Below are positions 1 through 64,000 of a DNA stretch of 64,000 nucleotides, piece after piece. The first letter of the stretch is position 1, and the number at the start of each line of letters is the position of its first letter. This stretch comes from Rhizobium sp. SG_E_25_P2 (GTDB lineage Bacteria > Pseudomonadota > Alphaproteobacteria > Rhizobiales > Rhizobiaceae): positions 1-64,000 of the forward strand of contig NZ_JARXVM010000022.1 of the NCBI RefSeq assembly GCF_029892285.1. The letters run 5' to 3'. Position numbers and translations under genes: made by a program. The notes below the pieces were generated by a model, which saw only the letters and a program-made list of their open reading frames with translations, had not been told where the DNA came from and did no database searches.

Positions 1-221
1 CCGTCCACGTCTCTCTTTCTTCTTAACCAACAATGTCAAAGATCCGACGGCCAAAACCGTCACCGGACAACCAAAGCTGACCACCCGGTCGAAACCTACC
101 CCACATATCCGTGAAAGCCAGTCTCTCTGCTATCCTAAACCCAACACCAAAACCGAAGTTTCGATCCGAATTCAGAGACGAGCGCGCCTGCCGCTAGAAG
201 CAACCGCCGCCCCCGTCGATG
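1..221 (-). other. 5' leader of an rRNA operon (16S gene off the left edge)
   Basis: Read on the minus strand, this stretch follows a strong promoter and runs off the window at base 1. It contains a boxA-like antitermination signal and then a purine-rich run (AAGAAGAAAGAGAGACG, then TGGACGG), which resembles the conserved leader between the rrn promoter and 16S rRNA in Hyphomicrobiales. No protein-coding potential is seen. The 16S gene itself is not visible, so the assignment rests on promoter plus boxA plus remembered leader sequence. A leader for another highly expressed stable RNA is the main alternative. Confidence 0.68.
34..43 (-). promoter_or_regulatory. boxA-like rRNA antitermination signal
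   Basis: The minus strand reads ATCTTTGACA, close to the boxA core of rRNA leaders (E. coli GCTCTTTAACA) and to the CTTTGACA form I associate with alphaproteobacterial rrn leaders. It lies about 180 nt downstream of the predicted start site and is followed by the GAAAGAGAGACG block. In established systems boxA RNA binds NusB/S10 and allows rRNA antitermination. Confidence 0.6.
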
Positions 222-227
222 TCCCGG

Positions 228-256
228 CTTATACAAACCGACCCCCTTATCGTCAA
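228..256 (-). promoter_or_regulatory. Strong sigma-70 promoter of the rRNA operon
   Basis: On the minus strand a -35 TTGACG (251-256) and a -10 TATAAG (228-233) are separated by exactly 17 bases, with a GGGGGTCGG spacer. The bases upstream (257-320) are AT-rich like an UP element. The expected start is near 221. Strength, spacing and the boxA-bearing leader downstream fit an rrn P1 promoter. On the plus strand, 257-480 holds no gene I can support and forms the upstream region of the divergent cyclodeaminase-family gene. Confidence 0.75.
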
Positions 257-480
257 TAACAAAATTCCATGACAATGAAGAAAGATGATAAGTGATTGAT
301 ATTTATATGAAGTTTCCGTGACGGTTCTATGAATGCTCAAAATTCGATCCGAAGCTGCCGAAATATCAGGCGGCTCAGACATCGCCCTCCCACTTTTCGG
401 CGGTGAAAGCAGGCGCGCCCAGTGCTATTGGACGTCAGGATATAAAAGGCCGCCGCAAGCGGCATAGGAATGAGGCTGAT

Positions 481-1440
481 ATGCTGGTTCTCGATAGCGC
501 CGAAACGCGCAATGCTCTCCCCCTCCCGCAACTGATCGACGCGCTCAGGAGCATGTTCAAGGGCGGAGGCCACGCCCCTCCCCGTCATCATCATGACATA
601 GAGGTTCCCGGAGAGGCTGCCGCAACGCTGCTGCTGATGCCGGCCTGGGTGTCCGGACGCTATTTCGGCGTCAAGATGGTGTCGGTATTTCCGGGCAATG
701 GCGCGCGCGGGCTTCCGGCCATCTTCGGTTCCTATCTTCTGTCTTCGGGACTGACCGGCGAATTGCTGGCGGTCATGGATGGCGGCGAACTGACGGCGCG
801 GCGGACGGCGGCGGCCTCGGCGCTCGCATCCTCTTATCTGTCGCGCCCTGACGCCTCCACCATGCTGATGGTTGGAACCGGTCGTCTGTCGCTCAATCTG
901 ATCGAGGCGCATGCGGTCATCCGTCCCTTGAGCCGTGTGCTGATCTGGGGCCGGGACCGCGCCAAGGCGGAAGTCGCCGCCCATGACGCCGCAGGCCTCG
1001 GGCTTTGCGTGGAGGCTGTGGACAATCTCGAAAGCGCGGCGCGTCAGGCCGACATCATCTCTTGTGCGACCCTGTCGGAGGAACCGCTGATCCGGGGAGA
1101 CTGGCTGAAGCCAGGCGCGCATCTCGATCTCGTCGGCGCTTTCAAGCCGGGCATGCGCGAAAGCGACGATCAGGCCGTGCTTCGCGCCAGCCTGTTCGTC
1201 GACACCTATGAAGGAGCGCTTGCGGAAGCTGGCGACATCCTGCAGCCGCTCAAGGCGGGCGTCATCAATAGAGCAGCGCTCAAAGCCGATCTGGCCGACC
1301 TGTGCGCGGGCCAGCATTCCGGTCGCACAGATAACGATGACATCACGCTGTTCAAATCGGTGGGCGCGAGCATCGAGGATCTGGCGGGCGCGATCCTGGC
1401 GCTCGAACAGATCCAGCGCAAGGCCGCCGAGGAATTGTGA
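481..1440 (+). CDS. Ornithine cyclodeaminase / mu-crystallin family protein
   Basis: A 319-residue NAD(P)-dependent protein of the ornithine cyclodeaminase/mu-crystallin fold. Visible family motifs are the substrate-side FGVKMVSVFPGN (about 63-73, with the conserved Lys65), TARRTAAAS (106-114), a Rossmann VGTGRL (131-136) and LVGAFKPGMRE near 220. The start at 481 is preferred over an in-frame ATG at 403 because it has an AGGAATGAGG ribosome site and matches the usual N-terminus. Many rhizobial members act as delta-1-pyrroline-2-carboxylate reductases in hydroxyproline or D-amino-acid breakdown rather than as true cyclodeaminases, so the substrate is open. Its end overlaps the GTG start of hrpB by 4 bases. 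Confidence 0.85.
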   Translation: MLVLDSAETRNALPLPQLIDALRSMFKGGGHAPPRHHHDIEVPGEAAATLLLMPAWVSGRYFGVKMVSVFPGNGARGLPAIFGSYLLSSGLTGELLAVMDGGELTARRTAAASALASSYLSRPDASTMLMVGTGRLSLNLIEAHAVIRPLSRVLIWGRDRAKAEVAAHDAAGLGLCVEAVDNLESAARQADIISCATLSEEPLIRGDWLKPGAHLDLVGAFKPGMRESDDQAVLRASLFVDTYEGALAEAGDILQPLKAGVINRAALKADLADLCAGQHSGRTDNDDITLFKSVGASIEDLAGAILALEQIQRKAAEEL

Positions 1441-3911
1441 TCGCCGCCATGCCGTTCAGCCTGCCGCATTATCCGGTCTCCGAGGTTCTCGACGATATTT
1501 CAGCTGCGCTCGATCAAGCGGGCCGCGCAGTGGTGTCGGCGCCGCCGGGGGCCGGCAAGACGACACTGGTTCCGCTCCATCTGCTCGACGCGGCCTGGCG
1601 CGGCGACGGCCGGATCATCCTGCTCGAACCGCGACGGCTCGCGGCGCGGGCCGCCGCCCGGCGCATGGCCTCGCTGATCGGCGAGGAGGTCGGCGGTCTC
1701 GTCGGCTATCGCATGCGCCTCGACCAGAAGGTTTCGGCGCGGACGCGGATCGAGGTGGTCACCGAAGGCGTGTTCGCCCGGATGATCCTCGACGATCCCG
1801 AACTGTCAGGCACGGCTTGCGTGATCTTCGACGAATTCCACGAACGCTCGCTCGACGCCGATCTCGGTCTGGCGCTGGCGCTGGATGTACAGGGCGCGCT
1901 GCGCGAAGATCTGCGCATTCTGGTGATGTCGGCGACGCTGGACATCGCGCGCATCGCCGGGTTGATGGGCGATGCGCCGATGATCGAGAGCCTGGGCCGC
2001 GGCTTTCCGATCGACATCCGCCATCAGGTCCGCGACTCGTCCTTGCCGATCGAAGATGTCATGGCGCGGGTGATCACGGAGGCGCATCGGTCCGAAACGG
2101 GCTCGATCCTCGCCTTTCTGCCCGGCCAGCGCGAGATCATCCGCACCGCCGAGCGGCTCACGGACCGGTTCGGGCCGGAGACGATCCTCGCGCCGCTCTA
2201 TGGCGCGCTCAGCCAGAGCGAGCAGGATCTCGCCATCAAGCCGGCGCCCGCCGGCCAGCGCAAGATCGTGCTGGCCACCTCGATCGCCGAGACGGCGATT
2301 ACCATTGACGGCGTGCGCATTGTGGTCGATTCCGGCCTGCAGCGGCTGCCGGTGTTCGAGCCGGCCACGCAGATCACCCGGCTGGAAACCCGGCGGGTCA
2401 GCCGCGCCTCGGCCGATCAGCGCGCCGGCCGCGCCGGCCGCACCGAGCCGGGCATCGCCATCCGGCTGTGGCTCGCCGGCCAGAATGCGGCGCTGGAGGC
2501 CTTCACGCCGCCGGAGATTCTCGCCAGCGATCTTGCCGGGCTGGCGCTCGATCTCGCCGCCTGGGGCGTCAAGGATCCCGCCACGCTCGCTTTTCTCGAT
2601 GCGCCGCCCGAGGCGGCGTTTGCCGAGGCCAAGACGCTGCTTGTCAGGCTCGGCGCGCTGGATCGCCAGGGCGACCTGACCGTAACAGGCCGGATGATGC
2701 GCCGGCTGGCGCTGCCGCCGCGACTGGCGGCCATGACCGCGAGCGCCGCGTCCCAGGGCCTGGGCCGTCAGGCGGCGGAGCTCGCCGTGCTGATCACCGA
2801 ACAGGGGCTCGGCGGCAATGCCGTGGATCTCGACGCGCGGCTGTCGCGGTTCCGCTCGGAACGCTCCGAACGGGCGCAGGCGGCGCGGGGTCTGGCCCGG
2901 CGAATCGCCGAGGCTCTTCCCAAGACGGCGGCGTCGGATCAGCCCGTCACGGCCGGTCGGCTGCTGCTGCACGCCTTTCCAGATCGCATCGCCGCTCAGC
3001 GCGGCGCGCGCGGCCGTTATGTCATGGCCAATGGCCGGGGCGGCGAACTGGCCGACACCGAGGCCTTGGCGCGCTCGGACATGCTGGTGATCGCCGATCT
3101 CACCGGCCGCGCTGCGGCGCAACGCATTCTCTCGGCCGCCAGCATCAGCCGGGCGGAGATCGAGGAGGAACTGCCGGATGCGATCACAACCGGCGCCCAG
3201 TGTTTCTTCGACATGGCGTCGCGGCAGGTCCGCGCCCGCAAGGCGACGCGGCTCGGCGCGATCGTTCTGGAAGAACAGCCCTTGCCGCGGCCGAGCGGGG
3301 AAGAGGCGGCGAAAGCGCTGGCCGAAGGCATTCGCGCGCTCGGGCTCGACGCCCTGCCGTTTTCGAAAGCGGCGCGGCAATTGCGCGATCGCATCGGCTT
3401 TCTTCATCGCATGCTCGGCGCGCCCTGGCCTGACATGACGGAGGAGGCGCTGCTCGCCGGACTCGACGACTGGCTGATGCCCTTCGTCCTCGAGCCACGC
3501 GGCGTCGATTCGATCGGGGCCGACACGCTCTATGAAGGATTGATGAGCCTCGTGCCGCACGACCTCAGACGCGATCTCGACAAAGCCGCCCCCACCCATT
3601 TCGATTCGCCCGCCGGCAACCGTCATCCGATCGACTATACGGGTGAAGAGCCGATGCTGACCATTCGGGTGCAGGAATTGTTCGGCATGAAGAACCATCC
3701 CGCCATCGGCAACGGCCGTATACCGCTTGTGTTGGAATTGACCTCGCCGGCGCACCGGCCGATACAGACGACGCGGGACCTGCCGGGTTTCTGGAAAGGC
3801 TCGTGGAAGGATGTGCGCGCCGATATGCGCGGGCGCTATCCAAAACATCCGTGGCCGGAGGATCCGGCGGAGGCGGCTCCGACCGCGCGGGCCAAGCCGC
3901 GAGGCACATGA
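1437..3911 (+). CDS. hrpB: ATP-dependent helicase HrpB
   Basis: An 824-residue DEAH/RHA-type helicase, the usual HrpB length. Walker A APPGAGKTT lies at 35-43, the DEFH form of motif II at 132-135, SATLD near 165, and the motif VI region ASADQRAGRAGRTEPG in the second RecA domain, followed by the HrpB-specific C-terminal domain. The GTG start (1437) overlaps the previous stop in GTGA and follows GAGGA at 1428-1432; an ATG at 1449 is an alternative start. HrpB is a putative RNA helicase whose cellular target in alphaproteobacteria is not well known. It is probably cotranscribed with the upstream gene. Confidence 0.93.
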   Translation: MIAAMPFSLPHYPVSEVLDDISAALDQAGRAVVSAPPGAGKTTLVPLHLLDAAWRGDGRIILLEPRRLAARAAARRMASLIGEEVGGLVGYRMRLDQKVSARTRIEVVTEGVFARMILDDPELSGTACVIFDEFHERSLDADLGLALALDVQGALREDLRILVMSATLDIARIAGLMGDAPMIESLGRGFPIDIRHQVRDSSLPIEDVMARVITEAHRSETGSILAFLPGQREIIRTAERLTDRFGPETILAPLYGALSQSEQDLAIKPAPAGQRKIVLATSIAETAITIDGVRIVVDSGLQRLPVFEPATQITRLETRRVSRASADQRAGRAGRTEPGIAIRLWLAGQNAALEAFTPPEILASDLAGLALDLAAWGVKDPATLAFLDAPPEAAFAEAKTLLVRLGALDRQGDLTVTGRMMRRLALPPRLAAMTASAASQGLGRQAAELAVLITEQGLGGNAVDLDARLSRFRSERSERAQAARGLARRIAEALPKTAASDQPVTAGRLLLHAFPDRIAAQRGARGRYVMANGRGGELADTEALARSDMLVIADLTGRAAAQRILSAASISRAEIEEELPDAITTGAQCFFDMASRQVRARKATRLGAIVLEEQPLPRPSGEEAAKALAEGIRALGLDALPFSKAARQLRDRIGFLHRMLGAPWPDMTEEALLAGLDDWLMPFVLEPRGVDSIGADTLYEGLMSLVPHDLRRDLDKAAPTHFDSPAGNRHPIDYTGEEPMLTIRVQELFGMKNHPAIGNGRIPLVLELTSPAHRPIQTTRDLPGFWKGSWKDVRADMRGRYPKHPWPEDPAEAAPTARAKPRGT

Positions 3912-3929
3912 GGCGCGAAAGGAGAGAGA

Positions 3930-5210
3930 ATGGCGATCGAAGCTTTTTCCCAAGGCGATGACAGCCGCCGGCTGCGGCTGGAAACGCTGGTGCGGCTGCG
4001 CTGGCTGTCGGTGGTCGGCCAGACCGCCGCTGTGCTGATCGTCGCGCTGGTGCTGCAATTCTCGCTGCCGCTGAAAATCAGTGCGGCGCTGATCGCGCTT
4101 CTGGCCGTGGTCAACGCTTTCCTGCAGATCCGCTATCCCTCGACCCAGCGGCTGGCGCCGGAGCCGGCGCTGGCGCTGCTCGCCTTCGACCTCCTGCAGC
4201 TTGCCGCGCTGCTTTATGTGACGGGGGGCCTGTCCAATCCCTTTGCGCCGCTGATTTCGGTGCCGGTGATCATTTCCAGCGCCTCGCAGCCGCTGCGCTA
4301 CAGCCTGGCGCTGGTGGCGGTGGCGATCCTCTGCATCACTGCGCTCGCTTTTACGCCCTATCCGCTGCCCTGGTATCAGGGCGTCACCGTGCCGTTCGAG
4401 CCGCTGTTTCTCGCCGGCATGTGGTTCGCCATCGTGCTGACCACGTCGTTCGCCGCCTTCTATTCCTATCGCGTGTCGCTCGAGGCCAGCCAGTTGTCGG
4501 AAGCGCTCGCCGCCACCGAACTGGTGCTGCAGCGGGAAATGCACCTGTCGGAACTGGATGGGCTGGCGGCGGCGGCGGCGCATGAACTCGGCACGCCGCT
4601 CGCCACCATCGCGCTGGTCGCCAAGGAAATGAGCCGCGAGATCGGCCAGGGCGAGCGCTTCCATGACGATGTGCATCTGTTGATCTCGCAAAGCGAGCGC
4701 TGCCGCGACATCATGAAGAGGCTGACAACCCTCTCCTCCGGCAGTGAGGAGCATATGCGCAACATGCCGCTGTCGTCGCTAATCGAGGAGGTGATCGCGC
4801 CGCATCGCGAGTTCGGCATCGACATCAAGGTCATCGAGGAAAGCCCGCGCGCCGAGGAGCCGCTCGGTCGCCGCAATGCCGGGGTGGTCTATGGGCTCGG
4901 CAATCTCATCGAGAACGCCGTCGACTACGCCCGCTCCGAAGTGGTGGTGCGGGTCTATCACGACAAGGATTTCGTGCGGCTGTCGATCGAGGACAATGGC
5001 GAGGGTTTTGCGCCCGACATTCTCCAGCGCATCGGCGAACCCTATGTCACCAGGCGTTCGCCGCATGACAAGGCCGGCGGCCTCGGCCTCGGCCTGTTCA
5101 TCGCCAAGACGCTGCTTGAGCGCTCGGGGGCCGAATTGACATTCGAGAATGCGCCGGGCGCCCGCATCACGGTGATCTGGAAACGTGAATTCATGGATCA
5201 GAAGGCGTGA
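3930..5210 (+). CDS. actS: Redox-sensing histidine kinase ActS (RegB/PrrB family)
   Basis: A 426-residue membrane sensor kinase. The N-terminal half has about six hydrophobic segments (residues 25-180). The hallmark quinone-binding heptapeptide GGLSNPF is present at 99-105. The H-box HELGTPL places the phospho-acceptor at His218, and Cys258 (SERCRDIM) sits where RegB carries its redox-active cysteine. N, G1 and G2 boxes follow (NLIENAVDYA, DNGEGF, GLGLGLF). RegB/ActS senses the quinone-pool redox state and phosphorylates RegA/ActR. In rhizobia it affects acid tolerance, CO2 fixation and nitrogen metabolism. An AAGGAGAGAG ribosome site precedes the ATG, and actR follows after 88 bases. Confidence 0.93.
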   Translation: MAIEAFSQGDDSRRLRLETLVRLRWLSVVGQTAAVLIVALVLQFSLPLKISAALIALLAVVNAFLQIRYPSTQRLAPEPALALLAFDLLQLAALLYVTGGLSNPFAPLISVPVIISSASQPLRYSLALVAVAILCITALAFTPYPLPWYQGVTVPFEPLFLAGMWFAIVLTTSFAAFYSYRVSLEASQLSEALAATELVLQREMHLSELDGLAAAAAHELGTPLATIALVAKEMSREIGQGERFHDDVHLLISQSERCRDIMKRLTTLSSGSEEHMRNMPLSSLIEEVIAPHREFGIDIKVIEESPRAEEPLGRRNAGVVYGLGNLIENAVDYARSEVVVRVYHDKDFVRLSIEDNGEGFAPDILQRIGEPYVTRRSPHDKAGGLGLGLFIAKTLLERSGAELTFENAPGARITVIWKREFMDQKA

Positions 5211-5298
5211 TTCACCCCCTGAGACCATTTGGCAAATCCCAAAGCGCATTATATTCGTAGAGATAGTGCGCGACCGAGATTGAAAAAAGGCAAGAACA

Positions 5299-5865
5299 AT
5301 GGACGCAGCATCCAAAACGGCTCCACAGGACGTCATCGGCGCCGACGCGTCGCTCCTGATCGTGGAAGACGACGCGCCGTTCCTCAAGCGCCTGGCCCGC
5401 GCCATGGAAACGCGGGGCTTCAAGGTCGAAACCGCAGAAACCGTGACCGAAGGCATCGCCAAGGCCAAGGCCCGGCCGCCGAAATACGCGGTGGTCGATC
5501 TTCGCCTCGCCGACGGTTCCGGTCTCGACGTGATCGAGGCGATCCGCGCCAAGCGTGACGACAGCAATATGATCGTGCTGACCGGCTACGGCAATATCGC
5601 CACGGCCGTGACTGCGGTGAAGCTCGGCGCGGTCGATTATCTCGCCAAGCCCGCCGACGCCGACGAGGTCTATGCAGCGCTGACGCGCCGGGCGGGCGAA
5701 AAGGTCGAACTGCCGGAAAACCCGATGTCGGCCGATCGCGTCCGCTGGGAGCATATCCAGCGCGTCTATGAAATCTGCGAGCGCAACGTGTCGGAAACGG
5801 CGCGCCGGCTCAACATGCATCGCCGCACGCTGCAGCGCATCCTCGCCAAGCGCGCGCCGAAGTAA
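5299..5865 (+). CDS. actR: Response regulator ActR (RegA/PrrA family)
   Basis: A 188-residue regulator made of a receiver domain (about 17-130; phospho-acceptor Asp67 in VVDLRLADGSG, acidic pair Glu23-Asp24-Asp25, Lys of LAKPADADE) and a short C-terminal Fis-type helix-turn-helix (SETARRLNMHRRTLQR), nearly invariant in the RegA family. It is the DNA-binding partner of the kinase encoded just upstream and is expected to control redox- and acid-responsive genes. A GGCAAG element precedes the start. The 88-base gap could hold an additional promoter. Confidence 0.94.
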   Translation: MDAASKTAPQDVIGADASLLIVEDDAPFLKRLARAMETRGFKVETAETVTEGIAKAKARPPKYAVVDLRLADGSGLDVIEAIRAKRDDSNMIVLTGYGNIATAVTAVKLGAVDYLAKPADADEVYAALTRRAGEKVELPENPMSADRVRWEHIQRVYEICERNVSETARRLNMHRRTLQRILAKRAPK

Positions 5866-5873
5866 GCGGGCGT

Positions 5874-6389
5874 TCAGGCGAAGTCTTCTCCCATGGCTTG
5901 CGGATCGGCGAGTCCCAGCCGTTCGGCCGCCCATTCCGCCTGCATCAGCCTGTGAGAAGCGATGCGGGCGATCGACAGCGTCATGGCCTTGCGCTGCGGC
6001 GGCGACAGCCGATGTTCGGGCGCTTCGCGCAGCATATGCGCGCCATAGGCGTCGGAGACGAACAGACCACAGTCTTCCGGAAAGATCTCCGAGGGCACAT
6101 CCGGCAGGGTGGCGAAGAACAACCGGTCGCAAAAGGCGCGGTAGTCGCCCCATTTGCGGTCGACGCGGAAATCCTCGATCGACGACTTGATCTCGATGAT
6201 CCAGATCTCGCCCTTCGGCGTCAGCGAGACGAGATCGGCGCGGCGTCCGCTCGCCAATCCAAGCTCGGGCAAGGTCGAGTGCCTCATATCCATGAGCAGG
6301 CGCTGCATGCCGCGTCGAACCGACAGCGCGCGCTGAGACTGCCTCCCATCCTTCAGCGGATTATCCCCATGCACGGATATGATCGACAT
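5874..6389 (-). CDS. mmcB: MmcB family DNA repair protein
   Basis: A 171-residue protein with a PD-(D/E)XK nuclease-like core: RRADLVSL followed by IWIIEIKSSIEDFRVDRKWGD carries the expected Asp and Glu-x-Lys. MmcB was named in Caulobacter as an SOS-regulated DNA repair protein. The gene converges on actR with only 8 bases between stops. I placed the start at the Met of MSIISVHGD rather than 59 codons upstream, because the extension is basic, Cys-rich and unlike the family. No LexA box could be confirmed by eye upstream. Confidence 0.85.
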   Translation of the reverse strand: MSIISVHGDNPLKDGRQSQRALSVRRGMQRLLMDMRHSTLPELGLASGRRADLVSLTPKGEIWIIEIKSSIEDFRVDRKWGDYRAFCDRLFFATLPDVPSEIFPEDCGLFVSDAYGAHMLREAPEHRLSPPQRKAMTLSIARIASHRLMQAEWAAERLGLADPQAMGEDFA

Positions 6390-6575
6390 CGACGTTTCCT
6401 GGTCCAGATCCTGCGGAATGTTGCAAAAAAACCATTCTGTTTCTATTTGCCCGCCAGCGTAGGGGACAGGGGTTTGGGGCCGCTTGCAATGCCCGGATTT
6501 ATCGAAAATAACACGCCCACAGAGATGGTGGGCGTAACGCCATCCTTCCTCCGAGAACCGACACAAGAGACAAAG

Positions 6576-7247
6576 ATGCGCTTTCGCACTGCGACTACGG
6601 CTTTTGGCTTGCTCCTCGCCATGGGCCTTGCTTCCTGCACCACCACCTCCGAAACCAAGACGGCCGGAAATGCGCCCGCCACGGTCGAAACCGCAGAGAT
6701 CTTCACCGACTCCTACGGCAAGACCACCGACTCAGGTTATGCGCTGCCGGCCATCCCGATCAACCGCGTCGACAAGAAGTTCCATCGTCAGGTCGTGAGT
6801 TACGATACCGACCGCAAGCGTGGCACCGTCATCGTCGACACCAAGAATCGCTTCCTCTACTATGTTCTGGGCAATGGCAAGGCGATGCGCTACGGCATCG
6901 GCGTCGGCAAGCAGGGCTTCTCCTGGAAGGGTGAAGCCTATGTGGCCTGGAAGCAGGAATGGCCAACCTGGCATCCGCCGGCCGAGATGGCCGAGCGCAA
7001 GCCGGAAGTCGCCAAATATGTCGAAAAGGGCATGGGGCCTGGCCTGACCAACCCGCTCGGCGCGCGCGCCATGTATCTGTTCAACGATGAAGGCCGGGAC
7101 ACGATGTTCCGTCTGCATGGCACGCCGGAATGGAGCTCCATCGGCACCGCCGCATCGTCGGGCTGCATCCGCCTGATGAACCAGGACGTGATCGACCTCT
7201 ACAATCGCGTCCGTCCCGGCAAGGGCACCCGCGTGGTGGTTCTATAG
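6576..7247 (+). CDS. L,D-transpeptidase (YkuD domain) lipoprotein
   Basis: A 223-residue exported enzyme. The first 20 residues form a lipoprotein signal ending in the lipobox LASC (Cys21). The C-terminal YkuD domain carries HGT (His181) and the catalytic SSGCIRL with Cys197. Such enzymes make 3-3 peptidoglycan cross-links or attach outer-membrane proteins to peptidoglycan, an important cross-linking route in polar-growing Hyphomicrobiales. The reading frame stays open far upstream (to 5898), but that part is antisense to mmcB; the signal peptide fixes the start at 6576. A strong terminator follows at 7291. Confidence 0.9.
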   Translation: MRFRTATTAFGLLLAMGLASCTTTSETKTAGNAPATVETAEIFTDSYGKTTDSGYALPAIPINRVDKKFHRQVVSYDTDRKRGTVIVDTKNRFLYYVLGNGKAMRYGIGVGKQGFSWKGEAYVAWKQEWPTWHPPAEMAERKPEVAKYVEKGMGPGLTNPLGARAMYLFNDEGRDTMFRLHGTPEWSSIGTAASSGCIRLMNQDVIDLYNRVRPGKGTRVVVL

Positions 7248-7258
7248 CAGGATATGAA

Positions 7259-7280
7259 GATCCATCGCCCGCGATGGATC
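7259..7280. repeat. Perfect inverted repeat, 10-base arms
   Basis: GATCCATCGC and GCGATGGATC separated by two bases, 12 bases after the L,D-transpeptidase stop and just before the terminator hairpin. It may be a second hairpin in the 3' UTR; no T-run follows it directly. Confidence 0.6.
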
Positions 7281-7290
7281 GAAGGCATTG

Positions 7291-7325
7291 AAAAAGCCGC
7301 TTCGGGAAACCGAGGCGGCTTTTTC
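7291..7325. terminator. Bidirectional rho-independent terminator
   Basis: An AAAAAGCCGC..TCGG arm pairs with CCGAGGCGGCTTTTT around a short loop. A-run and T-run on opposite sides make it usable from both strands. It lies between the convergent L,D-transpeptidase gene and glcB. Confidence 0.85.
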
Positions 7326-7351
7326 GTTTGGTGACCCGTGTGGCGCGCAGC

Positions 7352-9523
7352 TTACGCCGCGCTTTTCGCCTTCAGTTCCAGCCTACGGCGATGAAGAACC
7401 GGCTCGGTATAGCCATTCGGCTGAGCGCGGCCCTTGAACACCAGTTCGAGCGCCGCCTGGAAGGCGATCGAGCCGTCGAAATCGGCGGCCATCGGCTGAT
7501 AGAGCGGATCGCCGGCGTTCTGTCCGTCGACAACCGCCGCCATGCGCTTCATCGTTTCAGTCACCTGCGCTTCGGTGATGATGCCATGATGCAGCCAGTT
7601 GGCCATGTGCTGGGCGGAGATGCGCAGCGTGGCGCGGTCTTCCATCAGGCCGACATTATTGATGTCGGGCACTTTCGAGCAGCCGACGCCCTGATCGACC
7701 CAGCGCACGACATAGCCGAGAATGCCCTGGCAATTGTTGTCGATCTCGCGTTGGATTTCCTCGGCCGTCCAGTTGGGCCGCACCGCGACCGGCACGGAGA
7801 GAATATCCGACAGTTTCGCCTTGGGGCGGGATTTCAGATCGGACTGGACCCTGATCACATCGACCTTGTGATAATGGGTGGCGTGCAGCGTCGCCGCTGT
7901 CGGCGAGGGAACCCAGGCGGTGTTGGCGCCGGCCTTGGGATGGGCGATCTTCTGGTCCAGCATCGCCGCCATCAGATCGGGCATGGCCCACATGCCCTTG
8001 CCGATCTGGGCGCGGCCGGACAGGCCGCATTCGAGGCCCGTGTCGACATTCCAGTTCTCGTAGGCCGCAATCCAGGCGGCCTGCTTCATGTCGCCCTTGC
8101 GGATCATCGGGCCGGCTTCCATCGAGGTGTGGATCTCGTCGCCGGTGCGATCGAGGAAGCCGGTATTGATGAAGACGACGCGCGAACGGGCGGCGCGGAT
8201 GCATTCCTTGAGGTTGACCGTTGTGCGGCGCTCCTCGTCCATGATGCCCATCTTGATCGTGTTGGCGCGCATGCCGAGCGCCTGCTCGACGCGATCAAAA
8301 ATCTTCACCGCGAAGGCGACTTCCTCGGGTCCATGCATCTTCGGCTTGACCACATACATCGAGCCTGCGGGCGAGTTCATGCGGCGGCCATCAGGACCGA
8401 CATCGTGCAGCGCAATCAGCGCGGTGACCAGCGCATCCATGATTCCCTCGGGAACCTCATCGCCATTCTTGTCGAGAATGGCCGGATTGGTCATAAGGTG
8501 GCCGACATTGCGGATGAGCATCAGCGAGCGGCCGCGCACGCGCACCGGCTCGCCATCGGGACCGGTAAACTCCATGTCCGGATTAAGCCTTCGCGTGAAA
8601 CTCTTGCCGCCTTTGCTGACCTCTTCGGTCAGATCGCCCTTCATCAGGCCGAGCCAGTTGCGATAGACGGTGATCTTGTCCTCTGAATCGACGGCGGCGA
8701 CCGAATCCTCGCAGTCCATGATGGTGGTGATGGCCGATTCGAGCCTGACATCGGCGATATGGGCCGGATCGGAGCCGCCGATCTGGCTTTGGCTGTCGAT
8801 GACGATCTCGATCAACAGGCCATTGTGCCGCAGCAGGATGCGCGGCTCGCTTGTCTTGCCCAGAGAGGAGCCGGCGAATTGCGAGGGATCCTTGAGCCCG
8901 GTGACGCCGATGTCGTTTTCGACGAACAGACCGCCATCGGCAATGCTCAGCGAGGTCGCCATGCTCCAGCTGCCGCCGGCGAGCGGCACGGCGTCATCGA
9001 GAAGGGCTTTGGCCCAGGCGATGACCTGGGTCCCGCGCACCGGGTTGTAGCCTTTGCCCTTTTCCGCGCCGTCGGTTTCCGGAATGGCGTCGGTGCCGTA
9101 AAGCGCATCATAAAGCGAGCCCCAGCGGGCATTGGCGGCGTTCAGCGCGTAACGGGCGTTCATCACCGGCACGACGAGCTGCGGCCCGGCGATGGAGGCG
9201 ATTTCGGCATCGACATCGCTGGTGACGACCGAGAAGGCGCCGCCTTCGGCAACGATATAGCCGATCTCACGCAGGAAACTTTCATAAGCGGCGAGATCGC
9301 TGGGCGCGCGGTTTTCCCGATGCCAGGCGTCTATCTCAGCCTGGATGGCGTCTCGCTTGGCGAGCAGCGTGCGATTTTCGGGCGCGAGATCATGAACAAT
9401 CGCGGCAAAGGCGGCGAAGAACGCGTCCACATCCACGCCCGTCCCCGGCGCCGCCTCGTTGCGGATGAAATCATGGAGGTCGGCGGCCATCTTCAGGCCG
9501 TGAATGTCGATCCGGTCGGTCAT
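7352..9523 (-). CDS. glcB: Malate synthase G
   Basis: A 723-residue enzyme, the normal length of the monomeric G isoform, that condenses glyoxylate with acetyl-CoA to malate. Recognisable segments include [74 protein letters not shown] and the C-terminal [13 protein letters not shown]. Of two close ATGs, the second (9523) is chosen because GGGAG lies at proper distance from it. It allows growth on glycolate or acetate-type carbon sources. No aceA or glycolate oxidase gene is adjacent, and the gene appears monocistronic. A perfect palindrome at 9604-9629 lies about 80 bases upstream. Confidence 0.96.
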
Positions 9524-9603
9524 GCGCATGCTCCCGCGTCAAAAACTGGCGCGGCAACAGTGCTGTAACAGCAGCCCAGCGTCAATCGGATCGGGCGAGA
9601 CAG

Positions 9604-9629
9604 GATTATTTCCTTTTATGGAAATAATC
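9604..9629. repeat. Perfect palindrome between glcB and the hydantoinase gene
   Basis: GATTATTTCC and GGAAATAATC with a six-base loop TTTTAT, directly abutting the stop codon of the hydantoinase-type gene and upstream of glcB; both genes are on the minus strand. It may act as a hairpin ending the upstream transcript or as an operator for glcB. The low-GC arms stand out from the local composition. Confidence 0.6.
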
Positions 9630-11627
9630 TCAGGTGATTTTGGGTCGACCGGACGCGGTGGCGATGAAGCGGGCTTCCACGAGCTTGGGGCTGCCCTCGA
9701 TGTCTGGCCGGTCGATCTCCTCGATCATCCGCACAACGGGTTCGTCCGCGCCGCTGTCGATAGCGGCCTGGATGGCGGCAGCGCGGGCCCGGTCGCGGGC
9801 GTAATCGAGCGTGGCGGCCTCATTGGTGCGCCGCTCCGTTTGGCCGCCGCCGGACACCATGAACACGCCCTCCTCAGGCGCGGTCACCGTCACCTGCACC
9901 GTCTGGCTGATTTCGCCCGCCACCGCGCCGATGGCGTTGGCGACGCCGGCGTCAGAAGGGATCACCGATTCGGCCGAGAGCATCTCGGCTATAGCGGGAT
10001 AATAGACATGCGCCGAAGCGCCGAGACCGATCAGCGGACGGTCAAGGCTGACGGCGAAGCGGACGACGCCGGGCTTGCGCTTCAGCGCCCGGTCAACGGC
10101 AGCCGACTGGGTTGGATCCACGCCGTCAACGCCGTCTTCGCTGAGGGCTGCGGCGAGAATCACGTCTGAAGACTGTCGCGTCATACGGTCGGCGATCAGT
10201 TCGGCGAAGGCTTCGGCTGACTCGGCGATGGGCTTGCCGGCCCCGGTGCGGGCGCGAGCGCCGAGTTCCAGACCCAGCCGCGCGGCGTCCGCATCCCACT
10301 GACCCTGGCGGCCCAGCACATGCATGGCGTCGGAGGGCGTGACGCCGCAGACATGCACGAGACCACGACTGACCAGCCGGTCGAGCGAGGCGCGCTGCAT
10401 CGAAGACAGCAGCAGATCGTTGAGCGCCTGCGGCTTTCCGGTGATTCGTTCATACAGGCCAGCGTCGGCAGCCGAGAGCCCGCTGGCAAACCGGTCCGGC
10501 AGGCCGGAGCGCAATGCGAAACGTCCGTCATGCCGGCCCGCATGCGTGGCTTTCAGCTGGCGATCGAGCATCTCCTTGATCTCGGGACCATGCAGATGCG
10601 CCGCCAGACTGAGCGGCACAATGCGGCGGGGGCCGAGCGTCAAGGCGCCCTCAAGGCCGCGCGTGGAGACATGCACTTCCGAATCGCCCCCGAGGCCAAA
10701 GGTGCGCATCGCCACGGCCTGCACCATGGTGCGATAGCCGCCGACCACGGCGCCCTCGCCGTCCAGCCGCGGCTTGCCCTTGTCGAGAATGGCGACATCG
10801 GTGGTGGTGCCGCCGATATCGGAGACCACCGCATCATCGAGCCCCGTGAGGAATCGCGCGCCGACAAGACTGGCGGCAGGGCCGGACAGAATGGTCTCGA
10901 TCGGCCTGAGCCGCGCTTCCGCCGCCGAGATCAGCGCGCCGTCGCCGCGCACCACCATCAAGGGAGCTTCCACGCCGCGCGCTTTCAGGAAATCCTCCGA
11001 CGAGCCGATCAGCCGGTCGATCATCGACACCAGACGCGCATTCAGCAGCGTCGTCAGCGCCCGGCGCGGGCCGCCGAGCTTGGAGGAGAGTTCATGGCTG
11101 CAGGTGACGGGGAGATGGGTGTGATCGCGCAGGAAATCGCGCACCCGAATTTCATGCGCCGGATTCCGGACGGCGAAATAGCCGGCCACGGCAAAAGCCG
11201 TCACGTTTGAGCCGAGCGTCTCGATCGCCTCTTCAAGCGCGGTCATGTCGAGCGGCGTCTCATGGCCATGCACATTATGGCCGCCGGGCAGGAAGAGCAC
11301 CGGATCGGCGCCGAGCGCCGCCTTCAAGCCGTCGCGCTCGAGATCCTCCGGGCCGAAGCCGATCATGATCAGGCCGACGCGGCCGCCCTGTCCCTCGACC
11401 AGCGCATTGGTGGCCAGCGTGGTCGACAGCGAGGCGAGCCGGATGGCGGAAACGTCGACACCGGTTTCGGCCAGCACGCGGTCGACGGCGCCGCGAATGC
11501 CTTCGGCGAGATCGTGCCGCGTGGTCAGCGCCTTGGCGCGGGCCTTCACCCCGTCGCCGGGGCTGAAGATGACCGCATCCGTGTAAGTGCCGCCGGTATC
11601 GATGCCGAGAAGAAATTGCGAGGTCAC
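9630..11627 (-). CDS. Hydantoinase/oxoprolinase family protein (HyuA-type)
   Basis: A 665-residue protein with an ASKHA-type ATPase core: GIDTGGTYTDAV at the N-terminus and VSDIGGTTTDVAIL in the Hydantoinase_A domain, joined by ILSGPAAS. Family members are ATP-dependent N-methylhydantoin hydrolases, 5-oxoprolinases or acetone-carboxylase beta-like subunits. The usual partner (HyuB/alpha subunit) is not adjacent, so the substrate cannot be assigned. The start is a GTG (11627) placed just ahead of the first strand. An open extension of 25 codons upstream is rich in Arg and Cys and looks non-coding. Confidence 0.85.
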   Translation of the reverse strand: MTSQFLLGIDTGGTYTDAVIFSPGDGVKARAKALTTRHDLAEGIRGAVDRVLAETGVDVSAIRLASLSTTLATNALVEGQGGRVGLIMIGFGPEDLERDGLKAALGADPVLFLPGGHNVHGHETPLDMTALEEAIETLGSNVTAFAVAGYFAVRNPAHEIRVRDFLRDHTHLPVTCSHELSSKLGGPRRALTTLLNARLVSMIDRLIGSSEDFLKARGVEAPLMVVRGDGALISAAEARLRPIETILSGPAASLVGARFLTGLDDAVVSDIGGTTTDVAILDKGKPRLDGEGAVVGGYRTMVQAVAMRTFGLGGDSEVHVSTRGLEGALTLGPRRIVPLSLAAHLHGPEIKEMLDRQLKATHAGRHDGRFALRSGLPDRFASGLSAADAGLYERITGKPQALNDLLLSSMQRASLDRLVSRGLVHVCGVTPSDAMHVLGRQGQWDADAARLGLELGARARTGAGKPIAESAEAFAELIADRMTRQSSDVILAAALSEDGVDGVDPTQSAAVDRALKRKPGVVRFAVSLDRPLIGLGASAHVYYPAIAEMLSAESVIPSDAGVANAIGAVAGEISQTVQVTVTAPEEGVFMVSGGGQTERRTNEAATLDYARDRARAAAIQAAIDSGADEPVVRMIEEIDRPDIEGSPKLVEARFIATASGRPKIT

Positions 11628-11771
11628 GCCGTTACATCCCCATAAGCAGGCGAAGGTCGCCTGAAGCCGAGTTGCGCCGAGCCTTCGATTATGGGATTTC
11701 ATCCGTCAACGAAAGGTCAGGCTGCGGCAGATCCGCGGTGAATTTGAGCAAAATCAAGCGAGGACCAATCA

Positions 11772-12308
11772 TTGCGCCCTTCCCTTCTCCGTCTTTCGCT
11801 CATGGCGACGCTTGTCTCTGTCGCCGTATCCTCTTACGCGCAGGACCAGAGCGAGGACGAATTCGCCCCGAAATTACCCGAGCGCAGCATCTATGTGGCG
11901 ATGCTGGAGGCCAACAAGCCGAGCGGCTGGGTGCAGTTCCGCAATTTCGCTGGCGGCCAGTATCTCTATTTCACCATGCTGCAGGTGATGCGCTGCCGCC
12001 TGTCGGAGGTGCGCTATTCGATCAATTCCACCGCGCTCGACCAGCGCTTTCCGCTCGGCCCCTGCAATCCGCAGCAACCCTTCAACGTGCCGGATGATCC
12101 CGACAACAGATATGTCTATCTCAAGCTCAAGCCGGGCGAAGCCGAAACGGTGACAGTGCAGGCGGTGTGGGACGACGGCGCGGGCAGCGAGATCATCACC
12201 TATCGTCCCTGCGACAATGTCGGCGAAAGCGCCTGCGCCCGCATCAAGGCCATCGACCGGCCCGAGGTCAAGCCGGGCGCGCCGAAACCCGCATCGCAAT
12301 CCCGTTGA
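11772..12308 (+). CDS. Hypothetical periplasmic/secreted protein with TTG start
   Basis: A 178-residue protein that I do not recognise. Residues 1-23 form a clear Sec signal peptide (MRPSLLRLSLMATLVSVAVS, then SYAQ). The mature part has four Cys residues (two likely disulfides) and a Pro/Lys-rich tail. The TTG start is favoured over the ATG at 11802 because GAGGA lies at 8-base spacing and only the longer form has a positively charged signal n-region. The 3' end overlaps the convergent P450 gene by 41 bases. The function is unknown. Confidence 0.7.
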   Translation: MRPSLLRLSLMATLVSVAVSSYAQDQSEDEFAPKLPERSIYVAMLEANKPSGWVQFRNFAGGQYLYFTMLQVMRCRLSEVRYSINSTALDQRFPLGPCNPQQPFNVPDDPDNRYVYLKLKPGEAETVTVQAVWDDGAGSEIITYRPCDNVGESACARIKAIDRPEVKPGAPKPASQSR

Positions 12309-13668
12309 GCGGCTGGGTGGTCAGCCGCTGAACGGGCCAGGGTCTTTCGCCGGCTAACACATCGAAGCGGAACCGCTTCATCAGCACGGCGAGCGCAATC
12401 ACCGCCTCCTGCAGCGCAAAGGTCGCGCCGATGCAGATGCGCGGCCCCGCCCCGAACGGCAAATACTGAAATCGTCCGATGCGGTCGCGATGTTCGGGCA
12501 GGAAGCGCTCGGGCATGAAATGCCGGGGTTTTTCCCAATAGAGCACATGGCGATGCAGCGTCCAGGGCATGATCAGCACCGATGTGCCTTTAGGCAGCGT
12601 GATGGTGCGGCCGTTTTCATCCGTCCACTGGTCGTCTTCGATGGGCGCGCGGTTGATCGACGGCGCCGGCGGATAAAGCCGCAGCGCTTCTTCAAAGGCG
12701 GCGCGGACATGCGGCATCGCCTCCAGCCATTCGACGGGATCGCGGCCTTCGGCCATGACCCGGTCGATCTCCTCTTCCATCAGCAAGCGGAAATGCGGAC
12801 TTTCCGACACGCAATAAAGCGTCCAGGCCAGCGCCCGGGCCGTGGTTTCGTGGCCAGCCCCGATGAAGGTGAGGATATTGTCCTCGATCTCGTCGCGCGT
12901 CAGACCCTCAGGGCCTTCGAGCCGCAACAAGAGCGTCAGGAAATCGTCGGGCACGCCGTCCGGATCGGCCGTCATCCGGGCGCGGCGGGCGTTCATAGTG
13001 TCGGAGACGATCTTGCGGAAGGCCGATAGCGCCCGCTTTCCCGGGATGCGGGTCAGGCGCGGGATCCAGGCCGGGGCCTGTAGCAGATCGAGCGGATCGA
13101 TCCGGCCCATATTATGAAGCAGCGAATCGACGCGATCGGCGAAACCTTCGGTTCCCGTGGCGATCTCGCCTGAAAACAGCGTGTCGGCGAGGATTTCATA
13201 GGTGAGTTCGGTCATGCCGACGGCGATGTTGACCGGCTCACCCGTTCGCGCCGCCGCATCATAGCGTTCGGCGAAAGTTTCGGAGATCCGCAACATCTTG
13301 CCGGCGAAGCCGCGGGCATGGCGGGGCGTGAAGACCGGGGCCATGGCCTTGCGCGACCGTTTCCACACCGCGCCTTCGGCGGTCAGCAGCCCGTCGCGCA
13401 GGATCGGCCTGAGCACCAGCTGCCGGATCGGCTGCATGGCGTAATTGGCGGCGTTTTCGACCAGCACATGGCGGATGAGGCCGGGGTGATTGGCGATGGT
13501 GGTGAGCCGGCCGAAGAATTTCACCTGGATATAGGGCAGCGAATAGCTCGGCGCGCCCCAGAGTTCCAGCGGATTGCGGAACATCACCTTGATGATCTCG
13601 AGCCGCGAGGGCGGCACGGTGCGCGGGAACGGGGCCGGCGGCTCGAAGGGTTCGGGGCGGATGTCCAT
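12268..13668 (-). CDS. Cytochrome P450
   Basis: A 466-residue soluble P450. Motifs are the I-helix GAGHETTA (oxygen activation), ExxR in EEALRLYPPAP (K-helix), and the heme-ligand loop FGAGPRICIG with the cysteine thiolate. No membrane anchor is seen. No ferredoxin or reductase gene is adjacent, so electron partners must come from elsewhere. The substrate is unknown; the class resembles fatty-acid or xenobiotic hydroxylating P450s. The start at 13668 follows GAGGAGA, and a shadow start nine codons earlier is less likely. Confidence 0.93.
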   Translation of the reverse strand: MDIRPEPFEPPAPFPRTVPPSRLEIIKVMFRNPLELWGAPSYSLPYIQVKFFGRLTTIANHPGLIRHVLVENAANYAMQPIRQLVLRPILRDGLLTAEGAVWKRSRKAMAPVFTPRHARGFAGKMLRISETFAERYDAAARTGEPVNIAVGMTELTYEILADTLFSGEIATGTEGFADRVDSLLHNMGRIDPLDLLQAPAWIPRLTRIPGKRALSAFRKIVSDTMNARRARMTADPDGVPDDFLTLLLRLEGPEGLTRDEIEDNILTFIGAGHETTARALAWTLYCVSESPHFRLLMEEEIDRVMAEGRDPVEWLEAMPHVRAAFEEALRLYPPAPSINRAPIEDDQWTDENGRTITLPKGTSVLIMPWTLHRHVLYWEKPRHFMPERFLPEHRDRIGRFQYLPFGAGPRICIGATFALQEAVIALAVLMKRFRFDVLAGERPWPVQRLTTQPLNGIAMRVSARPA

Positions 13669-13698
13669 GATCGTCTCCTCGCCCCCGCCGCGCAATCG

Positions 13699-14667
13699 TC
13701 AGAGGAGGCTTTCGAGTTCCGCCAGCTTGTCGTTGACCAGCCAGCCGTAATAATTCTCTTCCGGCAGTATGGGCGCAACGCCCTCGCCGCGCGAGCGGTT
13801 CCTGGCGGCGAGCCTTGCGGCCCGTTCGTCGGAATTGCCCACATTATACAGTGTCGCGGTCACGCCTGGATTTTTGGAAATGTCCATTTTTGCAATTCGC
13901 CGGTAGTCGTCGATCGACATGCGGATCGAGGCGGCCATATAGGCGAGCGATTTGTCCGGATCCATGATCGCTTCATAGACCGCGTTGGCGTCGTTTTCGT
14001 CGAGCTTGGGATAGCCCGAGGTCTTGCTCACCATGTCGGACAGTTCCAGCGCGGTCAGCGGATTGATCTGGCCCAGGCCAAAGGTCTGGCCGGCATAGAA
14101 GGGCTGGAAGAACACCGCCGAAAAGCGGTTGTTCGGATAATCGACGCCATCGACCGTCTTGCCGCGGAAGCTTTTTTCCCAGACGCGCTCGCGGCAGGTC
14201 CAGAGATCATAGGACCCCTTCTCATCGGCGCAGGCCGAAAATTCGGCGCGGGAGACGAATTCGTCCACCTTGACGCCGTCATAGGCGAAACGAAACGTGT
14301 TGCCGGCATAGGCTGCGGCCTTCACATAATAGGACTGCAGCCGATCATAGGCGTCGACATTGTAAGTGTGCTCGCCGACGATGGCGCCGACCATATGGAT
14401 CGGATCGATGCGATATTCGCGCGCCGTCGCCTTGATCTTGTCCATCAGCTTGCGATCATTGGCCAGCAGATCGCGCACTTTCTCATATTTGTCGTCGAAT
14501 GTGGTGCGACCGGCCTTGGTGCGGCGCTTGGAAGCGCCGGGAATGTCCGGCTGCTCTGCATTGCGGTTGCCTTTGGGCACCAGCGTCACATCATCGGCAT
14601 AGGCCGACGCGGCGAAGGTAAAGCTCAAGGCAGTGGTGAGAGAGAGCAGCAACAGGCGCAAGGTCAC
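13699..14667 (-). CDS. DUF1402 family protein (secreted, lysozyme-like)
   Basis: A 322-residue exported protein with a signal peptide (cleavage after ASAYA, about residue 24). The DUF1402 family is common in Hyphomicrobiales and appears related to lytic transglycosylases: VGAIVGEHTYN supplies a possible catalytic Glu, and FGLGQINPLTALELSD recalls the GxGQ(I/V)xP motif of goose-type lysozyme-like enzymes. A role in periplasmic peptidoglycan cleavage is inference. It lies downstream of hslU on the same strand after a 113-base gap that holds a terminator-like hairpin. Confidence 0.8.
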   Translation of the reverse strand: MTLRLLLLSLTTALSFTFAASAYADDVTLVPKGNRNAEQPDIPGASKRRTKAGRTTFDDKYEKVRDLLANDRKLMDKIKATAREYRIDPIHMVGAIVGEHTYNVDAYDRLQSYYVKAAAYAGNTFRFAYDGVKVDEFVSRAEFSACADEKGSYDLWTCRERVWEKSFRGKTVDGVDYPNNRFSAVFFQPFYAGQTFGLGQINPLTALELSDMVSKTSGYPKLDENDANAVYEAIMDPDKSLAYMAASIRMSIDDYRRIAKMDISKNPGVTATLYNVGNSDERAARLAARNRSRGEGVAPILPEENYYGWLVNDKLAELESLL

Positions 14668-14732
14668 GGTTCCGCAGTGTGTATGATGGAAATATCACAT
14701 GCCGATGGCCTGCAATCGTGTCAAAATCAAGT

Positions 14733-14751
14733 GCCGGGCGCGAGGCCCGGC
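14733..14751 (-). terminator. Probable terminator after hslVU
   Basis: On the minus strand GCCGGGC and GCCCGGC flank a five-base loop and are followed by ACTTGATTTTG. The T-tract is interrupted, so termination may be partial. It sits between hslU and the DUF1402 gene. Confidence 0.5.
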
Positions 14752-14780
14752 TCCGATTTCTCCCAACCCCTTGCCAGGCT

Positions 14781-16088
14781 TCAGAGAATATAACGCGACA
14801 AATCGGCGTTCTGGGCCAGTTCGCCAACATGCTTCTGCACATAGGCCGAATCCACGGTGAGCTCGCGATTCGGCTGATCCGGCGCTTCGAACGACAATTC
14901 GTCCAACACTCGCTCCATCACCGTCTGCAGGCGGCGCGCGCCGATATTCTCGACGGTGGAGTTGAGCTGTACGGCAACGTCGGCCAGCGCGTCGAGGGCG
15001 TCTTCGGTGAAATTGAGCGTCACCTCTTCGGTGGCCATCAGCGCGATATACTGGCGGATGAGGCTGGCTTCGGTCTCCGTCAGGATCCGGCGGAAGTCTT
15101 CCTTGGTCAGCGCCTTGAGTTCAACGCGGATCGGCAGACGGCCCTGAAGCTCCGGCAGGAGATCCGACGGCTTGGAAACATGAAAGGCGCCCGAGGCGAT
15201 GAACAGCACATGGTCGGTTTTGACCGGCCCATATTTGGTCGCCACCGTTGTCCCTTCCACCAGCGGCAAGAGATCGCGCTGCACGCCTTCGCGGGATACG
15301 CCCGCGCCGACGCCGCCGTCACGGGCAGCGATCTTGTCGATTTCGTCGAGGAAGACGATGCCGTCGTTTTCCACCGCCTTCACCGCTTCCCGCGCGATCT
15401 GGTCATTGTCGAGCAGTTTGTCGGATTCGTCGGCGACCAGCAGGTCGTAGGAGTCCTTGACAGTCGTCTTGACCTTCTTGGAGCGGCTGCCCATCGCTTT
15501 GCCGAGTATGTCGGAAAGATTGAACACGCCGACATTGGCGCCCGGCATGCCCGGCATTTCGAGCGTCGGGCCGGAGGATGAGGCGTCTGCAACCTCGACC
15601 TCGATTTCCTTGTCGTCGAGTTCGTTGTTGCGCAGCTTCTTGCGGAAGGAATCACGTGTGCCGGGCGAGGCGGTTGCGCCGACCAATGCGTCGAGCACCC
15701 GCTCCTCGGCATTCTGATGCGCCTTGGCCTTGACCTCGGCGCGCTTCTTTTCGCGCACCAGACCGATGCCGACTTCGACGAGATCGCGGATGATCTGTTC
15801 GACATCGCGGCCGACATAGCCGACTTCGGTGAATTTGGTCGCTTCGACCTTGATGAAGGGCGCGCCGGCGAGCTTGGCGAGGCGACGGGAGATCTCCGTC
15901 TTGCCGACGCCGGTCGGGCCGATCATCAGAATGTTCTTGGGCATGACCTCGTCGCGCAGATCATCCGACAGTTGCTGGCGGCGCCAGCGATTGCGCAGCG
16001 CGATTGCGACCGCGCGCTTGGCCTCTTTCTGGCCGATGATGTAGCGGTCCAGTTCGGAGACGATTTCCCTGGGGGTGAATGTCGTCAT
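14781..16088 (-). CDS. hslU: HslU (ClpY) ATPase subunit of the HslVU protease
   Basis: A 435-residue AAA+ unfoldase. It starts [16 protein letters not shown], with Walker [10 protein letters not shown] near 57-65, GYVGRD pore loop, Walker [12 protein letters not shown] and a C-terminal LSRYIL tail that docks into HslV. It unfolds substrates and feeds them to HslV in the cytoplasm. The start overlaps the stop of the upstream acetyltransferase gene by 4 bases, indicating translational coupling. Confidence 0.97.
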
Positions 16089-16603
16089 TGTCTTTCCGTT
16101 TCCTGTTGGGCGTCGAGATGCATCAGAAGCACCACGCCATATTCTGTGTCTCTCTGGTCGAGCCGCGAGAAGCCGGCCTTTTCATACATGCGGATGGCGC
16201 CCGCGTTTTCCGCGTCAGGGTCGGCGATGATACGGCGCGCGCCATTCGTGAACAGCATCTGGCAGAAGGCCCGCGTCATCGCCGTGCCATGGCCAAGGCC
16301 TGTCAGCTCGGAAGCGCCGATGAACTGGTCGATCCCGAAGGTTCCCATCGGCTGGTCGGCATAGGGATGGCCGTAGTCCTCATGAGGATCGTAAGCCTGG
16401 AAGTATCCGGCCGGACGCCCCAGAAACTCGCCGATATAGGGCCTGACCAATCCGAGATCGAGAATCTCGGAAATCTCCTCCAGCGCCGTCGCCGCCTCGC
16501 CCCACCACTGGCTGACATGCGGAGCCAGCAGCCAGCCGCCGACCAGCGCGAGATCGGCGCGTTCCATTGGGCGGAAGCGATAGACCTTGTCAGGCGGCTT
16601 CAA
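16085..16603 (-). CDS. GNAT family N-acetyltransferase (AAC(6')/IucB-like)
   Basis: A 172-residue acetyltransferase of the GNAT fold, in the subgroup containing aminoglycoside 6'-N-acetyltransferases and siderophore acyltransferases. [16 protein letters not shown] gives the acetyl-CoA pyrophosphate loop, and [19 protein letters not shown] is the typical motif A/B end. It is translationally coupled on both sides, overlapping hslV by 14 bases and hslU by 4. The position between hslV and hslU recurs in Hyphomicrobiales, but the substrate is unknown. An aminoglycoside-resistance role should not be assumed. Confidence 0.85.
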
Positions 16604-17147
16604 GGGTTTCCACCACGAAATTGTGGTTGGTGTAGACGCAGATGTCGCCGGCGATGGTCATGGCGCGGCGGGCGACCTCTTCGGCCGAATGTTCGCTATC
16701 CATCAACGCCCGCGCCGCCGCATAGGCGTAATTGCCGCCCGAACCGATGGCGATGGTTCCATGTTCCGGCTCCAGCACGTCGCCCTGGCCGGTGACGGCG
16801 AGCGTGATCGATTTGTCGGCGACCAGCATCATGGCCTCCAGCCGGCGCAGATATTTGTCGGTGCGCCAGTCCTTGGCGAGTTCGACACAGGCGCGCATCA
16901 GCTGGCCCGGATACTGCTCTAGCTTGGCTTCAAGCCGTTCAAGCAGGGTGAAGGCGTCGGCTGTGGCGCCGGCGAAGCCCGCGATGACCTCGCCCTTGGC
17001 AAGGCGGCGCACCTTGCGGGCGTTGCTCTTCATCACGGTCTGGCCCAGCGAGACCTGGCCGTCGCCCGCCATGACCACCTGGCCGCCCTTGCGAACGGTG
17101 ATGATGGTGGTGGCGTGCATGGACTGATAGGGATTGTCTTCACGCAT
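16590..17147 (-). CDS. hslV: HslV (ClpQ) peptidase subunit of the HslVU protease
   Basis: A 185-residue N-terminal-nucleophile threonine peptidase related to proteasome beta subunits. A short propeptide ends in MHA, exposing the nucleophile Thr13 ([10 protein letters not shown]). [10 protein letters not shown] and [15 protein letters not shown] are further family motifs. It assembles as a dodecamer capped by HslU for stress-related proteolysis. It is the first gene of the hslV-GNAT-hslU unit. A heat-shock promoter is expected, but I could not point to a convincing RpoH site. Confidence 0.96.
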
Positions 17148-17173
17148 AACTGTCTCTTGTTCTTCTTCTCTCC

Positions 17174-17191
17174 GGCGCGAATTTGCGCCGC
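17174..17191. repeat. Small inverted repeat upstream of hslV
   Basis: CGGCGC and GCGCCG around GAATTT, about 27-44 bases ahead of the hslV start codon, in the divergent region shared with hisB. It would form a 6-bp hairpin in the hslV 5' UTR. No function is known. Confidence 0.4.
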
Positions 17192-17332
17192 TTGTCCGGC
17201 TTTATGTAATCGAGAGGCTTTGAAATACAATCCCGGCGGGTCGGGCGGTCGCCAAGGGCGTTATCGGCTGGATTCTTGGCCAGCGGACTGTTATGGAGCC
17301 GGCAAGGCAAACGGGTGGCGGCGAGTAGAACC

Positions 17333-17938
17333 ATGTCCCAGCAACAATCCCAACGCATCGGCAGCGTGTCGCGCAAGACCAACGAGACCTCGGTCTCCGT
17401 CTCGGTCAATCTCGATGGAACCGGCGCCAACACGATTTCCACCGGCGTCGGCTTTTTCGACCATATGCTCGACCAGTTGTCGCGCCATTCGCTGATCGAC
17501 ATGGAGATCGAGACCAAAGGCGATCTGCATGTGGACGACCACCATGCGGTCGAGGATACCGGCATCGCCATCGGGCTGGCCATTTCCAAGGCGCTGGGCG
17601 ATCGTCGCGGCATCACCCGCTACGCCTCGCTCGATCTCGCCATGGACGAGACGATGACCAAGGCCGCCATCGACGTGTCGGGGCGTCCCTTCCTGGTCTG
17701 GAACGTCGCCTTCAGCGCGCCGAAGATCGGAACCTTCGACACCGAACTGGTGCGCGAATTCTTCCAGGCGCTGGCCATGAATGCCGGCATCACCCTGCAT
17801 ATCCAGAATATCTACGGCGCCAACAACCATCATATCGCCGAGACCTGCTTCAAATCCGTCGCCCGCACGCTCCGGACGGCGCTCGAAATCGATCCGCGCC
17901 AGGCGGGACGCATTCCCTCCACCAAGGGCGCTCTCTGA
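17333..17938 (+). CDS. hisB: Imidazoleglycerol-phosphate dehydratase HisB
   Basis: A 201-residue monofunctional dehydratase for the sixth step of histidine synthesis. Metal-binding His clusters are visible in [10 protein letters not shown] and GANNHHIAE. The start follows the pattern [10 protein letters not shown]; an upstream in-frame extension to 17276 lacks family similarity. It heads the his cluster and is divergent from hslV with 185 bases between starts. Confidence 0.96.
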
Positions 17939-17944
17939 GGTTCC

Positions 17945-18418
17945 ATGGCCAGTTTCTACGCCTTGACGCCGAAAACCTGCCGCGACCCGGCAGTGGAGAC
18001 ACTGTTCATCCGCGACGGCTTTTCCTGGGGCGCTTTTTTGTTGCCCCTGCCCTGGATGCTCTATCGCCGGCTCTGGCTTATCGCCGCCCTCTCCGTCGCA
18101 GCGCTTTTTGCGGCGGGACTCGCGGCGGAAGAGTTCGAGCTGGAGGGATTGTCGGTCGCTTTCGGGCTGATCCTGTCCCTGTGGACCGGGTTCGAGGGCG
18201 GTCATCTCCGCGCCATGCATCTGGAAAAGAAAGGCTGGCGGATCGAGGACGTGATCAACGCCCCTGATCTCGACACCGCCGAAGCCATCTATTTCGAAGC
18301 CCGCGCCGACAAGACGCCGGCACAGCCGGCGCCTCGCCCCATGATGCCGACAGCGAAGTCCGACGCGCCCAGACCCAGCGTGGCGCTCGGCCTCATCGAA
18401 CCCTATGGAGGACGCTGA
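17945..18418 (+). CDS. DUF2628 domain membrane protein
   Basis: A 157-residue protein with conserved N-terminal FIRDGFSWGAFLLPLPWMLYRR and two or three hydrophobic segments (about 30-85), then a Pro-rich cytoplasmic tail. DUF2628 proteins between hisB and hisH are a signature of Hyphomicrobiales his operons. It lies 6 bases after hisB, and its stop overlaps the hisH start by one base (TGATG), so it is almost certainly cotranscribed. The function is unknown. Confidence 0.85.
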   Translation: MASFYALTPKTCRDPAVETLFIRDGFSWGAFLLPLPWMLYRRLWLIAALSVAALFAAGLAAEEFELEGLSVAFGLILSLWTGFEGGHLRAMHLEKKGWRIEDVINAPDLDTAEAIYFEARADKTPAQPAPRPMMPTAKSDAPRPSVALGLIEPYGGR

Positions 18419-19068
18419 TGCGCGTCGCGATCATCGACTACGGTTCCGGAAATCTCCGCTCGGCGGTGAAAGCCTTTGAGCGCGCTTCACGTGAAACAGG
18501 CGTCAACGCCGAGATCGAACTGACCGACAAGGCTGACCGCGTCGCCAGCGCCGACCGCATCGTGCTGCCGGGCGTCGGCGCTTACGCCGATTGCCGCCGC
18601 GGCCTCGACGCCGTGCCCGGCATGGTCGACGCCCTGCGCGACAGCGTGGAGACCAAGGGCAAGCCCTTTCTCGGCATCTGCGTCGGCATGCAGCTGATGT
18701 CGTCGCGCGGGCTGGAAAAGACGGTCACCGAAGGTCTTGGCTGGATCAAGGGCGACGTCACGCTGATGACACCTGCCGATCCCGCGCTCAAGATCCCGCA
18801 GATCGGCTGGAACACGCTGACGCTGCATCGCGACCATGCGCTGTTTGACGGCATCCCCACCGGCGAAGACGGGCTGCACGCCTATTTCGTCCATTCCTAT
18901 CACTTAGCGGCCGAGCGCGCCGACGACGTCGTGTCGACAACGGATTATGGTGGTCCGATGACCGCCTTCGTCGCCCGCGACAACATGGCCGGCGCGCAGT
19001 TCCATCCGGAAAAGAGCCAGACTCTCGGCCTGCGCCTGATCGGAAACTTTTTGAGCTGGAACCCCTGA
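18418..19068 (+). CDS. hisH: Imidazole glycerol phosphate synthase subunit HisH
   Basis: A 216-residue class I glutamine amidotransferase that supplies ammonia to HisF. The nucleophile Cys88 lies in FLGICVGMQ, and the His-x-Glu pair in QFHPEKSQ near the C-terminus. It is coupled to the DUF2628 gene by a one-base overlap. A parS-like sequence lies inside the coding region at 18483-18498. Confidence 0.96.
18483..18498. other. parS-like ParB-binding site (within hisH)
   Basis: CGCTTCACGTGAAACA matches 14 of 16 positions of the bacterial parS consensus TGTTTCACGTGAAACA. It is one of four such sites in this window. ParB loading sites inside genes near the origin are common. Binding is inferred from sequence only. 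Confidence 0.55.
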
Positions 19069-19069
19069 C

Positions 19070-19798
19070 ATGATTCTTTTCCCGGCTATCGATCTCAAGG
19101 ACGGTCAATGCGTGCGCCTGAAGCTCGGCGACATGGAGCAGGCCACCGTCTATAATCCCGACCCGGCCGCCCAGGCCCGCGCCTTCGAAGACCAGGGATT
19201 CGAATGGCTGCATGTGGTCGATCTCAATGGCGCCTTCGCCGGCGAAAGCGTCAATGGCGCAGCCGTCGAGGCGATCCTGAAGGCGACGAAGAATCCGGTG
19301 CAGCTCGGCGGCGGCATCCGCACGCTCGCCCATATCGAAGCCTGGCTTGCGAAAGGGCTCTCCCGCGTCATCCTCGGCACCATCGCCGTGCGCGATCCGG
19401 CGCTGGTCAAGGAAGCCTGCCAGCTCTTTCCCGGCAAGGTCGCCGTCGGCATCGACGCCAAGGGCGGCAAGGTCGCCGTCGAAGGCTGGGCCGAGGCCTC
19501 CGAACTCGGCGTGATCGAACTCGCTGAGCGCTTCGAAGGCGCGGGCGTGGCGGCGATCATCTATACCGACATCGACCGCGACGGCATTCTCGCCGGCATC
19601 AATTGGGCCTCGACGCTGGAACTGGCCCGCGCCGTCTCCATCCCGGTCATCGCCTCGGGAGGCCTCGCCTCGCTCGACGACATCAGGCGGTTGGCCCTAC
19701 CGGACGCCGCCATTCTCGAAGGCGCGATCTCCGGCCGGGCGCTTTATGACGGCCGGATCGATCCGGCGGCGGCGCTGGAGATTTTGAGTAAGGCGTAA
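19070..19798 (+). CDS. hisA: HisA (ProFAR isomerase)
   Basis: A 242-residue (beta/alpha)8 barrel enzyme, the phosphoribosylformimino-AICAR ribotide isomerase of histidine synthesis. N-terminal [14 protein letters not shown] has catalytic Asp8; LGGGIRT and the phosphate-binding [12 protein letters not shown] follow. One base separates it from hisH. Unlike the usual arrangement, hisF does not follow directly: 668 bases including a decayed gene intervene. Confidence 0.96.
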
Positions 19799-19861
19799 GG
19801 CGACATAAAAAATCCAACGAAACGAATCACTTGCGGGGGCTTGAGTTACCACATTGATTCG

Positions 19862-20417
19862 TCAGTGGATTTTCTCCCAAACAAGTTCTATATATAAGGA
19901 CATGGATTGGGGGTTCCCGGTCGGCGTCTGGCCTCGGCATTGTCCGGGGCCTTTCGTTTTCATATCTCGGACAGCACGCCGCTTCTCAATCGCCTGACGT
20001 CCTTGTGCTTGTGAATTTTATCTCGAATGGTGTCGAAAGACCGATTTGGCTGAAAGGGGCGCAAATAGTGCATTCCTATCGGTCGTGCGGTTAAATCAGC
20101 GAGTTGCATTCCTGTCGAATTCGATTTCTTATTTGCAAATCTAATTTGAAATCCGGGAAGCGCTCACGCAGCGCCCTATCCGACAAGAGAACGAAATCAC
20201 CTGTCTGCTTGCGGATTTCTCGCTCATGCAGGACGACCATATCGTGCCCGAAATACCGGAACTTCAACTGCTGGAAGGCCGGCACAACCTTTCGGCAATA
20301 GTCGGGAATTCGAAACCCACATATGGAAAGCACGAAAATCGGGAAACCCCGATCAACCGTCGTCAGCGAATGGTCGCCGCTTTCATCCGCATAAAAAATA
20401 TACTCGCCATTTTCCAT
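19862..20417 (-). pseudogene. Decayed DUF3800 family gene inside the his operon
   Basis: The minus strand encodes a DUF3800 N-terminus (YIFYADESGDHSLTTVD, later VVLHEREIRKQTGDF) that stops at 20091. Two bases out of frame, codons then give the family C-terminal stretch MQLADLTARPIGMHYLRPFQ ending at a stop at 19960. A further frame carries KGPGQCRGQTPTGNPQS, a typical DUF3800 tail, ending at 19862. The middle of the usual 250-residue domain is missing, so the gene has an internal deletion and at least two frameshifts. Intact members are often linked to mobile or defence DNA. The region is lower in GC than the his genes. The start near 20417 (MENGEY) is uncertain. Confidence 0.75.
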
Positions 20418-20466
20418 TCGAGTGCGTATGAACCCCTCAGCTAGCGCAACCATATGAGGATGTCGG

Positions 20467-21249
20467 GTGACTCTCAAGGCTCGTGTCATTCCCTGTCTCG
20501 ACGTCAAGGACGGCCGTGTCGTCAAGGGCGTGTCCTTTGTCGATCTCATCGACGCCGGCGATCCGGTCGAGGCGGCGATCGCCTATGACGCGGCGGGCGC
20601 CGACGAACTCTGCTTCCTCGACATCACCGCCTCTTCGGACAATCGCGATACGATTTTCGACGTGGTGGCGCGCACCTCCGATCACTGCTTCATGCCGGTA
20701 ACGGTGGGCGGCGGCGTCCGCGCGCTCTCCGACATCCGCAAGCTGCTGCTTTGCGGCGCTGACAAGGTGTCGATCAATTCGGCGGCGGTGAAGACGCCCG
20801 ACTTCGTGGCTGAGGCCGCCGACAAATTTGGCGAGCAGTGCATCGTCGTCTCGCTCGATTGCAAGAAGGTCTCCGGCGAAGGCGAGGCCGACCGCTGGGA
20901 AATTTTCACCCATGGCGGCCGCAACCCGACCGGCATCGACGCGCTGGAATTCGCCACCGCCATGGTCAAGCGCGGCGCCGGCGAATTGCTGGTGACCTCG
21001 ATGGACCAGGACGGCCGCAAGACCGGCTATGACATCGCGCTGACCCGCGCCATTGCCGATAGCGTGCATGTGCCGGTGATCGCGTCTGGCGGGGTCGGCA
21101 CGCTCGATCATCTGGTCGAAGGGGTGCGCGACGGGCATGCCACCGCCGTGCTGGCCGCCTCGATCTTTCATTTCGGCACCTATACGGTCGGCGAAGCCAA
21201 GCGTTACATGGCCGAACGCGGCGTGCCGATGCGGCTCGATCGCGCCTGA
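20467..21249 (+). CDS. hisF: Imidazole glycerol phosphate synthase subunit HisF
   Basis: A 260-residue cyclase subunit. [18 protein letters not shown] carries catalytic Asp12, with TVGGGVRAL and [13 protein letters not shown] as phosphate-binding loops. The start is a GTG at 20467 with GAGGA at 6-base spacing. The signal lies close to the 5' part of the antisense DUF3800 remnant, so the insertion preserved or rebuilt the hisF start region. Transcription may come through from hisA or from a promoter inside the insert. Confidence 0.96.
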
Positions 21250-21262
21250 CGGGGGACTCCTC

Positions 21263-21583
21263 ATGAGCAACTTCACGCTGTCGGATCTCGAAGCCATCGT
21301 GGCGCGCCGGGCGCTTGCCGCGCCCGAGGAATCCTGGACCGCCAAACTGTTCGCCGCCGGCCAGAACAAGGCCGCCAAGAAGCTGGGCGAAGAGGCGGTG
21401 GAAGCGGTGATCGCAGCGATCTCAGGCGACCGAAAAAACCTCACCGATGAGGCCGCCGATCTGCTGTACCACCTGCTGGTGGTGCTGAAGATCGCCGATA
21501 TTCCGCTTTCGGCGGTGATGGCGGTGCTGGAAGCCCGCACCGGCCAATCCGGCCTCACGGAAAAAGCGAGCCGGCCTGCATGA
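21263..21583 (+). CDS. hisE: Phosphoribosyl-ATP pyrophosphatase HisE
   Basis: A 106-residue all-alpha MazG-like pyrophosphohydrolase. [13 protein letters not shown] and [12 protein letters not shown] contain the Mg-binding acidic residues. It catalyses the second step of histidine synthesis as a stand-alone HisE; HisI must be encoded elsewhere. GGGGGACTCC precedes the ATG. The stop overlaps the coaA start (ATGA). Confidence 0.93.
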
Positions 21584-22569
21584 GCCCGGCGGAGAAGCAG
21601 GCGCTCGCCGCGCTCGACCATATGGCTGACGACGCCTACTCGCCCTATCGCTTCTTTACGGCCGAGGAATGGTCGCGTTTCCGCGCCGCCACGCCGCTGA
21701 CGCTGACCGAGGACGAAGTGGCGCGGCTGCGATCGCTCAACGACCCGATCGATCTCGACGAAGTCCGGCGGATTTACCTCTCGCTGTCGCGGCTTTTGTC
21801 GGCGCATGTTGAATCCTCGCAAATGCTGTTTGCCCAGCGCAAGCGCTTCCTCAATCTGGCCGGCGACCAGAAGACGCCGTTTATCATCGGCGTCGCAGGC
21901 TCAGTGGCGGTGGGCAAATCCACCACCGCCCGCATTCTGAAAGAGCTGTTGTCGCGCTGGCCCTCCAGCCCCAAGGTCGATCTCGTCACCACCGACGGCT
22001 TTCTTTATCCCAATGCGCGGCTCCAGAAGGACAAGCTGATGGAGCGCAAGGGATTTCCGGAAAGCTACGACATGCCGGCGCTGCTGAAATTCCTTTCGGC
22101 GATCAAGGCGGGTATGAGCCATGTGCCGGCGCCGCTCTATTCGCATCTGACCTATGACGTGCTGGCTGACCAGCATCAGGATATCGACCGGCCCGACATC
22201 CTGATCTTCGAGGGCATCAATGTGCTGCAATCGCGCGACCTGCCCGCCGATGGACGGATCGTGCCGATGGTGTCGGATTTCTTCGACTTCTCGATCTATA
22301 TCGACGCCCAGGAAGACATGATCCATCGCTGGTATGTGAACCGCTTCATGCGGCTGCGCGAGACTGCCTTCCGCAATCCCTCCTCCTTCTTCCACCGCTA
22401 CGCGACGATCTCGGAAGAAGCGGCGCTGGAGATCGCCGAGGGTCTCTGGGCCAATATCAATCTCAAGAATTTGCGGCAGAACATTCTGCCGACCCGTCCC
22501 AGGGCGGATCTCATCCTGCAGAAGGGCGAGAATCACCTGGTGGAGAAAGTGTCGCTTCGGCGGCTGTGA
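21580..22569 (+). CDS. coaA: Type I pantothenate kinase
   Basis: A 329-residue P-loop kinase that commits pantothenate to coenzyme A synthesis. [13 protein letters not shown] (104-116) is the Walker A loop, TTDGFLYPN the substrate loop and IFEGINVLQ a further conserved strand. It is the last gene of the his transcription unit, coupled to hisE by a 4-base overlap. The convergent alkB-like gene ends 2 bases beyond its stop. Confidence 0.95.
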
Positions 22570-22571
22570 CG

Positions 22572-23192
22572 TCATTCCCGCCATGGCGTCACGCGCCGCA
22601 GGGTGAGATTGATACGGCCCTCTCGTTTCAGAAGCGTTGACGTGCCGCGATAGAGGCGGTCGACGCCATGAAAGGCCAGGCGGCTTTCGCCGCCGATCAG
22701 CACGAGATCGCCGCTGTCGAGCCGGAAGGATACGGTGCGATCTTCGCGCCGGAGGCCGCCAACCCTGAAGAGGCAGGCGTCGCCCAGTGAAATCGACAGG
22801 ACGGGGGCGGCGAGTTCCTGTTCGTCGCGGTCCTGATGCAGGCCCATTTTCGCGTCCGGGCCGTAATAATTGACAAGGCAGGCTTCGGGCGGCCCAGAAA
22901 ATCCGGACATGTCCCGCCAGAGATCGAGCAGCAGGGCGGGAATGGCGGGCCAGGGACGGCCGGTGACCGGATGAACAGGCTGATAACGATAGCCTCGCTC
23001 CTTATCCGTCACCCAGCCGAGCGGACCGCAATTGGTCATGCGCACGCTCATCGGCTTGCCGGTGCGAGGCATTTCGGGGGTGAACAGCGGGGCCTCGGCC
23101 ACGATCAGCCGGATCGCTTCAACGAGGTCTTCCTGCGCGCTTCGGGACAGAAAGCCGGGAATATGGCGAATGCCTTTTGGCAGAACGAGCAT
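22572..23192 (-). CDS. alkB: AlkB-like 2-oxoglutarate/Fe(II) dioxygenase
   Basis: A 206-residue oxygenase expected to reverse N-alkyl lesions in DNA or RNA by oxidative demethylation. The iron ligands are His119 and Asp121 (GLHQDRDE) and His175 (FHGVDRL), and Arg193 in GRINLTLRR binds 2-oxoglutarate. NYYGPDAKMG is the usual preceding motif. The start at 23192 is supported by AGGAGA at 8-base spacing; a longer form from 23216 is possible. No ada gene is adjacent. Confidence 0.9.
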   Translation of the reverse strand: MLVLPKGIRHIPGFLSRSAQEDLVEAIRLIVAEAPLFTPEMPRTGKPMSVRMTNCGPLGWVTDKERGYRYQPVHPVTGRPWPAIPALLLDLWRDMSGFSGPPEACLVNYYGPDAKMGLHQDRDEQELAAPVLSISLGDACLFRVGGLRREDRTVSFRLDSGDLVLIGGESRLAFHGVDRLYRGTSTLLKREGRINLTLRRVTPWRE

Positions 23193-23729
23193 CAGAATCA
23201 GTCTCCTCTCGGCCATGATACGCGGCTTGGCGGGAGCGAGGCCACAAGACGCGCCAAAACCCTCCGCCGCGTTATCACGCCCGGAGTTCCGCCTCATTGT
23301 CTCGCTTCGCCCATAAGGGCTCGGCCGGGGCGCGAAGAACGCCTCGTTTGTTTAGTTTTAGTATGACGCTCATCGCGCCCCGCATTCGGCGGTTTGTGCT
23401 TCGAACTTGACGCTCGTCGCCGCAGGTCGAGCCTGCGGGTAATCCGCCTCTAAAGCGGGCCTTACTGTAACGTCCATTTCGAGACGCCACCCTGGGGGAC
23501 GCTTTCACGCCAAGTCCCCAGTCTTCGGGGGTCGTCGTTTCTCGAAGCCCCGGAGAAAGAGAGTTCACGTCGTCCCCCTTTCCCCAGCGCCGGCCCCATC
23601 TCGCCGCGACGCCTCGCGGTGTAGCCGATGATGGGACGAGATGAGGATAAGCGGCGTGGGATGGTGGGGGATGAAATAAGGGGAAATTTTTTTGCGGGTT
23701 GTTTTGGGTGATGATTGACGGCGTGCGCG

Positions 23730-23858
23730 GCCCCTCATCCGGCTGCCGCCACCTTCTCCCCGCGGCTGCGGGGAGAAGGGCGATGGAGCGCCGGCATTGC
23801 CACATCCTCCTTCTCCCCGCAGGCGCGGGGAGAAGGTCCCGGCAGGGGGATGAGGGGC
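23730..23858. repeat. RIME-like intergenic mosaic repeat (two hairpins in an outer inverted repeat)
   Basis: Two hairpins with identical 12-base arms (CCTTCTCCCCGC / GCGGGGAGAAGG) lie at 23752-23779 and 23809-23836. They are framed by an outer inverted repeat, GCCCCTCATCCGGCTGCCG at 23730 and its near complement at 23840-23858. The layout and sequence fit the Rhizobium-specific intergenic mosaic element family found in many copies between genes in Hyphomicrobiales. Confidence 0.75.
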
Positions 23859-23955
23859 GGAGCAAGACGTCAACCGAATAGGACTCGGCCATCCGCCGTT
23901 ATCTTCGGCCCTGTGCCGAGGATCGGAACCATCGAGCAAAATCAGAGCGTTGCAG

Positions 23956-23978
23956 ATGCTCGGGACAAGCCCGAGCAT
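23956..23978. repeat. Intergenic hairpin repeat
   Basis: ATGCTCGGG and CCCGAGCAT with a five-base loop ACAAG, followed by GACGG. It resembles a short palindrome scattered in rhizobial intergenic DNA. No T-run follows. Confidence 0.5.
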
Positions 23979-24055
23979 GACGGACGAGAGAGTGACGGAG
24001 GCAGGATACGGACTGCGAGTTGGGGTCTGTCGGGGACGGCAGGCGTGTATCAATG

Positions 24056-24150
24056 ACACGAAGGTAAAAGCCAATGGCGCAGTCATCGGCGCGCCGATCG
24101 GCTATGCGACGGCCTGGATGATGCAGCGCATGGGCAGCGCGCAGGCGTGA
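24056..24150 (+). other. Short coding-like tail, possible gene remnant
   Basis: The frame ending at the TGA at 24148 reads NDTKVKANGAVIGAPIGYA then TAWMMQRMGSAQA, with GC-rich third positions and a Gly/Ala-rich hydrophobic patch, unlike the repeat DNA before it. No start or ribosome site of its own is evident. It may be the 3' remnant of a gene whose 5' part was replaced by repeats. Low confidence. Confidence 0.25.
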
Positions 24151-24156
24151 CAGGCG

Positions 24157-24591
24157 TCAATCCGAATCGATCTTGCCCCTGCCCTTCTTGACCTCTGAAC
24201 GGCCGGCCTTGGCCTTGAGACGGCGTTCGATCGAGCCTTTGGTGGGGCGGGTCTTGCGGCGCGGCGGCGGCGGGGGCTGGTTGGCCTCGAGGATCAGCGC
24301 CTTGAGACGTTCACGGGCTTCCTCGCGATTGCGGTCCTGCGAGCGATAGGCGTCGACGAAAAGGATGACGTCGCCATCCTTGGTCAGCTTGCGGCCGAAA
24401 ACACTGCGAGCATTGGCCTTGACCCGATCCGGCAGCGAAGGCGAACTCATCAGATTGAGGCGCAGTTCGACGGCGGTGGCGACCTTGTTAACATTCTGGC
24501 CACCCGGACCGGAGGCGAGGACGAAACTTTCCGTCAGCTCCCAGCCGGCGATTACAATCCGGTCATCAATATAAAGCGGTTCGGCGGCCAT
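24157..24591 (-). CDS. arfB: Alternative ribosome-rescue factor ArfB (YaeJ-like)
   Basis: A 144-residue class I release-factor-like peptidyl-tRNA hydrolase. The catalytic GGQ lies in ASGPGGQNVNKVAT, and the basic Lys/Arg-rich C-terminal tail is the part that enters the empty mRNA channel of stalled ribosomes. It lacks codon-recognition domains, as expected. The start at 24591 follows AGGAGA at about 9-base spacing. Confidence 0.93.
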   Translation of the reverse strand: MAAEPLYIDDRIVIAGWELTESFVLASGPGGQNVNKVATAVELRLNLMSSPSLPDRVKANARSVFGRKLTKDGDVILFVDAYRSQDRNREEARERLKALILEANQPPPPPRRKTRPTKGSIERRLKAKAGRSEVKKGRGKIDSD

Positions 24592-24644
24592 GGCTGTCAA
24601 TCTCCTGGCTTCGCTTTGCCACGGGAGGCAGGCCCAGACAAGCA

Positions 24645-24673
24645 AAACCCGGCGGAGGGGCGCCGCCGGGTTT
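24645..24673 (-). terminator. Terminator of pckA
   Basis: On the minus strand AAACCCGGCGG pairs with CCGCCGGGTTT around a short loop and ends in TTTT. It lies 22 bases beyond the pckA stop and partly overlaps a parS-like sequence. Confidence 0.75.
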
Positions 24674-24684
24674 CACGTGAATCC
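24669..24684. other. parS-like site (weak) beside pckA terminator
   Basis: GGTTTCACGTGAATCC keeps the central TTTCACGTGAA and matches 13 of 16 consensus positions. It lies between the pckA stop and its terminator stem, overlapping one arm. It is the weakest of the four candidates. Confidence 0.4.
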
Positions 24685-24694
24685 AAACCGTTGA

Positions 24695-26305
<1,611 letters not shown>

Positions 26306-26608
26306 GACGATGTCCTTTCCCAGTGAGACAGAGCGTAGATGAGCTGGACATAGACATAAATGTTTTAAATCCACAAGTGGAAATGTTCGAATTAAGCCAA
26401 TAGGATCAATGCATTAATCGATTTAAAAAATTGTCATACGATTTAAATCGTTTGAATTTTTGCCCTAAATCGGTTCGCAGAAACGCGGGCTACTCCACAC
26501 CTTCTCGTAGAAAACAGGATGTGAAAAAGCCTTTGCCACAATTTGTTCCACCTTTATACTCATGAGAGGCGAGGCCGCCACAATTGGCGTCTGGAACTGG
26601 AGACATTC
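26306..26608. promoter_or_regulatory. Divergent pckA-chvI control region
   Basis: A 303-base AT-rich region between two divergent genes. It contains several related CGATTTAAA-type elements: 26419-26427, the perfect palindrome at 26438-26451, a reversed TAAATCG at 26466-26472 and a TTTTAAATC near 26363. The clustering suggests a regulator-binding array controlling one or both genes. Exact promoters were not assigned. Confidence 0.5.
26438..26451. promoter_or_regulatory. Perfect 14-base palindrome, candidate operator
   Basis: ACGATTTAAATCGT, the strongest member of the CGATTTAAA motif cluster between pckA and chvI. It lies about 160 bases upstream of chvI and 135 bases upstream of pckA. Confidence 0.45.
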
Positions 26609-27343
26609 ATGGCGACAATCGCTCTGGTCGACGACGACCGCAACATCCTGACCTCGGTGTCCATCGCGCTCGAAGCCGAAGGCTACAAGGTGGAAACCTA
26701 TACCGACGGCGCGTCTGCGCTGGACGGGCTGTTGCAGCGCCCGCCGCATCTGGCGATCTTCGACATCAAGATGCCGCGCATGGACGGCATGGAATTGTTG
26801 CGCCGGCTGAGGCAGAAATCCGACCTGCCGGTGATCTTCCTCACCTCCAAGGATGACGAAATCGACGAATTGTTCGGGCTCAAGATGGGCGCTGACGATT
26901 TCATCACCAAACCGTTTTCGCAGCGGCTGTTGGTTGAGCGCGTCAAGGCGGTGCTGCGCCGCGTGGCGAGCCGGGAAGCCGCAGCGGCCGCCGGCCCGGT
27001 CGCCGTGGCCAAACCGGGCGCCGTCCAGACCAAATCGCTCGAACGCGGCCTGCTGTCGATGGACCAGGAGCGCCACACCTGCACCTGGAAAGGCCTGCCG
27101 GTCACGCTGACGGTGACGGAGTTCCTCATCCTGCATGCGCTGGCGCTGCGCCCCGGCGTGGTCAAAAGCCGCGACGCGCTGATGGACGCCGCCTATGACG
27201 AGCAGGTCTATGTCGACGACCGCACCATCGACAGCCACATCAAGCGGCTGCGCAAGAAGTTCAAGGCGGTCGACGACGATTTCGACATGATCGAAACGCT
27301 GTATGGCGTCGGCTACCGCTTCCGCGAATCTGCGGGCGCGTGA
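26609..27343 (+). CDS. chvI: Response regulator ChvI
   Basis: A 244-residue OmpR-type regulator. The receiver domain has the acidic triad Asp8-Asp9-Asp10, phospho-acceptor Asp52 ([11 protein letters not shown]) and Lys in FITKPF. A C-terminal winged helix follows ([39 protein letters not shown]). ChvI with ChvG controls envelope, acid-stress and exopolysaccharide genes in rhizobia, Agrobacterium and Brucella (BvrR). The start is chosen at [10 protein letters not shown] after GGAGACATTC; upstream codons are not homologous. Confidence 0.97.
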
Positions 27344-27409
27344 ACTTGCGGCCATGGCCGAATGCTGGCATAGCGCGGCCGAACGGCACAGCGGCGGGAA
27401 GACCAGGCG

Positions 27410-29200
27410 ATGACCGCTGAGGACATCGGCAGCGACAAGACAAGGACGCAGGCGGCGGCGAAGCCTCGGCAGCGCAAGCGGCTGCGCCTGTCCCGCCCAT
27501 TTGTCTATCTGCGCAAGCTGCTCGGGCATGCGGTCTTCTCCTCGCTGACCCGGCAGATCCTGTTCTTCAATCTCGTGGCGCTGGTGGTGCTGGTAGGGGG
27601 CATCCTCTATCTCAACCAGTTCCGCGAAGGACTGATCGACGCCAAGGTCGAGAGCCTGTTGACCCAGGGCGAAATCATCTCGGCGGCGATTTCGGCGTCG
27701 GCCCAAGTCGACACCAATTCGATCACCATCGATCCGGAAAAACTGCTCGAACTGCAGGCCGGCCAATCGATCACGCCGGTGCCGAACGACGAAGATCTCG
27801 AATTTCCGATCGATCCCGAACGCGTCGCGCCGGTGTTGCGCCGGCTGATCTCGCCCACCCATACGCGGGCGCGCATTTTCGATCCCGACGCCAATCTCAT
27901 TCTCGATTCGCGCTTTCTCTATTCGCGCGGCCAGGTGCTGCGCTTCGACCTCGCCCCTGTCGAAGGCGAATCGACCGGGCTTTCAGACCGTTTCGCCTCC
28001 TGGATCAACCGGCTGCTGCAGCCGTCCAACCTGCCTGTCTATAAAGAGAGCCCCGGCGGCGACGGCATGATCTATCCCGAAGTCAAGAACGCGCTGACCG
28101 GCGTGCGCGGCGCGGTGGTGCGGGTGACCGAAAAGGGCGAGTTGATCGTGTCCGTTGCGGTGCCAGTGCAGCGGTTTCGCGCCGTGGTCGGCGTGCTGCT
28201 TCTCTCCACCCAGGCCGGAGATATCGACCAGATCGTCCATAGCGAGCGCCTCGCCATCATGCGGGTGTTCGGCGTGGCGACCATGGTCAATGTCATCCTG
28301 TCGCTGCTTCTGTCCTCCACCATCGCCAATCCTCTCAGGCGGCTGTCGGCGGCGGCGATCCGTGTCCGGCGCGGGGTGAAATCGCGCGAGGAGATTCCGG
28401 ACTTCTCCTTCCGGCAGGACGAGATCGGCAATCTCTCGGCGGCGATCCGCGACATGACCAATTCGCTCTATGACCGCATCGCCGCGATCGAAAGCTTCGC
28501 CGCCGATGTCAGCCATGAGCTCAAGAATCCGCTGACCTCGCTCAGAAGCGCGGTGGAGACGCTGCCGCTCGCCAAGAGCGACGACTCCAAGAAGCGGCTG
28601 ATGGACGTCATCCAGCATGATGTCCGCCGCCTCGACCGGCTGATCTCGGATATTTCCGACGCTTCTCGGCTGGACGCCGAACTGGCCCGCGCCGATTCCA
28701 AGCCGGTGGATCTCGTCAAGCTGCTCGAAAGCCTGGTGGATGTGTCCCGGCAGGTGCGCGCCCGCGGCAAGCAGGTGGAGATCGCGCTTGATGTGGATCT
28801 CAAAAGCGCCGGCAAGGGCAAGTTCAGCGTTACCGGCCATGAATTGCGGCTGGGCCAGATCATCAGCAATCTCATTGAGAACGCCCGCTCCTTCGTGCCC
28901 GACAAAGGCGGCCGCATCGGCGTCAAGATGCGCAAGGCCGGCGGCGTATGCGTGATTCTGGTGGAGGACAACGGCCCCGGCATCGAGGCGGAGAATATCG
29001 ACCGCATCTTCGAACGCTTCTACACCGATCGTCCGGGCGCGGAAGCCTTCGGGCAGAATTCCGGCCTGGGCCTGTCGATCAGCCGCCAGATCGCCGAGGC
29101 GCATGGCGGCTCGCTGACGGCCGAGAATATTCTCGACGGCGACGGTAACAGGATCGGAGCGCGCTTCATCCTAACACTGCCGGAAAAAGGCCCATCATGA
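27410..29200 (+). CDS. chvG: Sensor histidine kinase ChvG
   Basis: A 596-residue kinase with a cytoplasmic N-terminus, a first membrane helix (about 49-68), a large periplasmic domain (69-275), a second helix (about 280-305), HAMP, and kinase core with His369 in SHELKNPLTSL, N-box NLIENARSF, DNGPGIE and GLGLSIS. It is the acid- and envelope-stress sensor partnered with ChvI (BvrS/ExoS orthologue). In Sinorhizobium the periplasmic domain is bound by ExoR, which restrains signalling. Its stop overlaps hprK by 4 bases, linking two-component and PTS genes. Confidence 0.95.
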   Translation: MTAEDIGSDKTRTQAAAKPRQRKRLRLSRPFVYLRKLLGHAVFSSLTRQILFFNLVALVVLVGGILYLNQFREGLIDAKVESLLTQGEIISAAISASAQVDTNSITIDPEKLLELQAGQSITPVPNDEDLEFPIDPERVAPVLRRLISPTHTRARIFDPDANLILDSRFLYSRGQVLRFDLAPVEGESTGLSDRFASWINRLLQPSNLPVYKESPGGDGMIYPEVKNALTGVRGAVVRVTEKGELIVSVAVPVQRFRAVVGVLLLSTQAGDIDQIVHSERLAIMRVFGVATMVNVILSLLLSSTIANPLRRLSAAAIRVRRGVKSREEIPDFSFRQDEIGNLSAAIRDMTNSLYDRIAAIESFAADVSHELKNPLTSLRSAVETLPLAKSDDSKKRLMDVIQHDVRRLDRLISDISDASRLDAELARADSKPVDLVKLLESLVDVSRQVRARGKQVEIALDVDLKSAGKGKFSVTGHELRLGQIISNLIENARSFVPDKGGRIGVKMRKAGGVCVILVEDNGPGIEAENIDRIFERFYTDRPGAEAFGQNSGLGLSISRQIAEAHGGSLTAENILDGDGNRIGARFILTLPEKGPS

Positions 29201-29682
29201 GCGGCGAACTCGTCCACGCCACATCGCTGGTGGTCGGGTCGACCGGCATTTTGATCATCGGCCCTTCAGGGTCCGGCAAGAGCGCTCTGGCGCTTCGGTT
29301 GATCGACGGCGCCCTGCTCAGAGGCCGGTTTGCGCGCCTGGTCAGCGACGACCAGACACGCATCGAGGCGGTTCACGGACGATTGATCGCAAGTGGCCCG
29401 AGCGTGATCCGCGGCCTGATCGAATCGCGGGGCGCGGGCGTCCTGAGGATGGACGCTCTCGACGCGGCGGTGATGGACATCGCGCTCAACCCGGTGACGG
29501 TGAACGCAGAAAACCGGATTCCGGAGGAGAACCGCCGCTGGACAAGCTCGGGCGGGGCGTCGCTGCCGCTGTTTTCGCTCGATCGGACACTGGCCGATCC
29601 GTTCGGAGTGCTGATGCGTCTGTTCGAGACAACAGACCCGGCTCGGGACAGGGCTTCGGCGTGTGATTGTCTCAAATCGTAA
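29197..29682 (+). CDS. hprK: HPr kinase/phosphorylase, short alphaproteobacterial form
   Basis: A 161-residue protein holding only the C-terminal catalytic half of classical HprK (about 310 residues), as usual in alphaproteobacteria. Walker A GPSGSGKSA is at 22-30, and VRGLIESRGAGVL (here IRGLIESRGAGVL) is the HprK signature. It phosphorylates HPr on Ser46. Coupled to chvG (ATGA overlap) and followed by EIIA and HPr genes, it belongs to a regulatory PTS without sugar permease. Confidence 0.92.
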   Translation: MSGELVHATSLVVGSTGILIIGPSGSGKSALALRLIDGALLRGRFARLVSDDQTRIEAVHGRLIASGPSVIRGLIESRGAGVLRMDALDAAVMDIALNPVTVNAENRIPEENRRWTSSGGASLPLFSLDRTLADPFGVLMRLFETTDPARDRASACDCLKS

Positions 29683-29798
29683 TTTGGGGCTTGAACTTCC
29701 GGCTTTCCTTGCCATGATGGCGCGCTGACGGTGGACGGGCGCGGGATTATTCGGTAACAGCACCGCCCTACGATCCACGATTAGGAGCTGTACCGAGT

Positions 29799-30200
29799 AT
29801 GATCGGACTGGTGCTTGTGACGCATGGCCGCTTGGCGGAAGAATTCCGCTCAGCGCTGGAGCATGTGGTCGGCCCCCAAAAAGCCCTCGCAACGATCTGT
29901 ATTGGCCCCGATGACGACATGGATCTGCGGCGGCAGGACATCATGGACGCCGTCGCCGACAATGACGACGGCCATGGCGTCATCATCCTCACCGACATGT
30001 TCGGCGGCACGCCGTCCAATCTCTCGATCTCGGCCATGGCGCGCGGCAACACCGAAGTGATCGCCGGCATGAACCTGCCGATGCTGATCAAGCTCGCCGG
30101 CGTGCGCGCCGAAAACAACATGCAGAAGGCGCTGGTGGAAGCATCCGACGCCGGACGAAAATACATCTATGTCGCCAGCCGCGTGCTGAACGGTAAATAA
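29799..30200 (+). CDS. PTS EIIA component, mannose family
   Basis: A 133-residue EIIA(Man)-type domain with phospho-acceptor His9 in LVTHGRLAEE and the family motif ILTDMFGGTPSN. No EIIB/C/D is nearby, so it serves as a phosphoryl-group sensor or regulator rather than in transport. In rhizobia (ManX) it influences succinate-mediated catabolite repression together with HPr. AGGAGCTG precedes the start. A 116-base gap separates it from hprK. Confidence 0.92.
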   Translation: MIGLVLVTHGRLAEEFRSALEHVVGPQKALATICIGPDDDMDLRRQDIMDAVADNDDGHGVIILTDMFGGTPSNLSISAMARGNTEVIAGMNLPMLIKLAGVRAENNMQKALVEASDAGRKYIYVASRVLNGK

Positions 30201-30218
30201 GAGCGGTCTGGGGGGAGA

Positions 30219-30488
30219 ATGCTCGAACGCGAAATCCTGATCATCAATAAACGCGGCCTGCATGCGCGCGCCTCGGCCAAATTCGTGCAGACCGTCGAAG
30301 GTTTCGACGCCGAGATCCGCGTCAGCAAGGATGGCATGACCGTCGGCGGAACCTCGATCATGGGCCTGATGATGCTGGCGGCCGGACCTGGCTCCACCAT
30401 TCATGTGGCGGCCAGCGGCGCGCAGGCGGATGAGGCGCTGGCCACGATCGAAGCGCTGATCGCCGACAAATTCGGCGAAGAGATGTGA
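30219..30488 (+). CDS. ptsH: Phosphocarrier protein HPr
   Basis: An 89-residue HPr with the PEP-dependent site His15 (RGLHARASA) and the HprK target Ser46 (GGTSIMGLM) both intact. It shuttles phosphate between EI(Ntr) and EIIA proteins, and its Ser phosphorylation is set by the adjacent hprK product. It starts 18 bases after the EIIA gene. A short stem (GAAGTGGT/ACCGCTTC) follows its stop. Confidence 0.95.
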   Translation: MLEREILIINKRGLHARASAKFVQTVEGFDAEIRVSKDGMTVGGTSIMGLMMLAAGPGSTIHVAASGAQADEALATIEALIADKFGEEM

Positions 30489-30509
30489 CGAAGTGGTAAC
30501 CACCGCTTC

Positions 30510-30533
30510 ATAAACATATAAAGATTTGTTTAT
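30510..30533. repeat. Inverted repeat upstream of ahcY, candidate operator
   Basis: ATAAACA and TGTTTAT, perfect arms separated by ten AT-rich bases, 120 bases ahead of ahcY and just after HPr. The spacing and dyad fit a repressor operator or overlap with a promoter. I did not find the features of a SAH or SAM riboswitch in this leader. Confidence 0.45.
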
Positions 30534-30653
30534 GTCATTCTTGCCTTGCGCGGCCGCGGGTGCTACACCACGCGCCATGCAATCCTGGGCGCGCGCCGCG
30601 CGACCCGGCCGCCAGAGCGCGGCATGTCCCTCATTCATCTGGAGACGCACAGA

Positions 30654-32054
30654 ATGACCGCCAAGCAAGACTATCTGGTCGCCGATTACGGGCTCGCCGA
30701 TTTCGGCCGCAAGGAAATCTCGATCGCCGAAACCGAAATGCCCGGCCTGATGGCCGCCCGCGCCGAATATGGCGAGAGCAAGCCTCTGAAGGGCGCCCGC
30801 ATCAGCGGCTCGCTGCATATGACGATCCAGACCGCCGTGCTGATCGAAACGCTGGTGGCGCTCGGCGCCGATGTCCGCTGGGCGTCATGCAACATTTTCT
30901 CGACCCAGGACCATGCCGCCGCCGCGATCGCAGCGGCCGGCATTCCGGTCTTCGCCGTCAAGGGCGAGACGCTTGAGGAATACTGGACCTATACCGACCA
31001 GATCTTCCAGTGGACCGATGGCGGCCTGTCCAACATGATCCTGGACGACGGCGGCGACGCCACCATGTATATCCTGCTCGGCGCCCGCGCCGAAGCCGGC
31101 GAGGACGTGCTGTCCATGCCCGGCTCCGAGGAAGAAGAAATCCTGTTCGCGCAGATCAAGAAGCGCCTGGCCGCCTCGCCGGGCTGGTTCACCAAGCAGC
31201 GCGACGCCATCAAGGGCGTGACGGAAGAGACCACCACCGGCGTGCATCGCCTGTACCAGTTGGCTGAAAAGGGCCTGCTGCCCTTCCCGGCGATCAATGT
31301 GAACGATTCCGTCACCAAGTCGAAGTTCGACAACAAATATGGCTGCAAGGAATCGCTGGTCGACGGCATTCGCCGCGGCACCGACGTGATGATGGCCGGC
31401 AAAGTGGCCGTGGTCTGCGGCTATGGCGATGTCGGCAAGGGCTCTGCGGCCTCGCTCTCCGGCGCCGGCGCCCGCGTCAAGGTCACAGAAATCGATCCGA
31501 TCTGCGCACTGCAGGCGGCGATGGACGGCTTTGAAGTCGTGAAACTCGAAGACGTCGTCTCCTCGGCGGACATCTTCATCACCGCGACCGGCAACAAGGA
31601 CGTCATCCGCATCGAGCATATGCGCGAAATGAAGGACATGGCCATCGTCGGCAATATCGGCCATTTCGACAATGAAATTCAGGTGGCTGCGCTGCGCAAC
31701 CTGCGCTGGACCAACATCAAGCCGCAGGTCGACATGGTCGAGTTCCCCAAGGGCAACCGCATGATCCTGCTGTCGGAAGGCCGCCTGCTCAATCTCGGCA
31801 ACGCCACCGGCCATCCCTCCTTCGTAATGAGCGCCTCGTTCACCAACCAGGTTCTCGGCCAGATCGAACTGTTCAACAACAAGGGCCAGTACGAAAACCA
31901 GGTCTATGTGTTGCCGAAACACCTGGACGAGAAGGTCGCCCGTTTGCACCTCGACAAGCTCGGCGTAAGGCTCACGGAGCTTTCCGACGAGCAGGCAGGC
32001 TATATCAGCGTCGAAAAGACCGGTCCGTTCAAGGCCGAACACTACCGCTATTGA
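30654..32054 (+). CDS. ahcY: Adenosylhomocysteinase
   Basis: A 466-residue NAD-dependent enzyme that splits S-adenosylhomocysteine into adenosine and homocysteine, keeping methyltransferases active. Visible motifs are [33 protein letters not shown], the NAD loop [12 protein letters not shown] and the C-terminal [16 protein letters not shown] then [10 protein letters not shown] that reaches the neighbouring subunit. The start [12 protein letters not shown] follows GGAGACGC at 8-base spacing; the upstream in-frame Mets are spurious. A strong terminator follows, so the PTS genes and ahcY may form one unit ending here. Confidence 0.97.
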
Positions 32055-32082
32055 TAAGACGCCGTTAACCACACAAGATGTT

Positions 32083-32120
32083 GAAGCCGCGCGGTTAAAA
32101 AGCCGCGCGGCTTCTTTTTT
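32083..32120 (+). terminator. Rho-independent terminator of ahcY
   Basis: GAAGCCGCGCGG and CCGCGCGGCTTC form a 12-bp stem with an 8-base loop followed by six Ts. It is a textbook terminator 28 bases after the ahcY stop. Confidence 0.92.
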
Positions 32121-32385
32121 GGTCAAATCTATTTGCGAGGAAACTGCAAGATTGTATTGTTTTTGAACATGATTCGAATGTCACGGAACGGCTGGTCGAG
32201 CGGCGGCGAACCGAAACGTGACGGAAACGGCGCTTTGCGGCGGGCGGTTTCCATCATGGGTCCCGAATGACTCCGGGGTCGATCCGCTTTGCGCATGCGC
32301 GGCGGACTTCACGATCCATTTGGATCGGGCTCAATGCCGAGCTCCATGACAATGACGGAACAGGTGACGGGGACTTGTCTAGATC

Positions 32386-34908
32386 ATGATGGAATACGAC
32401 AGGCTATTCGAGCGCGCTCCGCGGGCCAGAACCAATCCTGGCATGGGCAAGAAACGCATACGGCTGCGCACCAAAAGCCTGTTCTATTCGGCGACAAGCC
32501 TTTTTCCGGCCGCCGCCCAGGCGGCGGAAGCCCCCGGCCATGCTTTGACCAGCGGTCATGTCGTGGCCCTTTCGTCGGTCGGCGGGCTGGTTTCGGCGCT
32601 GCTGATCGGCGCTTTCGCGCTCCTCCGGCGCCGGGCCACCGTGGAACATGAAAATCGCCAGATCAAATCCGCGTTGTCGGACGCCCATGGCAAGATTTCG
32701 CGCTATGAGGCGCTGATCGCTGACAAGAACCGGCGTATCGTGATCTGGGACGGCATGACCGGCCAGGCGGAAGTGCTCGGCGAATTGCCGATTGAAACCG
32801 GCGCGCCGCGCGACGATCGCGATTTCCTCGCCTTCGGCCGCTGGCTGAAGCCGCGTTCGGCCGGCGAACTGGAGCGCGCCGTCGAAGCGCTGCGCGGCGA
32901 AGCGACGAGCTTTGACATCGTGGTCGAAACCGCCCGCGACGAGGTGCTGGAAGCGCAGGGCCGGGTGTCCGGCGGCCGCGCCTTCGTGCGTTTCCTGGCG
33001 CTCAACAATCTTCGCGCCGAACTGGCCGAATTGCAGATCGAGCGCGAGAGGCTGCAAAGCTCGATCCGCTCTTTCCAGACCCTGCTCGACGCCGTGGACA
33101 TGCCGAGCTGGCAGCGCGACAAAACCGGCGCCCTGACCTGGGTGAACGAAGCCTATGGCGAAGCTGTCGCCGCGCCCTCCCCCGACATCGCCGTGCGCGA
33201 AAGCCGCGAATTGCTGGAAACGCTGACGCGCGAAAAGATCAAGGCCACGACCACCCCCGACAATCCATTCCGGGACAAAGTGGCGACCATCGTCAATGGC
33301 AACCGCACATTCTACGACGTGGTGGATGTGGCCAGCCGCGAGGGATCGGCCGGCATCGCTGTTGACGTGTCGCGCTCGGAAGCGGCGCGCGACGAACTGC
33401 GCCGCACCATCAAGAGCCATGCCGAAACGCTGGACATGCTGGCGACGCCAGTGGCGATTTTCGACGAGCGGCAAAAACTGCAATATTACAATCAGGCGTT
33501 CCGCCAGCTGTGGAATCTCGACATTCCCTTCCTCGAATCGACGCCTGACCATGCCGAATTGCTGGACCGGCTGCGGGCGGCCGGGCGGCTGCCGGAACAG
33601 TTGAACTGGAAGGCCTGGAAGGACACGATCCTGTCGGTCTACCGCGCCATCGATCCGCATACCGATCTCTGGCACATGCCGAACGGTCAGACGCTGCGCG
33701 TCTTCGCCACGGCGCGGCCGCAGGGCGGCGCGACCTGGGTGTTCGAGAACCTCACCGAACAGGTGGATCTCGAAACCCGTTACAACACGCTGCTGAAAGT
33801 CCAGGGCGAAACCATCGACCATCTGGCCGAAGGCGTGGCGGTGTTTGCGCCAGACGGACGCATCACGCTGTCGAACCCGGCTTTCCGGGCGTTGTGGAAC
33901 ATTACCGGCGAAGAGGCGGTCCCGGGCACGCATATCAAGGATATCGAAAAGGCCTGTCTGCCGTCCTACGACCAGACCGACGGCTGGAAGAATTTCAGCC
34001 GGATCATCACCAGCTTCAACGACCAGCGCATGCAGGCATCCGGCAAGCTCGAATTGAAGACTGGTCTGGTGCTCGATTACGCGGTCATTCCGTTGCCCAA
34101 CGCCCAGACCATGCTCACATTCGTGAACGTGACGGCGAGCGAACTGGCGGAACGGGCGCTCAAGGAAAAGAACGAGGCGCTGCACAAGGCCGACGAAATC
34201 AAGAACGCCTTCGTCCAGCATGTCTCCTACGAGTTGCGCTCGCCGCTGACCAATATCATCGGCTTCACCGATCTGCTGCGCACCCAGGGCATGGACCCGC
34301 TGACATCGCGCCAGGCCGAATATCTCGACCACATCTCCAACTCCTCCTCGGTGCTGCTGACGCTGGTCAACGATATTCTCGACCTCGCCACCGTCGACGC
34401 CGGCATCATGGAGCTGCATTACGAGCCGGTGACGATCAACGATCTGCTCGACGAGGTGGCGCTGCAGGTGGCGCACAAACTGCAGGAAAACCAGGTTACG
34501 CTGAAGATCACCGCCGATCACGATCTCGGCGTCGTCCATGCCGATCACCAGCGGCTCAAGCAGATCTTCATCAAGCTTTTGACCAACGCCGCCAATTTCG
34601 CCCCTGAACGCAGCTCCATCGGGCTGAAATGCTGGCGCGACGGCGAGGATTTCCTGTTCACCGTTAGCGATCCCGGTCCAGGCATGAGCGCGGAAGCCGT
34701 GGAAAAGATTTTCAATCGCTTTGAATCCACCAATCATGGCGGACGCAAATCCGGCGCCGGCCTCGGCCTCGCCATTGTCGACAGTTTCGTCAGCCTGCAT
34801 CACGGCGGTATCAGCGTCGATAGCGCACCGGGTGCGGGAACGCGCATCACCTGCCGGATTCCGGCCGGCAGGGCGACAGCGGCGCGGCTCGACAAGGTCG
34901 CTCTATGA
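32386..34908 (+). CDS. divL: DivL-type cell-cycle pseudo-histidine kinase
   Basis: An 840-residue multi-PAS sensor. A membrane segment lies near 59-82, then a coiled stretch, a degenerate PAS region (about 100-215), further PAS domains (about 230-330, 340-460, 470-585), a dimerisation helix and a kinase ATPase domain (NAANFAP, DPGPGMS, GAGLGLAIV). The H-box reads SYELRSPLTN: the phospho-acceptor His is replaced by Tyr615, the hallmark of Caulobacter DivL, which signals through CckA to CtrA. The start is uncertain: ATG codons at 32386, 32389 and 32443 are possible, with GGGGAC upstream of the first. The tsaE fusion gene overlaps by 4 bases. Confidence 0.85.
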   Translation: MMEYDRLFERAPRARTNPGMGKKRIRLRTKSLFYSATSLFPAAAQAAEAPGHALTSGHVVALSSVGGLVSALLIGAFALLRRRATVEHENRQIKSALSDAHGKISRYEALIADKNRRIVIWDGMTGQAEVLGELPIETGAPRDDRDFLAFGRWLKPRSAGELERAVEALRGEATSFDIVVETARDEVLEAQGRVSGGRAFVRFLALNNLRAELAELQIERERLQSSIRSFQTLLDAVDMPSWQRDKTGALTWVNEAYGEAVAAPSPDIAVRESRELLETLTREKIKATTTPDNPFRDKVATIVNGNRTFYDVVDVASREGSAGIAVDVSRSEAARDELRRTIKSHAETLDMLATPVAIFDERQKLQYYNQAFRQLWNLDIPFLESTPDHAELLDRLRAAGRLPEQLNWKAWKDTILSVYRAIDPHTDLWHMPNGQTLRVFATARPQGGATWVFENLTEQVDLETRYNTLLKVQGETIDHLAEGVAVFAPDGRITLSNPAFRALWNITGEEAVPGTHIKDIEKACLPSYDQTDGWKNFSRIITSFNDQRMQASGKLELKTGLVLDYAVIPLPNAQTMLTFVNVTASELAERALKEKNEALHKADEIKNAFVQHVSYELRSPLTNIIGFTDLLRTQGMDPLTSRQAEYLDHISNSSSVLLTLVNDILDLATVDAGIMELHYEPVTINDLLDEVALQVAHKLQENQVTLKITADHDLGVVHADHQRLKQIFIKLLTNAANFAPERSSIGLKCWRDGEDFLFTVSDPGPGMSAEAVEKIFNRFESTNHGGRKSGAGLGLAIVDSFVSLHHGGISVDSAPGAGTRITCRIPAGRATAARLDKVAL

Positions 34909-36419
34909 CGTTGATCAGCCTGTTCCTGCCCGATGAGGCCGCCACCCGGCGGCTTGGCGAAGACCTTGCCCTGACCGTGAAGCCGGGCGATTGCCTGGCG
35001 CTATCAGGCGATCTGGGCGCGGGAAAGAGCGCGCTCAGCCGTGCGCTGATTCGCGCCGTCGCCGATGACGATGAGCTGGAAGCGCCAAGTCCGACATTCA
35101 CGCTGGTGCAGAGCTATGAGCTTAGGTTTCCCATCCATCATTTCGATCTCTACCGGCTCGGCGACGAAAGCGAACTGGACGAACTCGGCCTCGATGAAGC
35201 GCTGAGCGATGGCGTGGCGCTGATCGAATGGCCTGACCGCGCCGGCGCGCGCCTGCCGAAGAACGCCATCCGCATTGCAATCATCCATGAGGGCGATGGG
35301 CGGCGGCTGACGATCGAGACGACCAATGAACGATTCGCCACGCGTCTCGAGCGTGTTCTGGCAATCCGGCATTTTCTCGAAGACCAGCGCGGCGAAGTGG
35401 CCCGTCGTCGCTTCTTGACCGGTGATTCCTCCTTCCGCGCCTATGAACGGGTGACGACGCCGGCAGGAGAAGCGCTGGTGCTGATGGACGCGCCCCGGCG
35501 CTCCAACGGTCCGCCGATCCGCGACGGCAAGCCTTATTCGCAGCTCGTGCATCTGGCCGAGGATGTGAAGCCCTTCGTGGCGGTGGCGCGCTATCTGCGC
35601 TCGCTCGGCGTCTCGGCGCCGGAGATCTTTGGCGCCGATATGGATGCCGGTCTGTTGCTGATCGAGGATCTCGGCTCGCAAGGCGTGCTCGACGACAATG
35701 GCCGACCGATCGCCGAGCGCTATGTCGAGGCGGTCAAGCTGCTGGCGGATTACCACCGGCATCCGACGCCCGAACGGCTGGAGATCCAGCCGGGCGAATG
35801 GCATCAGCTGCCTGAATTTTCACGTGAAACACTGAAATTCGAAGCCGAGGTGTTGATCGACTGGCATATTCCCTGGCGGCGGGGCACAGCAGTCGACGAG
35901 ACCGAGAAGGCTGACTATCTCGCCATCTGGGATCATCTGATCGATGAACTGGCCACTGTCGAAAAGCGGCTTGCGCTGCGCGACTACCATTCGCCCAATC
36001 TTCTGTGGCTTCCGGAGCGCCAGGGTTTCCAGCGCATCGGCGTGATCGACTTCCAGGACGCCATCATCGGGCCTTCGGCCTATGACGTGGTGTCGCTGTC
36101 CCAGGACGCGCGGGTGACGGTAAAACGACCGCTGATGGAAAAGCTGATCGAGACCTATATGGACGATCGCGCAGCTCAAGGCGATTTCGACTGCGACAGT
36201 TTCCTCAAGGCCTTCGCCATCATGTCGGCGCAGCGCGCCTGCCGGCTGAACGGGCTCTGGGTGCGGCTGCTCAAGCGCGACGGTATGGCTCATTACATGC
36301 GGCATATGCCGCGCACGCTCTGGCATTTGAGCATGGCGCTCGAACATCCTGTGTGCGCCCCCTTGCGCGACTGGATCAGGAAGGCTGGAATCCCCGCAGC
36401 CGAATCACCCGAAGATTGA
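34905..36419 (+). CDS. tsaE: Bifunctional TsaE / sugar kinase (AmgK-like phosphotransferase)
   Basis: A 504-residue fusion. Residues 1-150 are TsaE: P-loop SGDLGAGKSALS, then SPTFTLVQSYE and HFDLYRL, an ATPase of the t6A37 tRNA-modification complex. Residues from about 155 are an APH-fold kinase: FLTGDSSFRAYERV nucleotide loop, LRDYHSPNLLW catalytic loop and VIDFQDAIIGP metal site, as in AmgK, the anomeric kinase of N-acetylmuramate recycling. The next gene encodes the AmgK partner MurU, which supports this reading. The fusion is known in Hyphomicrobiales. It overlaps divL by 4 bases. Confidence 0.9.
   Translation: MTLISLFLPDEAATRRLGEDLALTVKPGDCLALSGDLGAGKSALSRALIRAVADDDELEAPSPTFTLVQSYELRFPIHHFDLYRLGDESELDELGLDEALSDGVALIEWPDRAGARLPKNAIRIAIIHEGDGRRLTIETTNERFATRLERVLAIRHFLEDQRGEVARRRFLTGDSSFRAYERVTTPAGEALVLMDAPRRSNGPPIRDGKPYSQLVHLAEDVKPFVAVARYLRSLGVSAPEIFGADMDAGLLLIEDLGSQGVLDDNGRPIAERYVEAVKLLADYHRHPTPERLEIQPGEWHQLPEFSRETLKFEAEVLIDWHIPWRRGTAVDETEKADYLAIWDHLIDELATVEKRLALRDYHSPNLLWLPERQGFQRIGVIDFQDAIIGPSAYDVVSLSQDARVTVKRPLMEKLIETYMDDRAAQGDFDCDSFLKAFAIMSAQRACRLNGLWVRLLKRDGMAHYMRHMPRTLWHLSMALEHPVCAPLRDWIRKAGIPAAESPED
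35816..35831. other. parS-like ParB-binding site (within tsaE-amgK)
   Basis: ATTTTCACGTGAAACA matches 14 of 16 positions of the parS consensus; only the first two bases differ. It lies inside the kinase part of the fusion gene. Confidence 0.55.
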
Positions 36420-36423
36420 GATC

Positions 36424-37167
36424 ATGACGATCGAAAACGCCATGGTGCTGGCGGCGGGGCTTGGAACCCGCATGCGCCCGATCACCGACACGATGCCGAA
36501 GCCGCTGGTGCCGATCGCCGGCAAGCCGCTGATCGACTATGCGCTCGATGCGCTGAAAGAGGCCGGCGTGCGCCGGACCGTCGTCAATGTGCATTATCTC
36601 GCCGAGCAGATGGAAGCGCATCTCAGCGCCTATTCCGAGCTGGAGATCCTGATCTCGGACGAACGCGCGGCGCTGCTGAATTCCGGCGGCGGGCTGGTCA
36701 AGGGCTTGAGATTGCTGCCCGAAGGGCCTGTCTATGTGATGAACGCCGATCTGTTCTGGGCAGGTGACGGCAAGGGCGAGGCGGGCAATCTCGCCAGGCT
36801 GGCGCGCTTCTTTGATCCCGCAACCATGGATATGGCGATGCTGCTGGCGCCGACCGAAAAGGCCACCGGCCATGACGGCGGCGACGACTTCCGGCTGGTC
36901 GAGAATGGCGATCTGATCCGCGCCCGCGAGGCGACCGCAGAGACGGGCGGGCAAGGCGTGATCTATGCCGGCGCGATCGTGCTGGACTCCAGACTGTTTG
37001 CCGATGCGCCGGAGGGCGCTTTCAATCTCAACATCTATTTCGACCGGGCGATCAAGGCGGGCAGGCTAAAGGGCCTGCTGCTCGACGGCGACTGGGCGAC
37101 CGCCGGCACGCCCGAGGCGATTGCGCCCGCCGAAGCTGTGGTGCGCCGCCATCGCGCGGGCCAGTGA
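36424..37167 (+). CDS. murU: MurU-like nucleotidyltransferase
   Basis: A 247-residue NTP-transferase with the signature AMVLAAGLGTRMRPITDTMPKP and KPLIDYALD. In the AmgK/MurU pathway this enzyme turns N-acetylmuramate-1-phosphate into UDP-MurNAc, a peptidoglycan recycling shortcut that bypasses MurA-targeting fosfomycin. Adjacent placement 4 bases after the AmgK-like domain favours this over a mannose-1-phosphate guanylyltransferase. The substrate is inferred from context. Confidence 0.85.
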   Translation: MTIENAMVLAAGLGTRMRPITDTMPKPLVPIAGKPLIDYALDALKEAGVRRTVVNVHYLAEQMEAHLSAYSELEILISDERAALLNSGGGLVKGLRLLPEGPVYVMNADLFWAGDGKGEAGNLARLARFFDPATMDMAMLLAPTEKATGHDGGDDFRLVENGDLIRAREATAETGGQGVIYAGAIVLDSRLFADAPEGAFNLNIYFDRAIKAGRLKGLLLDGDWATAGTPEAIAPAEAVVRRHRAGQ

Positions 37168-37168
37168 G

Positions 37169-40100
37169 ATGAGCGACCCCCGCGTCTTCACCATTCCGCC
37201 CGGCGCACCGTTTCTGAAGACGCTGGCGCGGGCGCTCGTCGAAGGGCTACTCGTCTCCTCCTTCCGCCTGACGCCTGAGGATCCGCTGTCTTTGTCGCGG
37301 GCGACGATCTATCTGCCGACGCGGCGGGCGGCGCGCGCGCTTCGGTCGGAATTCGTCGACCTGATGGCGGGACGCGCGGCGATCCTGCCGGTCATCCGTC
37401 CGCTCGGCGAGATCGACGACGACGCCGGCTATTTCGACGAGACGCCGGATGCGGCGCTCGATCTCTTGCCGCCGATCTCGCCTGTTCGCCGGCTCATTGA
37501 ATTGTCTCGCCTGATTCTCGCCTGGCGAAACAAGCTGCCGGCCATGCTGCGCGACATCCATACGGATTCGCCGCTGGTGGCGCCGGCAAGCCCGGCCGAC
37601 GCCATCTGGCTAGCCCGCAGCCTGGTGGAGCTGATCGATGCGATCGAGACCGAGGAGACCGGCTGGGATGGGCTCGATCGGATCGATCTCGGCGACCGCG
37701 CCATCTGGCAGCAGCTAACCGGGGAATTCCTGAAGATCGCCCGCGCCTTCTGGCCGGAGCGGCTGTCTGAACTCAATCGCTCCTCGCCCGCCGCCCACCG
37801 CGCCGAGGCGATCCGCGCCGAAGCCCGGCGCTATATGCGCGAACAGACGCCGCATCCGGTGATCGTGGCCGGCTCGACCGGCTCGATCCCTGCGACCGCC
37901 GAGCTGATCGAGGCGATACACGGGCTCGATTGCGGACGCGTGGTGCTGCCGGGGCTCGATCTCGACATGCCCGAGACCCATTGGCGGCTGGCGGGCGCCC
38001 TTGCCGCCGACGGCAAAAAGGACGGCGATCCGGCCAGCCGCAGCCATCCACAATATGGGCTTTATCATCTGCTCGCCCGGCTGAAGACCGAGCGGCGCGA
38101 CGTCGCGCCGCTGGCGCTGGAGCAAGACGGACTGCGCCTGCGCGGCCGCGCCGTCAGCCAGGCTTTCACGCCTGCGGAAGCCGAAGCCAATCACCGCGCC
38201 TGGCGCGACGAGACCGGCGAGCCGGCGCTGGCCGAGGCCTTTGAGGACATGGCGCTGATCGAGGCCGCCAATGAGCGCGAAGAGGCGCTGGCCGCGGCGA
38301 TCGCGCTCAAGTTGGCGCTGAACGCCACCGACGGCGCGGCCCGGACAAGGGCGGCGCTGGTGACGCCGGACCGCAATCTCGCCCGTCGCGTCGCCTCTGA
38401 ACTCAAGCGCTTCGGCATCGAGGCCGATGATTCGGCGGGCGCGCCGTTGATGACCGCGCCGCAGGGAGCGCTGGCGCGGCTGGTGCTGGAAGCCACTCTC
38501 AGGCCCGGCGACCCCGCAGCGCTGATCAGCCTGCTCAAACATCCGATCATCCGGCTGGGCATGGACCGCGCCGCGCTCACCACGCAGGTCAACCGGCTGG
38601 AACTGCTGACATTGCGCGGCGGCACGGCGCCCGCCAATCCCTCGGCGCTGACGCCCCGAGTGACCGAAGCCATCGCCCGGCTGAAGGACAATCCGCACAA
38701 GACCCATTGGCAGCAGCTTCTGCTGATCGAGGATCAGCTGGAGATGCTGATCACCCTGTCGCGGCGGATCGAACAGGCGGTCGAGCCGCTGACCAAGATG
38801 GCGACGCGCGACCACTTTGGTCGGCCGATCCAGCGTTATTCCCTGCCCGCCTGGGCTCAGGCGACGGGACAGGCGCTGGAAGCTTTCTGCCTGGATGAAC
38901 GCGACAGTCTCGAAAGCCTGTGGTCGAGCGAAGCGGGCGTGACCTTGGCGCGGCTGTTGCGCGAGTTGCAGGAGACCGGCGATGTGCTGGAGGCCGACGG
39001 GCCGCAATGGATCGACGCGCTGACGGCCTTGATCGCCGGGGTCGGGGTGAAGCCGAAATCCAACGACCATCCGCGCGTGATGATCTGGGGCACGCTGGAA
39101 GCGCGTCTTCTGGAGGTGGACACGCTCGTGCTCGGCGGTCTCAATGAGGGGATCTGGCCGGCGCAGACGGCCAACAATCCCTTCCTCTCACGCATGATGA
39201 AGACCGAGATCGGGCTTGAGCCGCCGGAGCGGCGCATCGGGCAAGCGGCGCATGATTTCGTGATGGGACTGGGGGCGCAGAAGGTGATCCTGACCCGCGC
39301 GCTCCGCCAGGGCGGCGCGCCCTCGGTCGCCTCGCGCTTCCTGCAACGCTTGCAATCCGCTGCAGGCCAAAGCGTGACGGAGGCGATGCGACAGCGCGGC
39401 GACGCGTATCGGGCGCTGGCGGAATCGCTTGATTATGGCGACGAACAGCCGTTTTCGCCGCGTCCCGAACCTTTTCCGCCGGCGGAGAAACAGCCGGAGC
39501 GCTATTCCTTCAGCGAAGCGGGCCGACTGCGCCGCGATCCCTACCAGATCTATGCCCGGCGCATTCTCAAGCTCGATCCGCTGGAGCCGTTCAACCGCGA
39601 GCCGGCGGCGCTGGAGCGCGGCAATCTCTATCACGCCGTGGTCGAGCGCTTCATCAAGGCCGGACATGATGCGCGCGCGCCCGGCGCATTCGAGGTGATC
39701 GCGCGGATCACGACCGAGGTCTTTGCGGAAGCTGCCCTGCCCCCGCATGTCGAAGCCGTCTGGCGACCACGCTTTCTGGAAGTGGCGCGGGAATTTCTCA
39801 CCCACGAGGCCGAGCGTCGGCCGCTGATCGATAAGTCCTTCGTGGAAATCCGCGGCGAGCATAGGCTTCCGGGGCTGACCGTGTCGGGCCGCGCCGACCG
39901 TATCGATCTGCGCAAGGACGGCCGCGCCGACATTATCGACTACAAAACCGGGCTCGGCCCCTCGCCCAAGGAAGCGCGCACGCTGCTTGAGCCGCAGCTT
40001 GCGCTGGAGGCGGCGGTGCTGAAAGCGGGCGGTTTTGCCGATCTCAAGGCGCGTCAGGCCGAGGATCTGCTGTATGTGCGGCTGAGGCCGGGCCGCAATT

Positions 40101-40354
40101 TCAAGGTCGATTGCGTCAACAACGAGAAATCCACCAAGACCAAGCCGGAAGACCGGCGCACGGCCGATGAGCTGGCCACCGAAGCGCTGTTGCAGCTCGC
40201 CAAGCTGACGGCGGCGCTGAAGACGGGCAAAGCCGGATTCAAATCCCGCGTCGCGCCGTTCCGCGACAGCGATCATGGCGGCGATTACGACCATCTCGCC
40301 CGGGTGGCCGAATGGTCCTCCGCCGACAGCGACGAGGAGGCCGGCGATGAGTGA
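37169..40354 (+). CDS. addB: Double-strand break repair protein AddB, alphaproteobacterial type
   Basis: A 1061-residue subunit of the AddAB helicase-nuclease that processes double-strand breaks for RecA. The C-terminal RecB-like nuclease carries the motif VSGRADRIDL then ADIIDYKTG, and upstream LGGLNEGIWPAQ and YSFSEAGRLRRDPYQIYAR are family landmarks. The four cysteines that bind an iron-sulfur cluster in Bacillus AddB are not present around the nuclease domain, in keeping with the alphaproteobacterial subtype. The start at 37169 lies one base after the murU stop; the addA start overlaps its end by 8 bases. Confidence 0.93.
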   Translation: MSDPRVFTIPPGAPFLKTLARALVEGLLVSSFRLTPEDPLSLSRATIYLPTRRAARALRSEFVDLMAGRAAILPVIRPLGEIDDDAGYFDETPDAALDLLPPISPVRRLIELSRLILAWRNKLPAMLRDIHTDSPLVAPASPADAIWLARSLVELIDAIETEETGWDGLDRIDLGDRAIWQQLTGEFLKIARAFWPERLSELNRSSPAAHRAEAIRAEARRYMREQTPHPVIVAGSTGSIPATAELIEAIHGLDCGRVVLPGLDLDMPETHWRLAGALAADGKKDGDPASRSHPQYGLYHLLARLKTERRDVAPLALEQDGLRLRGRAVSQAFTPAEAEANHRAWRDETGEPALAEAFEDMALIEAANEREEALAAAIALKLALNATDGAARTRAALVTPDRNLARRVASELKRFGIEADDSAGAPLMTAPQGALARLVLEATLRPGDPAALISLLKHPIIRLGMDRAALTTQVNRLELLTLRGGTAPANPSALTPRVTEAIARLKDNPHKTHWQQLLLIEDQLEMLITLSRRIEQAVEPLTKMATRDHFGRPIQRYSLPAWAQATGQALEAFCLDERDSLESLWSSEAGVTLARLLRELQETGDVLEADGPQWIDALTALIAGVGVKPKSNDHPRVMIWGTLEARLLEVDTLVLGGLNEGIWPAQTANNPFLSRMMKTEIGLEPPERRIGQAAHDFVMGLGAQKVILTRALRQGGAPSVASRFLQRLQSAAGQSVTEAMRQRGDAYRALAESLDYGDEQPFSPRPEPFPPAEKQPERYSFSEAGRLRRDPYQIYARRILKLDPLEPFNREPAALERGNLYHAVVERFIKAGHDARAPGAFEVIARITTEVFAEAALPPHVEAVWRPRFLEVAREFLTHEAERRPLIDKSFVEIRGEHRLPGLTVSGRADRIDLRKDGRADIIDYKTGLGPSPKEARTLLEPQLALEAAVLKAGGFADLKARQAEDLLYVRLRPGRNFKVDCVNNEKSTKTKPEDRRTADELATEALLQLAKLTAALKTGKAGFKSRVAPFRDSDHGGDYDHLARVAEWSSADSDEEAGDE

Positions 40355-43300
40355 GGCTATTGCCAAGACGCCGCTTAGCGAAACGACGCTTCTCCAGAAC
40401 GCCGCATCCTCGCCCGGAATGTCGGTCTGGGTGTCGGCCAATGCTGGCTCCGGCAAGACGCATGTGCTGACCCAGCGCGTCATCCGGCTGATGCTAAACG
40501 GCACCAGGCCCTCGGCCATTCTCTGCCTGACCTACACCAAGGCGGCGGCGTCGGAAATGTCGAACCGCGTGTTCGAGAAACTGTCGCGCTGGACGGCGCT
40601 CGACGACGAGCAGCTGGCGCGCGATATCGCGGCGATGGAGGGCGAAACGCCCTCCGCCTTCAAGCTGGCGGAGGCGCGCAAGCTCTTCGCCCGGGCGCTG
40701 GAATCGCCGGGCGGGCTGAAGATCCAGACCATTCACGCCTTTTGCGAATCACTGCTGCACCAGTTTCCGCTGGAGGCCAATGTCGCCGGCCATTTCAGCG
40801 TGCTTGATGACAAGGCGGCGGCGAGCCTGCTGTCGGAAGCCCGGCGCTTGCTGTTGACGGCGACGCAGGCCGAGGGCGATGAGGCGCTGGCGCGGGCCTT
40901 TCACGACGCTTTGTCGATCGGCGATGAAAGCGGCCTCGACCGGCTGCTGAACGACCTGATCCAAAACCGCACGGCCATCCGGCGATTTCTTGCTTATAGC
41001 CGCGACCGGGGCGGCTTTGAATCTGTCCTCGCTGAGGCGCTGGGGTTGGAGCCGGGCGCAACGCTCGCGTCAACCGCAGCCCGCGCATGGCCGTTAGCCG
41101 GATTCTCGCCCGCAGATGTCATGGCCTATATCAATCTCGCCAATGACAAAGGCGGGTCCAAGGCGCAAGGCTGCGCCTATGCGCTGGGCCTTGCCGACCG
41201 CGAGGACGATCCGGTCAAGCGGCTGATCATGCTGCGCGAGGGGCTGCTGAAGGCGACGGATGAAGCGCCCTATGCCGAAAGCACCTATGCCAACAAGGAT
41301 ATGCGCAACCGCGACGCAGACCTCATCGACCGGCTGCTGGGCGCGACAGGATGGCTGGCGCGTATCTGGCAGGACTACAAGACCGCCCGTCTCTATGAGG
41401 CGACGCTGTCGGCCTTGATCCTCGGCGAAAGGCTGATCGACAATTACGAGGTGCTCAAAAAAGAGCGCAGCTTCCTCGATTTCGAAGATTTCATCACCCG
41501 CACCGAAGCGCTGCTGAAGAAAGAGGGCATTGGCCCCTGGGTGCATTACAAGCTCGACCAGGGCATCGACCATATTCTGGTGGATGAAGCGCAGGACACC
41601 AGCCCGGCGCAATGGGAAATCATCCGCTCGCTGACCGAGGATTTCTTCGCCGGCGAAAGCGCGCGGGCGCTGAACCGCACCATCTTCGTGGTCGGCGACG
41701 AAAAGCAGTCGATCTATTCCTTCCAGGGCGCGCGTCCCGAGCGCTTCGCCGAAGAGCGCAGCCTGACCGAGCGCCGCGCCGCAGCAGGAGGACGTGATTT
41801 CAGGCCGATCAATCTGCGCGTCTCCTTCCGCTCGACAGAGGATGTGCTGACGGCGGTCGACCAGGTGTTCACCGACCCCGCCAATGCAAAGGGCCTGAGC
41901 GCGCTCGGCGATGCGATCGTGCATGTCTCCAACCGCATCGGCCAGGCCGGCCGCGTCGATCTCTGGGAAACCATCGCCGAGGAGACGAGCGCGGACGAAG
42001 ATGATGACTGGCTGGCGCCCTTCGACCGGGTGGCCGAACGCTCGGCGGCGGCGGAGCTCGCCCGGCGCGTGGCGGCCTCGATCGAGGCCATGGCCGGCAA
42101 ACAGAGCGTGGTCGAGCGCGATGGCAGCGTGCGTCTCATTCGGCCGGGCGACATCTTGGTGCTGGTGCGCAAGCGCGACGCCTTTGCGCTGACTTTGTCG
42201 CGCGAATTGAAGAAGGGCGGCCGCGTGGCGGTGGCCGGCGCCGACCGGCTGGTGCTCTCCAGCCATATCGCCATCCAGGATCTGATGGCGCTCGGCCGCT
42301 TCCTCATTCTCACCGAAGACGATCTGTCGCTGGCGGCGCTGATCAAATCGCCGCTGATCAATGAGAACGAAGACGCGCTCTATGAACTGGCAGCGGATCG
42401 CGGCCCGGCGGAAAGCCTATGGCAGAGACTGAACGCGCTGGCTGCGGCGTCCGCGCGCTGGCGGACAGCGCGCGACCGGCTGGAAAGCTGGCGCAAGATG
42501 GCCTGTTCGCTGCGCCCGCATGATTTCTATGCCCGTCTCCTGGGCGCGGAAGGCGGACGGCGGCTGTTTCTGGCCCGCTTCGGCGCCGAAGTCAGCGACG
42601 TGCTGGATGAATTCCTGAGCTTCGCGCTCGATCACGAACAGGCGGGACTGCCGGGGCTCGCCACCTTCCTCGCGACGATGGAGGAGGATTCCCCCGAGAT
42701 CAAGCGCGAGCAGGACAAGGGCCGCGACGAAGTCCGCATCATGACCGTGCATGCCTCCAAGGGGCTAGAGGCGCCAGTGGTGTTTCTGGTCGATAGCGGC
42801 GGCAAGCCGTTCGACAAGACGCTGTTGCCGCGCATGCGGATCGTCGATCCCGCAACGGCTTCGCCTCGCCTGCCGCTCTGGTATCCCAATCGCGATTTCC
42901 AATGCCCCGTGATCACCGCCGACGAAGCCAGACTGGGCGCGAGCGCCGAGGAGGAATATCGGCGGCTGCTCTATGTCGGCATGACGCGCGCGTCGGACCG
43001 GCTGGTGCTGGCGAGCTACCGGAAGAAGCGGGAGAATGCCGGCACCTGGTCGGAGATCGTTCGCACCGCGCTGACAGCGGATGAGAACCATTGCCAGCCC
43101 GAGACCTTTCGCGCCGGGGCGCAGGAATGGAAGGGCTGGACCTGGCGGCGCCACGCAGGAGCCGAAGCCGAGGCTGCTGTCGCGGAGGAAAAGCCTGAGA
43201 CGCGACCGCTGGCGCCGAGAGAGCCGCCGCCGGGGCTTTATGCTCCCCTGCCGCCGCTCGCCGATTTGCCGCGACCACTCGCGCCCTCGGGCGCGCATGC

Positions 43301-43892
43301 GGTGATCGATGACAGCGCCGGCGACGAAAAGGTGACATCGCTGCTGTTTGACCCGAAGCGCTCGGGATCGGGCGCGCAAACGCGCGGCAAGATCATGCAC
43401 CGGCTGCTGCAGACGCTGCCCGAGCTTGACGAGATGGAGAGAGACGAGGCTGCGGAGCGCTATCTGTCGCGGGCGGCGCCGGATTGGAGCGAGCCGGAAC
43501 GGATGCGGATCGCCGTCCAAGCGCTCGACATTCTGGATGATCCCGAACTTGCCTTCCTGCATCGCGCCGACACCAAGGCCGAGGTCTCGATCATGGGTGA
43601 GATCAGCCTTGGGGGACGAACTTTCGCCGTCTCGGGCCGGATTGACCGGATGGGACGCAATGCCGACGGCGTGTTTATCCTCGACTACAAGACCAATCTG
43701 TCGCCGCCGGAGCGCCGAGAGGACATTCCCTTTGCCCATCGCGCCCAGCTCGCGCTCTATCGCTCGGTATTGGAATCCATTTTTCCGGGGGAAACCGTCC
43801 GCTGCCTGCTGCTCTACACCGAAGGACCACAGCTTTATTCTCTCACCGAGGCCGAAGTTGAAAAAGCCCTGCTTGATATTTCGGCCCGATGA
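40347..43892 (+). CDS. addA: Double-strand break repair helicase AddA, alphaproteobacterial type
   Basis: An 1181-residue UvrD/Rep-family helicase-nuclease. Helicase motifs are present in order: Walker A ANAGSGKTHVL near 35-45, LDFEDFI, motif II VDEAQDTSPAQW, motif III VGDEKQSIYSFQGA, and motif V MTVHASKGLEAPVVF. The C-terminal nuclease has VSGRIDRM and FILDYKTN. It pairs with AddB from the overlapping upstream gene. The start MSEAIAKTPL overlaps the addB stop in ATGAGTGA. Confidence 0.95.
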   Translation: MSEAIAKTPLSETTLLQNAASSPGMSVWVSANAGSGKTHVLTQRVIRLMLNGTRPSAILCLTYTKAAASEMSNRVFEKLSRWTALDDEQLARDIAAMEGETPSAFKLAEARKLFARALESPGGLKIQTIHAFCESLLHQFPLEANVAGHFSVLDDKAAASLLSEARRLLLTATQAEGDEALARAFHDALSIGDESGLDRLLNDLIQNRTAIRRFLAYSRDRGGFESVLAEALGLEPGATLASTAARAWPLAGFSPADVMAYINLANDKGGSKAQGCAYALGLADREDDPVKRLIMLREGLLKATDEAPYAESTYANKDMRNRDADLIDRLLGATGWLARIWQDYKTARLYEATLSALILGERLIDNYEVLKKERSFLDFEDFITRTEALLKKEGIGPWVHYKLDQGIDHILVDEAQDTSPAQWEIIRSLTEDFFAGESARALNRTIFVVGDEKQSIYSFQGARPERFAEERSLTERRAAAGGRDFRPINLRVSFRSTEDVLTAVDQVFTDPANAKGLSALGDAIVHVSNRIGQAGRVDLWETIAEETSADEDDDWLAPFDRVAERSAAAELARRVAASIEAMAGKQSVVERDGSVRLIRPGDILVLVRKRDAFALTLSRELKKGGRVAVAGADRLVLSSHIAIQDLMALGRFLILTEDDLSLAALIKSPLINENEDALYELAADRGPAESLWQRLNALAAASARWRTARDRLESWRKMACSLRPHDFYARLLGAEGGRRLFLARFGAEVSDVLDEFLSFALDHEQAGLPGLATFLATMEEDSPEIKREQDKGRDEVRIMTVHASKGLEAPVVFLVDSGGKPFDKTLLPRMRIVDPATASPRLPLWYPNRDFQCPVITADEARLGASAEEEYRRLLYVGMTRASDRLVLASYRKKRENAGTWSEIVRTALTADENHCQPETFRAGAQEWKGWTWRRHAGAEAEAAVAEEKPETRPLAPREPPPGLYAPLPPLADLPRPLAPSGAHAVIDDSAGDEKVTSLLFDPKRSGSGAQTRGKIMHRLLQTLPELDEMERDEAAERYLSRAAPDWSEPERMRIAVQALDILDDPELAFLHRADTKAEVSIMGEISLGGRTFAVSGRIDRMGRNADGVFILDYKTNLSPPERREDIPFAHRAQLALYRSVLESIFPGETVRCLLLYTEGPQLYSLTEAEVEKALLDISAR

Positions 43893-43986
43893 TTTACCTC
43901 ATTGAACCGATCCCGGCGCATGACCACATATGTGTCGAACCAGCCTGGGCGGCCACACATGATCCGCCCCAAGAAGGAGATTTCCG

Positions 43987-44307
43987 ATGGCCACCGTCAA
44001 AGTCGACGTGAACAATTTCCAGGAAGAAGTGCTCAATTCCGCCGAGCCTGTCGTGGTGGACTTCTGGGCCGAATGGTGCGGCCCGTGCAAGATGATCGCG
44101 CCAGCGCTTGAGGAACTCTCCTCGGAATTTGCCGGCAAGGTGAAGATCGCCAAGCTGAACATCGACGAAAATCCGCAGCTCGCCGCCCAGTTTGGCGTTC
44201 GCTCGATCCCGACGCTCGCGCTGTTCAAGGCAGGCGAAGTGGCCGACATCAAGGTTGGCGCATCGCCCAAGACCGCATTGACGGCCTGGATCTCCGGCGC
44301 CGCCTGA
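43987..44307 (+). CDS. trxA: Thioredoxin
   Basis: A 106-residue thioredoxin with the active site WCGPCK (Cys31, Cys34) and cis-proline region RSIPTLALF. It is a general cytoplasmic disulfide reductant. AAGGAGA precedes the start. The location after addA is common in Hyphomicrobiales; a 94-base gap allows an own promoter. Confidence 0.97.
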
Positions 44308-44332
44308 AAACTGTTTTGCAGATGTGACGATG

Positions 44333-44357
44333 AAGCCCGGCCTCGCGCCGGGCTTTG
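44333..44357. terminator. Bidirectional terminator between trxA and folC
   Basis: AAGCCCGGC and GCCGGGCTT form a 9-bp stem with a five-base loop, with short A and T runs at the ends. It lies between the convergent trxA and folC stops. Confidence 0.75.
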
Positions 44358-45695
44358 TCATTCCGGCAGCGTGCCGTTGTCTTCGAGCACCGTGCCGGCG
44401 AAATAGAGCGAGCCGCCGATGAGAATGCGCGGCGGGACCGGATCGGTTTCCGTCTCGACGGCAATCTGGCTCAGCGCGGCTGCAGTGGAAGCGGCAGGCT
44501 CGGCGCGAAGACCGGCTTCGGCGGCGTCATGGGCGAGCGCAGCGGGATCGAGGCCCGCATCGGAACTGCGGATCGCCACCGTATAGACCTTGTGGGCAAG
44601 ACCGTCGAAGGCCTCGAAATAGCCCTTGGGATCCTTGGTGTTGATCATGCCGGTGACGAGATAGAGCGGGCGCGGCTCGCGCTCCTCGAAGGAGACCATG
44701 GCCTCGGCGACCGCGCGGCCGCCATGCGGATTATGGCCGCCATCCAGCCAGATCTCGGCGCCCGGCGGGGCGAAAGCAATGAGATTGCCGTTTCTGAGGC
44801 GCTGCAGGCGCGCCGGCCAGCTGACCGACTTCATCGCCCTGGCCACCACCTCTTCGCTCAGCGCAAAGCCCGCACTTTTGACGGCGCGAATGGCGGCGGC
44901 GGCATTGGCGAACTGGTGACGGCCCGGCAGAGCCGGCAGCGGCAGATCCATCAGCCCGTCCTCGTCCTGATAGACGAGGCGGCCATTTTCTTCATAGGCC
45001 AGATAATCCTGGCCATAGATGGCCGGTTCGACGCCGGCGCGCTCGGCCTTGCCGACGAGAACGTCGAGCGCGGCGGCGTCTTCTTGCTTGCCGATCACCA
45101 CTGGGCGGCGCTTGATGATGCCGGCCTTGGCGGCGGCGATCTGTTCGATCGTGTCGCCGAGCCAGGCCTGATGATCAAGCGCGATCGGCATAATCAGCGA
45201 CACGGCGGGATGATCGAAGACATTGGTGGCGTCGAATTCGCCGCCCAGACCCACTTCGATCACGGCGGCGTCGGCCGGATGTTCGGAAAACAGGATGAAG
45301 ATCACCGCCGTCAGCAATTCGAACACGGTGATCGGCTGGCCGGCATTGACTTGCTCAGCGCGGAGAACCGCCTCCAGCAGTTTCTCGTCGGAAACGAGAC
45401 GACCGCCGCCCGGCGCGCCGAGCCTGTAACGCTCATGCCAGCGCACCAGATGCGGCGAGGTGTGGACGTGGCAGCTCAGGCCGGCGGCCTCGATCAGGGC
45501 GCGGGAAAACGCGGTGGCGGAGCCCTTGCCGTTGGTGCCGGCGATGTGGATCACCGGCGGCAGCCGGTCCTGCGGGCGACCGAGATCGTCGAGAAGCCGG
45601 CGGATGCGATCCAGCGACAGATCGAAGCCGCGCGGATAAATGCCGAGGAGGCGTTCGATCTCCTGCTCGGCGCGGCTTGGTTGCGTCGCGTTCAT
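44358..45695 (-). CDS. folC: Folylpolyglutamate/dihydrofolate synthase
   Basis: A 445-residue Mur-ligase-family enzyme that adds glutamate to dihydropteroate and folates. IHIAGTNGKGSATAF is the ATP loop, HTSPHLVRWHERYRL follows, and IEVGLGGEFDATNVF and IALDHQAWLGDTIEQIA are diagnostic. It is the last gene of the minus-strand trpF-trpB-trpA-accD-folC series, starting 22 bases after accD. Confidence 0.95.
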   Translation of the reverse strand: MNATQPSRAEQEIERLLGIYPRGFDLSLDRIRRLLDDLGRPQDRLPPVIHIAGTNGKGSATAFSRALIEAAGLSCHVHTSPHLVRWHERYRLGAPGGGRLVSDEKLLEAVLRAEQVNAGQPITVFELLTAVIFILFSEHPADAAVIEVGLGGEFDATNVFDHPAVSLIMPIALDHQAWLGDTIEQIAAAKAGIIKRRPVVIGKQEDAAALDVLVGKAERAGVEPAIYGQDYLAYEENGRLVYQDEDGLMDLPLPALPGRHQFANAAAAIRAVKSAGFALSEEVVARAMKSVSWPARLQRLRNGNLIAFAPPGAEIWLDGGHNPHGGRAVAEAMVSFEEREPRPLYLVTGMINTKDPKGYFEAFDGLAHKVYTVAIRSSDAGLDPAALAHDAAEAGLRAEPAASTAAALSQIAVETETDPVPPRILIGGSLYFAGTVLEDNGTLPE

Positions 45696-45717
45696 CAGCC
45701 CTCCCCGGCCTTATCGA

Positions 45718-46593
45718 TCAGGCGGCTTCGGCGATGTCGGGCAGATTGAGCATCATGCGGGTCATCCGCGCCAGCGTCTCGGGAATGTCGTGACGGCGGA
45801 TAACCATGTCGACCATGCCGTGTTCGAGCAGATATTCCGAGGTCTGGAAGCCTTCCGGCAGCTTTTCGCGGATGGTCTGCTCGATGACGCGCTTGCCGGC
45901 GAAGCAGATTTCCGCGCCGGGTTCGGCAAGATGCACATCGCCGAGCATGGCGTAGGAGGCGGTGACGCCGCCGGTGGTCGGATTGGTCAGCACGACGAAA
46001 TAGGGCAGACCGGCTTCCTTCAGCATCTCCACCGCCACCGTGGTGCGGGGCAGCTGCATCAGCGATAGAATGCCTTCCTGCATGCGGGCTCCGCCCGAGG
46101 CCGGGAAGATCACCAGCGGGCAGCGCTCGGCGATGGCGCGCTCAAACGCCTTGATGATGGCTTCGCCGGCGGCGAGGCCGAGCGAACCGCCCATGAAGGC
46201 GAATTCATGCACGACGCCGACCATCTTGACGCCGCGCACCTGGCCGACGCCGGCCAGGATCGTGTCTTCCTGGCTGGTCTTGGCGCGACCGTCCTTGAGG
46301 CGGTCGGCATATTTCTTGGAATCGCGGAATTTCAACGGATCCTGCGGCACCTTGGGCTGCGGCAGCGCCTCGTAGCGACCATCGTCGAACAGGTCGACCA
46401 GACGTTCCTTAGCCGGCATCTTCATGTGATAGCCGGAATTGGGAATGACCCATTTGTTGGCTTCGAGATCCTTGTGGAAGACCATTTCGCCCGTCTCCGG
46501 GCATTTGATCCAGAGATTCTCTGGCACGTCGGCGGTGGGCCGGCCGAGCATGGAATTGATCTTCGGACGGACGAAATTGGTGATCCAGTTCAT
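45718..46593 (-). CDS. accD: Acetyl-CoA carboxylase carboxyltransferase subunit beta
   Basis: A 291-residue crotonase-fold subunit that works with AccA to make malonyl-CoA. [25 protein letters not shown] and [18 protein letters not shown] are the carboxyltransferase motifs. The N-terminal zinc ribbon is degenerate: of the four E. coli cysteines only the first remains (WIKCPETGE), and the second pair reads VIPNSGYH. I recall the same loss in rhizobial AccD, so the enzyme is probably functional without bound zinc. Confidence 0.95.
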
Positions 46594-46639
46594 GGCTCAA
46601 ACTCCTGACCGGGGGCGTTTCCGCCCCGATATGGCTGTT

Positions 46640-47479
46640 TTACTCGGCGGCTGCAAGACGAGCGGCGCGCACGCCGGTGGACAAGCCGTTGACGAAGGTG
46701 ACGACTGCCTGGACCGTATCGGCCGTGGCGTGGCCTTCTTTGTCAAGCGAGGTCGCGACCTGGTTGATGATGGCGGTGCCGACCACGACGCCGTCGGCGG
46801 CCGCGCCGATCAGGCGGGCGTGTTCGGCGGTCTTGACGCCGAAGCCGACGCAAACCGGCAGATCGGTGTGGCTCTTGATGCGGCGCACGGCGCCGGCGAT
46901 CAGCGATGGATCGGGCAACGCAGACCCCGTGATGCCGTTCATCGAGACGTAATAGACGAAGCCCGACGTATTGGTGAGCACCTTGGGCAGGCGGCGGTCA
47001 TCGGTGGTGGGCGTGGTCAGGCGGATGAAGTTGACGCCCTTGCGGATAGCAGGGATGCAGAGCTCGTCATCCATCTCGACCGGCAGATCGACGATGATCA
47101 GCCCGTCGATGCCGGCGTCCACCGCGTCATCGAGGAAACGTTCGACGCCATAGATATAGATGGGATTGTAATAGCCCATCAGCACGATCGGCGTGGTCTG
47201 GTCACCCTCACGGAATTCGCGCGCCATCTGAATGGTTTTGGCGAGCGAATGACCGTTTTTCAGCGCCCGCTGGCCGGCGAGCTGGATGGCCGGACCATCG
47301 GCCATCGGATCGGAAAAGGGCGCGCCGAGCTCGATAATGTCGGCGCCGGCGCCCGGTAGAGCCTTCATGATCTCGAGCGAGGTCTGGTAATCCGGATCAC
47401 CCGCCATGAAATAGGTGACGAGCGCGGGCCGGCCTTCAGCCTTGAGGTCGGCGAATTTCTTGTCCATGCGTGCGGTCAT
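46640..47479 (-). CDS. trpA: Tryptophan synthase alpha chain
   Basis: A 279-residue TIM-barrel that cleaves indole-3-glycerol phosphate. Catalytic Glu50 and Asp61 lie in [14 protein letters not shown], with the phosphate site [14 protein letters not shown]. The start ATG at 47479 lies 5 bases after the trpB stop; a second ATG four codons later is possible. TrpA channels indole to TrpB from the preceding gene. Confidence 0.96.
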
Positions 47480-47484
47480 CGCGA

Positions 47485-48705
47485 TCAGAGCCCCATTCCC
47501 AAAATCTTGCCGACGGTAAAGATGTCCTTGTCGCCGCGGCCGCAAAGATTCATCAGAATGATCTCGTCCTTGCCCATTTTCGGCGCCCGCTTGATCACCT
47601 CGGCCAAAGCATGGCTGGGCTCAAGCGCCGGAATGATGCCTTCGGTGCGGGTCAACATCTGGAAGGCGGCGAGCGCCTCGTCATCCATGATCGGCACATA
47701 TTCGGCGCGGCCCATATCTTTCAGCCAGGAATGTTCGGGGCCGATGCCGGGATAATCGAGGCCAGCGGAGATGGAATGGCCCTCCTTGATCTGGCCGTCG
47801 CCATCCTGCAGCAAATAGGTGCGGTTGCCATGCAGCACGCCGGGCGAACCGGCGGTGAGCGAGGCGCAATGTTCTTCGCCGTCGAGGCCCTTGCCGCCGG
47901 CTTCGACGCCGACGATGCGGACCGACTCGTCATCCAGGAAGGGATGGAAGAGACCGATGGCGTTGGAGCCGCCGCCGACGGCCGCAACCAGCATGTCGGG
48001 CAGGCGGCCTTCGGCGGCCATCATCTGCTCGCGCGCCTCGCGGCCGATGACCGACTGGAATTCGCGCACCATTTCCGGATAGGGATGCGGACCGGCCGCC
48101 GTGCCGATCATGTAATAGGTGTCGTCGACATTGGTGACCCAGTCGCGCAACGCCTCGTTCATGGCGTCCTTCAGCGTGCCGTTGCCGGCGGTGACCGGGA
48201 TCACTTCGGCGCCGAGCAGCTTCATGCGGAAGACGTTGGGCGCCTGACGCTCGACATCGGTCGCGCCCATATAAACGACGCAAGGCAGGCCGAAGCGGGC
48301 CGCAACCGTGGCCGAGGCGACCCCATGCTGGCCGGCGCCGGTTTCAGCGATGATACGGGTCTTGCCCATGCGCTTGGCAAGCAGGATCTGGCCGACGCAG
48401 TTGTTGATCTTGTGGCTGCCGGTGTGATTGAGTTCGTCGCGCTTGAAATAGACCTTGGCGCCGCCGAGTTCGGCGGTCAGGCGTTCGGCGAAATAGAGCG
48501 GGCTGGGGCGACCGATATAATGCGTGCCGAGATTGGCGAGTTCAGCCTGAAATTCGGGATCGGTCTTGGCCTTGTTCCAATCCGCCTGCAGATCGAGGAT
48601 CAGCGGCATCAGGGTTTCGGCCACGAAGCGGCCGCCAAAAATGCCGAAGCGACCATCTTCGTCCGGTCCGGCGCGGTAGGAATTGGGCTTTGCGATCTCG
48701 TTCAC
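47485..48705 (-). CDS. trpB: Tryptophan synthase beta chain
   Basis: A 406-residue PLP enzyme of the TrpB1 type. The PLP lysine is Lys99 in [20 protein letters not shown] and the phosphate loop [10 protein letters not shown] are intact. It condenses indole and serine to tryptophan. It lies 11 bases downstream of trpF. Confidence 0.97.
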
Positions 48706-48716
48706 GCGTTCTCTCC

Positions 48717-49370
48717 TCAGGCCGCCTGCGTCGCGCGACGCACAGCGGCGAAAAATTCGTCCATTTTCGCCAGGTCCTTGACGCCGGGCGCGGATTCGAC
48801 GCCGGACGACAAATCGATGCCCCTGGGACGGGCGATGCGGATGGCGTCGCCGACATTGTCTTTCGTCAAGCCGCCGGACAGCATATAATCCACCGAGGGA
48901 TCAAGCGCCGCGAGAAGCGACCAATCGAAGCTCACGCCATTGCCGCCCGGCAGATCGGAATCCTTGGGCGGCTTGGCGTCCAACAGATAGCGATTGGCAA
49001 GACCGTCATAGGCCTCGATCCGGGCAAGATCCTCCGACGTCGACACCGACAATGCCTTCATCACCGGCAGGCCCGTCATGGCTTTTACGGTGAGAACCCG
49101 GTCGGGGCTCTCCGTTCCATGCAATTGCAAAATGTCGGGCTTGATCATGGCGATCAGTTCGTCGAGATCATCGTCATCGGCATTGACCGAGACGGAGACA
49201 ATCTTGGCGCGGCCACGGACGCGATCGGCCAGACGGCCGGCGTCGGCGGGCTCGATATGGCGCGGGCTCTTTTCGAAAAAGATGAAACCGATATGGGTCG
49301 CGCCCAGACGGACGGCGTGATCCACAGCCTCTTCGGTCTTCAATCCGCAGATTTTGATGTCGAGTTTCAT
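48717..49370 (-). CDS. trpF: Phosphoribosylanthranilate isomerase
   Basis: A 217-residue TIM-barrel isomerase. [10 protein letters not shown] carries catalytic Cys8, and LQLHGTESP and [11 protein letters not shown] complete the signature. The ATG at 49370 is preferred over a TTG three codons earlier. It is the first gene of the minus-strand trpFBA-accD-folC operon; trpDC and trpE must be elsewhere, as in other rhizobia. No attenuator or leader peptide was seen in the 75 bases upstream. Confidence 0.94.
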
Positions 49371-49445
49371 CCGGCCCAACTCGCATGAAATGGAGTAAGA
49401 GTCGAGCCGTTTTTACGCCATCCCCGCGCCGGAAATGCGGCGCAA

Positions 49446-50204
49446 TCAGCCGAAATCATGCACATGCAGCATGGCGCCGTTGCGCTTCAGCCAATGACGC
49501 GCCTCGTCCATACGGGGGCAAAGGCGGGCGCAAACCGCCCAGAAGCGATCCGAATGGTTCATCTCCTTGAGATGGGCGACTTCATGGGCGGCCAGGTAAT
49601 CGAGCACGTAAGGCGGCGCCATGATGATGCGCCAGGAAAAGCTGAGCGCGCCGTCATGCGAGCAAGAACCCCAGCGGCTCTTGGTGTCTTTGAGCGTGAT
49701 GCTCTTGATCGTCGCGCCGACTGTGGCGGCATGCGCCTCGGCGCGGGCTTCCAGATCCTTGCGCGCCTCGGCCTTGAAATAGTCGCGCAGCCGGCGGGCG
49801 AGATGATCCTCCGCGCCGCCGACCAGGATGACCGCTTCGCCGTCGATCGCGGATGTTTCGGTGAGGCCGCGCAGCTTTCCGGTGCGCTTGATGCGATGGG
49901 CGACGCCGCGCAGATGCAGATAGCGGCCTTCGGTCAAGGCGTTGGAGCTCGGAAAGCGGGCAAGCCGCGTCATCAGCCAGCCTTCATGGCGGGCGAGGAA
50001 ATCGTCGATCTCGCGCGACTTCAAGCCAAAGGGCACAGTCAGCTTAAGCGCCTGACCACCCGGCTCGATGCGCAGCGTGATGCGGCGGGCGCGACGATCA
50101 GGCTTGACAGTGAGCGGCAGCGACCGGCCCGCGACTTCATGGGTGCGGGTGGACGGCGCATTGGGCCGCTCGGGTTTTTGCAGGAAGGACAGCCGCGACA
50201 ACAT
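49446..50204 (-). CDS. YgjP-like metallopeptidase domain protein (M48/DUF45)
   Basis: A 252-residue cytosolic zinc-peptidase-like protein. The motif AAHEVAHLKEMNHSDRFW gives HExxH plus the third His, and KSRWGSCSHDGALSFSWR is the typical upstream strand of the WLM/YgjP family. The physiological substrate is unknown. The start is placed at MLSRLSFLQ. Neighbours give no pathway clue. Confidence 0.85.
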   Translation of the reverse strand: MLSRLSFLQKPERPNAPSTRTHEVAGRSLPLTVKPDRRARRITLRIEPGGQALKLTVPFGLKSREIDDFLARHEGWLMTRLARFPSSNALTEGRYLHLRGVAHRIKRTGKLRGLTETSAIDGEAVILVGGAEDHLARRLRDYFKAEARKDLEARAEAHAATVGATIKSITLKDTKSRWGSCSHDGALSFSWRIIMAPPYVLDYLAAHEVAHLKEMNHSDRFWAVCARLCPRMDEARHWLKRNGAMLHVHDFG

Positions 50205-50240
50205 GCAATGACGTCTAGCAGATTCACGCGTCAAAGCAAA

Positions 50241-50263
50241 AGCCGGCGCGAGGGGCGCCGGCT
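50241..50263 (-). terminator. Terminator of the DUF2852 gene
   Basis: On the minus strand AGCCGGCGC and GCGCCGGCT pair around a five-base loop and are followed by TTTGCTTT. It lies 24 bases beyond the DUF2852 stop and just before the YgjP-like gene start. Confidence 0.75.
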
Positions 50264-50286
50264 CGATTTATCGAGATGTTCACGGG

Positions 50287-50724
50287 TTAGGCGGGAAAGC
50301 CCTGATCCGGCGTATCGACCTGGTTACGGCGCGCCTCACGGTCGCGCATGAAACGGTCGAACTCTTCCTGATCCCGGGCCCGGCGCAATTCGCGCATATA
50401 GGAGTCGAATTCCTCGCGCATCTCGTCGAGCTTGCGGCGCTCTTCCTCGATACGGTCCAGTTCGGCCTTGCGCCAGTCGTCAAAGGCCATATTGCCGGAG
50501 GCGAACTGGAAGCCCTTTTCGCGCCAGCGGCCGGAGCGGCAGGCGCTCGTGAAACCGTCAAAACGCTGAGTGGCGTCGCGCTTGAAGGCGCTCAGACGAT
50601 CGCCGAACAGGATATATGCCAGCATGGCCAATCCAAGCGGCCAGAAAAGAACAAAACCGAGGACCATCAGTGCGATGGTGGCCGGCGTCCATTCGGGCCG
50701 TATGAGAGGGGCGGTGCGGTACAT
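50287..50724 (-). CDS. DUF2852 membrane protein
   Basis: A 145-residue protein with the family N-terminus (PLIRPEWTPATIALMVLGFV), one or two membrane segments (about 16-42), and a long charged helix rich in Glu and Arg (about 80-135) that could form a coiled coil. DUF2852 is widespread in alphaproteobacteria and has no assigned function. It has its own terminator, so it is probably monocistronic. Confidence 0.82.
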   Translation of the reverse strand: MYRTAPLIRPEWTPATIALMVLGFVLFWPLGLAMLAYILFGDRLSAFKRDATQRFDGFTSACRSGRWREKGFQFASGNMAFDDWRKAELDRIEEERRKLDEMREEFDSYMRELRRARDQEEFDRFMRDREARRNQVDTPDQGFPA

Positions 50725-50840
50725 GATGTCGTTTCCTCACGATTGCCTGGCCCGCAAAAGCGCGGACCATTGCAATCGATGTGGGAAAGCGTGTGACGCA
50801 TTCAAGCAGAATTGCGTCGAAATCGGACAAGAGCCTGAAA

Positions 50841-50880
50841 CGTCTTGCGTTTTTCAACAGTCGCTTAAACACGCAAGACG
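50841..50880. repeat. Inverted repeat after phaZ
   Basis: CGTCTTGCGT and ACGCAAGACG, perfect 10-base arms with a 20-base spacer, directly downstream of the phaZ stop on the minus strand. It may act as a weak terminator or stabilising hairpin (TTTC follows the stem on the minus strand). Confidence 0.5.
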
Positions 50881-50886
50881 CGAGGA

Positions 50887-52209
50887 TCAGACCTTCGCAG
50901 ATGAAGACGGCGCACGCCGCGGCAATTTCAACCGGGGCGCGGCGGATTTCGCCGGCGTATTGGAGTTGACCGCCTCCGTCTTCACGCCGTGTTCGCGCAT
51001 GAAGGCGACAATGCGGGGCACGATTTCCTTGCGGAAACGCGAACCGTTGAAGACGCCATAATGGCCGACATCCGGCTGGACGTAATGGGCGCGCTTGGCG
51101 TCCGTCAGCGACGAGCAGAGCGTCTGAGCGGCATGCGTCTGGCCGACGCCGGAGATATCGTCGTTTTCCCCTTCGACAGTGAGGAGCGCGGTGCGGCGGA
51201 TCTTGGAGCAATCAACGCGGGAGCCGCGATGCATCATCTCGCCCTTGGGCAGGGAATGTTTGATGAAAACGGTGTCGACCGTCTGCAGATAGAATTCCGC
51301 CGTCAAATCCATCACCGCCAGATATTCGTCATAGAAATCGCGATGCTTGTCGGCGGAATCGCCGTCATTCTTGACGAGATGGAAGAAGAAATCCTTGTGC
51401 GCGATCATATGGCGATCGAGATTCATCGACATGAAGCCCGACAGCTGCAGGAAGCCGGGATAGACGGTGCGCATGAAACCCGGCTGCGGCCATGGCACCT
51501 GCATGACGACATTGTCTGCGAACCAGCTGAGCGGCCTGTCCTGGGCGAGCTGGTTGACGGCTGTGGGATTGATGCGGGTGTCGATCGGCCCGCCCATCAG
51601 CGTCATCGAGGCGGGAGCCAGGGGATCATTGTCTTCTTCCATGCGGGCCACCGCGGCGAGCACGGGCACCGAGGGCTGGCAGACAGCGAGCACATGTGTG
51701 TCTTCGCCGAGGAACCTGATCATCTCGATGACGTAATCAATATAGTCGTCGAGATCGAAGGAGCCCTCGCTCAGGGGCACCATGCGGGCGTCTTTCCAGT
51801 CGGTGATATAAATGTCCGCCTGAGGAAGCAGGGCTTCCACAGTGCCGCGCAACAAAGTGGCGTAGTGGCCGGACATCGGCGCGACGATCAACAGCTTGGG
51901 ATCGCGACCATGGCCTGATGGCACAACGCGCTCGAAATGCAGAAGGTCGCAAAAGGGTTTGGACAGAACCACATGCTCGTGAACCGATACTGACCGGCCC
52001 GAAATCATCGTGGTCGGCAGATCGAAGGACGGTTTGCCATAGCGCCGGGTGGCGCGTTCGAAGACTTCGAGACCAGCCGCCATGGACCGCCCCATGGCGG
52101 TGTAGGAGAGCGGGTTGAAGGGATTGGAACAAGCGATCCGCATTGACTCGGCCGTCGCCCGGGCGGGCGCCATGGCCGCATGGCCAAACTCATAGATGTG
52201 ATAGAACAT
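50887..52209 (-). CDS. phaZ: Intracellular polyhydroxyalkanoate depolymerase
   Basis: A 440-residue alpha/beta-hydrolase of the intracellular PHB depolymerase family that mobilises storage granules. There is no signal peptide. The nucleophile is probably Cys177 in VLAVCQPSVP, as in Ralstonia PhaZ1, which uses Cys-Asp-His; VEGENDDISGVGQT and VGHYGVF supply the Asp and His regions. The tail is Lys/Pro-rich. The gene stands alone, with no phaC or phasin beside it. Confidence 0.92.
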   Translation of the reverse strand: MFYHIYEFGHAAMAPARATAESMRIACSNPFNPLSYTAMGRSMAAGLEVFERATRRYGKPSFDLPTTMISGRSVSVHEHVVLSKPFCDLLHFERVVPSGHGRDPKLLIVAPMSGHYATLLRGTVEALLPQADIYITDWKDARMVPLSEGSFDLDDYIDYVIEMIRFLGEDTHVLAVCQPSVPVLAAVARMEEDNDPLAPASMTLMGGPIDTRINPTAVNQLAQDRPLSWFADNVVMQVPWPQPGFMRTVYPGFLQLSGFMSMNLDRHMIAHKDFFFHLVKNDGDSADKHRDFYDEYLAVMDLTAEFYLQTVDTVFIKHSLPKGEMMHRGSRVDCSKIRRTALLTVEGENDDISGVGQTHAAQTLCSSLTDAKRAHYVQPDVGHYGVFNGSRFRKEIVPRIVAFMREHGVKTEAVNSNTPAKSAAPRLKLPRRAPSSSAKV

Positions 52210-52384
52210 GTAAAACCTGCACCTCTTCCTGGGCCGGACCGCCGGTCACGCATCCTAATTCGTGATCGACACTAACAGTTCCGACTTAATGGACAAGAAA
52301 CGCGATTACGCCAAGTGGATCGAATTCATCACATCTGGTGACGAATTGCGGAAAACAGGCCATCCGCGTGATGAGTGTCGCCCA

Positions 52385-53407
52385 TCAGCCTTGCGCCTGG
52401 ATGACCGCCTTGATCAGCCCGGATTTCTGATGCGCCCAGCGCGGCAGGTCGGTGATCGCGCCGGAAAAATCGGTGCGATGGGTGATCAGTTGCTCGGTGT
52501 CGATGGCTCCGCTGCGGATTGAGGCGATGACGTGGTCGAAATCGGCCTTCTGGGCGTTGCGGCTGCCGATGATCGACATTTCCCGCTTGTGGAATTCCGG
52601 ATCGGCGAAGCTGATATCGTCCTTGACGACGCTGACATAGACGAGGACGCCGCCATGGGCGACAAACGGCAGCGCCGCCATCATCGAGACCGCATTGCCG
52701 GTGGCGTCGAACACCGCCTCAAAGCCTTCGCCATCGGTGATGGTCTTGGCCTGATCGAGCGCAGACGCGCCGACCATGATCGACGACGCAAGGCCGAAAC
52801 GACCATTTGCTTCCGCGAGGCGTTCCTCGCTCAGATCCATCAACGTCACCTGGAAGCCGGCGATGCGGGCGAAAAGCGCAGTTCCCAGACCAATGGGGCC
52901 GGCGCCGACCACCAAAGCCCGAGCGCCCGGTTCGACCGCGCCGGCGCGGCGCACGGCATGAGCGCCAATGGCGAGGAATTCGACCGTCGCCGCCTGCTCC
53001 GGAGACAGGCCCTTCGCCGGATAAACATTGACTGACGGCACGACGATCTCTTCGCAAAAGGCGCCGTCGCGATGAACGCCGAGCACCTCGATCGCCATGC
53101 AGCAATTGGGCTTTCCGCGCCGGCAGGCGATGCAGCGGCCGCATGCGATATAGGGATTGACGGCGACGAGATCGCCAGGCTCGAGGCCGGAGCCAGCAGG
53201 CGCCTCCACCACATGCGCGGAAATCTCGTGACCCATGACGCGGGGATAAGCGAGGAAAGGATGCTTGCCCTCATAGATGTGGTAATCGGTGCCGCAGATG
53301 CCGATATGGCTGACCTTCAGCCTGACCTCGTCGGCCTTGGCGGCTGCTGGCTCGGCGCGCTCCACGAGTTCGAGACGGCCCGGCTCGGCGCACAGGATCG
53401 CTTTCAT
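52385..53407 (-). CDS. Zinc-dependent alcohol dehydrogenase, L-galactonate 5-dehydrogenase-like
   Basis: A 340-residue MDR-family dehydrogenase. The catalytic zinc is bound in GICGTDYHIYEG and GHE, structural-zinc cysteines in CGRCIACRRGKPNCC, and the Rossmann loop is VVGAGPIGLG. Length and the C-terminal FHKREMSIIGSRNAQKADF closely recall E. coli YjjN/LgoD, which oxidises L-galactonate to D-tagaturonate. The divergent regulator and the downstream reductase of the mannitol-dehydrogenase family fit sugar-acid catabolism. The substrate is not proven; L-idonate or L-gulonate are alternatives. GGAGGA precedes the start. Confidence 0.8.
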   Translation of the reverse strand: MKAILCAEPGRLELVERAEPAAAKADEVRLKVSHIGICGTDYHIYEGKHPFLAYPRVMGHEISAHVVEAPAGSGLEPGDLVAVNPYIACGRCIACRRGKPNCCMAIEVLGVHRDGAFCEEIVVPSVNVYPAKGLSPEQAATVEFLAIGAHAVRRAGAVEPGARALVVGAGPIGLGTALFARIAGFQVTLMDLSEERLAEANGRFGLASSIMVGASALDQAKTITDGEGFEAVFDATGNAVSMMAALPFVAHGGVLVYVSVVKDDISFADPEFHKREMSIIGSRNAQKADFDHVIASIRSGAIDTEQLITHRTDFSGAITDLPRWAHQKSGLIKAVIQAQG

Positions 53408-53422
53408 GATCATTCCTCCCCT

Positions 53423-53439
53423 CGCCGCTGCTTGCGGCG
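53423..53439. repeat. Hairpin copy 1 between dehydrogenase and regulator
   Basis: CGCCGC and GCGGCG around TGCTT, 16 bases upstream of the dehydrogenase start on the minus strand. A second copy with the same arms lies 76 bases away next to the regulator start. Confidence 0.4.
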
Positions 53440-53463
53440 TCATGCGATTTGCTTTTGTCTTTT

Positions 53464-53480
53464 ATCTACAATATACAGAT
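53464..53480. promoter_or_regulatory. Candidate GntR/FCD operator
   Basis: ATCTACAATATACAGAT, an AT-rich imperfect dyad (ATCT/AGAT arms) in the middle of the divergent region. Its position suits control of both the dehydrogenase and the regulator. This is inference from symmetry alone. Confidence 0.4.
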
Positions 53481-53498
53481 TGCGCAATGGGAGGACAG

Positions 53499-53516
53499 GT
53501 CGCCGCTTGCGGCGAC
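53499..53516. repeat. Hairpin copy 2: 18-base palindrome before the GntR gene
   Basis: GTCGCCGC and GCGGCGAC around TT, about 20 bases ahead of the regulator start. With the copy at 53423-53439 it frames the AT-rich candidate operator. Confidence 0.45.
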
Positions 53517-53536
53517 GATCGCAGACGGGAGAGCGC

Positions 53537-54418
53537 ATGGCGCGGCAGAACACGCTGTTCAAGGAAGCCTATAACCGATGCCTGAGTGACATCGAGGAGC
53601 AGGCAAACCTGCCATCAGAGCCGGAACTCGGCGAAAAATACGGCATCAGCCGCACCACGGTCAGGGCAATTCTCGGCCGTATGCGCGACAATGGGCTGAT
53701 CGTCTGGGACAAGCGCAACAAGATCGTGCTGCGGCCGCCCAAGGACGACGATTTCTTTCCCGACGAAGAGACCAACTCGCTCAACCAAATCATCGAACGC
53801 GCTTTCATGAAGCGCATTCTGACCGGCGAGGCCAGCCCGGGAGCTCAGATCAGCGAAGCGGAAATCGCTCGCGACGTGGGCGCCGGCACGACCAGCGTGC
53901 GGGAATTCCTCATCCGCTTCTCCCGGTTCGGGTTGATCGAAAAGCGACCCAACAGCCATTGGGTTCTCAAAGGCTTCACCCTGAATTTCGCTCTTGAACT
54001 TAGCGAGGTGCGCGAGATGTTCGAGGTCAAATCGGCGGCGGCCTTTGTGACGCTGCCGGACGACCACCCCGCCTGGGCCGAGCTCGACGCGATTGAGGCC
54101 GAACATCACACGCTTCTCGGTGACATCGAAAAGCGGTTTCTGGATTTTTCCGCGCTCGACGAACGGTTTCATCTGCTCGTGCATCGCGCGTCAGGCAACC
54201 GCTTCGTCATCGATTTTCACGACGTAATCGCCTTCATTTTCCACTATCACTATCAGTGGAACAAGACGCATGCTCGCGCGCGCAACGAACGGGCGCTGCT
54301 CGAACATCTCGATTATATCGCCGCGCTGCGCTCTCGCGATTGCGCCCGGATCGAGGCCGCTTGCCGCATCCATCTTGCTTCAGCGCGTGAAACGCTGATC
54401 GCCTCCGTTCCCCATTGA
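53537..54418 (+). CDS. GntR-family regulator with two winged-helix domains and an FCD domain
   Basis: A 293-residue regulator. Residues 24-68 form a first GntR-type winged helix (LPSEPELGEKYGISRTTVRA). Residues 82-146 form a second one (ISEAEIARDVGAGTTSVREF, then FGLIEKR). An FCD effector domain follows (from about 155; DERFHLLVH, HYHYQWNK, IHLASARETL contain likely metal ligands). Usual FCD regulators have one DNA-binding domain. It is divergent from the LgoD-like gene and 8 bases upstream of the reductase gene, so it probably controls both in response to a sugar acid. Confidence 0.85.
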   Translation: MARQNTLFKEAYNRCLSDIEEQANLPSEPELGEKYGISRTTVRAILGRMRDNGLIVWDKRNKIVLRPPKDDDFFPDEETNSLNQIIERAFMKRILTGEASPGAQISEAEIARDVGAGTTSVREFLIRFSRFGLIEKRPNSHWVLKGFTLNFALELSEVREMFEVKSAAAFVTLPDDHPAWAELDAIEAEHHTLLGDIEKRFLDFSALDERFHLLVHRASGNRFVIDFHDVIAFIFHYHYQWNKTHARARNERALLEHLDYIAALRSRDCARIEAACRIHLASARETLIASVPH

Positions 54419-54426
54419 GACCATCC

Positions 54427-55536
54427 ATGACCACACCCATTCTTCAATTTGGCACCAGCCGTTTTCTGCAGGCCCATGCCGATCTCTTCGTCAGCGAGGC
54501 GCTGGAGCGCGGCGAGGCGCTCGGGTCGATCACCATCGTTCAGACCACGCGCTCCGGCGAACGCAGCCGGCGGCTGACGGCGCTTGCCGCGCCAGAGGGT
54601 TTTCCGGTGCGCATTCGCGGACTAAGCAAGGGGGAAACGGTCGACGACATCAGGCGCGTGACCTCGGTGAGGCGGGCGCTGTCGATCCATGACGACTGGA
54701 CGGAGACGGCGCGGATTTTCTCGGATGAGGCGCTGGTGGTGATCTGCAACACCGGCGACGCCGGCTATGACATCGGCGCCGAAGCCAACGGGCTGCCGGA
54801 CGGAGTTCCAGAGAGCTTTCCCGGCAAGCTGACAAAATTGCTGCTCGACCGTTTTGAGAAAGGCGGCGCGGCCCTGACGATCCTTCCCGCCGAACTGATC
54901 TCGCGCAACGGCGATGCGTTGAAAACAATCGTTATCGGGCTGGCGCGGCGCTGGCGTCTTCCCCAGGCCTTTCGCGACTGGCTGGACCAAGATGTGGTGT
55001 TTTCCAACACGCTGGTCGATCGCATCGTCTCCGAACCAATCGAGCCGGCGGGCGCGGTGGCCGAGCCCTATGCTCTCTGGGCTATCGAGACCCGGCCCGG
55101 CCAGACCCTTCCATGCCTTCATCCGGACATCGTGGCGGCCGCAGACATTTCGTCCTATGAGCGACTGAAACTGTTCATCCTTAATCTCGGCCACACGGTG
55201 TTGACCGAGACATGGTTGGCTTCGGATTTGCCGCGCGACATGGTGGTGCGCGAACTTCTGGCCCGACCCGACTATCTCGATTTCCTCGAAGATTTCTATG
55301 CCCAAGAGATTATTCCGGGCTTCGCCCATCGCGGTATGAAAGAGGCGGCGGAGGCCTATGCACTGCAAACGATCGAGCGCTTCCGCAATCCGTTCCTCGA
55401 TCACAGGCTTTCCGATATCGCACAGAATCACCTGGAAAAGATCCGACGGCGTGCCGGTGGTTTTCTGGATTGGACGGGCGCAAGCGCCCCCACTCTCGAA
55501 AATATGATCCGAAAAGCCGACCAAAACGTTCAATAA
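54427..55536 (+). CDS. Mannitol dehydrogenase family oxidoreductase (tagaturonate reductase-like)
   Basis: A 369-residue long-chain polyol dehydrogenase. FGTSRFLQAHADLF is the N-terminal dinucleotide-site motif, and KLFILNLGHTVL holds the family's catalytic Lys-Asn-His arrangement. In L-galactonate or galacturonate breakdown, UxaB reduces D-tagaturonate to D-altronate, which would be the step after the LgoD-like enzyme nearby. E. coli UxaB is longer (about 480 residues), so the exact substrate is uncertain. Fructuronate reductase is the alternative. It starts 8 bases after the regulator's stop. Confidence 0.75.
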   Translation: MTTPILQFGTSRFLQAHADLFVSEALERGEALGSITIVQTTRSGERSRRLTALAAPEGFPVRIRGLSKGETVDDIRRVTSVRRALSIHDDWTETARIFSDEALVVICNTGDAGYDIGAEANGLPDGVPESFPGKLTKLLLDRFEKGGAALTILPAELISRNGDALKTIVIGLARRWRLPQAFRDWLDQDVVFSNTLVDRIVSEPIEPAGAVAEPYALWAIETRPGQTLPCLHPDIVAAADISSYERLKLFILNLGHTVLTETWLASDLPRDMVVRELLARPDYLDFLEDFYAQEIIPGFAHRGMKEAAEAYALQTIERFRNPFLDHRLSDIAQNHLEKIRRRAGGFLDWTGASAPTLENMIRKADQNVQ

Positions 55537-55638
55537 ATGCTGCGTCCTCCGTTCCGGCTGTTGAAGTTTTTCGCCGGCTCGACTCTTATCGCAGCCGCAT
55601 CCGGGACATTCCTCGCCTTCAGTTTTCAACGAGGCTGA
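55537..55638 (+). CDS. Possible 33-residue membrane peptide
   Basis: An ATG directly abuts the previous stop (TAAATG) and opens 33 codons reading MLRPPFRLLKFFAGST then LIAAASGTFLAFSF, a single potential membrane helix with a basic N-terminus. There is no clear Shine-Dalgarno, though coupling by termination-reinitiation is possible. It could also be chance. The rest of the 246-base gap before the nitroreductase gene shows nothing else. Confidence 0.25.
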   Translation: MLRPPFRLLKFFAGSTLIAAASGTFLAFSFQRG

Positions 55639-55782
55639 GGACTGTCGTATTTGCCCGCGCGTCATCCTCCCAGGGATCCAACCCCGACGCATGGGCCTCA
55701 CGACGCCAGGCCCGGTGCGAGTGTCAACGCTTCACTGCGCCCCGGAACGGGCGCGGAAGAATATATTGATAAGGAAATAGAC

Positions 55783-56370
55783 ATGTCCGATAGCCGCCAC
55801 GCCGACCATCCCGCAGCTTCGATGTTCGTCGAACGTTGGTCGCCCCGCTCTTTCACCGGCGACGCTTTGCCGGAATCCGCTTTGATGACCATACTCGAAG
55901 CTGCGCGCTGGACCCCTTCGGCCAGCAATACCCAGCCCTGGCGCTTCGTCTACGGCCTGAACGGCACGCCTGAATTCGACAAACTGGTTTCGGTGCTGAT
56001 GGGCTTCAACCAGGTCTGGGCGCCCAAGGCCGGCGCGCTGCTGCTGGTGGTGTCGAAGACCCAGGCGGTGAACGCCGACGGCGCCGTCAGCCCGCTGCGC
56101 TGGCATTCCTATGACGCTGGCGCCGCCGCTCTCGCCATCGCGCTGCAGGCCGAAGCGCTTGGCTATCACGCCCATTCGATGGGGGGCGTCGAGGGCGAAA
56201 AGGCGATGGACGTGTTTTCCATTCCCGAAGGCTACAAGGTCGAGAGCGCGATCGCGATCGGCAAGCTCGGTCCCAAGGACGCTCTGCCGGAAAAACTCCA
56301 GGAACGCGAAGTCAAGAGCGATCGCCTGCCCATCTCCGAATTTGCCTTCAAGGGCGAATTCAAGGCTTAA
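55783..56370 (+). CDS. Nitroreductase family protein
   Basis: A 195-residue FMN-dependent oxidoreductase. RWSPRSFTGDALPE is the N-terminal FMN-phosphate contact, ARWTPSASNTQPWRFV the central motif and AIAIGKLGP the C-terminal one. It probably reduces quinones, nitroaromatics or flavins; the natural substrate is unknown. AAGGAAATAG precedes the start. A parS-like site and a terminator follow. Confidence 0.9.
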   Translation: MSDSRHADHPAASMFVERWSPRSFTGDALPESALMTILEAARWTPSASNTQPWRFVYGLNGTPEFDKLVSVLMGFNQVWAPKAGALLLVVSKTQAVNADGAVSPLRWHSYDAGAAALAIALQAEALGYHAHSMGGVEGEKAMDVFSIPEGYKVESAIAIGKLGPKDALPEKLQEREVKSDRLPISEFAFKGEFKA

Positions 56371-56381
56371 GAAAGCCTGAA

Positions 56382-56397
56382 TGTTTCACGTGAATCA
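56382..56397. other. parS-like ParB-binding site (best match)
   Basis: TGTTTCACGTGAATCA matches 15 of 16 positions of the parS consensus, differing only by A to T at position 14. It is intergenic, 11 bases after the nitroreductase stop and next to a terminator. Confidence 0.65.
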
Positions 56398-56400
56398 CGA

Positions 56401-56429
56401 GAAAACGCCGGGGATAACCCGGCGTTTTC
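56401..56429. terminator. Terminator after the nitroreductase gene
   Basis: GAAAACGCCGGG and CCCGGCGTTTTC form a 12-bp stem with loop GATAA. The terminal A/T runs make it usable from both strands, and it lies between convergent genes. Confidence 0.88.
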
Positions 56430-56507
56430 TGCATTTGTGAAGAGCGCCGGCATGGGAAACGCTGCCTTATGCGTGAACCAGTGCGACCGCCTGGCTCGAC
56501 AGCCAAT

Positions 56508-57404
56508 TCATCTTTCCGCTGGCGCTCGGTTGCACCAATTATGTCCAGCGTCGATCAACACCTCTACGGGCTCTCCTCTCGGAAAGCTTACGACCTTCCC
56601 CGGCAAAGACCAGTCGGTAACGGATCGCGGTTCCCCAACACCGGCGACATGCGCATTTGTAAGCCGTGCGGCAAGCTGGTCGAGAGTCTTGTGCGCCTCT
56701 TGCGGCCACGAGCGAGAATCCCGGGAAAGATCGGCAGACAGACCCCAATAGTCCCATGGTTTCAGCTCCAATTTGCGTAGCGCCGCCATCTGCCGAAACA
56801 AGCTGCCCGCGACGAACCACTCACCGGCAAGACCAAGACTCGCCACCCCCAACTGCAAGGCAATCCCCGGCTCGCCTTTCAATCGGAGCCATGCCTCATC
56901 CGCAGTCATGAACCGCTCGCCCGGCACGTCCTGGGCATCGAATGGAATTCCCTCAAGACCGGCGAATTCAACGTCGAGGCGCTTCCACCGCCCGCCGTCG
57001 CGCCATTCGCAAAGCCAATGATCCTCCCAGTAGCCGGGCGCAAGATAATCGGCAAACCCGACGCACAAGCGAGCCGGCACGCCGCCGAGACGGAATCTGC
57101 TCACGGCTAGAAGGGCGAAATCGCGGCATAAGCCACCGACTTTTGCGCTGCGGTGCTGCGGCCCGTCCAGCAGTTCTCTGCTCACAGCGGCAGACAGTAA
57201 TTCCGCCACAGAGCGAAGTTCCAGATCCGCAAACTGTTCTGGCTGGAAACCCCACCGCCTGGATTCGGGGCCGCGCGGATGTTGCATCCAAGAATTGATC
57301 CACCGGGCGACCGCATTTGGCTCATCGCCGGCTCGACTCAGTGTTTCACGATGGGGCCCGGGATCCGAGTAGAGGCTCTGGGACGCATAGAAGGATGTGT
57401 GCAT
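56508..57404 (-). CDS. Transglutaminase-like domain protein
   Basis: A 298-residue cytosolic protein with a papain-like transglutaminase core. The triad is Cys93 (GGLCRDFALL), His129 (EDHWLCEW) and Asp144 (WKRLDVEF), with VPARLCVGFADY between. Bacterial members are mostly peptidases or amidases rather than cross-linkers. The substrate is unknown. The start at MHTSFYASQS follows AAAGAGAC. The 250 bases downstream of gyrB hold only a terminator and this gene's upstream region. Confidence 0.82.
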   Translation of the reverse strand: MHTSFYASQSLYSDPGPHRETLSRAGDEPNAVARWINSWMQHPRGPESRRWGFQPEQFADLELRSVAELLSAAVSRELLDGPQHRSAKVGGLCRDFALLAVSRFRLGGVPARLCVGFADYLAPGYWEDHWLCEWRDGGRWKRLDVEFAGLEGIPFDAQDVPGERFMTADEAWLRLKGEPGIALQLGVASLGLAGEWFVAGSLFRQMAALRKLELKPWDYWGLSADLSRDSRSWPQEAHKTLDQLAARLTNAHVAGVGEPRSVTDWSLPGKVVSFPRGEPVEVLIDAGHNWCNRAPAER

Positions 57405-57568
57405 GGATGTCTCTTTCCAGTTGAGGTCGAGACACGACAAGGAGGGCAAATTTTCAAAATTTGTCAATTGGGGCTTGCCGCCGATTTCCACGTTTTCGAG
57501 GTTATCGGGCACGGGGATTCCCCGAAGAACGAGCGTGCGTGGTGTTCGATCTTAGCAACCGCTGAAAG

Positions 57569-57602
57569 AAAAACCGCCCGCGACATTCCTGTCGCGGGCG
57601 GC
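57569..57602 (-). terminator. Terminator of gyrB
   Basis: On the minus strand CCGCCCGCGACA and TGTCGCGGGCGG form a 12-bp stem with a four-base loop followed by TTTTTC. It lies 54 bases beyond the gyrB stop. Confidence 0.88.
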
Positions 57603-57655
57603 TTGATTTCGGTCGTCAGGGGCGTTCGTTAACGCACCACATGACAGTGGAGGGG

Positions 57656-60154
<2,499 letters not shown>

Positions 60155-60175
60155 TCACTTTTCAGAAGGTGACCG

Positions 60176-60203
60176 ACTATAGGATTTTTCCCCGAAAGGC
60201 CAA
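60176..60203 (-). promoter_or_regulatory. Candidate promoter of gyrB
   Basis: On the minus strand TTGGCC (60198-60203) and TATAGT (60176-60181) are separated by 16 bases, about 80 bases upstream of the gyrB ATG. The match is moderate and no other good candidate is seen in the 144-base gap. Confidence 0.5.
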
Positions 60204-60238
60204 AGCTTGCCCATGGAATTCAGGCGGAAAACGGGCTG

Positions 60239-60616
60239 TTACCGGGCTTTTTCCCTGAGAAAAACGAGCTGGTCGAGCGATTGCGCCAGTTCCGCCAGTC
60301 CCTCGGGTGAAAGGCTGCGAATTTCGCAGGCCAGCCGGTTTGCGAAGGCGGTATATTCCGCAGGCAAACCGGTGGTGTCGACCACGACGCGGGGATGGGA
60401 CTGGGCGGCCAACCGGAAGAGATCGTCAGCCTCGTCCCAGATAATGTTGAAATAGCCCGCCACCCGCTGAAGAAAATCAAAGCTTGGCCGGCCGCGATGG
60501 CCGTTTTCCAAGGCCGAGAGATAGGCGGGCGTCACGCTCAGCGCCGCCGCCATCTGCTTCTGGCTGACGCCACGCTGCCGGCGGAGCCGGCGCACCGCTT
60601 CGCCGAACGGCGTCAT
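60239..60616 (-). CDS. XRE-family helix-turn-helix regulator
   Basis: A 125-residue regulator with an N-terminal Cro/cI-type helix-turn-helix (VSQKQMAAALSVTPAYLSALENG) and a C-terminal alpha-helical part without recognised ligand motif. Small XRE proteins downstream of Smr and upstream of gyrB recur in Hyphomicrobiales. Its start overlaps the Smr gene end by 4 bases, so it belongs to the tim44-mltA-smr unit. Target genes are unknown. Confidence 0.88.
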   Translation of the reverse strand: MTPFGEAVRRLRRQRGVSQKQMAAALSVTPAYLSALENGHRGRPSFDFLQRVAGYFNIIWDEADDLFRLAAQSHPRVVVDTTGLPAEYTAFANRLACEIRSLSPEGLAELAQSLDQLVFLREKAR

Positions 60617-61173
60617 GCGCGCTCCCCACGGCTCCGCGCCAAGCGGACATACAGCGCGCCGTCGCCGCCATGATTGGCCGCGGCCGGCTCATAGGACGAT
60701 ATCAGCGGACGAAAATCCGGCTTGGAAAACCACATCGGCACGGCGCGCCTGAGCGCGCCGTCACTGCCGATCGAGCCGCCTTTGCCTGTAATCACCAACA
60801 CATGCCTGAGGCCGCGCTCATAGGCGCGAATCAAAAAGGAGTGCAGAATGGCGTGGGCCTCGGATTGGAAAAGGCCGTGCAGGTCGATCCGCGCCTCGAG
60901 CTCCAACCGTCCCTTGGCGAGCTTTCGCTTGACCGGTTTTTCCAGCGGATGATGCCGGGCTGGCTGAAGACGGGGCGGAGGCGCGGCTTCACCACCGCCT
61001 GAAGGAGCCGAAATCAAGACCGGAGGAGCGTTGGCTTCGTTCGATTCCTGCTCGCGCATCAACGCCTCGAACGCGTCGATTTCCTGGATGCGTCCGGGGA
61101 GAGCGCGGGTGGTCCGGGCGACCTTTCCCCAGAGAATGCGATCCTCCGTGGAGAGCTTCTTGTCAGTCGCCAT
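60613..61173 (-). CDS. Smr domain protein
   Basis: A 186-residue protein with a Pro/Ala-rich linker and a C-terminal Smr domain: LEARIDLHGLFQSEAH (the DLHG motif), VLVITGKGG (the TGKG motif) and NHGGDGALYVRL. Stand-alone Smr domains are predicted endonucleases related to the MutS2 C-terminus, acting on RNA or branched DNA. The start MATDKKLS overlaps the mltA end by 11 bases. Confidence 0.9.
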   Translation of the reverse strand: MATDKKLSTEDRILWGKVARTTRALPGRIQEIDAFEALMREQESNEANAPPVLISAPSGGGEAAPPPRLQPARHHPLEKPVKRKLAKGRLELEARIDLHGLFQSEAHAILHSFLIRAYERGLRHVLVITGKGGSIGSDGALRRAVPMWFSKPDFRPLISSYEPAAANHGGDGALYVRLARSRGERA

Positions 61174-62275
61174 GGCCGAGCTCCCGCGCAGCCTCGACAG
61201 GAAGCAGGATGAAGAAATCGGCGTCATTGCGAACATTTCCCGCCAACTCCCCCGCCTCATCGCCGGAGCCGGTGAAAATATCCGCCCGCGCCGGTCCGAC
61301 TATGGCGGTGCCGGTGTCCAGCGCCATCATCAACCGGCGAAAGGGCCTGCCGCCGCTGAGATGGGTGAGACTGTCCGAGGAGAGATAGAACAGCGACGAG
61401 AACGTATGCAGCAGCCTGTCCACCGCGATCGACCGCATCGGTTGCAATGGGATCTTGGCGGCCGCCACCGGCCCCAATGTCGGATCGCTGACCTCCGCGT
61501 CACGAAAGAAGATATAGGAGCGGTTGGTCCAAAGGATCTCGTCCTGACGCTCCTCATGCGCGGCGAGCCAGGCGCGAATCGATTGCATGGAAACATCCGC
61601 CTCGGCGATCTCTCCGAGATCGATCAGACGCCGGCCAATACCGGTGAAGGGATGCCCGGCCTTGGCGGCATATGTAATGCGCCGAATGGCGCCATCCGGA
61701 TAGCGCAGCCGCGCCGCGCCCTGGACATGGACGAAGAAAACATCGACGCGCGACCGCGCCCAGGCGATTTCGAGCCCCCTGCCCGCGAGCGCGCCGCGGT
61801 CGATGTCGGCGCGATCGAAATAGGAGCCAATACCGCCCTCCGGCAGTCGACGACCGAAGGCGTAGGAGGAATCGAGTTCGAACGGACGGTTGGACTCATC
61901 AAGATCGACGAGATCGTCGGGTCTGCGGTGGAAGGGAAACCGGAAAAGCTCATCCGGCTGGTCCGAGACATCCACGATCGGCTCGTAATATGCGGTGACG
62001 AAGCCGGCGCCCTTGTGCGGGTCGATCCGGAATGGCCTGAAACGGGATTCGAAAAACCGCCGCGCTTCGGCGGCGGTCTTCGGCTGTACGGCCAGGGACT
62101 CTTCGAAAGCCGAGGCCAGATGCTCGGACCGCAGGCCAAGCGCCCCGGTTCGATAGGGCTTGACCTTGCTGATATGGTCCAGACAACGCCGCATCGGCGA
62201 AAACAGATCGGTGGGATCGTCTTCGGCCCAACCGGGCAGATCGGAATACGCCGCCGGGGTCAGGCCGAAATTCAT
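61163..62275 (-). CDS. mltA: Murein transglycosylase A (MltA, 3D domain)
   Basis: A 370-residue lytic transglycosylase-like protein. The MltA barrel insert (FVTAYYEPIV, about 95-105) and C-terminal 3D domain with MMALDTGTAIVGPARADIF are intact; the last contains the catalytic-type Asp residues. No signal peptide or lipobox is visible at the chosen start (MNFGLTPAAYSDLPGW), although the enzyme should act in the periplasm. Related rhizobial entries begin the same way. It starts 5 bases after the tim44-like gene. Confidence 0.88.
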   Translation of the reverse strand: MNFGLTPAAYSDLPGWAEDDPTDLFSPMRRCLDHISKVKPYRTGALGLRSEHLASAFEESLAVQPKTAAEARRFFESRFRPFRIDPHKGAGFVTAYYEPIVDVSDQPDELFRFPFHRRPDDLVDLDESNRPFELDSSYAFGRRLPEGGIGSYFDRADIDRGALAGRGLEIAWARSRVDVFFVHVQGAARLRYPDGAIRRITYAAKAGHPFTGIGRRLIDLGEIAEADVSMQSIRAWLAAHEERQDEILWTNRSYIFFRDAEVSDPTLGPVAAAKIPLQPMRSIAVDRLLHTFSSLFYLSSDSLTHLSGGRPFRRLMMALDTGTAIVGPARADIFTGSGDEAGELAGNVRNDADFFILLPVEAARELGHGD

Positions 62276-62280
62276 CGCGC

Positions 62281-62994
62281 TCAGCCTTCTGACTGGGTCG
62301 AGACCAGCTTCCAGTTGGGGTCGCGCGATCGGGTGTCGCGCAAGAAGGTCCAACGATCCTTCACTTCCGAGACATCGTCCGCATTGCCATCCACCAGGGT
62401 TCCGGCCTTGTCATAGGTGGCGGATATCAATTGACTGACGATCTTCATGGTGATCGTCACTTCGGCGCCCTCGATGCTTGCGCCGACCATTTCAGCCTTG
62501 TCGATGCCGACAAAGCTGAACTTCACCTTCTCGCCCGCCTTTTCCCGTTCGGCAATGGCGGCGTTGAAGCCCTCATAGACCTCGCTGGAGAGCAGATTTT
62601 TCAGCGTCTTGCGATCGCCCTCGGCGTAAGCCGTCACAATCATCTCATAGGCGGCTTGAGCCCCTTGAGCGAATTGTTGCGGATCGAAAGACGGGTCGGC
62701 GTCGAAAACGCGACGCAGCGTTTCGTTCAACGGCGAACCCGGCGGCGCAAAGGCGTCGATGGCATGGTAGCGATTTTCAGGTTCGGCCGCGCCGCGTCGG
62801 GGCAGCGTGACGACCTTGCCATCCTCAGCCGACGACTGCGGCTTTTGCGTCTCGCGAGCAGTTTCGCGCGGAGAAAGCGGATCATAGGGCGGCTTCTCAT
62901 GCCCGGTGCGTTTTCCGAGAACGCTACGGAGATTTAGAAAAATCAACGCCGCGACGATCAGGAAAAACAGGGTGATGATACTGTCTGTGCCCAT
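62281..62994 (-). CDS. Tim44/TimA-like membrane-anchored protein
   Basis: A 237-residue protein with one N-terminal membrane helix (about 5-22), a charged Pro-rich linker and a C-terminal Tim44-like NTF2-fold domain (LLSSEVYEGFNAAIAER, then VKDRWTFLRDTRSRDPNWKL). It is homologous to the mitochondrial import adaptor Tim44; the bacterial role at the inner membrane is unresolved. It is the first gene of tim44-mltA-smr-xre and divergent from fxsA. Its proximity to secB and an envelope hydrolase is suggestive of envelope biogenesis. Confidence 0.9.
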   Translation of the reverse strand: MGTDSIITLFFLIVAALIFLNLRSVLGKRTGHEKPPYDPLSPRETARETQKPQSSAEDGKVVTLPRRGAAEPENRYHAIDAFAPPGSPLNETLRRVFDADPSFDPQQFAQGAQAAYEMIVTAYAEGDRKTLKNLLSSEVYEGFNAAIAEREKAGEKVKFSFVGIDKAEMVGASIEGAEVTITMKIVSQLISATYDKAGTLVDGNADDVSEVKDRWTFLRDTRSRDPNWKLVSTQSEG

Positions 62995-63089
62995 GGCTGG
63001 CTGTGCCCTCGGTTCTTAAATTGCCTGCTTCGCTTCCCATATAGTCGTCCTATGAATATCATTCAAACGGAGGAGACAAGGGAATTACA

Positions 63090-63587
63090 ATGCGCACCAC
63101 TCTGCCGCTTCTGGCGTTTCTCGCCACGCCGATCCTGGAGATCGCCACTTTCATTCTGGTCGGACAACGAATCGGCGTCGGCCTGACGCTTGTTCTGGTG
63201 CTGATTTCCGGTTTCACCGGCCTATTGATTCTGCGGCGGCAGGGCCTGGGGGCACTGAAGAAACTCAACCGAAATCTGCGCCGGGAGAGCCTGTCCGGAG
63301 AGGGATTGGCGGATGGTTTCCTGATCGCGATGGCGGCCATGCTGCTGATCATCCCCGGCTTCCTGACTGACATCGTCGCGCTGTTTCTGCTTCTGCCGCC
63401 GATCCGGAAACTTATCTGGCGACGTTGGGCAAGCTCCATCCAGATGCGGACCTATTACACCTCTGGCCAACAATCCGATCCGAACAGAAGCGGCAGGCGG
63501 TCGAAAGGCGATTTCGTCGATCTTTCTCCGGACGATTTTCATCGCGACGATCACCCCGACGTCACCCGGCTCGACCGACCCGACTGA
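63090..63587 (+). CDS. fxsA: FxsA family membrane protein
   Basis: A 165-residue cytoplasmic-membrane protein with hydrophobic segments at about 5-45 and 72-105 and the family stretch GLLILRRQGL then ADGFLIAMAAMLLIIPGFLTD. E. coli FxsA affects phage T7 exclusion by F plasmids; its normal role is unknown. A GGAGG element precedes the start by about 17 bases with a closer GGAAT. It is adjacent to secB, as in many alphaproteobacteria. Confidence 0.9.
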   Translation: MRTTLPLLAFLATPILEIATFILVGQRIGVGLTLVLVLISGFTGLLILRRQGLGALKKLNRNLRRESLSGEGLADGFLIAMAAMLLIIPGFLTDIVALFLLLPPIRKLIWRRWASSIQMRTYYTSGQQSDPNRSGRRSKGDFVDLSPDDFHRDDHPDVTRLDRPD

Positions 63588-63764
63588 GGCGCCGAGGGTT
63601 GTAAGCATCCGGGCTAAATGCTAGATGGCAAGCCCCGGGGCTCAGCGCCCTATGCTTCGGTCAAAGAAGTCGAACTTCACCGCCGGCCCGTCGCCGTGAA
63701 CCCCGGACAATGGAATCTGTGACGGCGAGGCCATGCGTTTCGCCCTGGCGATGAGGAAAAAATT

Positions 63765-64000
63765 ATGTCGAATGAAAACGCGAATGGCGCCGAAGCTCAG
63801 CCCGCGATCAACATTCTCGCGCAATATGTGAAGGATTTTTCCTTCGAAAACCCGGGCGCGCCCCGTTCGCTGCAGGCCCGCGACAAGGCGCCGGCGATCA
63901 ACATTTCGGTGAATGTAAACGCCAACCCGATGTCTGACACCGATTTCGACGTGGTGCTGACGCTCGATGCTTCCGCTAAAGAAGGCGACAAGGTGGTGTT
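63765..64000 (+). CDS. secB: Protein-export chaperone SecB (5' part, cut by window end)
   Basis: An open frame from ATG 63765 to the window edge encodes 78 residues reading [18 protein letters not shown] and, further on, [20 protein letters not shown], clearly the N-terminal half of SecB. SecB holds precursor proteins unfolded and hands them to SecA. AUGAGGAAA provides the ribosome site. The 177 bases before it hold no other gene. Confidence 0.93.

Follow-up and report, generated by a model that had tools for sequence, protein, structure and literature searches.

The interval between hisA and hisF in the window (the whole stretch of 64,000 nucleotides that was analysed, from Rhizobium sp. SG_E_25_P2) is in our judgement likely to be the remnant of a module in which an RNA controls a nuclease of RNase H fold, probably with an anti-phage role, and which has here lost its protein and retained its RNA. 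The proposal draws on a covarying RNA structure, promoter-like hexamers, linkage of the RNA to DUF3800 genes, a single clade of his-located copies, and a broken protein gene beside a kept RNA, all of them read from the sequences compared. Under this scheme a module of two parts would have entered the hisA-hisF gap on a single occasion, long ago, in an ancestor of the Hyphomicrobiales. One part would be a gene for an RNase H-fold DUF3800 nuclease, and the other, tail-to-tail with it, a gene of about 64 nt for a small RNA, equipped with a promoter and a terminator of its own. The RNA would be made and would bind the nuclease, either holding it inactive or serving as its obligatory cofactor, and the pair, partnered by restriction systems or prophage repressors, would guard against phages. 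The copy in the window, being without the protein, should no longer have the activity of the module. The features are listed in Table 1.

Table 1. Positions of the features in and around the hisA-hisF interval of the window
Feature	Position	Strand	Description	Evidence
hisA	19070..19798	+	left neighbour of insertion	ORF of 242 aa
Promoter-like hexamers of RNA gene	19866..19894	+	TGGATT (19866-19871), 17 nt, TATATA (19889-19894)	7/12 consensus matches
Small-RNA gene, 64 nt, predicted	19900..19963	+		covariance model 69.6 bits; fold; covariation
RNA hairpin 1	19905-19911 with 19916-19922	+	7-bp hairpin	predicted fold
RNA basal helix	19923-19926 with 19955-19958	+	encloses terminator hairpin	
Terminator hairpin	19930-19937 with 19944-19951	+	terminator-like site, then TTTCGTTTTC	
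C-terminal DUF3800 piece	19960..20156	-	shifted frame, stop TGA 19962-19960	residues 182-230, 55% identity to intact relative
N-terminal DUF3800 piece	20157..20417	-	ATG at 20417	PF12686; residues 2-89, 60% identity to intact relative
Promoter-like site upstream of DUF3800	20449..20477	-	TTGAGA-17-TATGGT, overlaps hisF start	9/12 matches (weak, because 0.6 such sites are expected in shuffles)
hisF	20467..21249	+	GTG start, right neighbour of insertion	ORF of 260 aa

The preliminary description of this DNA reported a lower-GC insert carrying a decayed DUF3800 gene on the opposite strand, and in this it is borne out. The interval comprises 668 bases between the hisA stop (19798) and the hisF GTG (20467), with a GC content of 0.497 against 0.658 for hisA, 0.649 for hisF and 0.626 for the window. 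The N-terminal piece (20091-20417) scores 27.6 bits with PF12686, for which the Pfam gathering cut-off is 21; three intact relatives score 52.1, 59.5 and 58.4 bits. The C-terminal piece lies in a different frame, as reported. The missing middle was seen on alignment with G002, a species of the window's genus that has the same DUF3800 gene at the same place: 280 nt, not a multiple of three, are absent at about 20157, and a short repeat, AGCGCT, can be seen on either edge of the gap. The reading frame of the window copy is thus interrupted by a deletion and a frame change. The G002 copy has a one-nucleotide gap near its front, so that each of the two copies seen in the genus is broken, and by a lesion of its own.

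What had been taken for a protein tail in a third frame is instead the predicted RNA gene at 19900-19963, a conserved element that does not code for protein and is convergent (tail-to-tail) with the DUF3800 gene. On sequence comparison this gene is the most conserved part of the interval, and it was overlooked earlier. Between the window and G002 the RNA is identical at 58 of 60 nt and the broken coding pieces at 373 of 451 (Fisher p = 0.004), with identity in hisF and hisA at about 91-93%. The element beside other DUF3800 genes has DNA identity of 78-97% where the proteins share about 40-67%. As judged from these alignments the interval has lost its protein and kept its RNA sequence. The predicted fold of the window RNA has an energy of -28.9 kcal/mol (z -3.24).

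To model the structure, 47 elements were aligned (that of the window and 46 of the 64 extracted), and the resulting covariance model of 66 positions, R1, has one helix extended by hand; 16 of 80 genome loci were missed by the extraction pattern and yet found by the model. In a wider set of 82 distinct sequences, which includes those used to build R1, 97.8% of cells are paired and 13 of 19 pairs have double changes, and none of 500 shuffles reaches the observed value on any of the five measures. An independent set (48 loci submitted, 44 distinct sequences, none of them in the R1 alignment) was drawn from viral contigs, phages, plasmids and RNA-first searches, two of its members, L194 and L197, being counted in the wider set also. 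Here 96.8% of cells are paired, 12 pairs have double changes, and doubly changed cells number 103 against a shuffled mean of 29; the observed value is reached by 0 of 500 shuffles on four measures and, for the number of pair types, by 24 of 500. R1 guided the fitting of both alignments, so that pair counts lean toward the model, and the cut-offs of 1e-8 and 1e-6 used for those counts excluded weak matches. Every covariation measure drops when the pairing partners are slid. The predicted RNA structure covaries strongly, including in sequences from outside the model.

Sigma-70-like hexamers (at least 8/12 matches, at the expected distance) precede 71 of 89 RNA loci; control windows reach that level in 18 of 356 cases and shuffles in 9.6%. 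For the independent set the counts are 29 of 47 loci and 12 of 188 controls. Those of the window are weaker than in most relatives, with 7/12 matches, and G002 has 8/12. These observations bear on a simple alternative, in which the DUF3800 gene is an ordinary pseudogene and the element a conserved terminator that does nothing more than end transcription between convergent genes. Such an account would fit the broken protein gene and the terminator-like hairpin at the end of the element. However neither hairpin 1 nor the basal helix should be needed to end transcription, and both have been conserved through compensatory changes; the promoter-like hexamers are conserved too, and the element is recognised in Pseudomonadota loci and in five metagenome-assembled genomes labelled as other phyla. 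We regard this alternative as quite improbable.

The RNA and DUF3800 are found together from whichever side one starts. Among the best 80 of 468 relatives of the protein, the RNA lies beside DUF3800 in 80 of 80 genome loci, and in the sample from the window's family it accompanies 14 of 14 closer relatives, which partly overlap the 80 (L052, for example, is L104). The protein gene is open over at least 205 codons back from the match end in at least 74 of the 80. By label 74 of the loci are Pseudomonadota and five are metagenome-assembled genomes assigned to Gemmatimonadota, Myxococcota, Planctomycetota or Actinomycetota, with the element in each. In one locus, L157, the RNA is 2 kb from DUF3800, with an ORF of 568 aa between them (judged on inspection alone to be a transposase). 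The RNA is present in 69 of 71 viral loci, a set with many near-copies, three of the matches being weak (33.6, 28.4 and 28.4 bits), and in the remaining two the contig ends within the protein. Three of four phage records were examined and two have the RNA, Pseudomonas phage JBD68 (55.6 bits) and Paracoccus phage Pkon1 (31.3 bits), as have both plasmids examined from 49 plasmid records, one of Methylorubrum and one of Paraburkholderia. The association is with close relatives: none of five distant DUF3800 genes (L067-L071) has the RNA beside it, nor has the distant DUF3800 of a Latilactobacillus phage. A blastn search of E. coli genomes with one Xenorhabdus query of 851 bases gave no match.

Starting from the RNA, 15 of 17 matches of at least 50 bits in 294 family genomes adjoin DUF3800 (the broken copy of the window being counted), and in 200 phylum genomes all three matches other than the window's own do so. 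One candidate for an RNA without DUF3800, L290, was rejected when a different DUF3800 subfamily was recognised there (L290:754-1413), behind a type I specificity (HsdS-type) gene and with the same RNA; the RNA is thus not tied to a single protein subfamily. Two others, L194 and L197 of genus g94, are solo RNAs with no DUF3800 match within about 1.5 kb on each side, and that of L194 adjoins a dUTPase gene. The RNA is therefore seen without an intact DUF3800 gene in the window, G002, L194 and L197, and in the genome and viral loci each close DUF3800 gene had the RNA with it wherever the sequence permitted the test. This asymmetry favours the protein as the effector, and the pairing of close DUF3800 genes with a fixed RNA that has no variable guide suggests an inhibitor or a cofactor.

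The roles could in principle be reversed, with the RNA as the toxic part and DUF3800 as an RNase that removes it. In the part of PMC7811196 that bears on this, an accessory DUF3800 gene of Legionella pneumophila scored as essential, though the subfamily may differ, and the weakened -35 boxes of the window and G002, the copies with broken proteins, could be a means of silencing a toxic RNA. The same asymmetry speaks against it, as the RNA persists in all four loci without intact protein and close DUF3800 genes were not found without RNA. We think this reversal very improbable.

The predicted fold of DUF3800 is RNase H-like (pLDDT 88), the best PDB match being RNase HII 1eke with an E-value of 6.5e-4 and a TM-score of only 0.39. 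Many transposases also have an RNase H-like fold. It could thus be asked if DUF3800 is a mobility enzyme and the element its DNA site (an element end, recombination site or bidirectional terminator), with no RNA acting at all. This would be in keeping with the occurrence of the pair at many different places, including plasmids and phages, and with the finding that the opposite strand of the element also folds better than its shuffles (-16.8, z -1.90, in the window; -27, z -4.54, in L137). However in both loci compared it is the promoter strand that folds better (-38.7 in L137), and two U-G pairs of the hairpin 1 consensus would be mismatches on the other strand. The conserved promoter-like hexamers upstream of the element also speak against such a scheme, the window's genome has only one copy of the RNA at E 0.001, and the his copies form a single clade, unlike a repeatedly targeted site. 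On balance a DNA site is an unlikely explanation. We prefer the reading as an RNA acting with a nuclease, and DUF3800 is described as an RNase H-fold protein linked to putative non-coding RNAs and to some CRISPR loci in passages of PMC10910872 and PMC12669027.

As regards the history of the insertion, 17 of the 80 genome loci are his-located and all are from Hyphomicrobiales (13 with hisA and hisF, three with hisF only and one with hisA only, at a contig edge), DUF3800 adjoining hisF or hisA in five named families of the order. In a tree of 86 DUF3800 proteins, made by a quick method with SH-aLRT support only, the 19 his-located rows (these 17 loci, the window and G002) form one clade with support 100, so that a single change accounts for the location. 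This argues for one old insertion in Hyphomicrobiales rather than a recent acquisition. The simplest reading of the tree would be one old insertion with later losses, or movement together with the surrounding his genes. Of seven other genomes of the genus compared with the hisA-hisF DNA, six matched in the his genes but not in the DUF3800 part and one had no match. No hisA or hisF gene at 50% identity or more was found in the available stretch of 63 of the 80 genome loci, and the idea that the element is a conserved functional part of the his operon was dropped: the RNA follows DUF3800, not his. Since the his-operon copies range from intact to broken, they form a natural series for tracing the RNA in the absence of its protein.

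Away from his, restriction-type genes are frequent neighbours. The counts exclude the 17 his-located loci and L145, L147 and L157, and neighbouring ORFs were called by a simple length rule. A restriction-type gene touches 26 of 60 chromosomal modules on one side or the other, a figure that stands without a random-gene background. The nearest upstream ORF in the 60 modules is HsdS-like in 15, gyrB in five and a DNA methylase of the N6_N4 family in two; on the downstream side the closest ORF is HsdR/helicase-like in 12 of 59 modules and HsdM-like in five. Five loci (L143, L151, L164, L165 and L176) have an HsdS-like gene before the module and an HsdR-like gene after it, an arrangement not seen at his. 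The modules preceded by gyrB (L129, L130, L133, L139 and L172) have betaproteobacterial labels, and three were Pfam-checked; gyrB is another recurrent core-gene location of the module.

In phages the neighbours are of another kind. From 36 of the 71 viral loci, picked by eye, and two phage records, 32 remained after filtering at 95% identity, and the scan of downstream proteins covered 65 of 92. Upstream of 31 distinct phage modules, 14 of 61 genes have the S24 domain of CI-type repressors. In JBD68 it is gp44, beside the DUF3800 gene, that has the S24 domain, and in Pkon1 a CI-like gene lies two genes before DUF3800. Restriction loci and prophage repressor regions suggest defence; counting against it are his, gyrB and the other core-gene settings, which are not defence loci. 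Models of PADLOC, NCBIfam and PHROG match none of the three members tested. More broadly we suggest, as a possibility that we hold with rather less confidence than doubt, an unnamed and widespread family of modules acting against phages, where a DUF3800 nuclease of RNase H fold is controlled, and in some lineages outlived, by a fixed small RNA with two hairpins. Such modules would travel as single-gene cargo of prophages, plasmids, restriction loci and core-gene gaps, and if they are defence modules they would add an RNA-controlled nuclease to the systems embedded in restriction loci and prophages.

DUF3800-linked RNA motifs are already known, reportedly from Weinberg et al. 2017, and the RNA described here is a new variant. 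Rfam includes DUF3800-I (RF02969) and DUF3800-IX (RF02968), given as DUF3800-associated RNA motifs in the relevant part of PMC11701678. They resemble our RNA in being structured non-coding RNAs adjoining DUF3800 genes, as ours does in all 80 genome loci and 69 of the 71 viral loci. The differences are that ours matches no DUF3800-* covariance model, that its model has 66 positions and that of DUF3800-I 115, and that it has promoter-like hexamers and a terminator of its own. The Rfam DUF3800 models gave no match when the window region was searched up to E 1, sets of 13 and 8 relatives up to E 5, or 17 loci at gathering score, and in those 17 loci the element scored below gathering for every Rfam 15 family. 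A search of 200 phylum genomes with the DUF3800-I model also gave no match but was uninformative, as its controls were silent too. The passages of the DUF3800 literature consulted contain no description of this RNA, and we do not claim that it is absent from print. An RNA found from Alphaproteobacteria to phages and matching no Rfam 15 family gives DUF3800 a concrete and testable partner.

Searching the window region to E 1 and 21 relatives to E 5, we found at the element only weak matches to BjrC68 and RNA-OUT, the latter one match of 24.5 bits in L121. BjrC68 (RF02353) matches the element in 4 of 13 loci with 21.7-24.1 bits, its gathering score being 39. Identity with the BjrC68 sRNA was rejected, as 24.1 bits is the most that the element attains and the true BjrC68 sequence differs; 30 true BjrC68 loci were also checked and have no DUF3800 match. 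The window's genome has a single BjrC68 match up to E 0.01, at another place. The weak hits at the element seem to reflect a generic resemblance between terminators.

Among known systems, type III toxin-antitoxin pairs such as ToxIN combine a small structured RNA with an RNase-like protein gene, as does the DUF3800 module. By definition the RNA of a type III system is a repeat array that precedes the toxin gene and shares its strand. The RNA described here is instead downstream of DUF3800 on the opposite strand, in convergent orientation, and gives one strong match per locus, which sets it outside that type. The closest functional analogy may be with PrrC of EcoprrI, an anticodon nuclease embedded in a type I restriction operon that keeps it silent, as set out in the parts of PMC3874165 and PMC2610378 concerned with it. 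The likeness in location applies to part of the DUF3800 family, an HsdS-like gene preceding the module in 15 of 60 cases and an HsdR/helicase-like gene coming after it in 12 of 59. Unlike PrrC, DUF3800 has a predicted RNase H-like fold and comes with an RNA, and more than half of the modules touch no restriction gene. The DUF3800 accessory proteins of CRISPR-Cas V-A2 and VI-F, as they appear in sections of PMC10910872 and PMC12669027, are likewise RNase H-fold proteins beside an RNA-based system, whereas the module described here has a single fixed RNA with no variable guide.

The statement that hisA and hisF are normally adjacent holds for about half of the genomes: in 42 sampled genomes with both genes on a single contig, the window's own included, the gap exceeds 100 bp in 22 (L033, L034, L043, L046, L048, L050 and L051 are examples). 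The other contents of the gap include genes for RecQ and for arginase-family, Uma2 and alpha/beta-hydrolase proteins, and it is a recurrent place of insertion. Contents vary between species of one genus, with RecQ by Pfam in G003 and DUF3800 in G000 and G002; G005 and G008 have similar long ORFs, as judged by eye, and G004 has a small protein with no Pfam match. On the question of hisF transcription, a simple scan of 19750-20550 gave no sigma-70-like promoter on the + strand, and the predicted terminator of the RNA sits across the path from hisA to hisF, so read-through should be hindered. Between the RNA promoter and the end of hisA there is a AAGTGATTC-like motif on the minus strand (19824-19832), which is also seen in several his-located relatives and could be the mark of an old insertion edge. 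In three other loci (L038:506-550, L039:1470-1520 and L045:1050-1091) an extra copy of the first 14-17 hisF codons lies just upstream of the real hisF.
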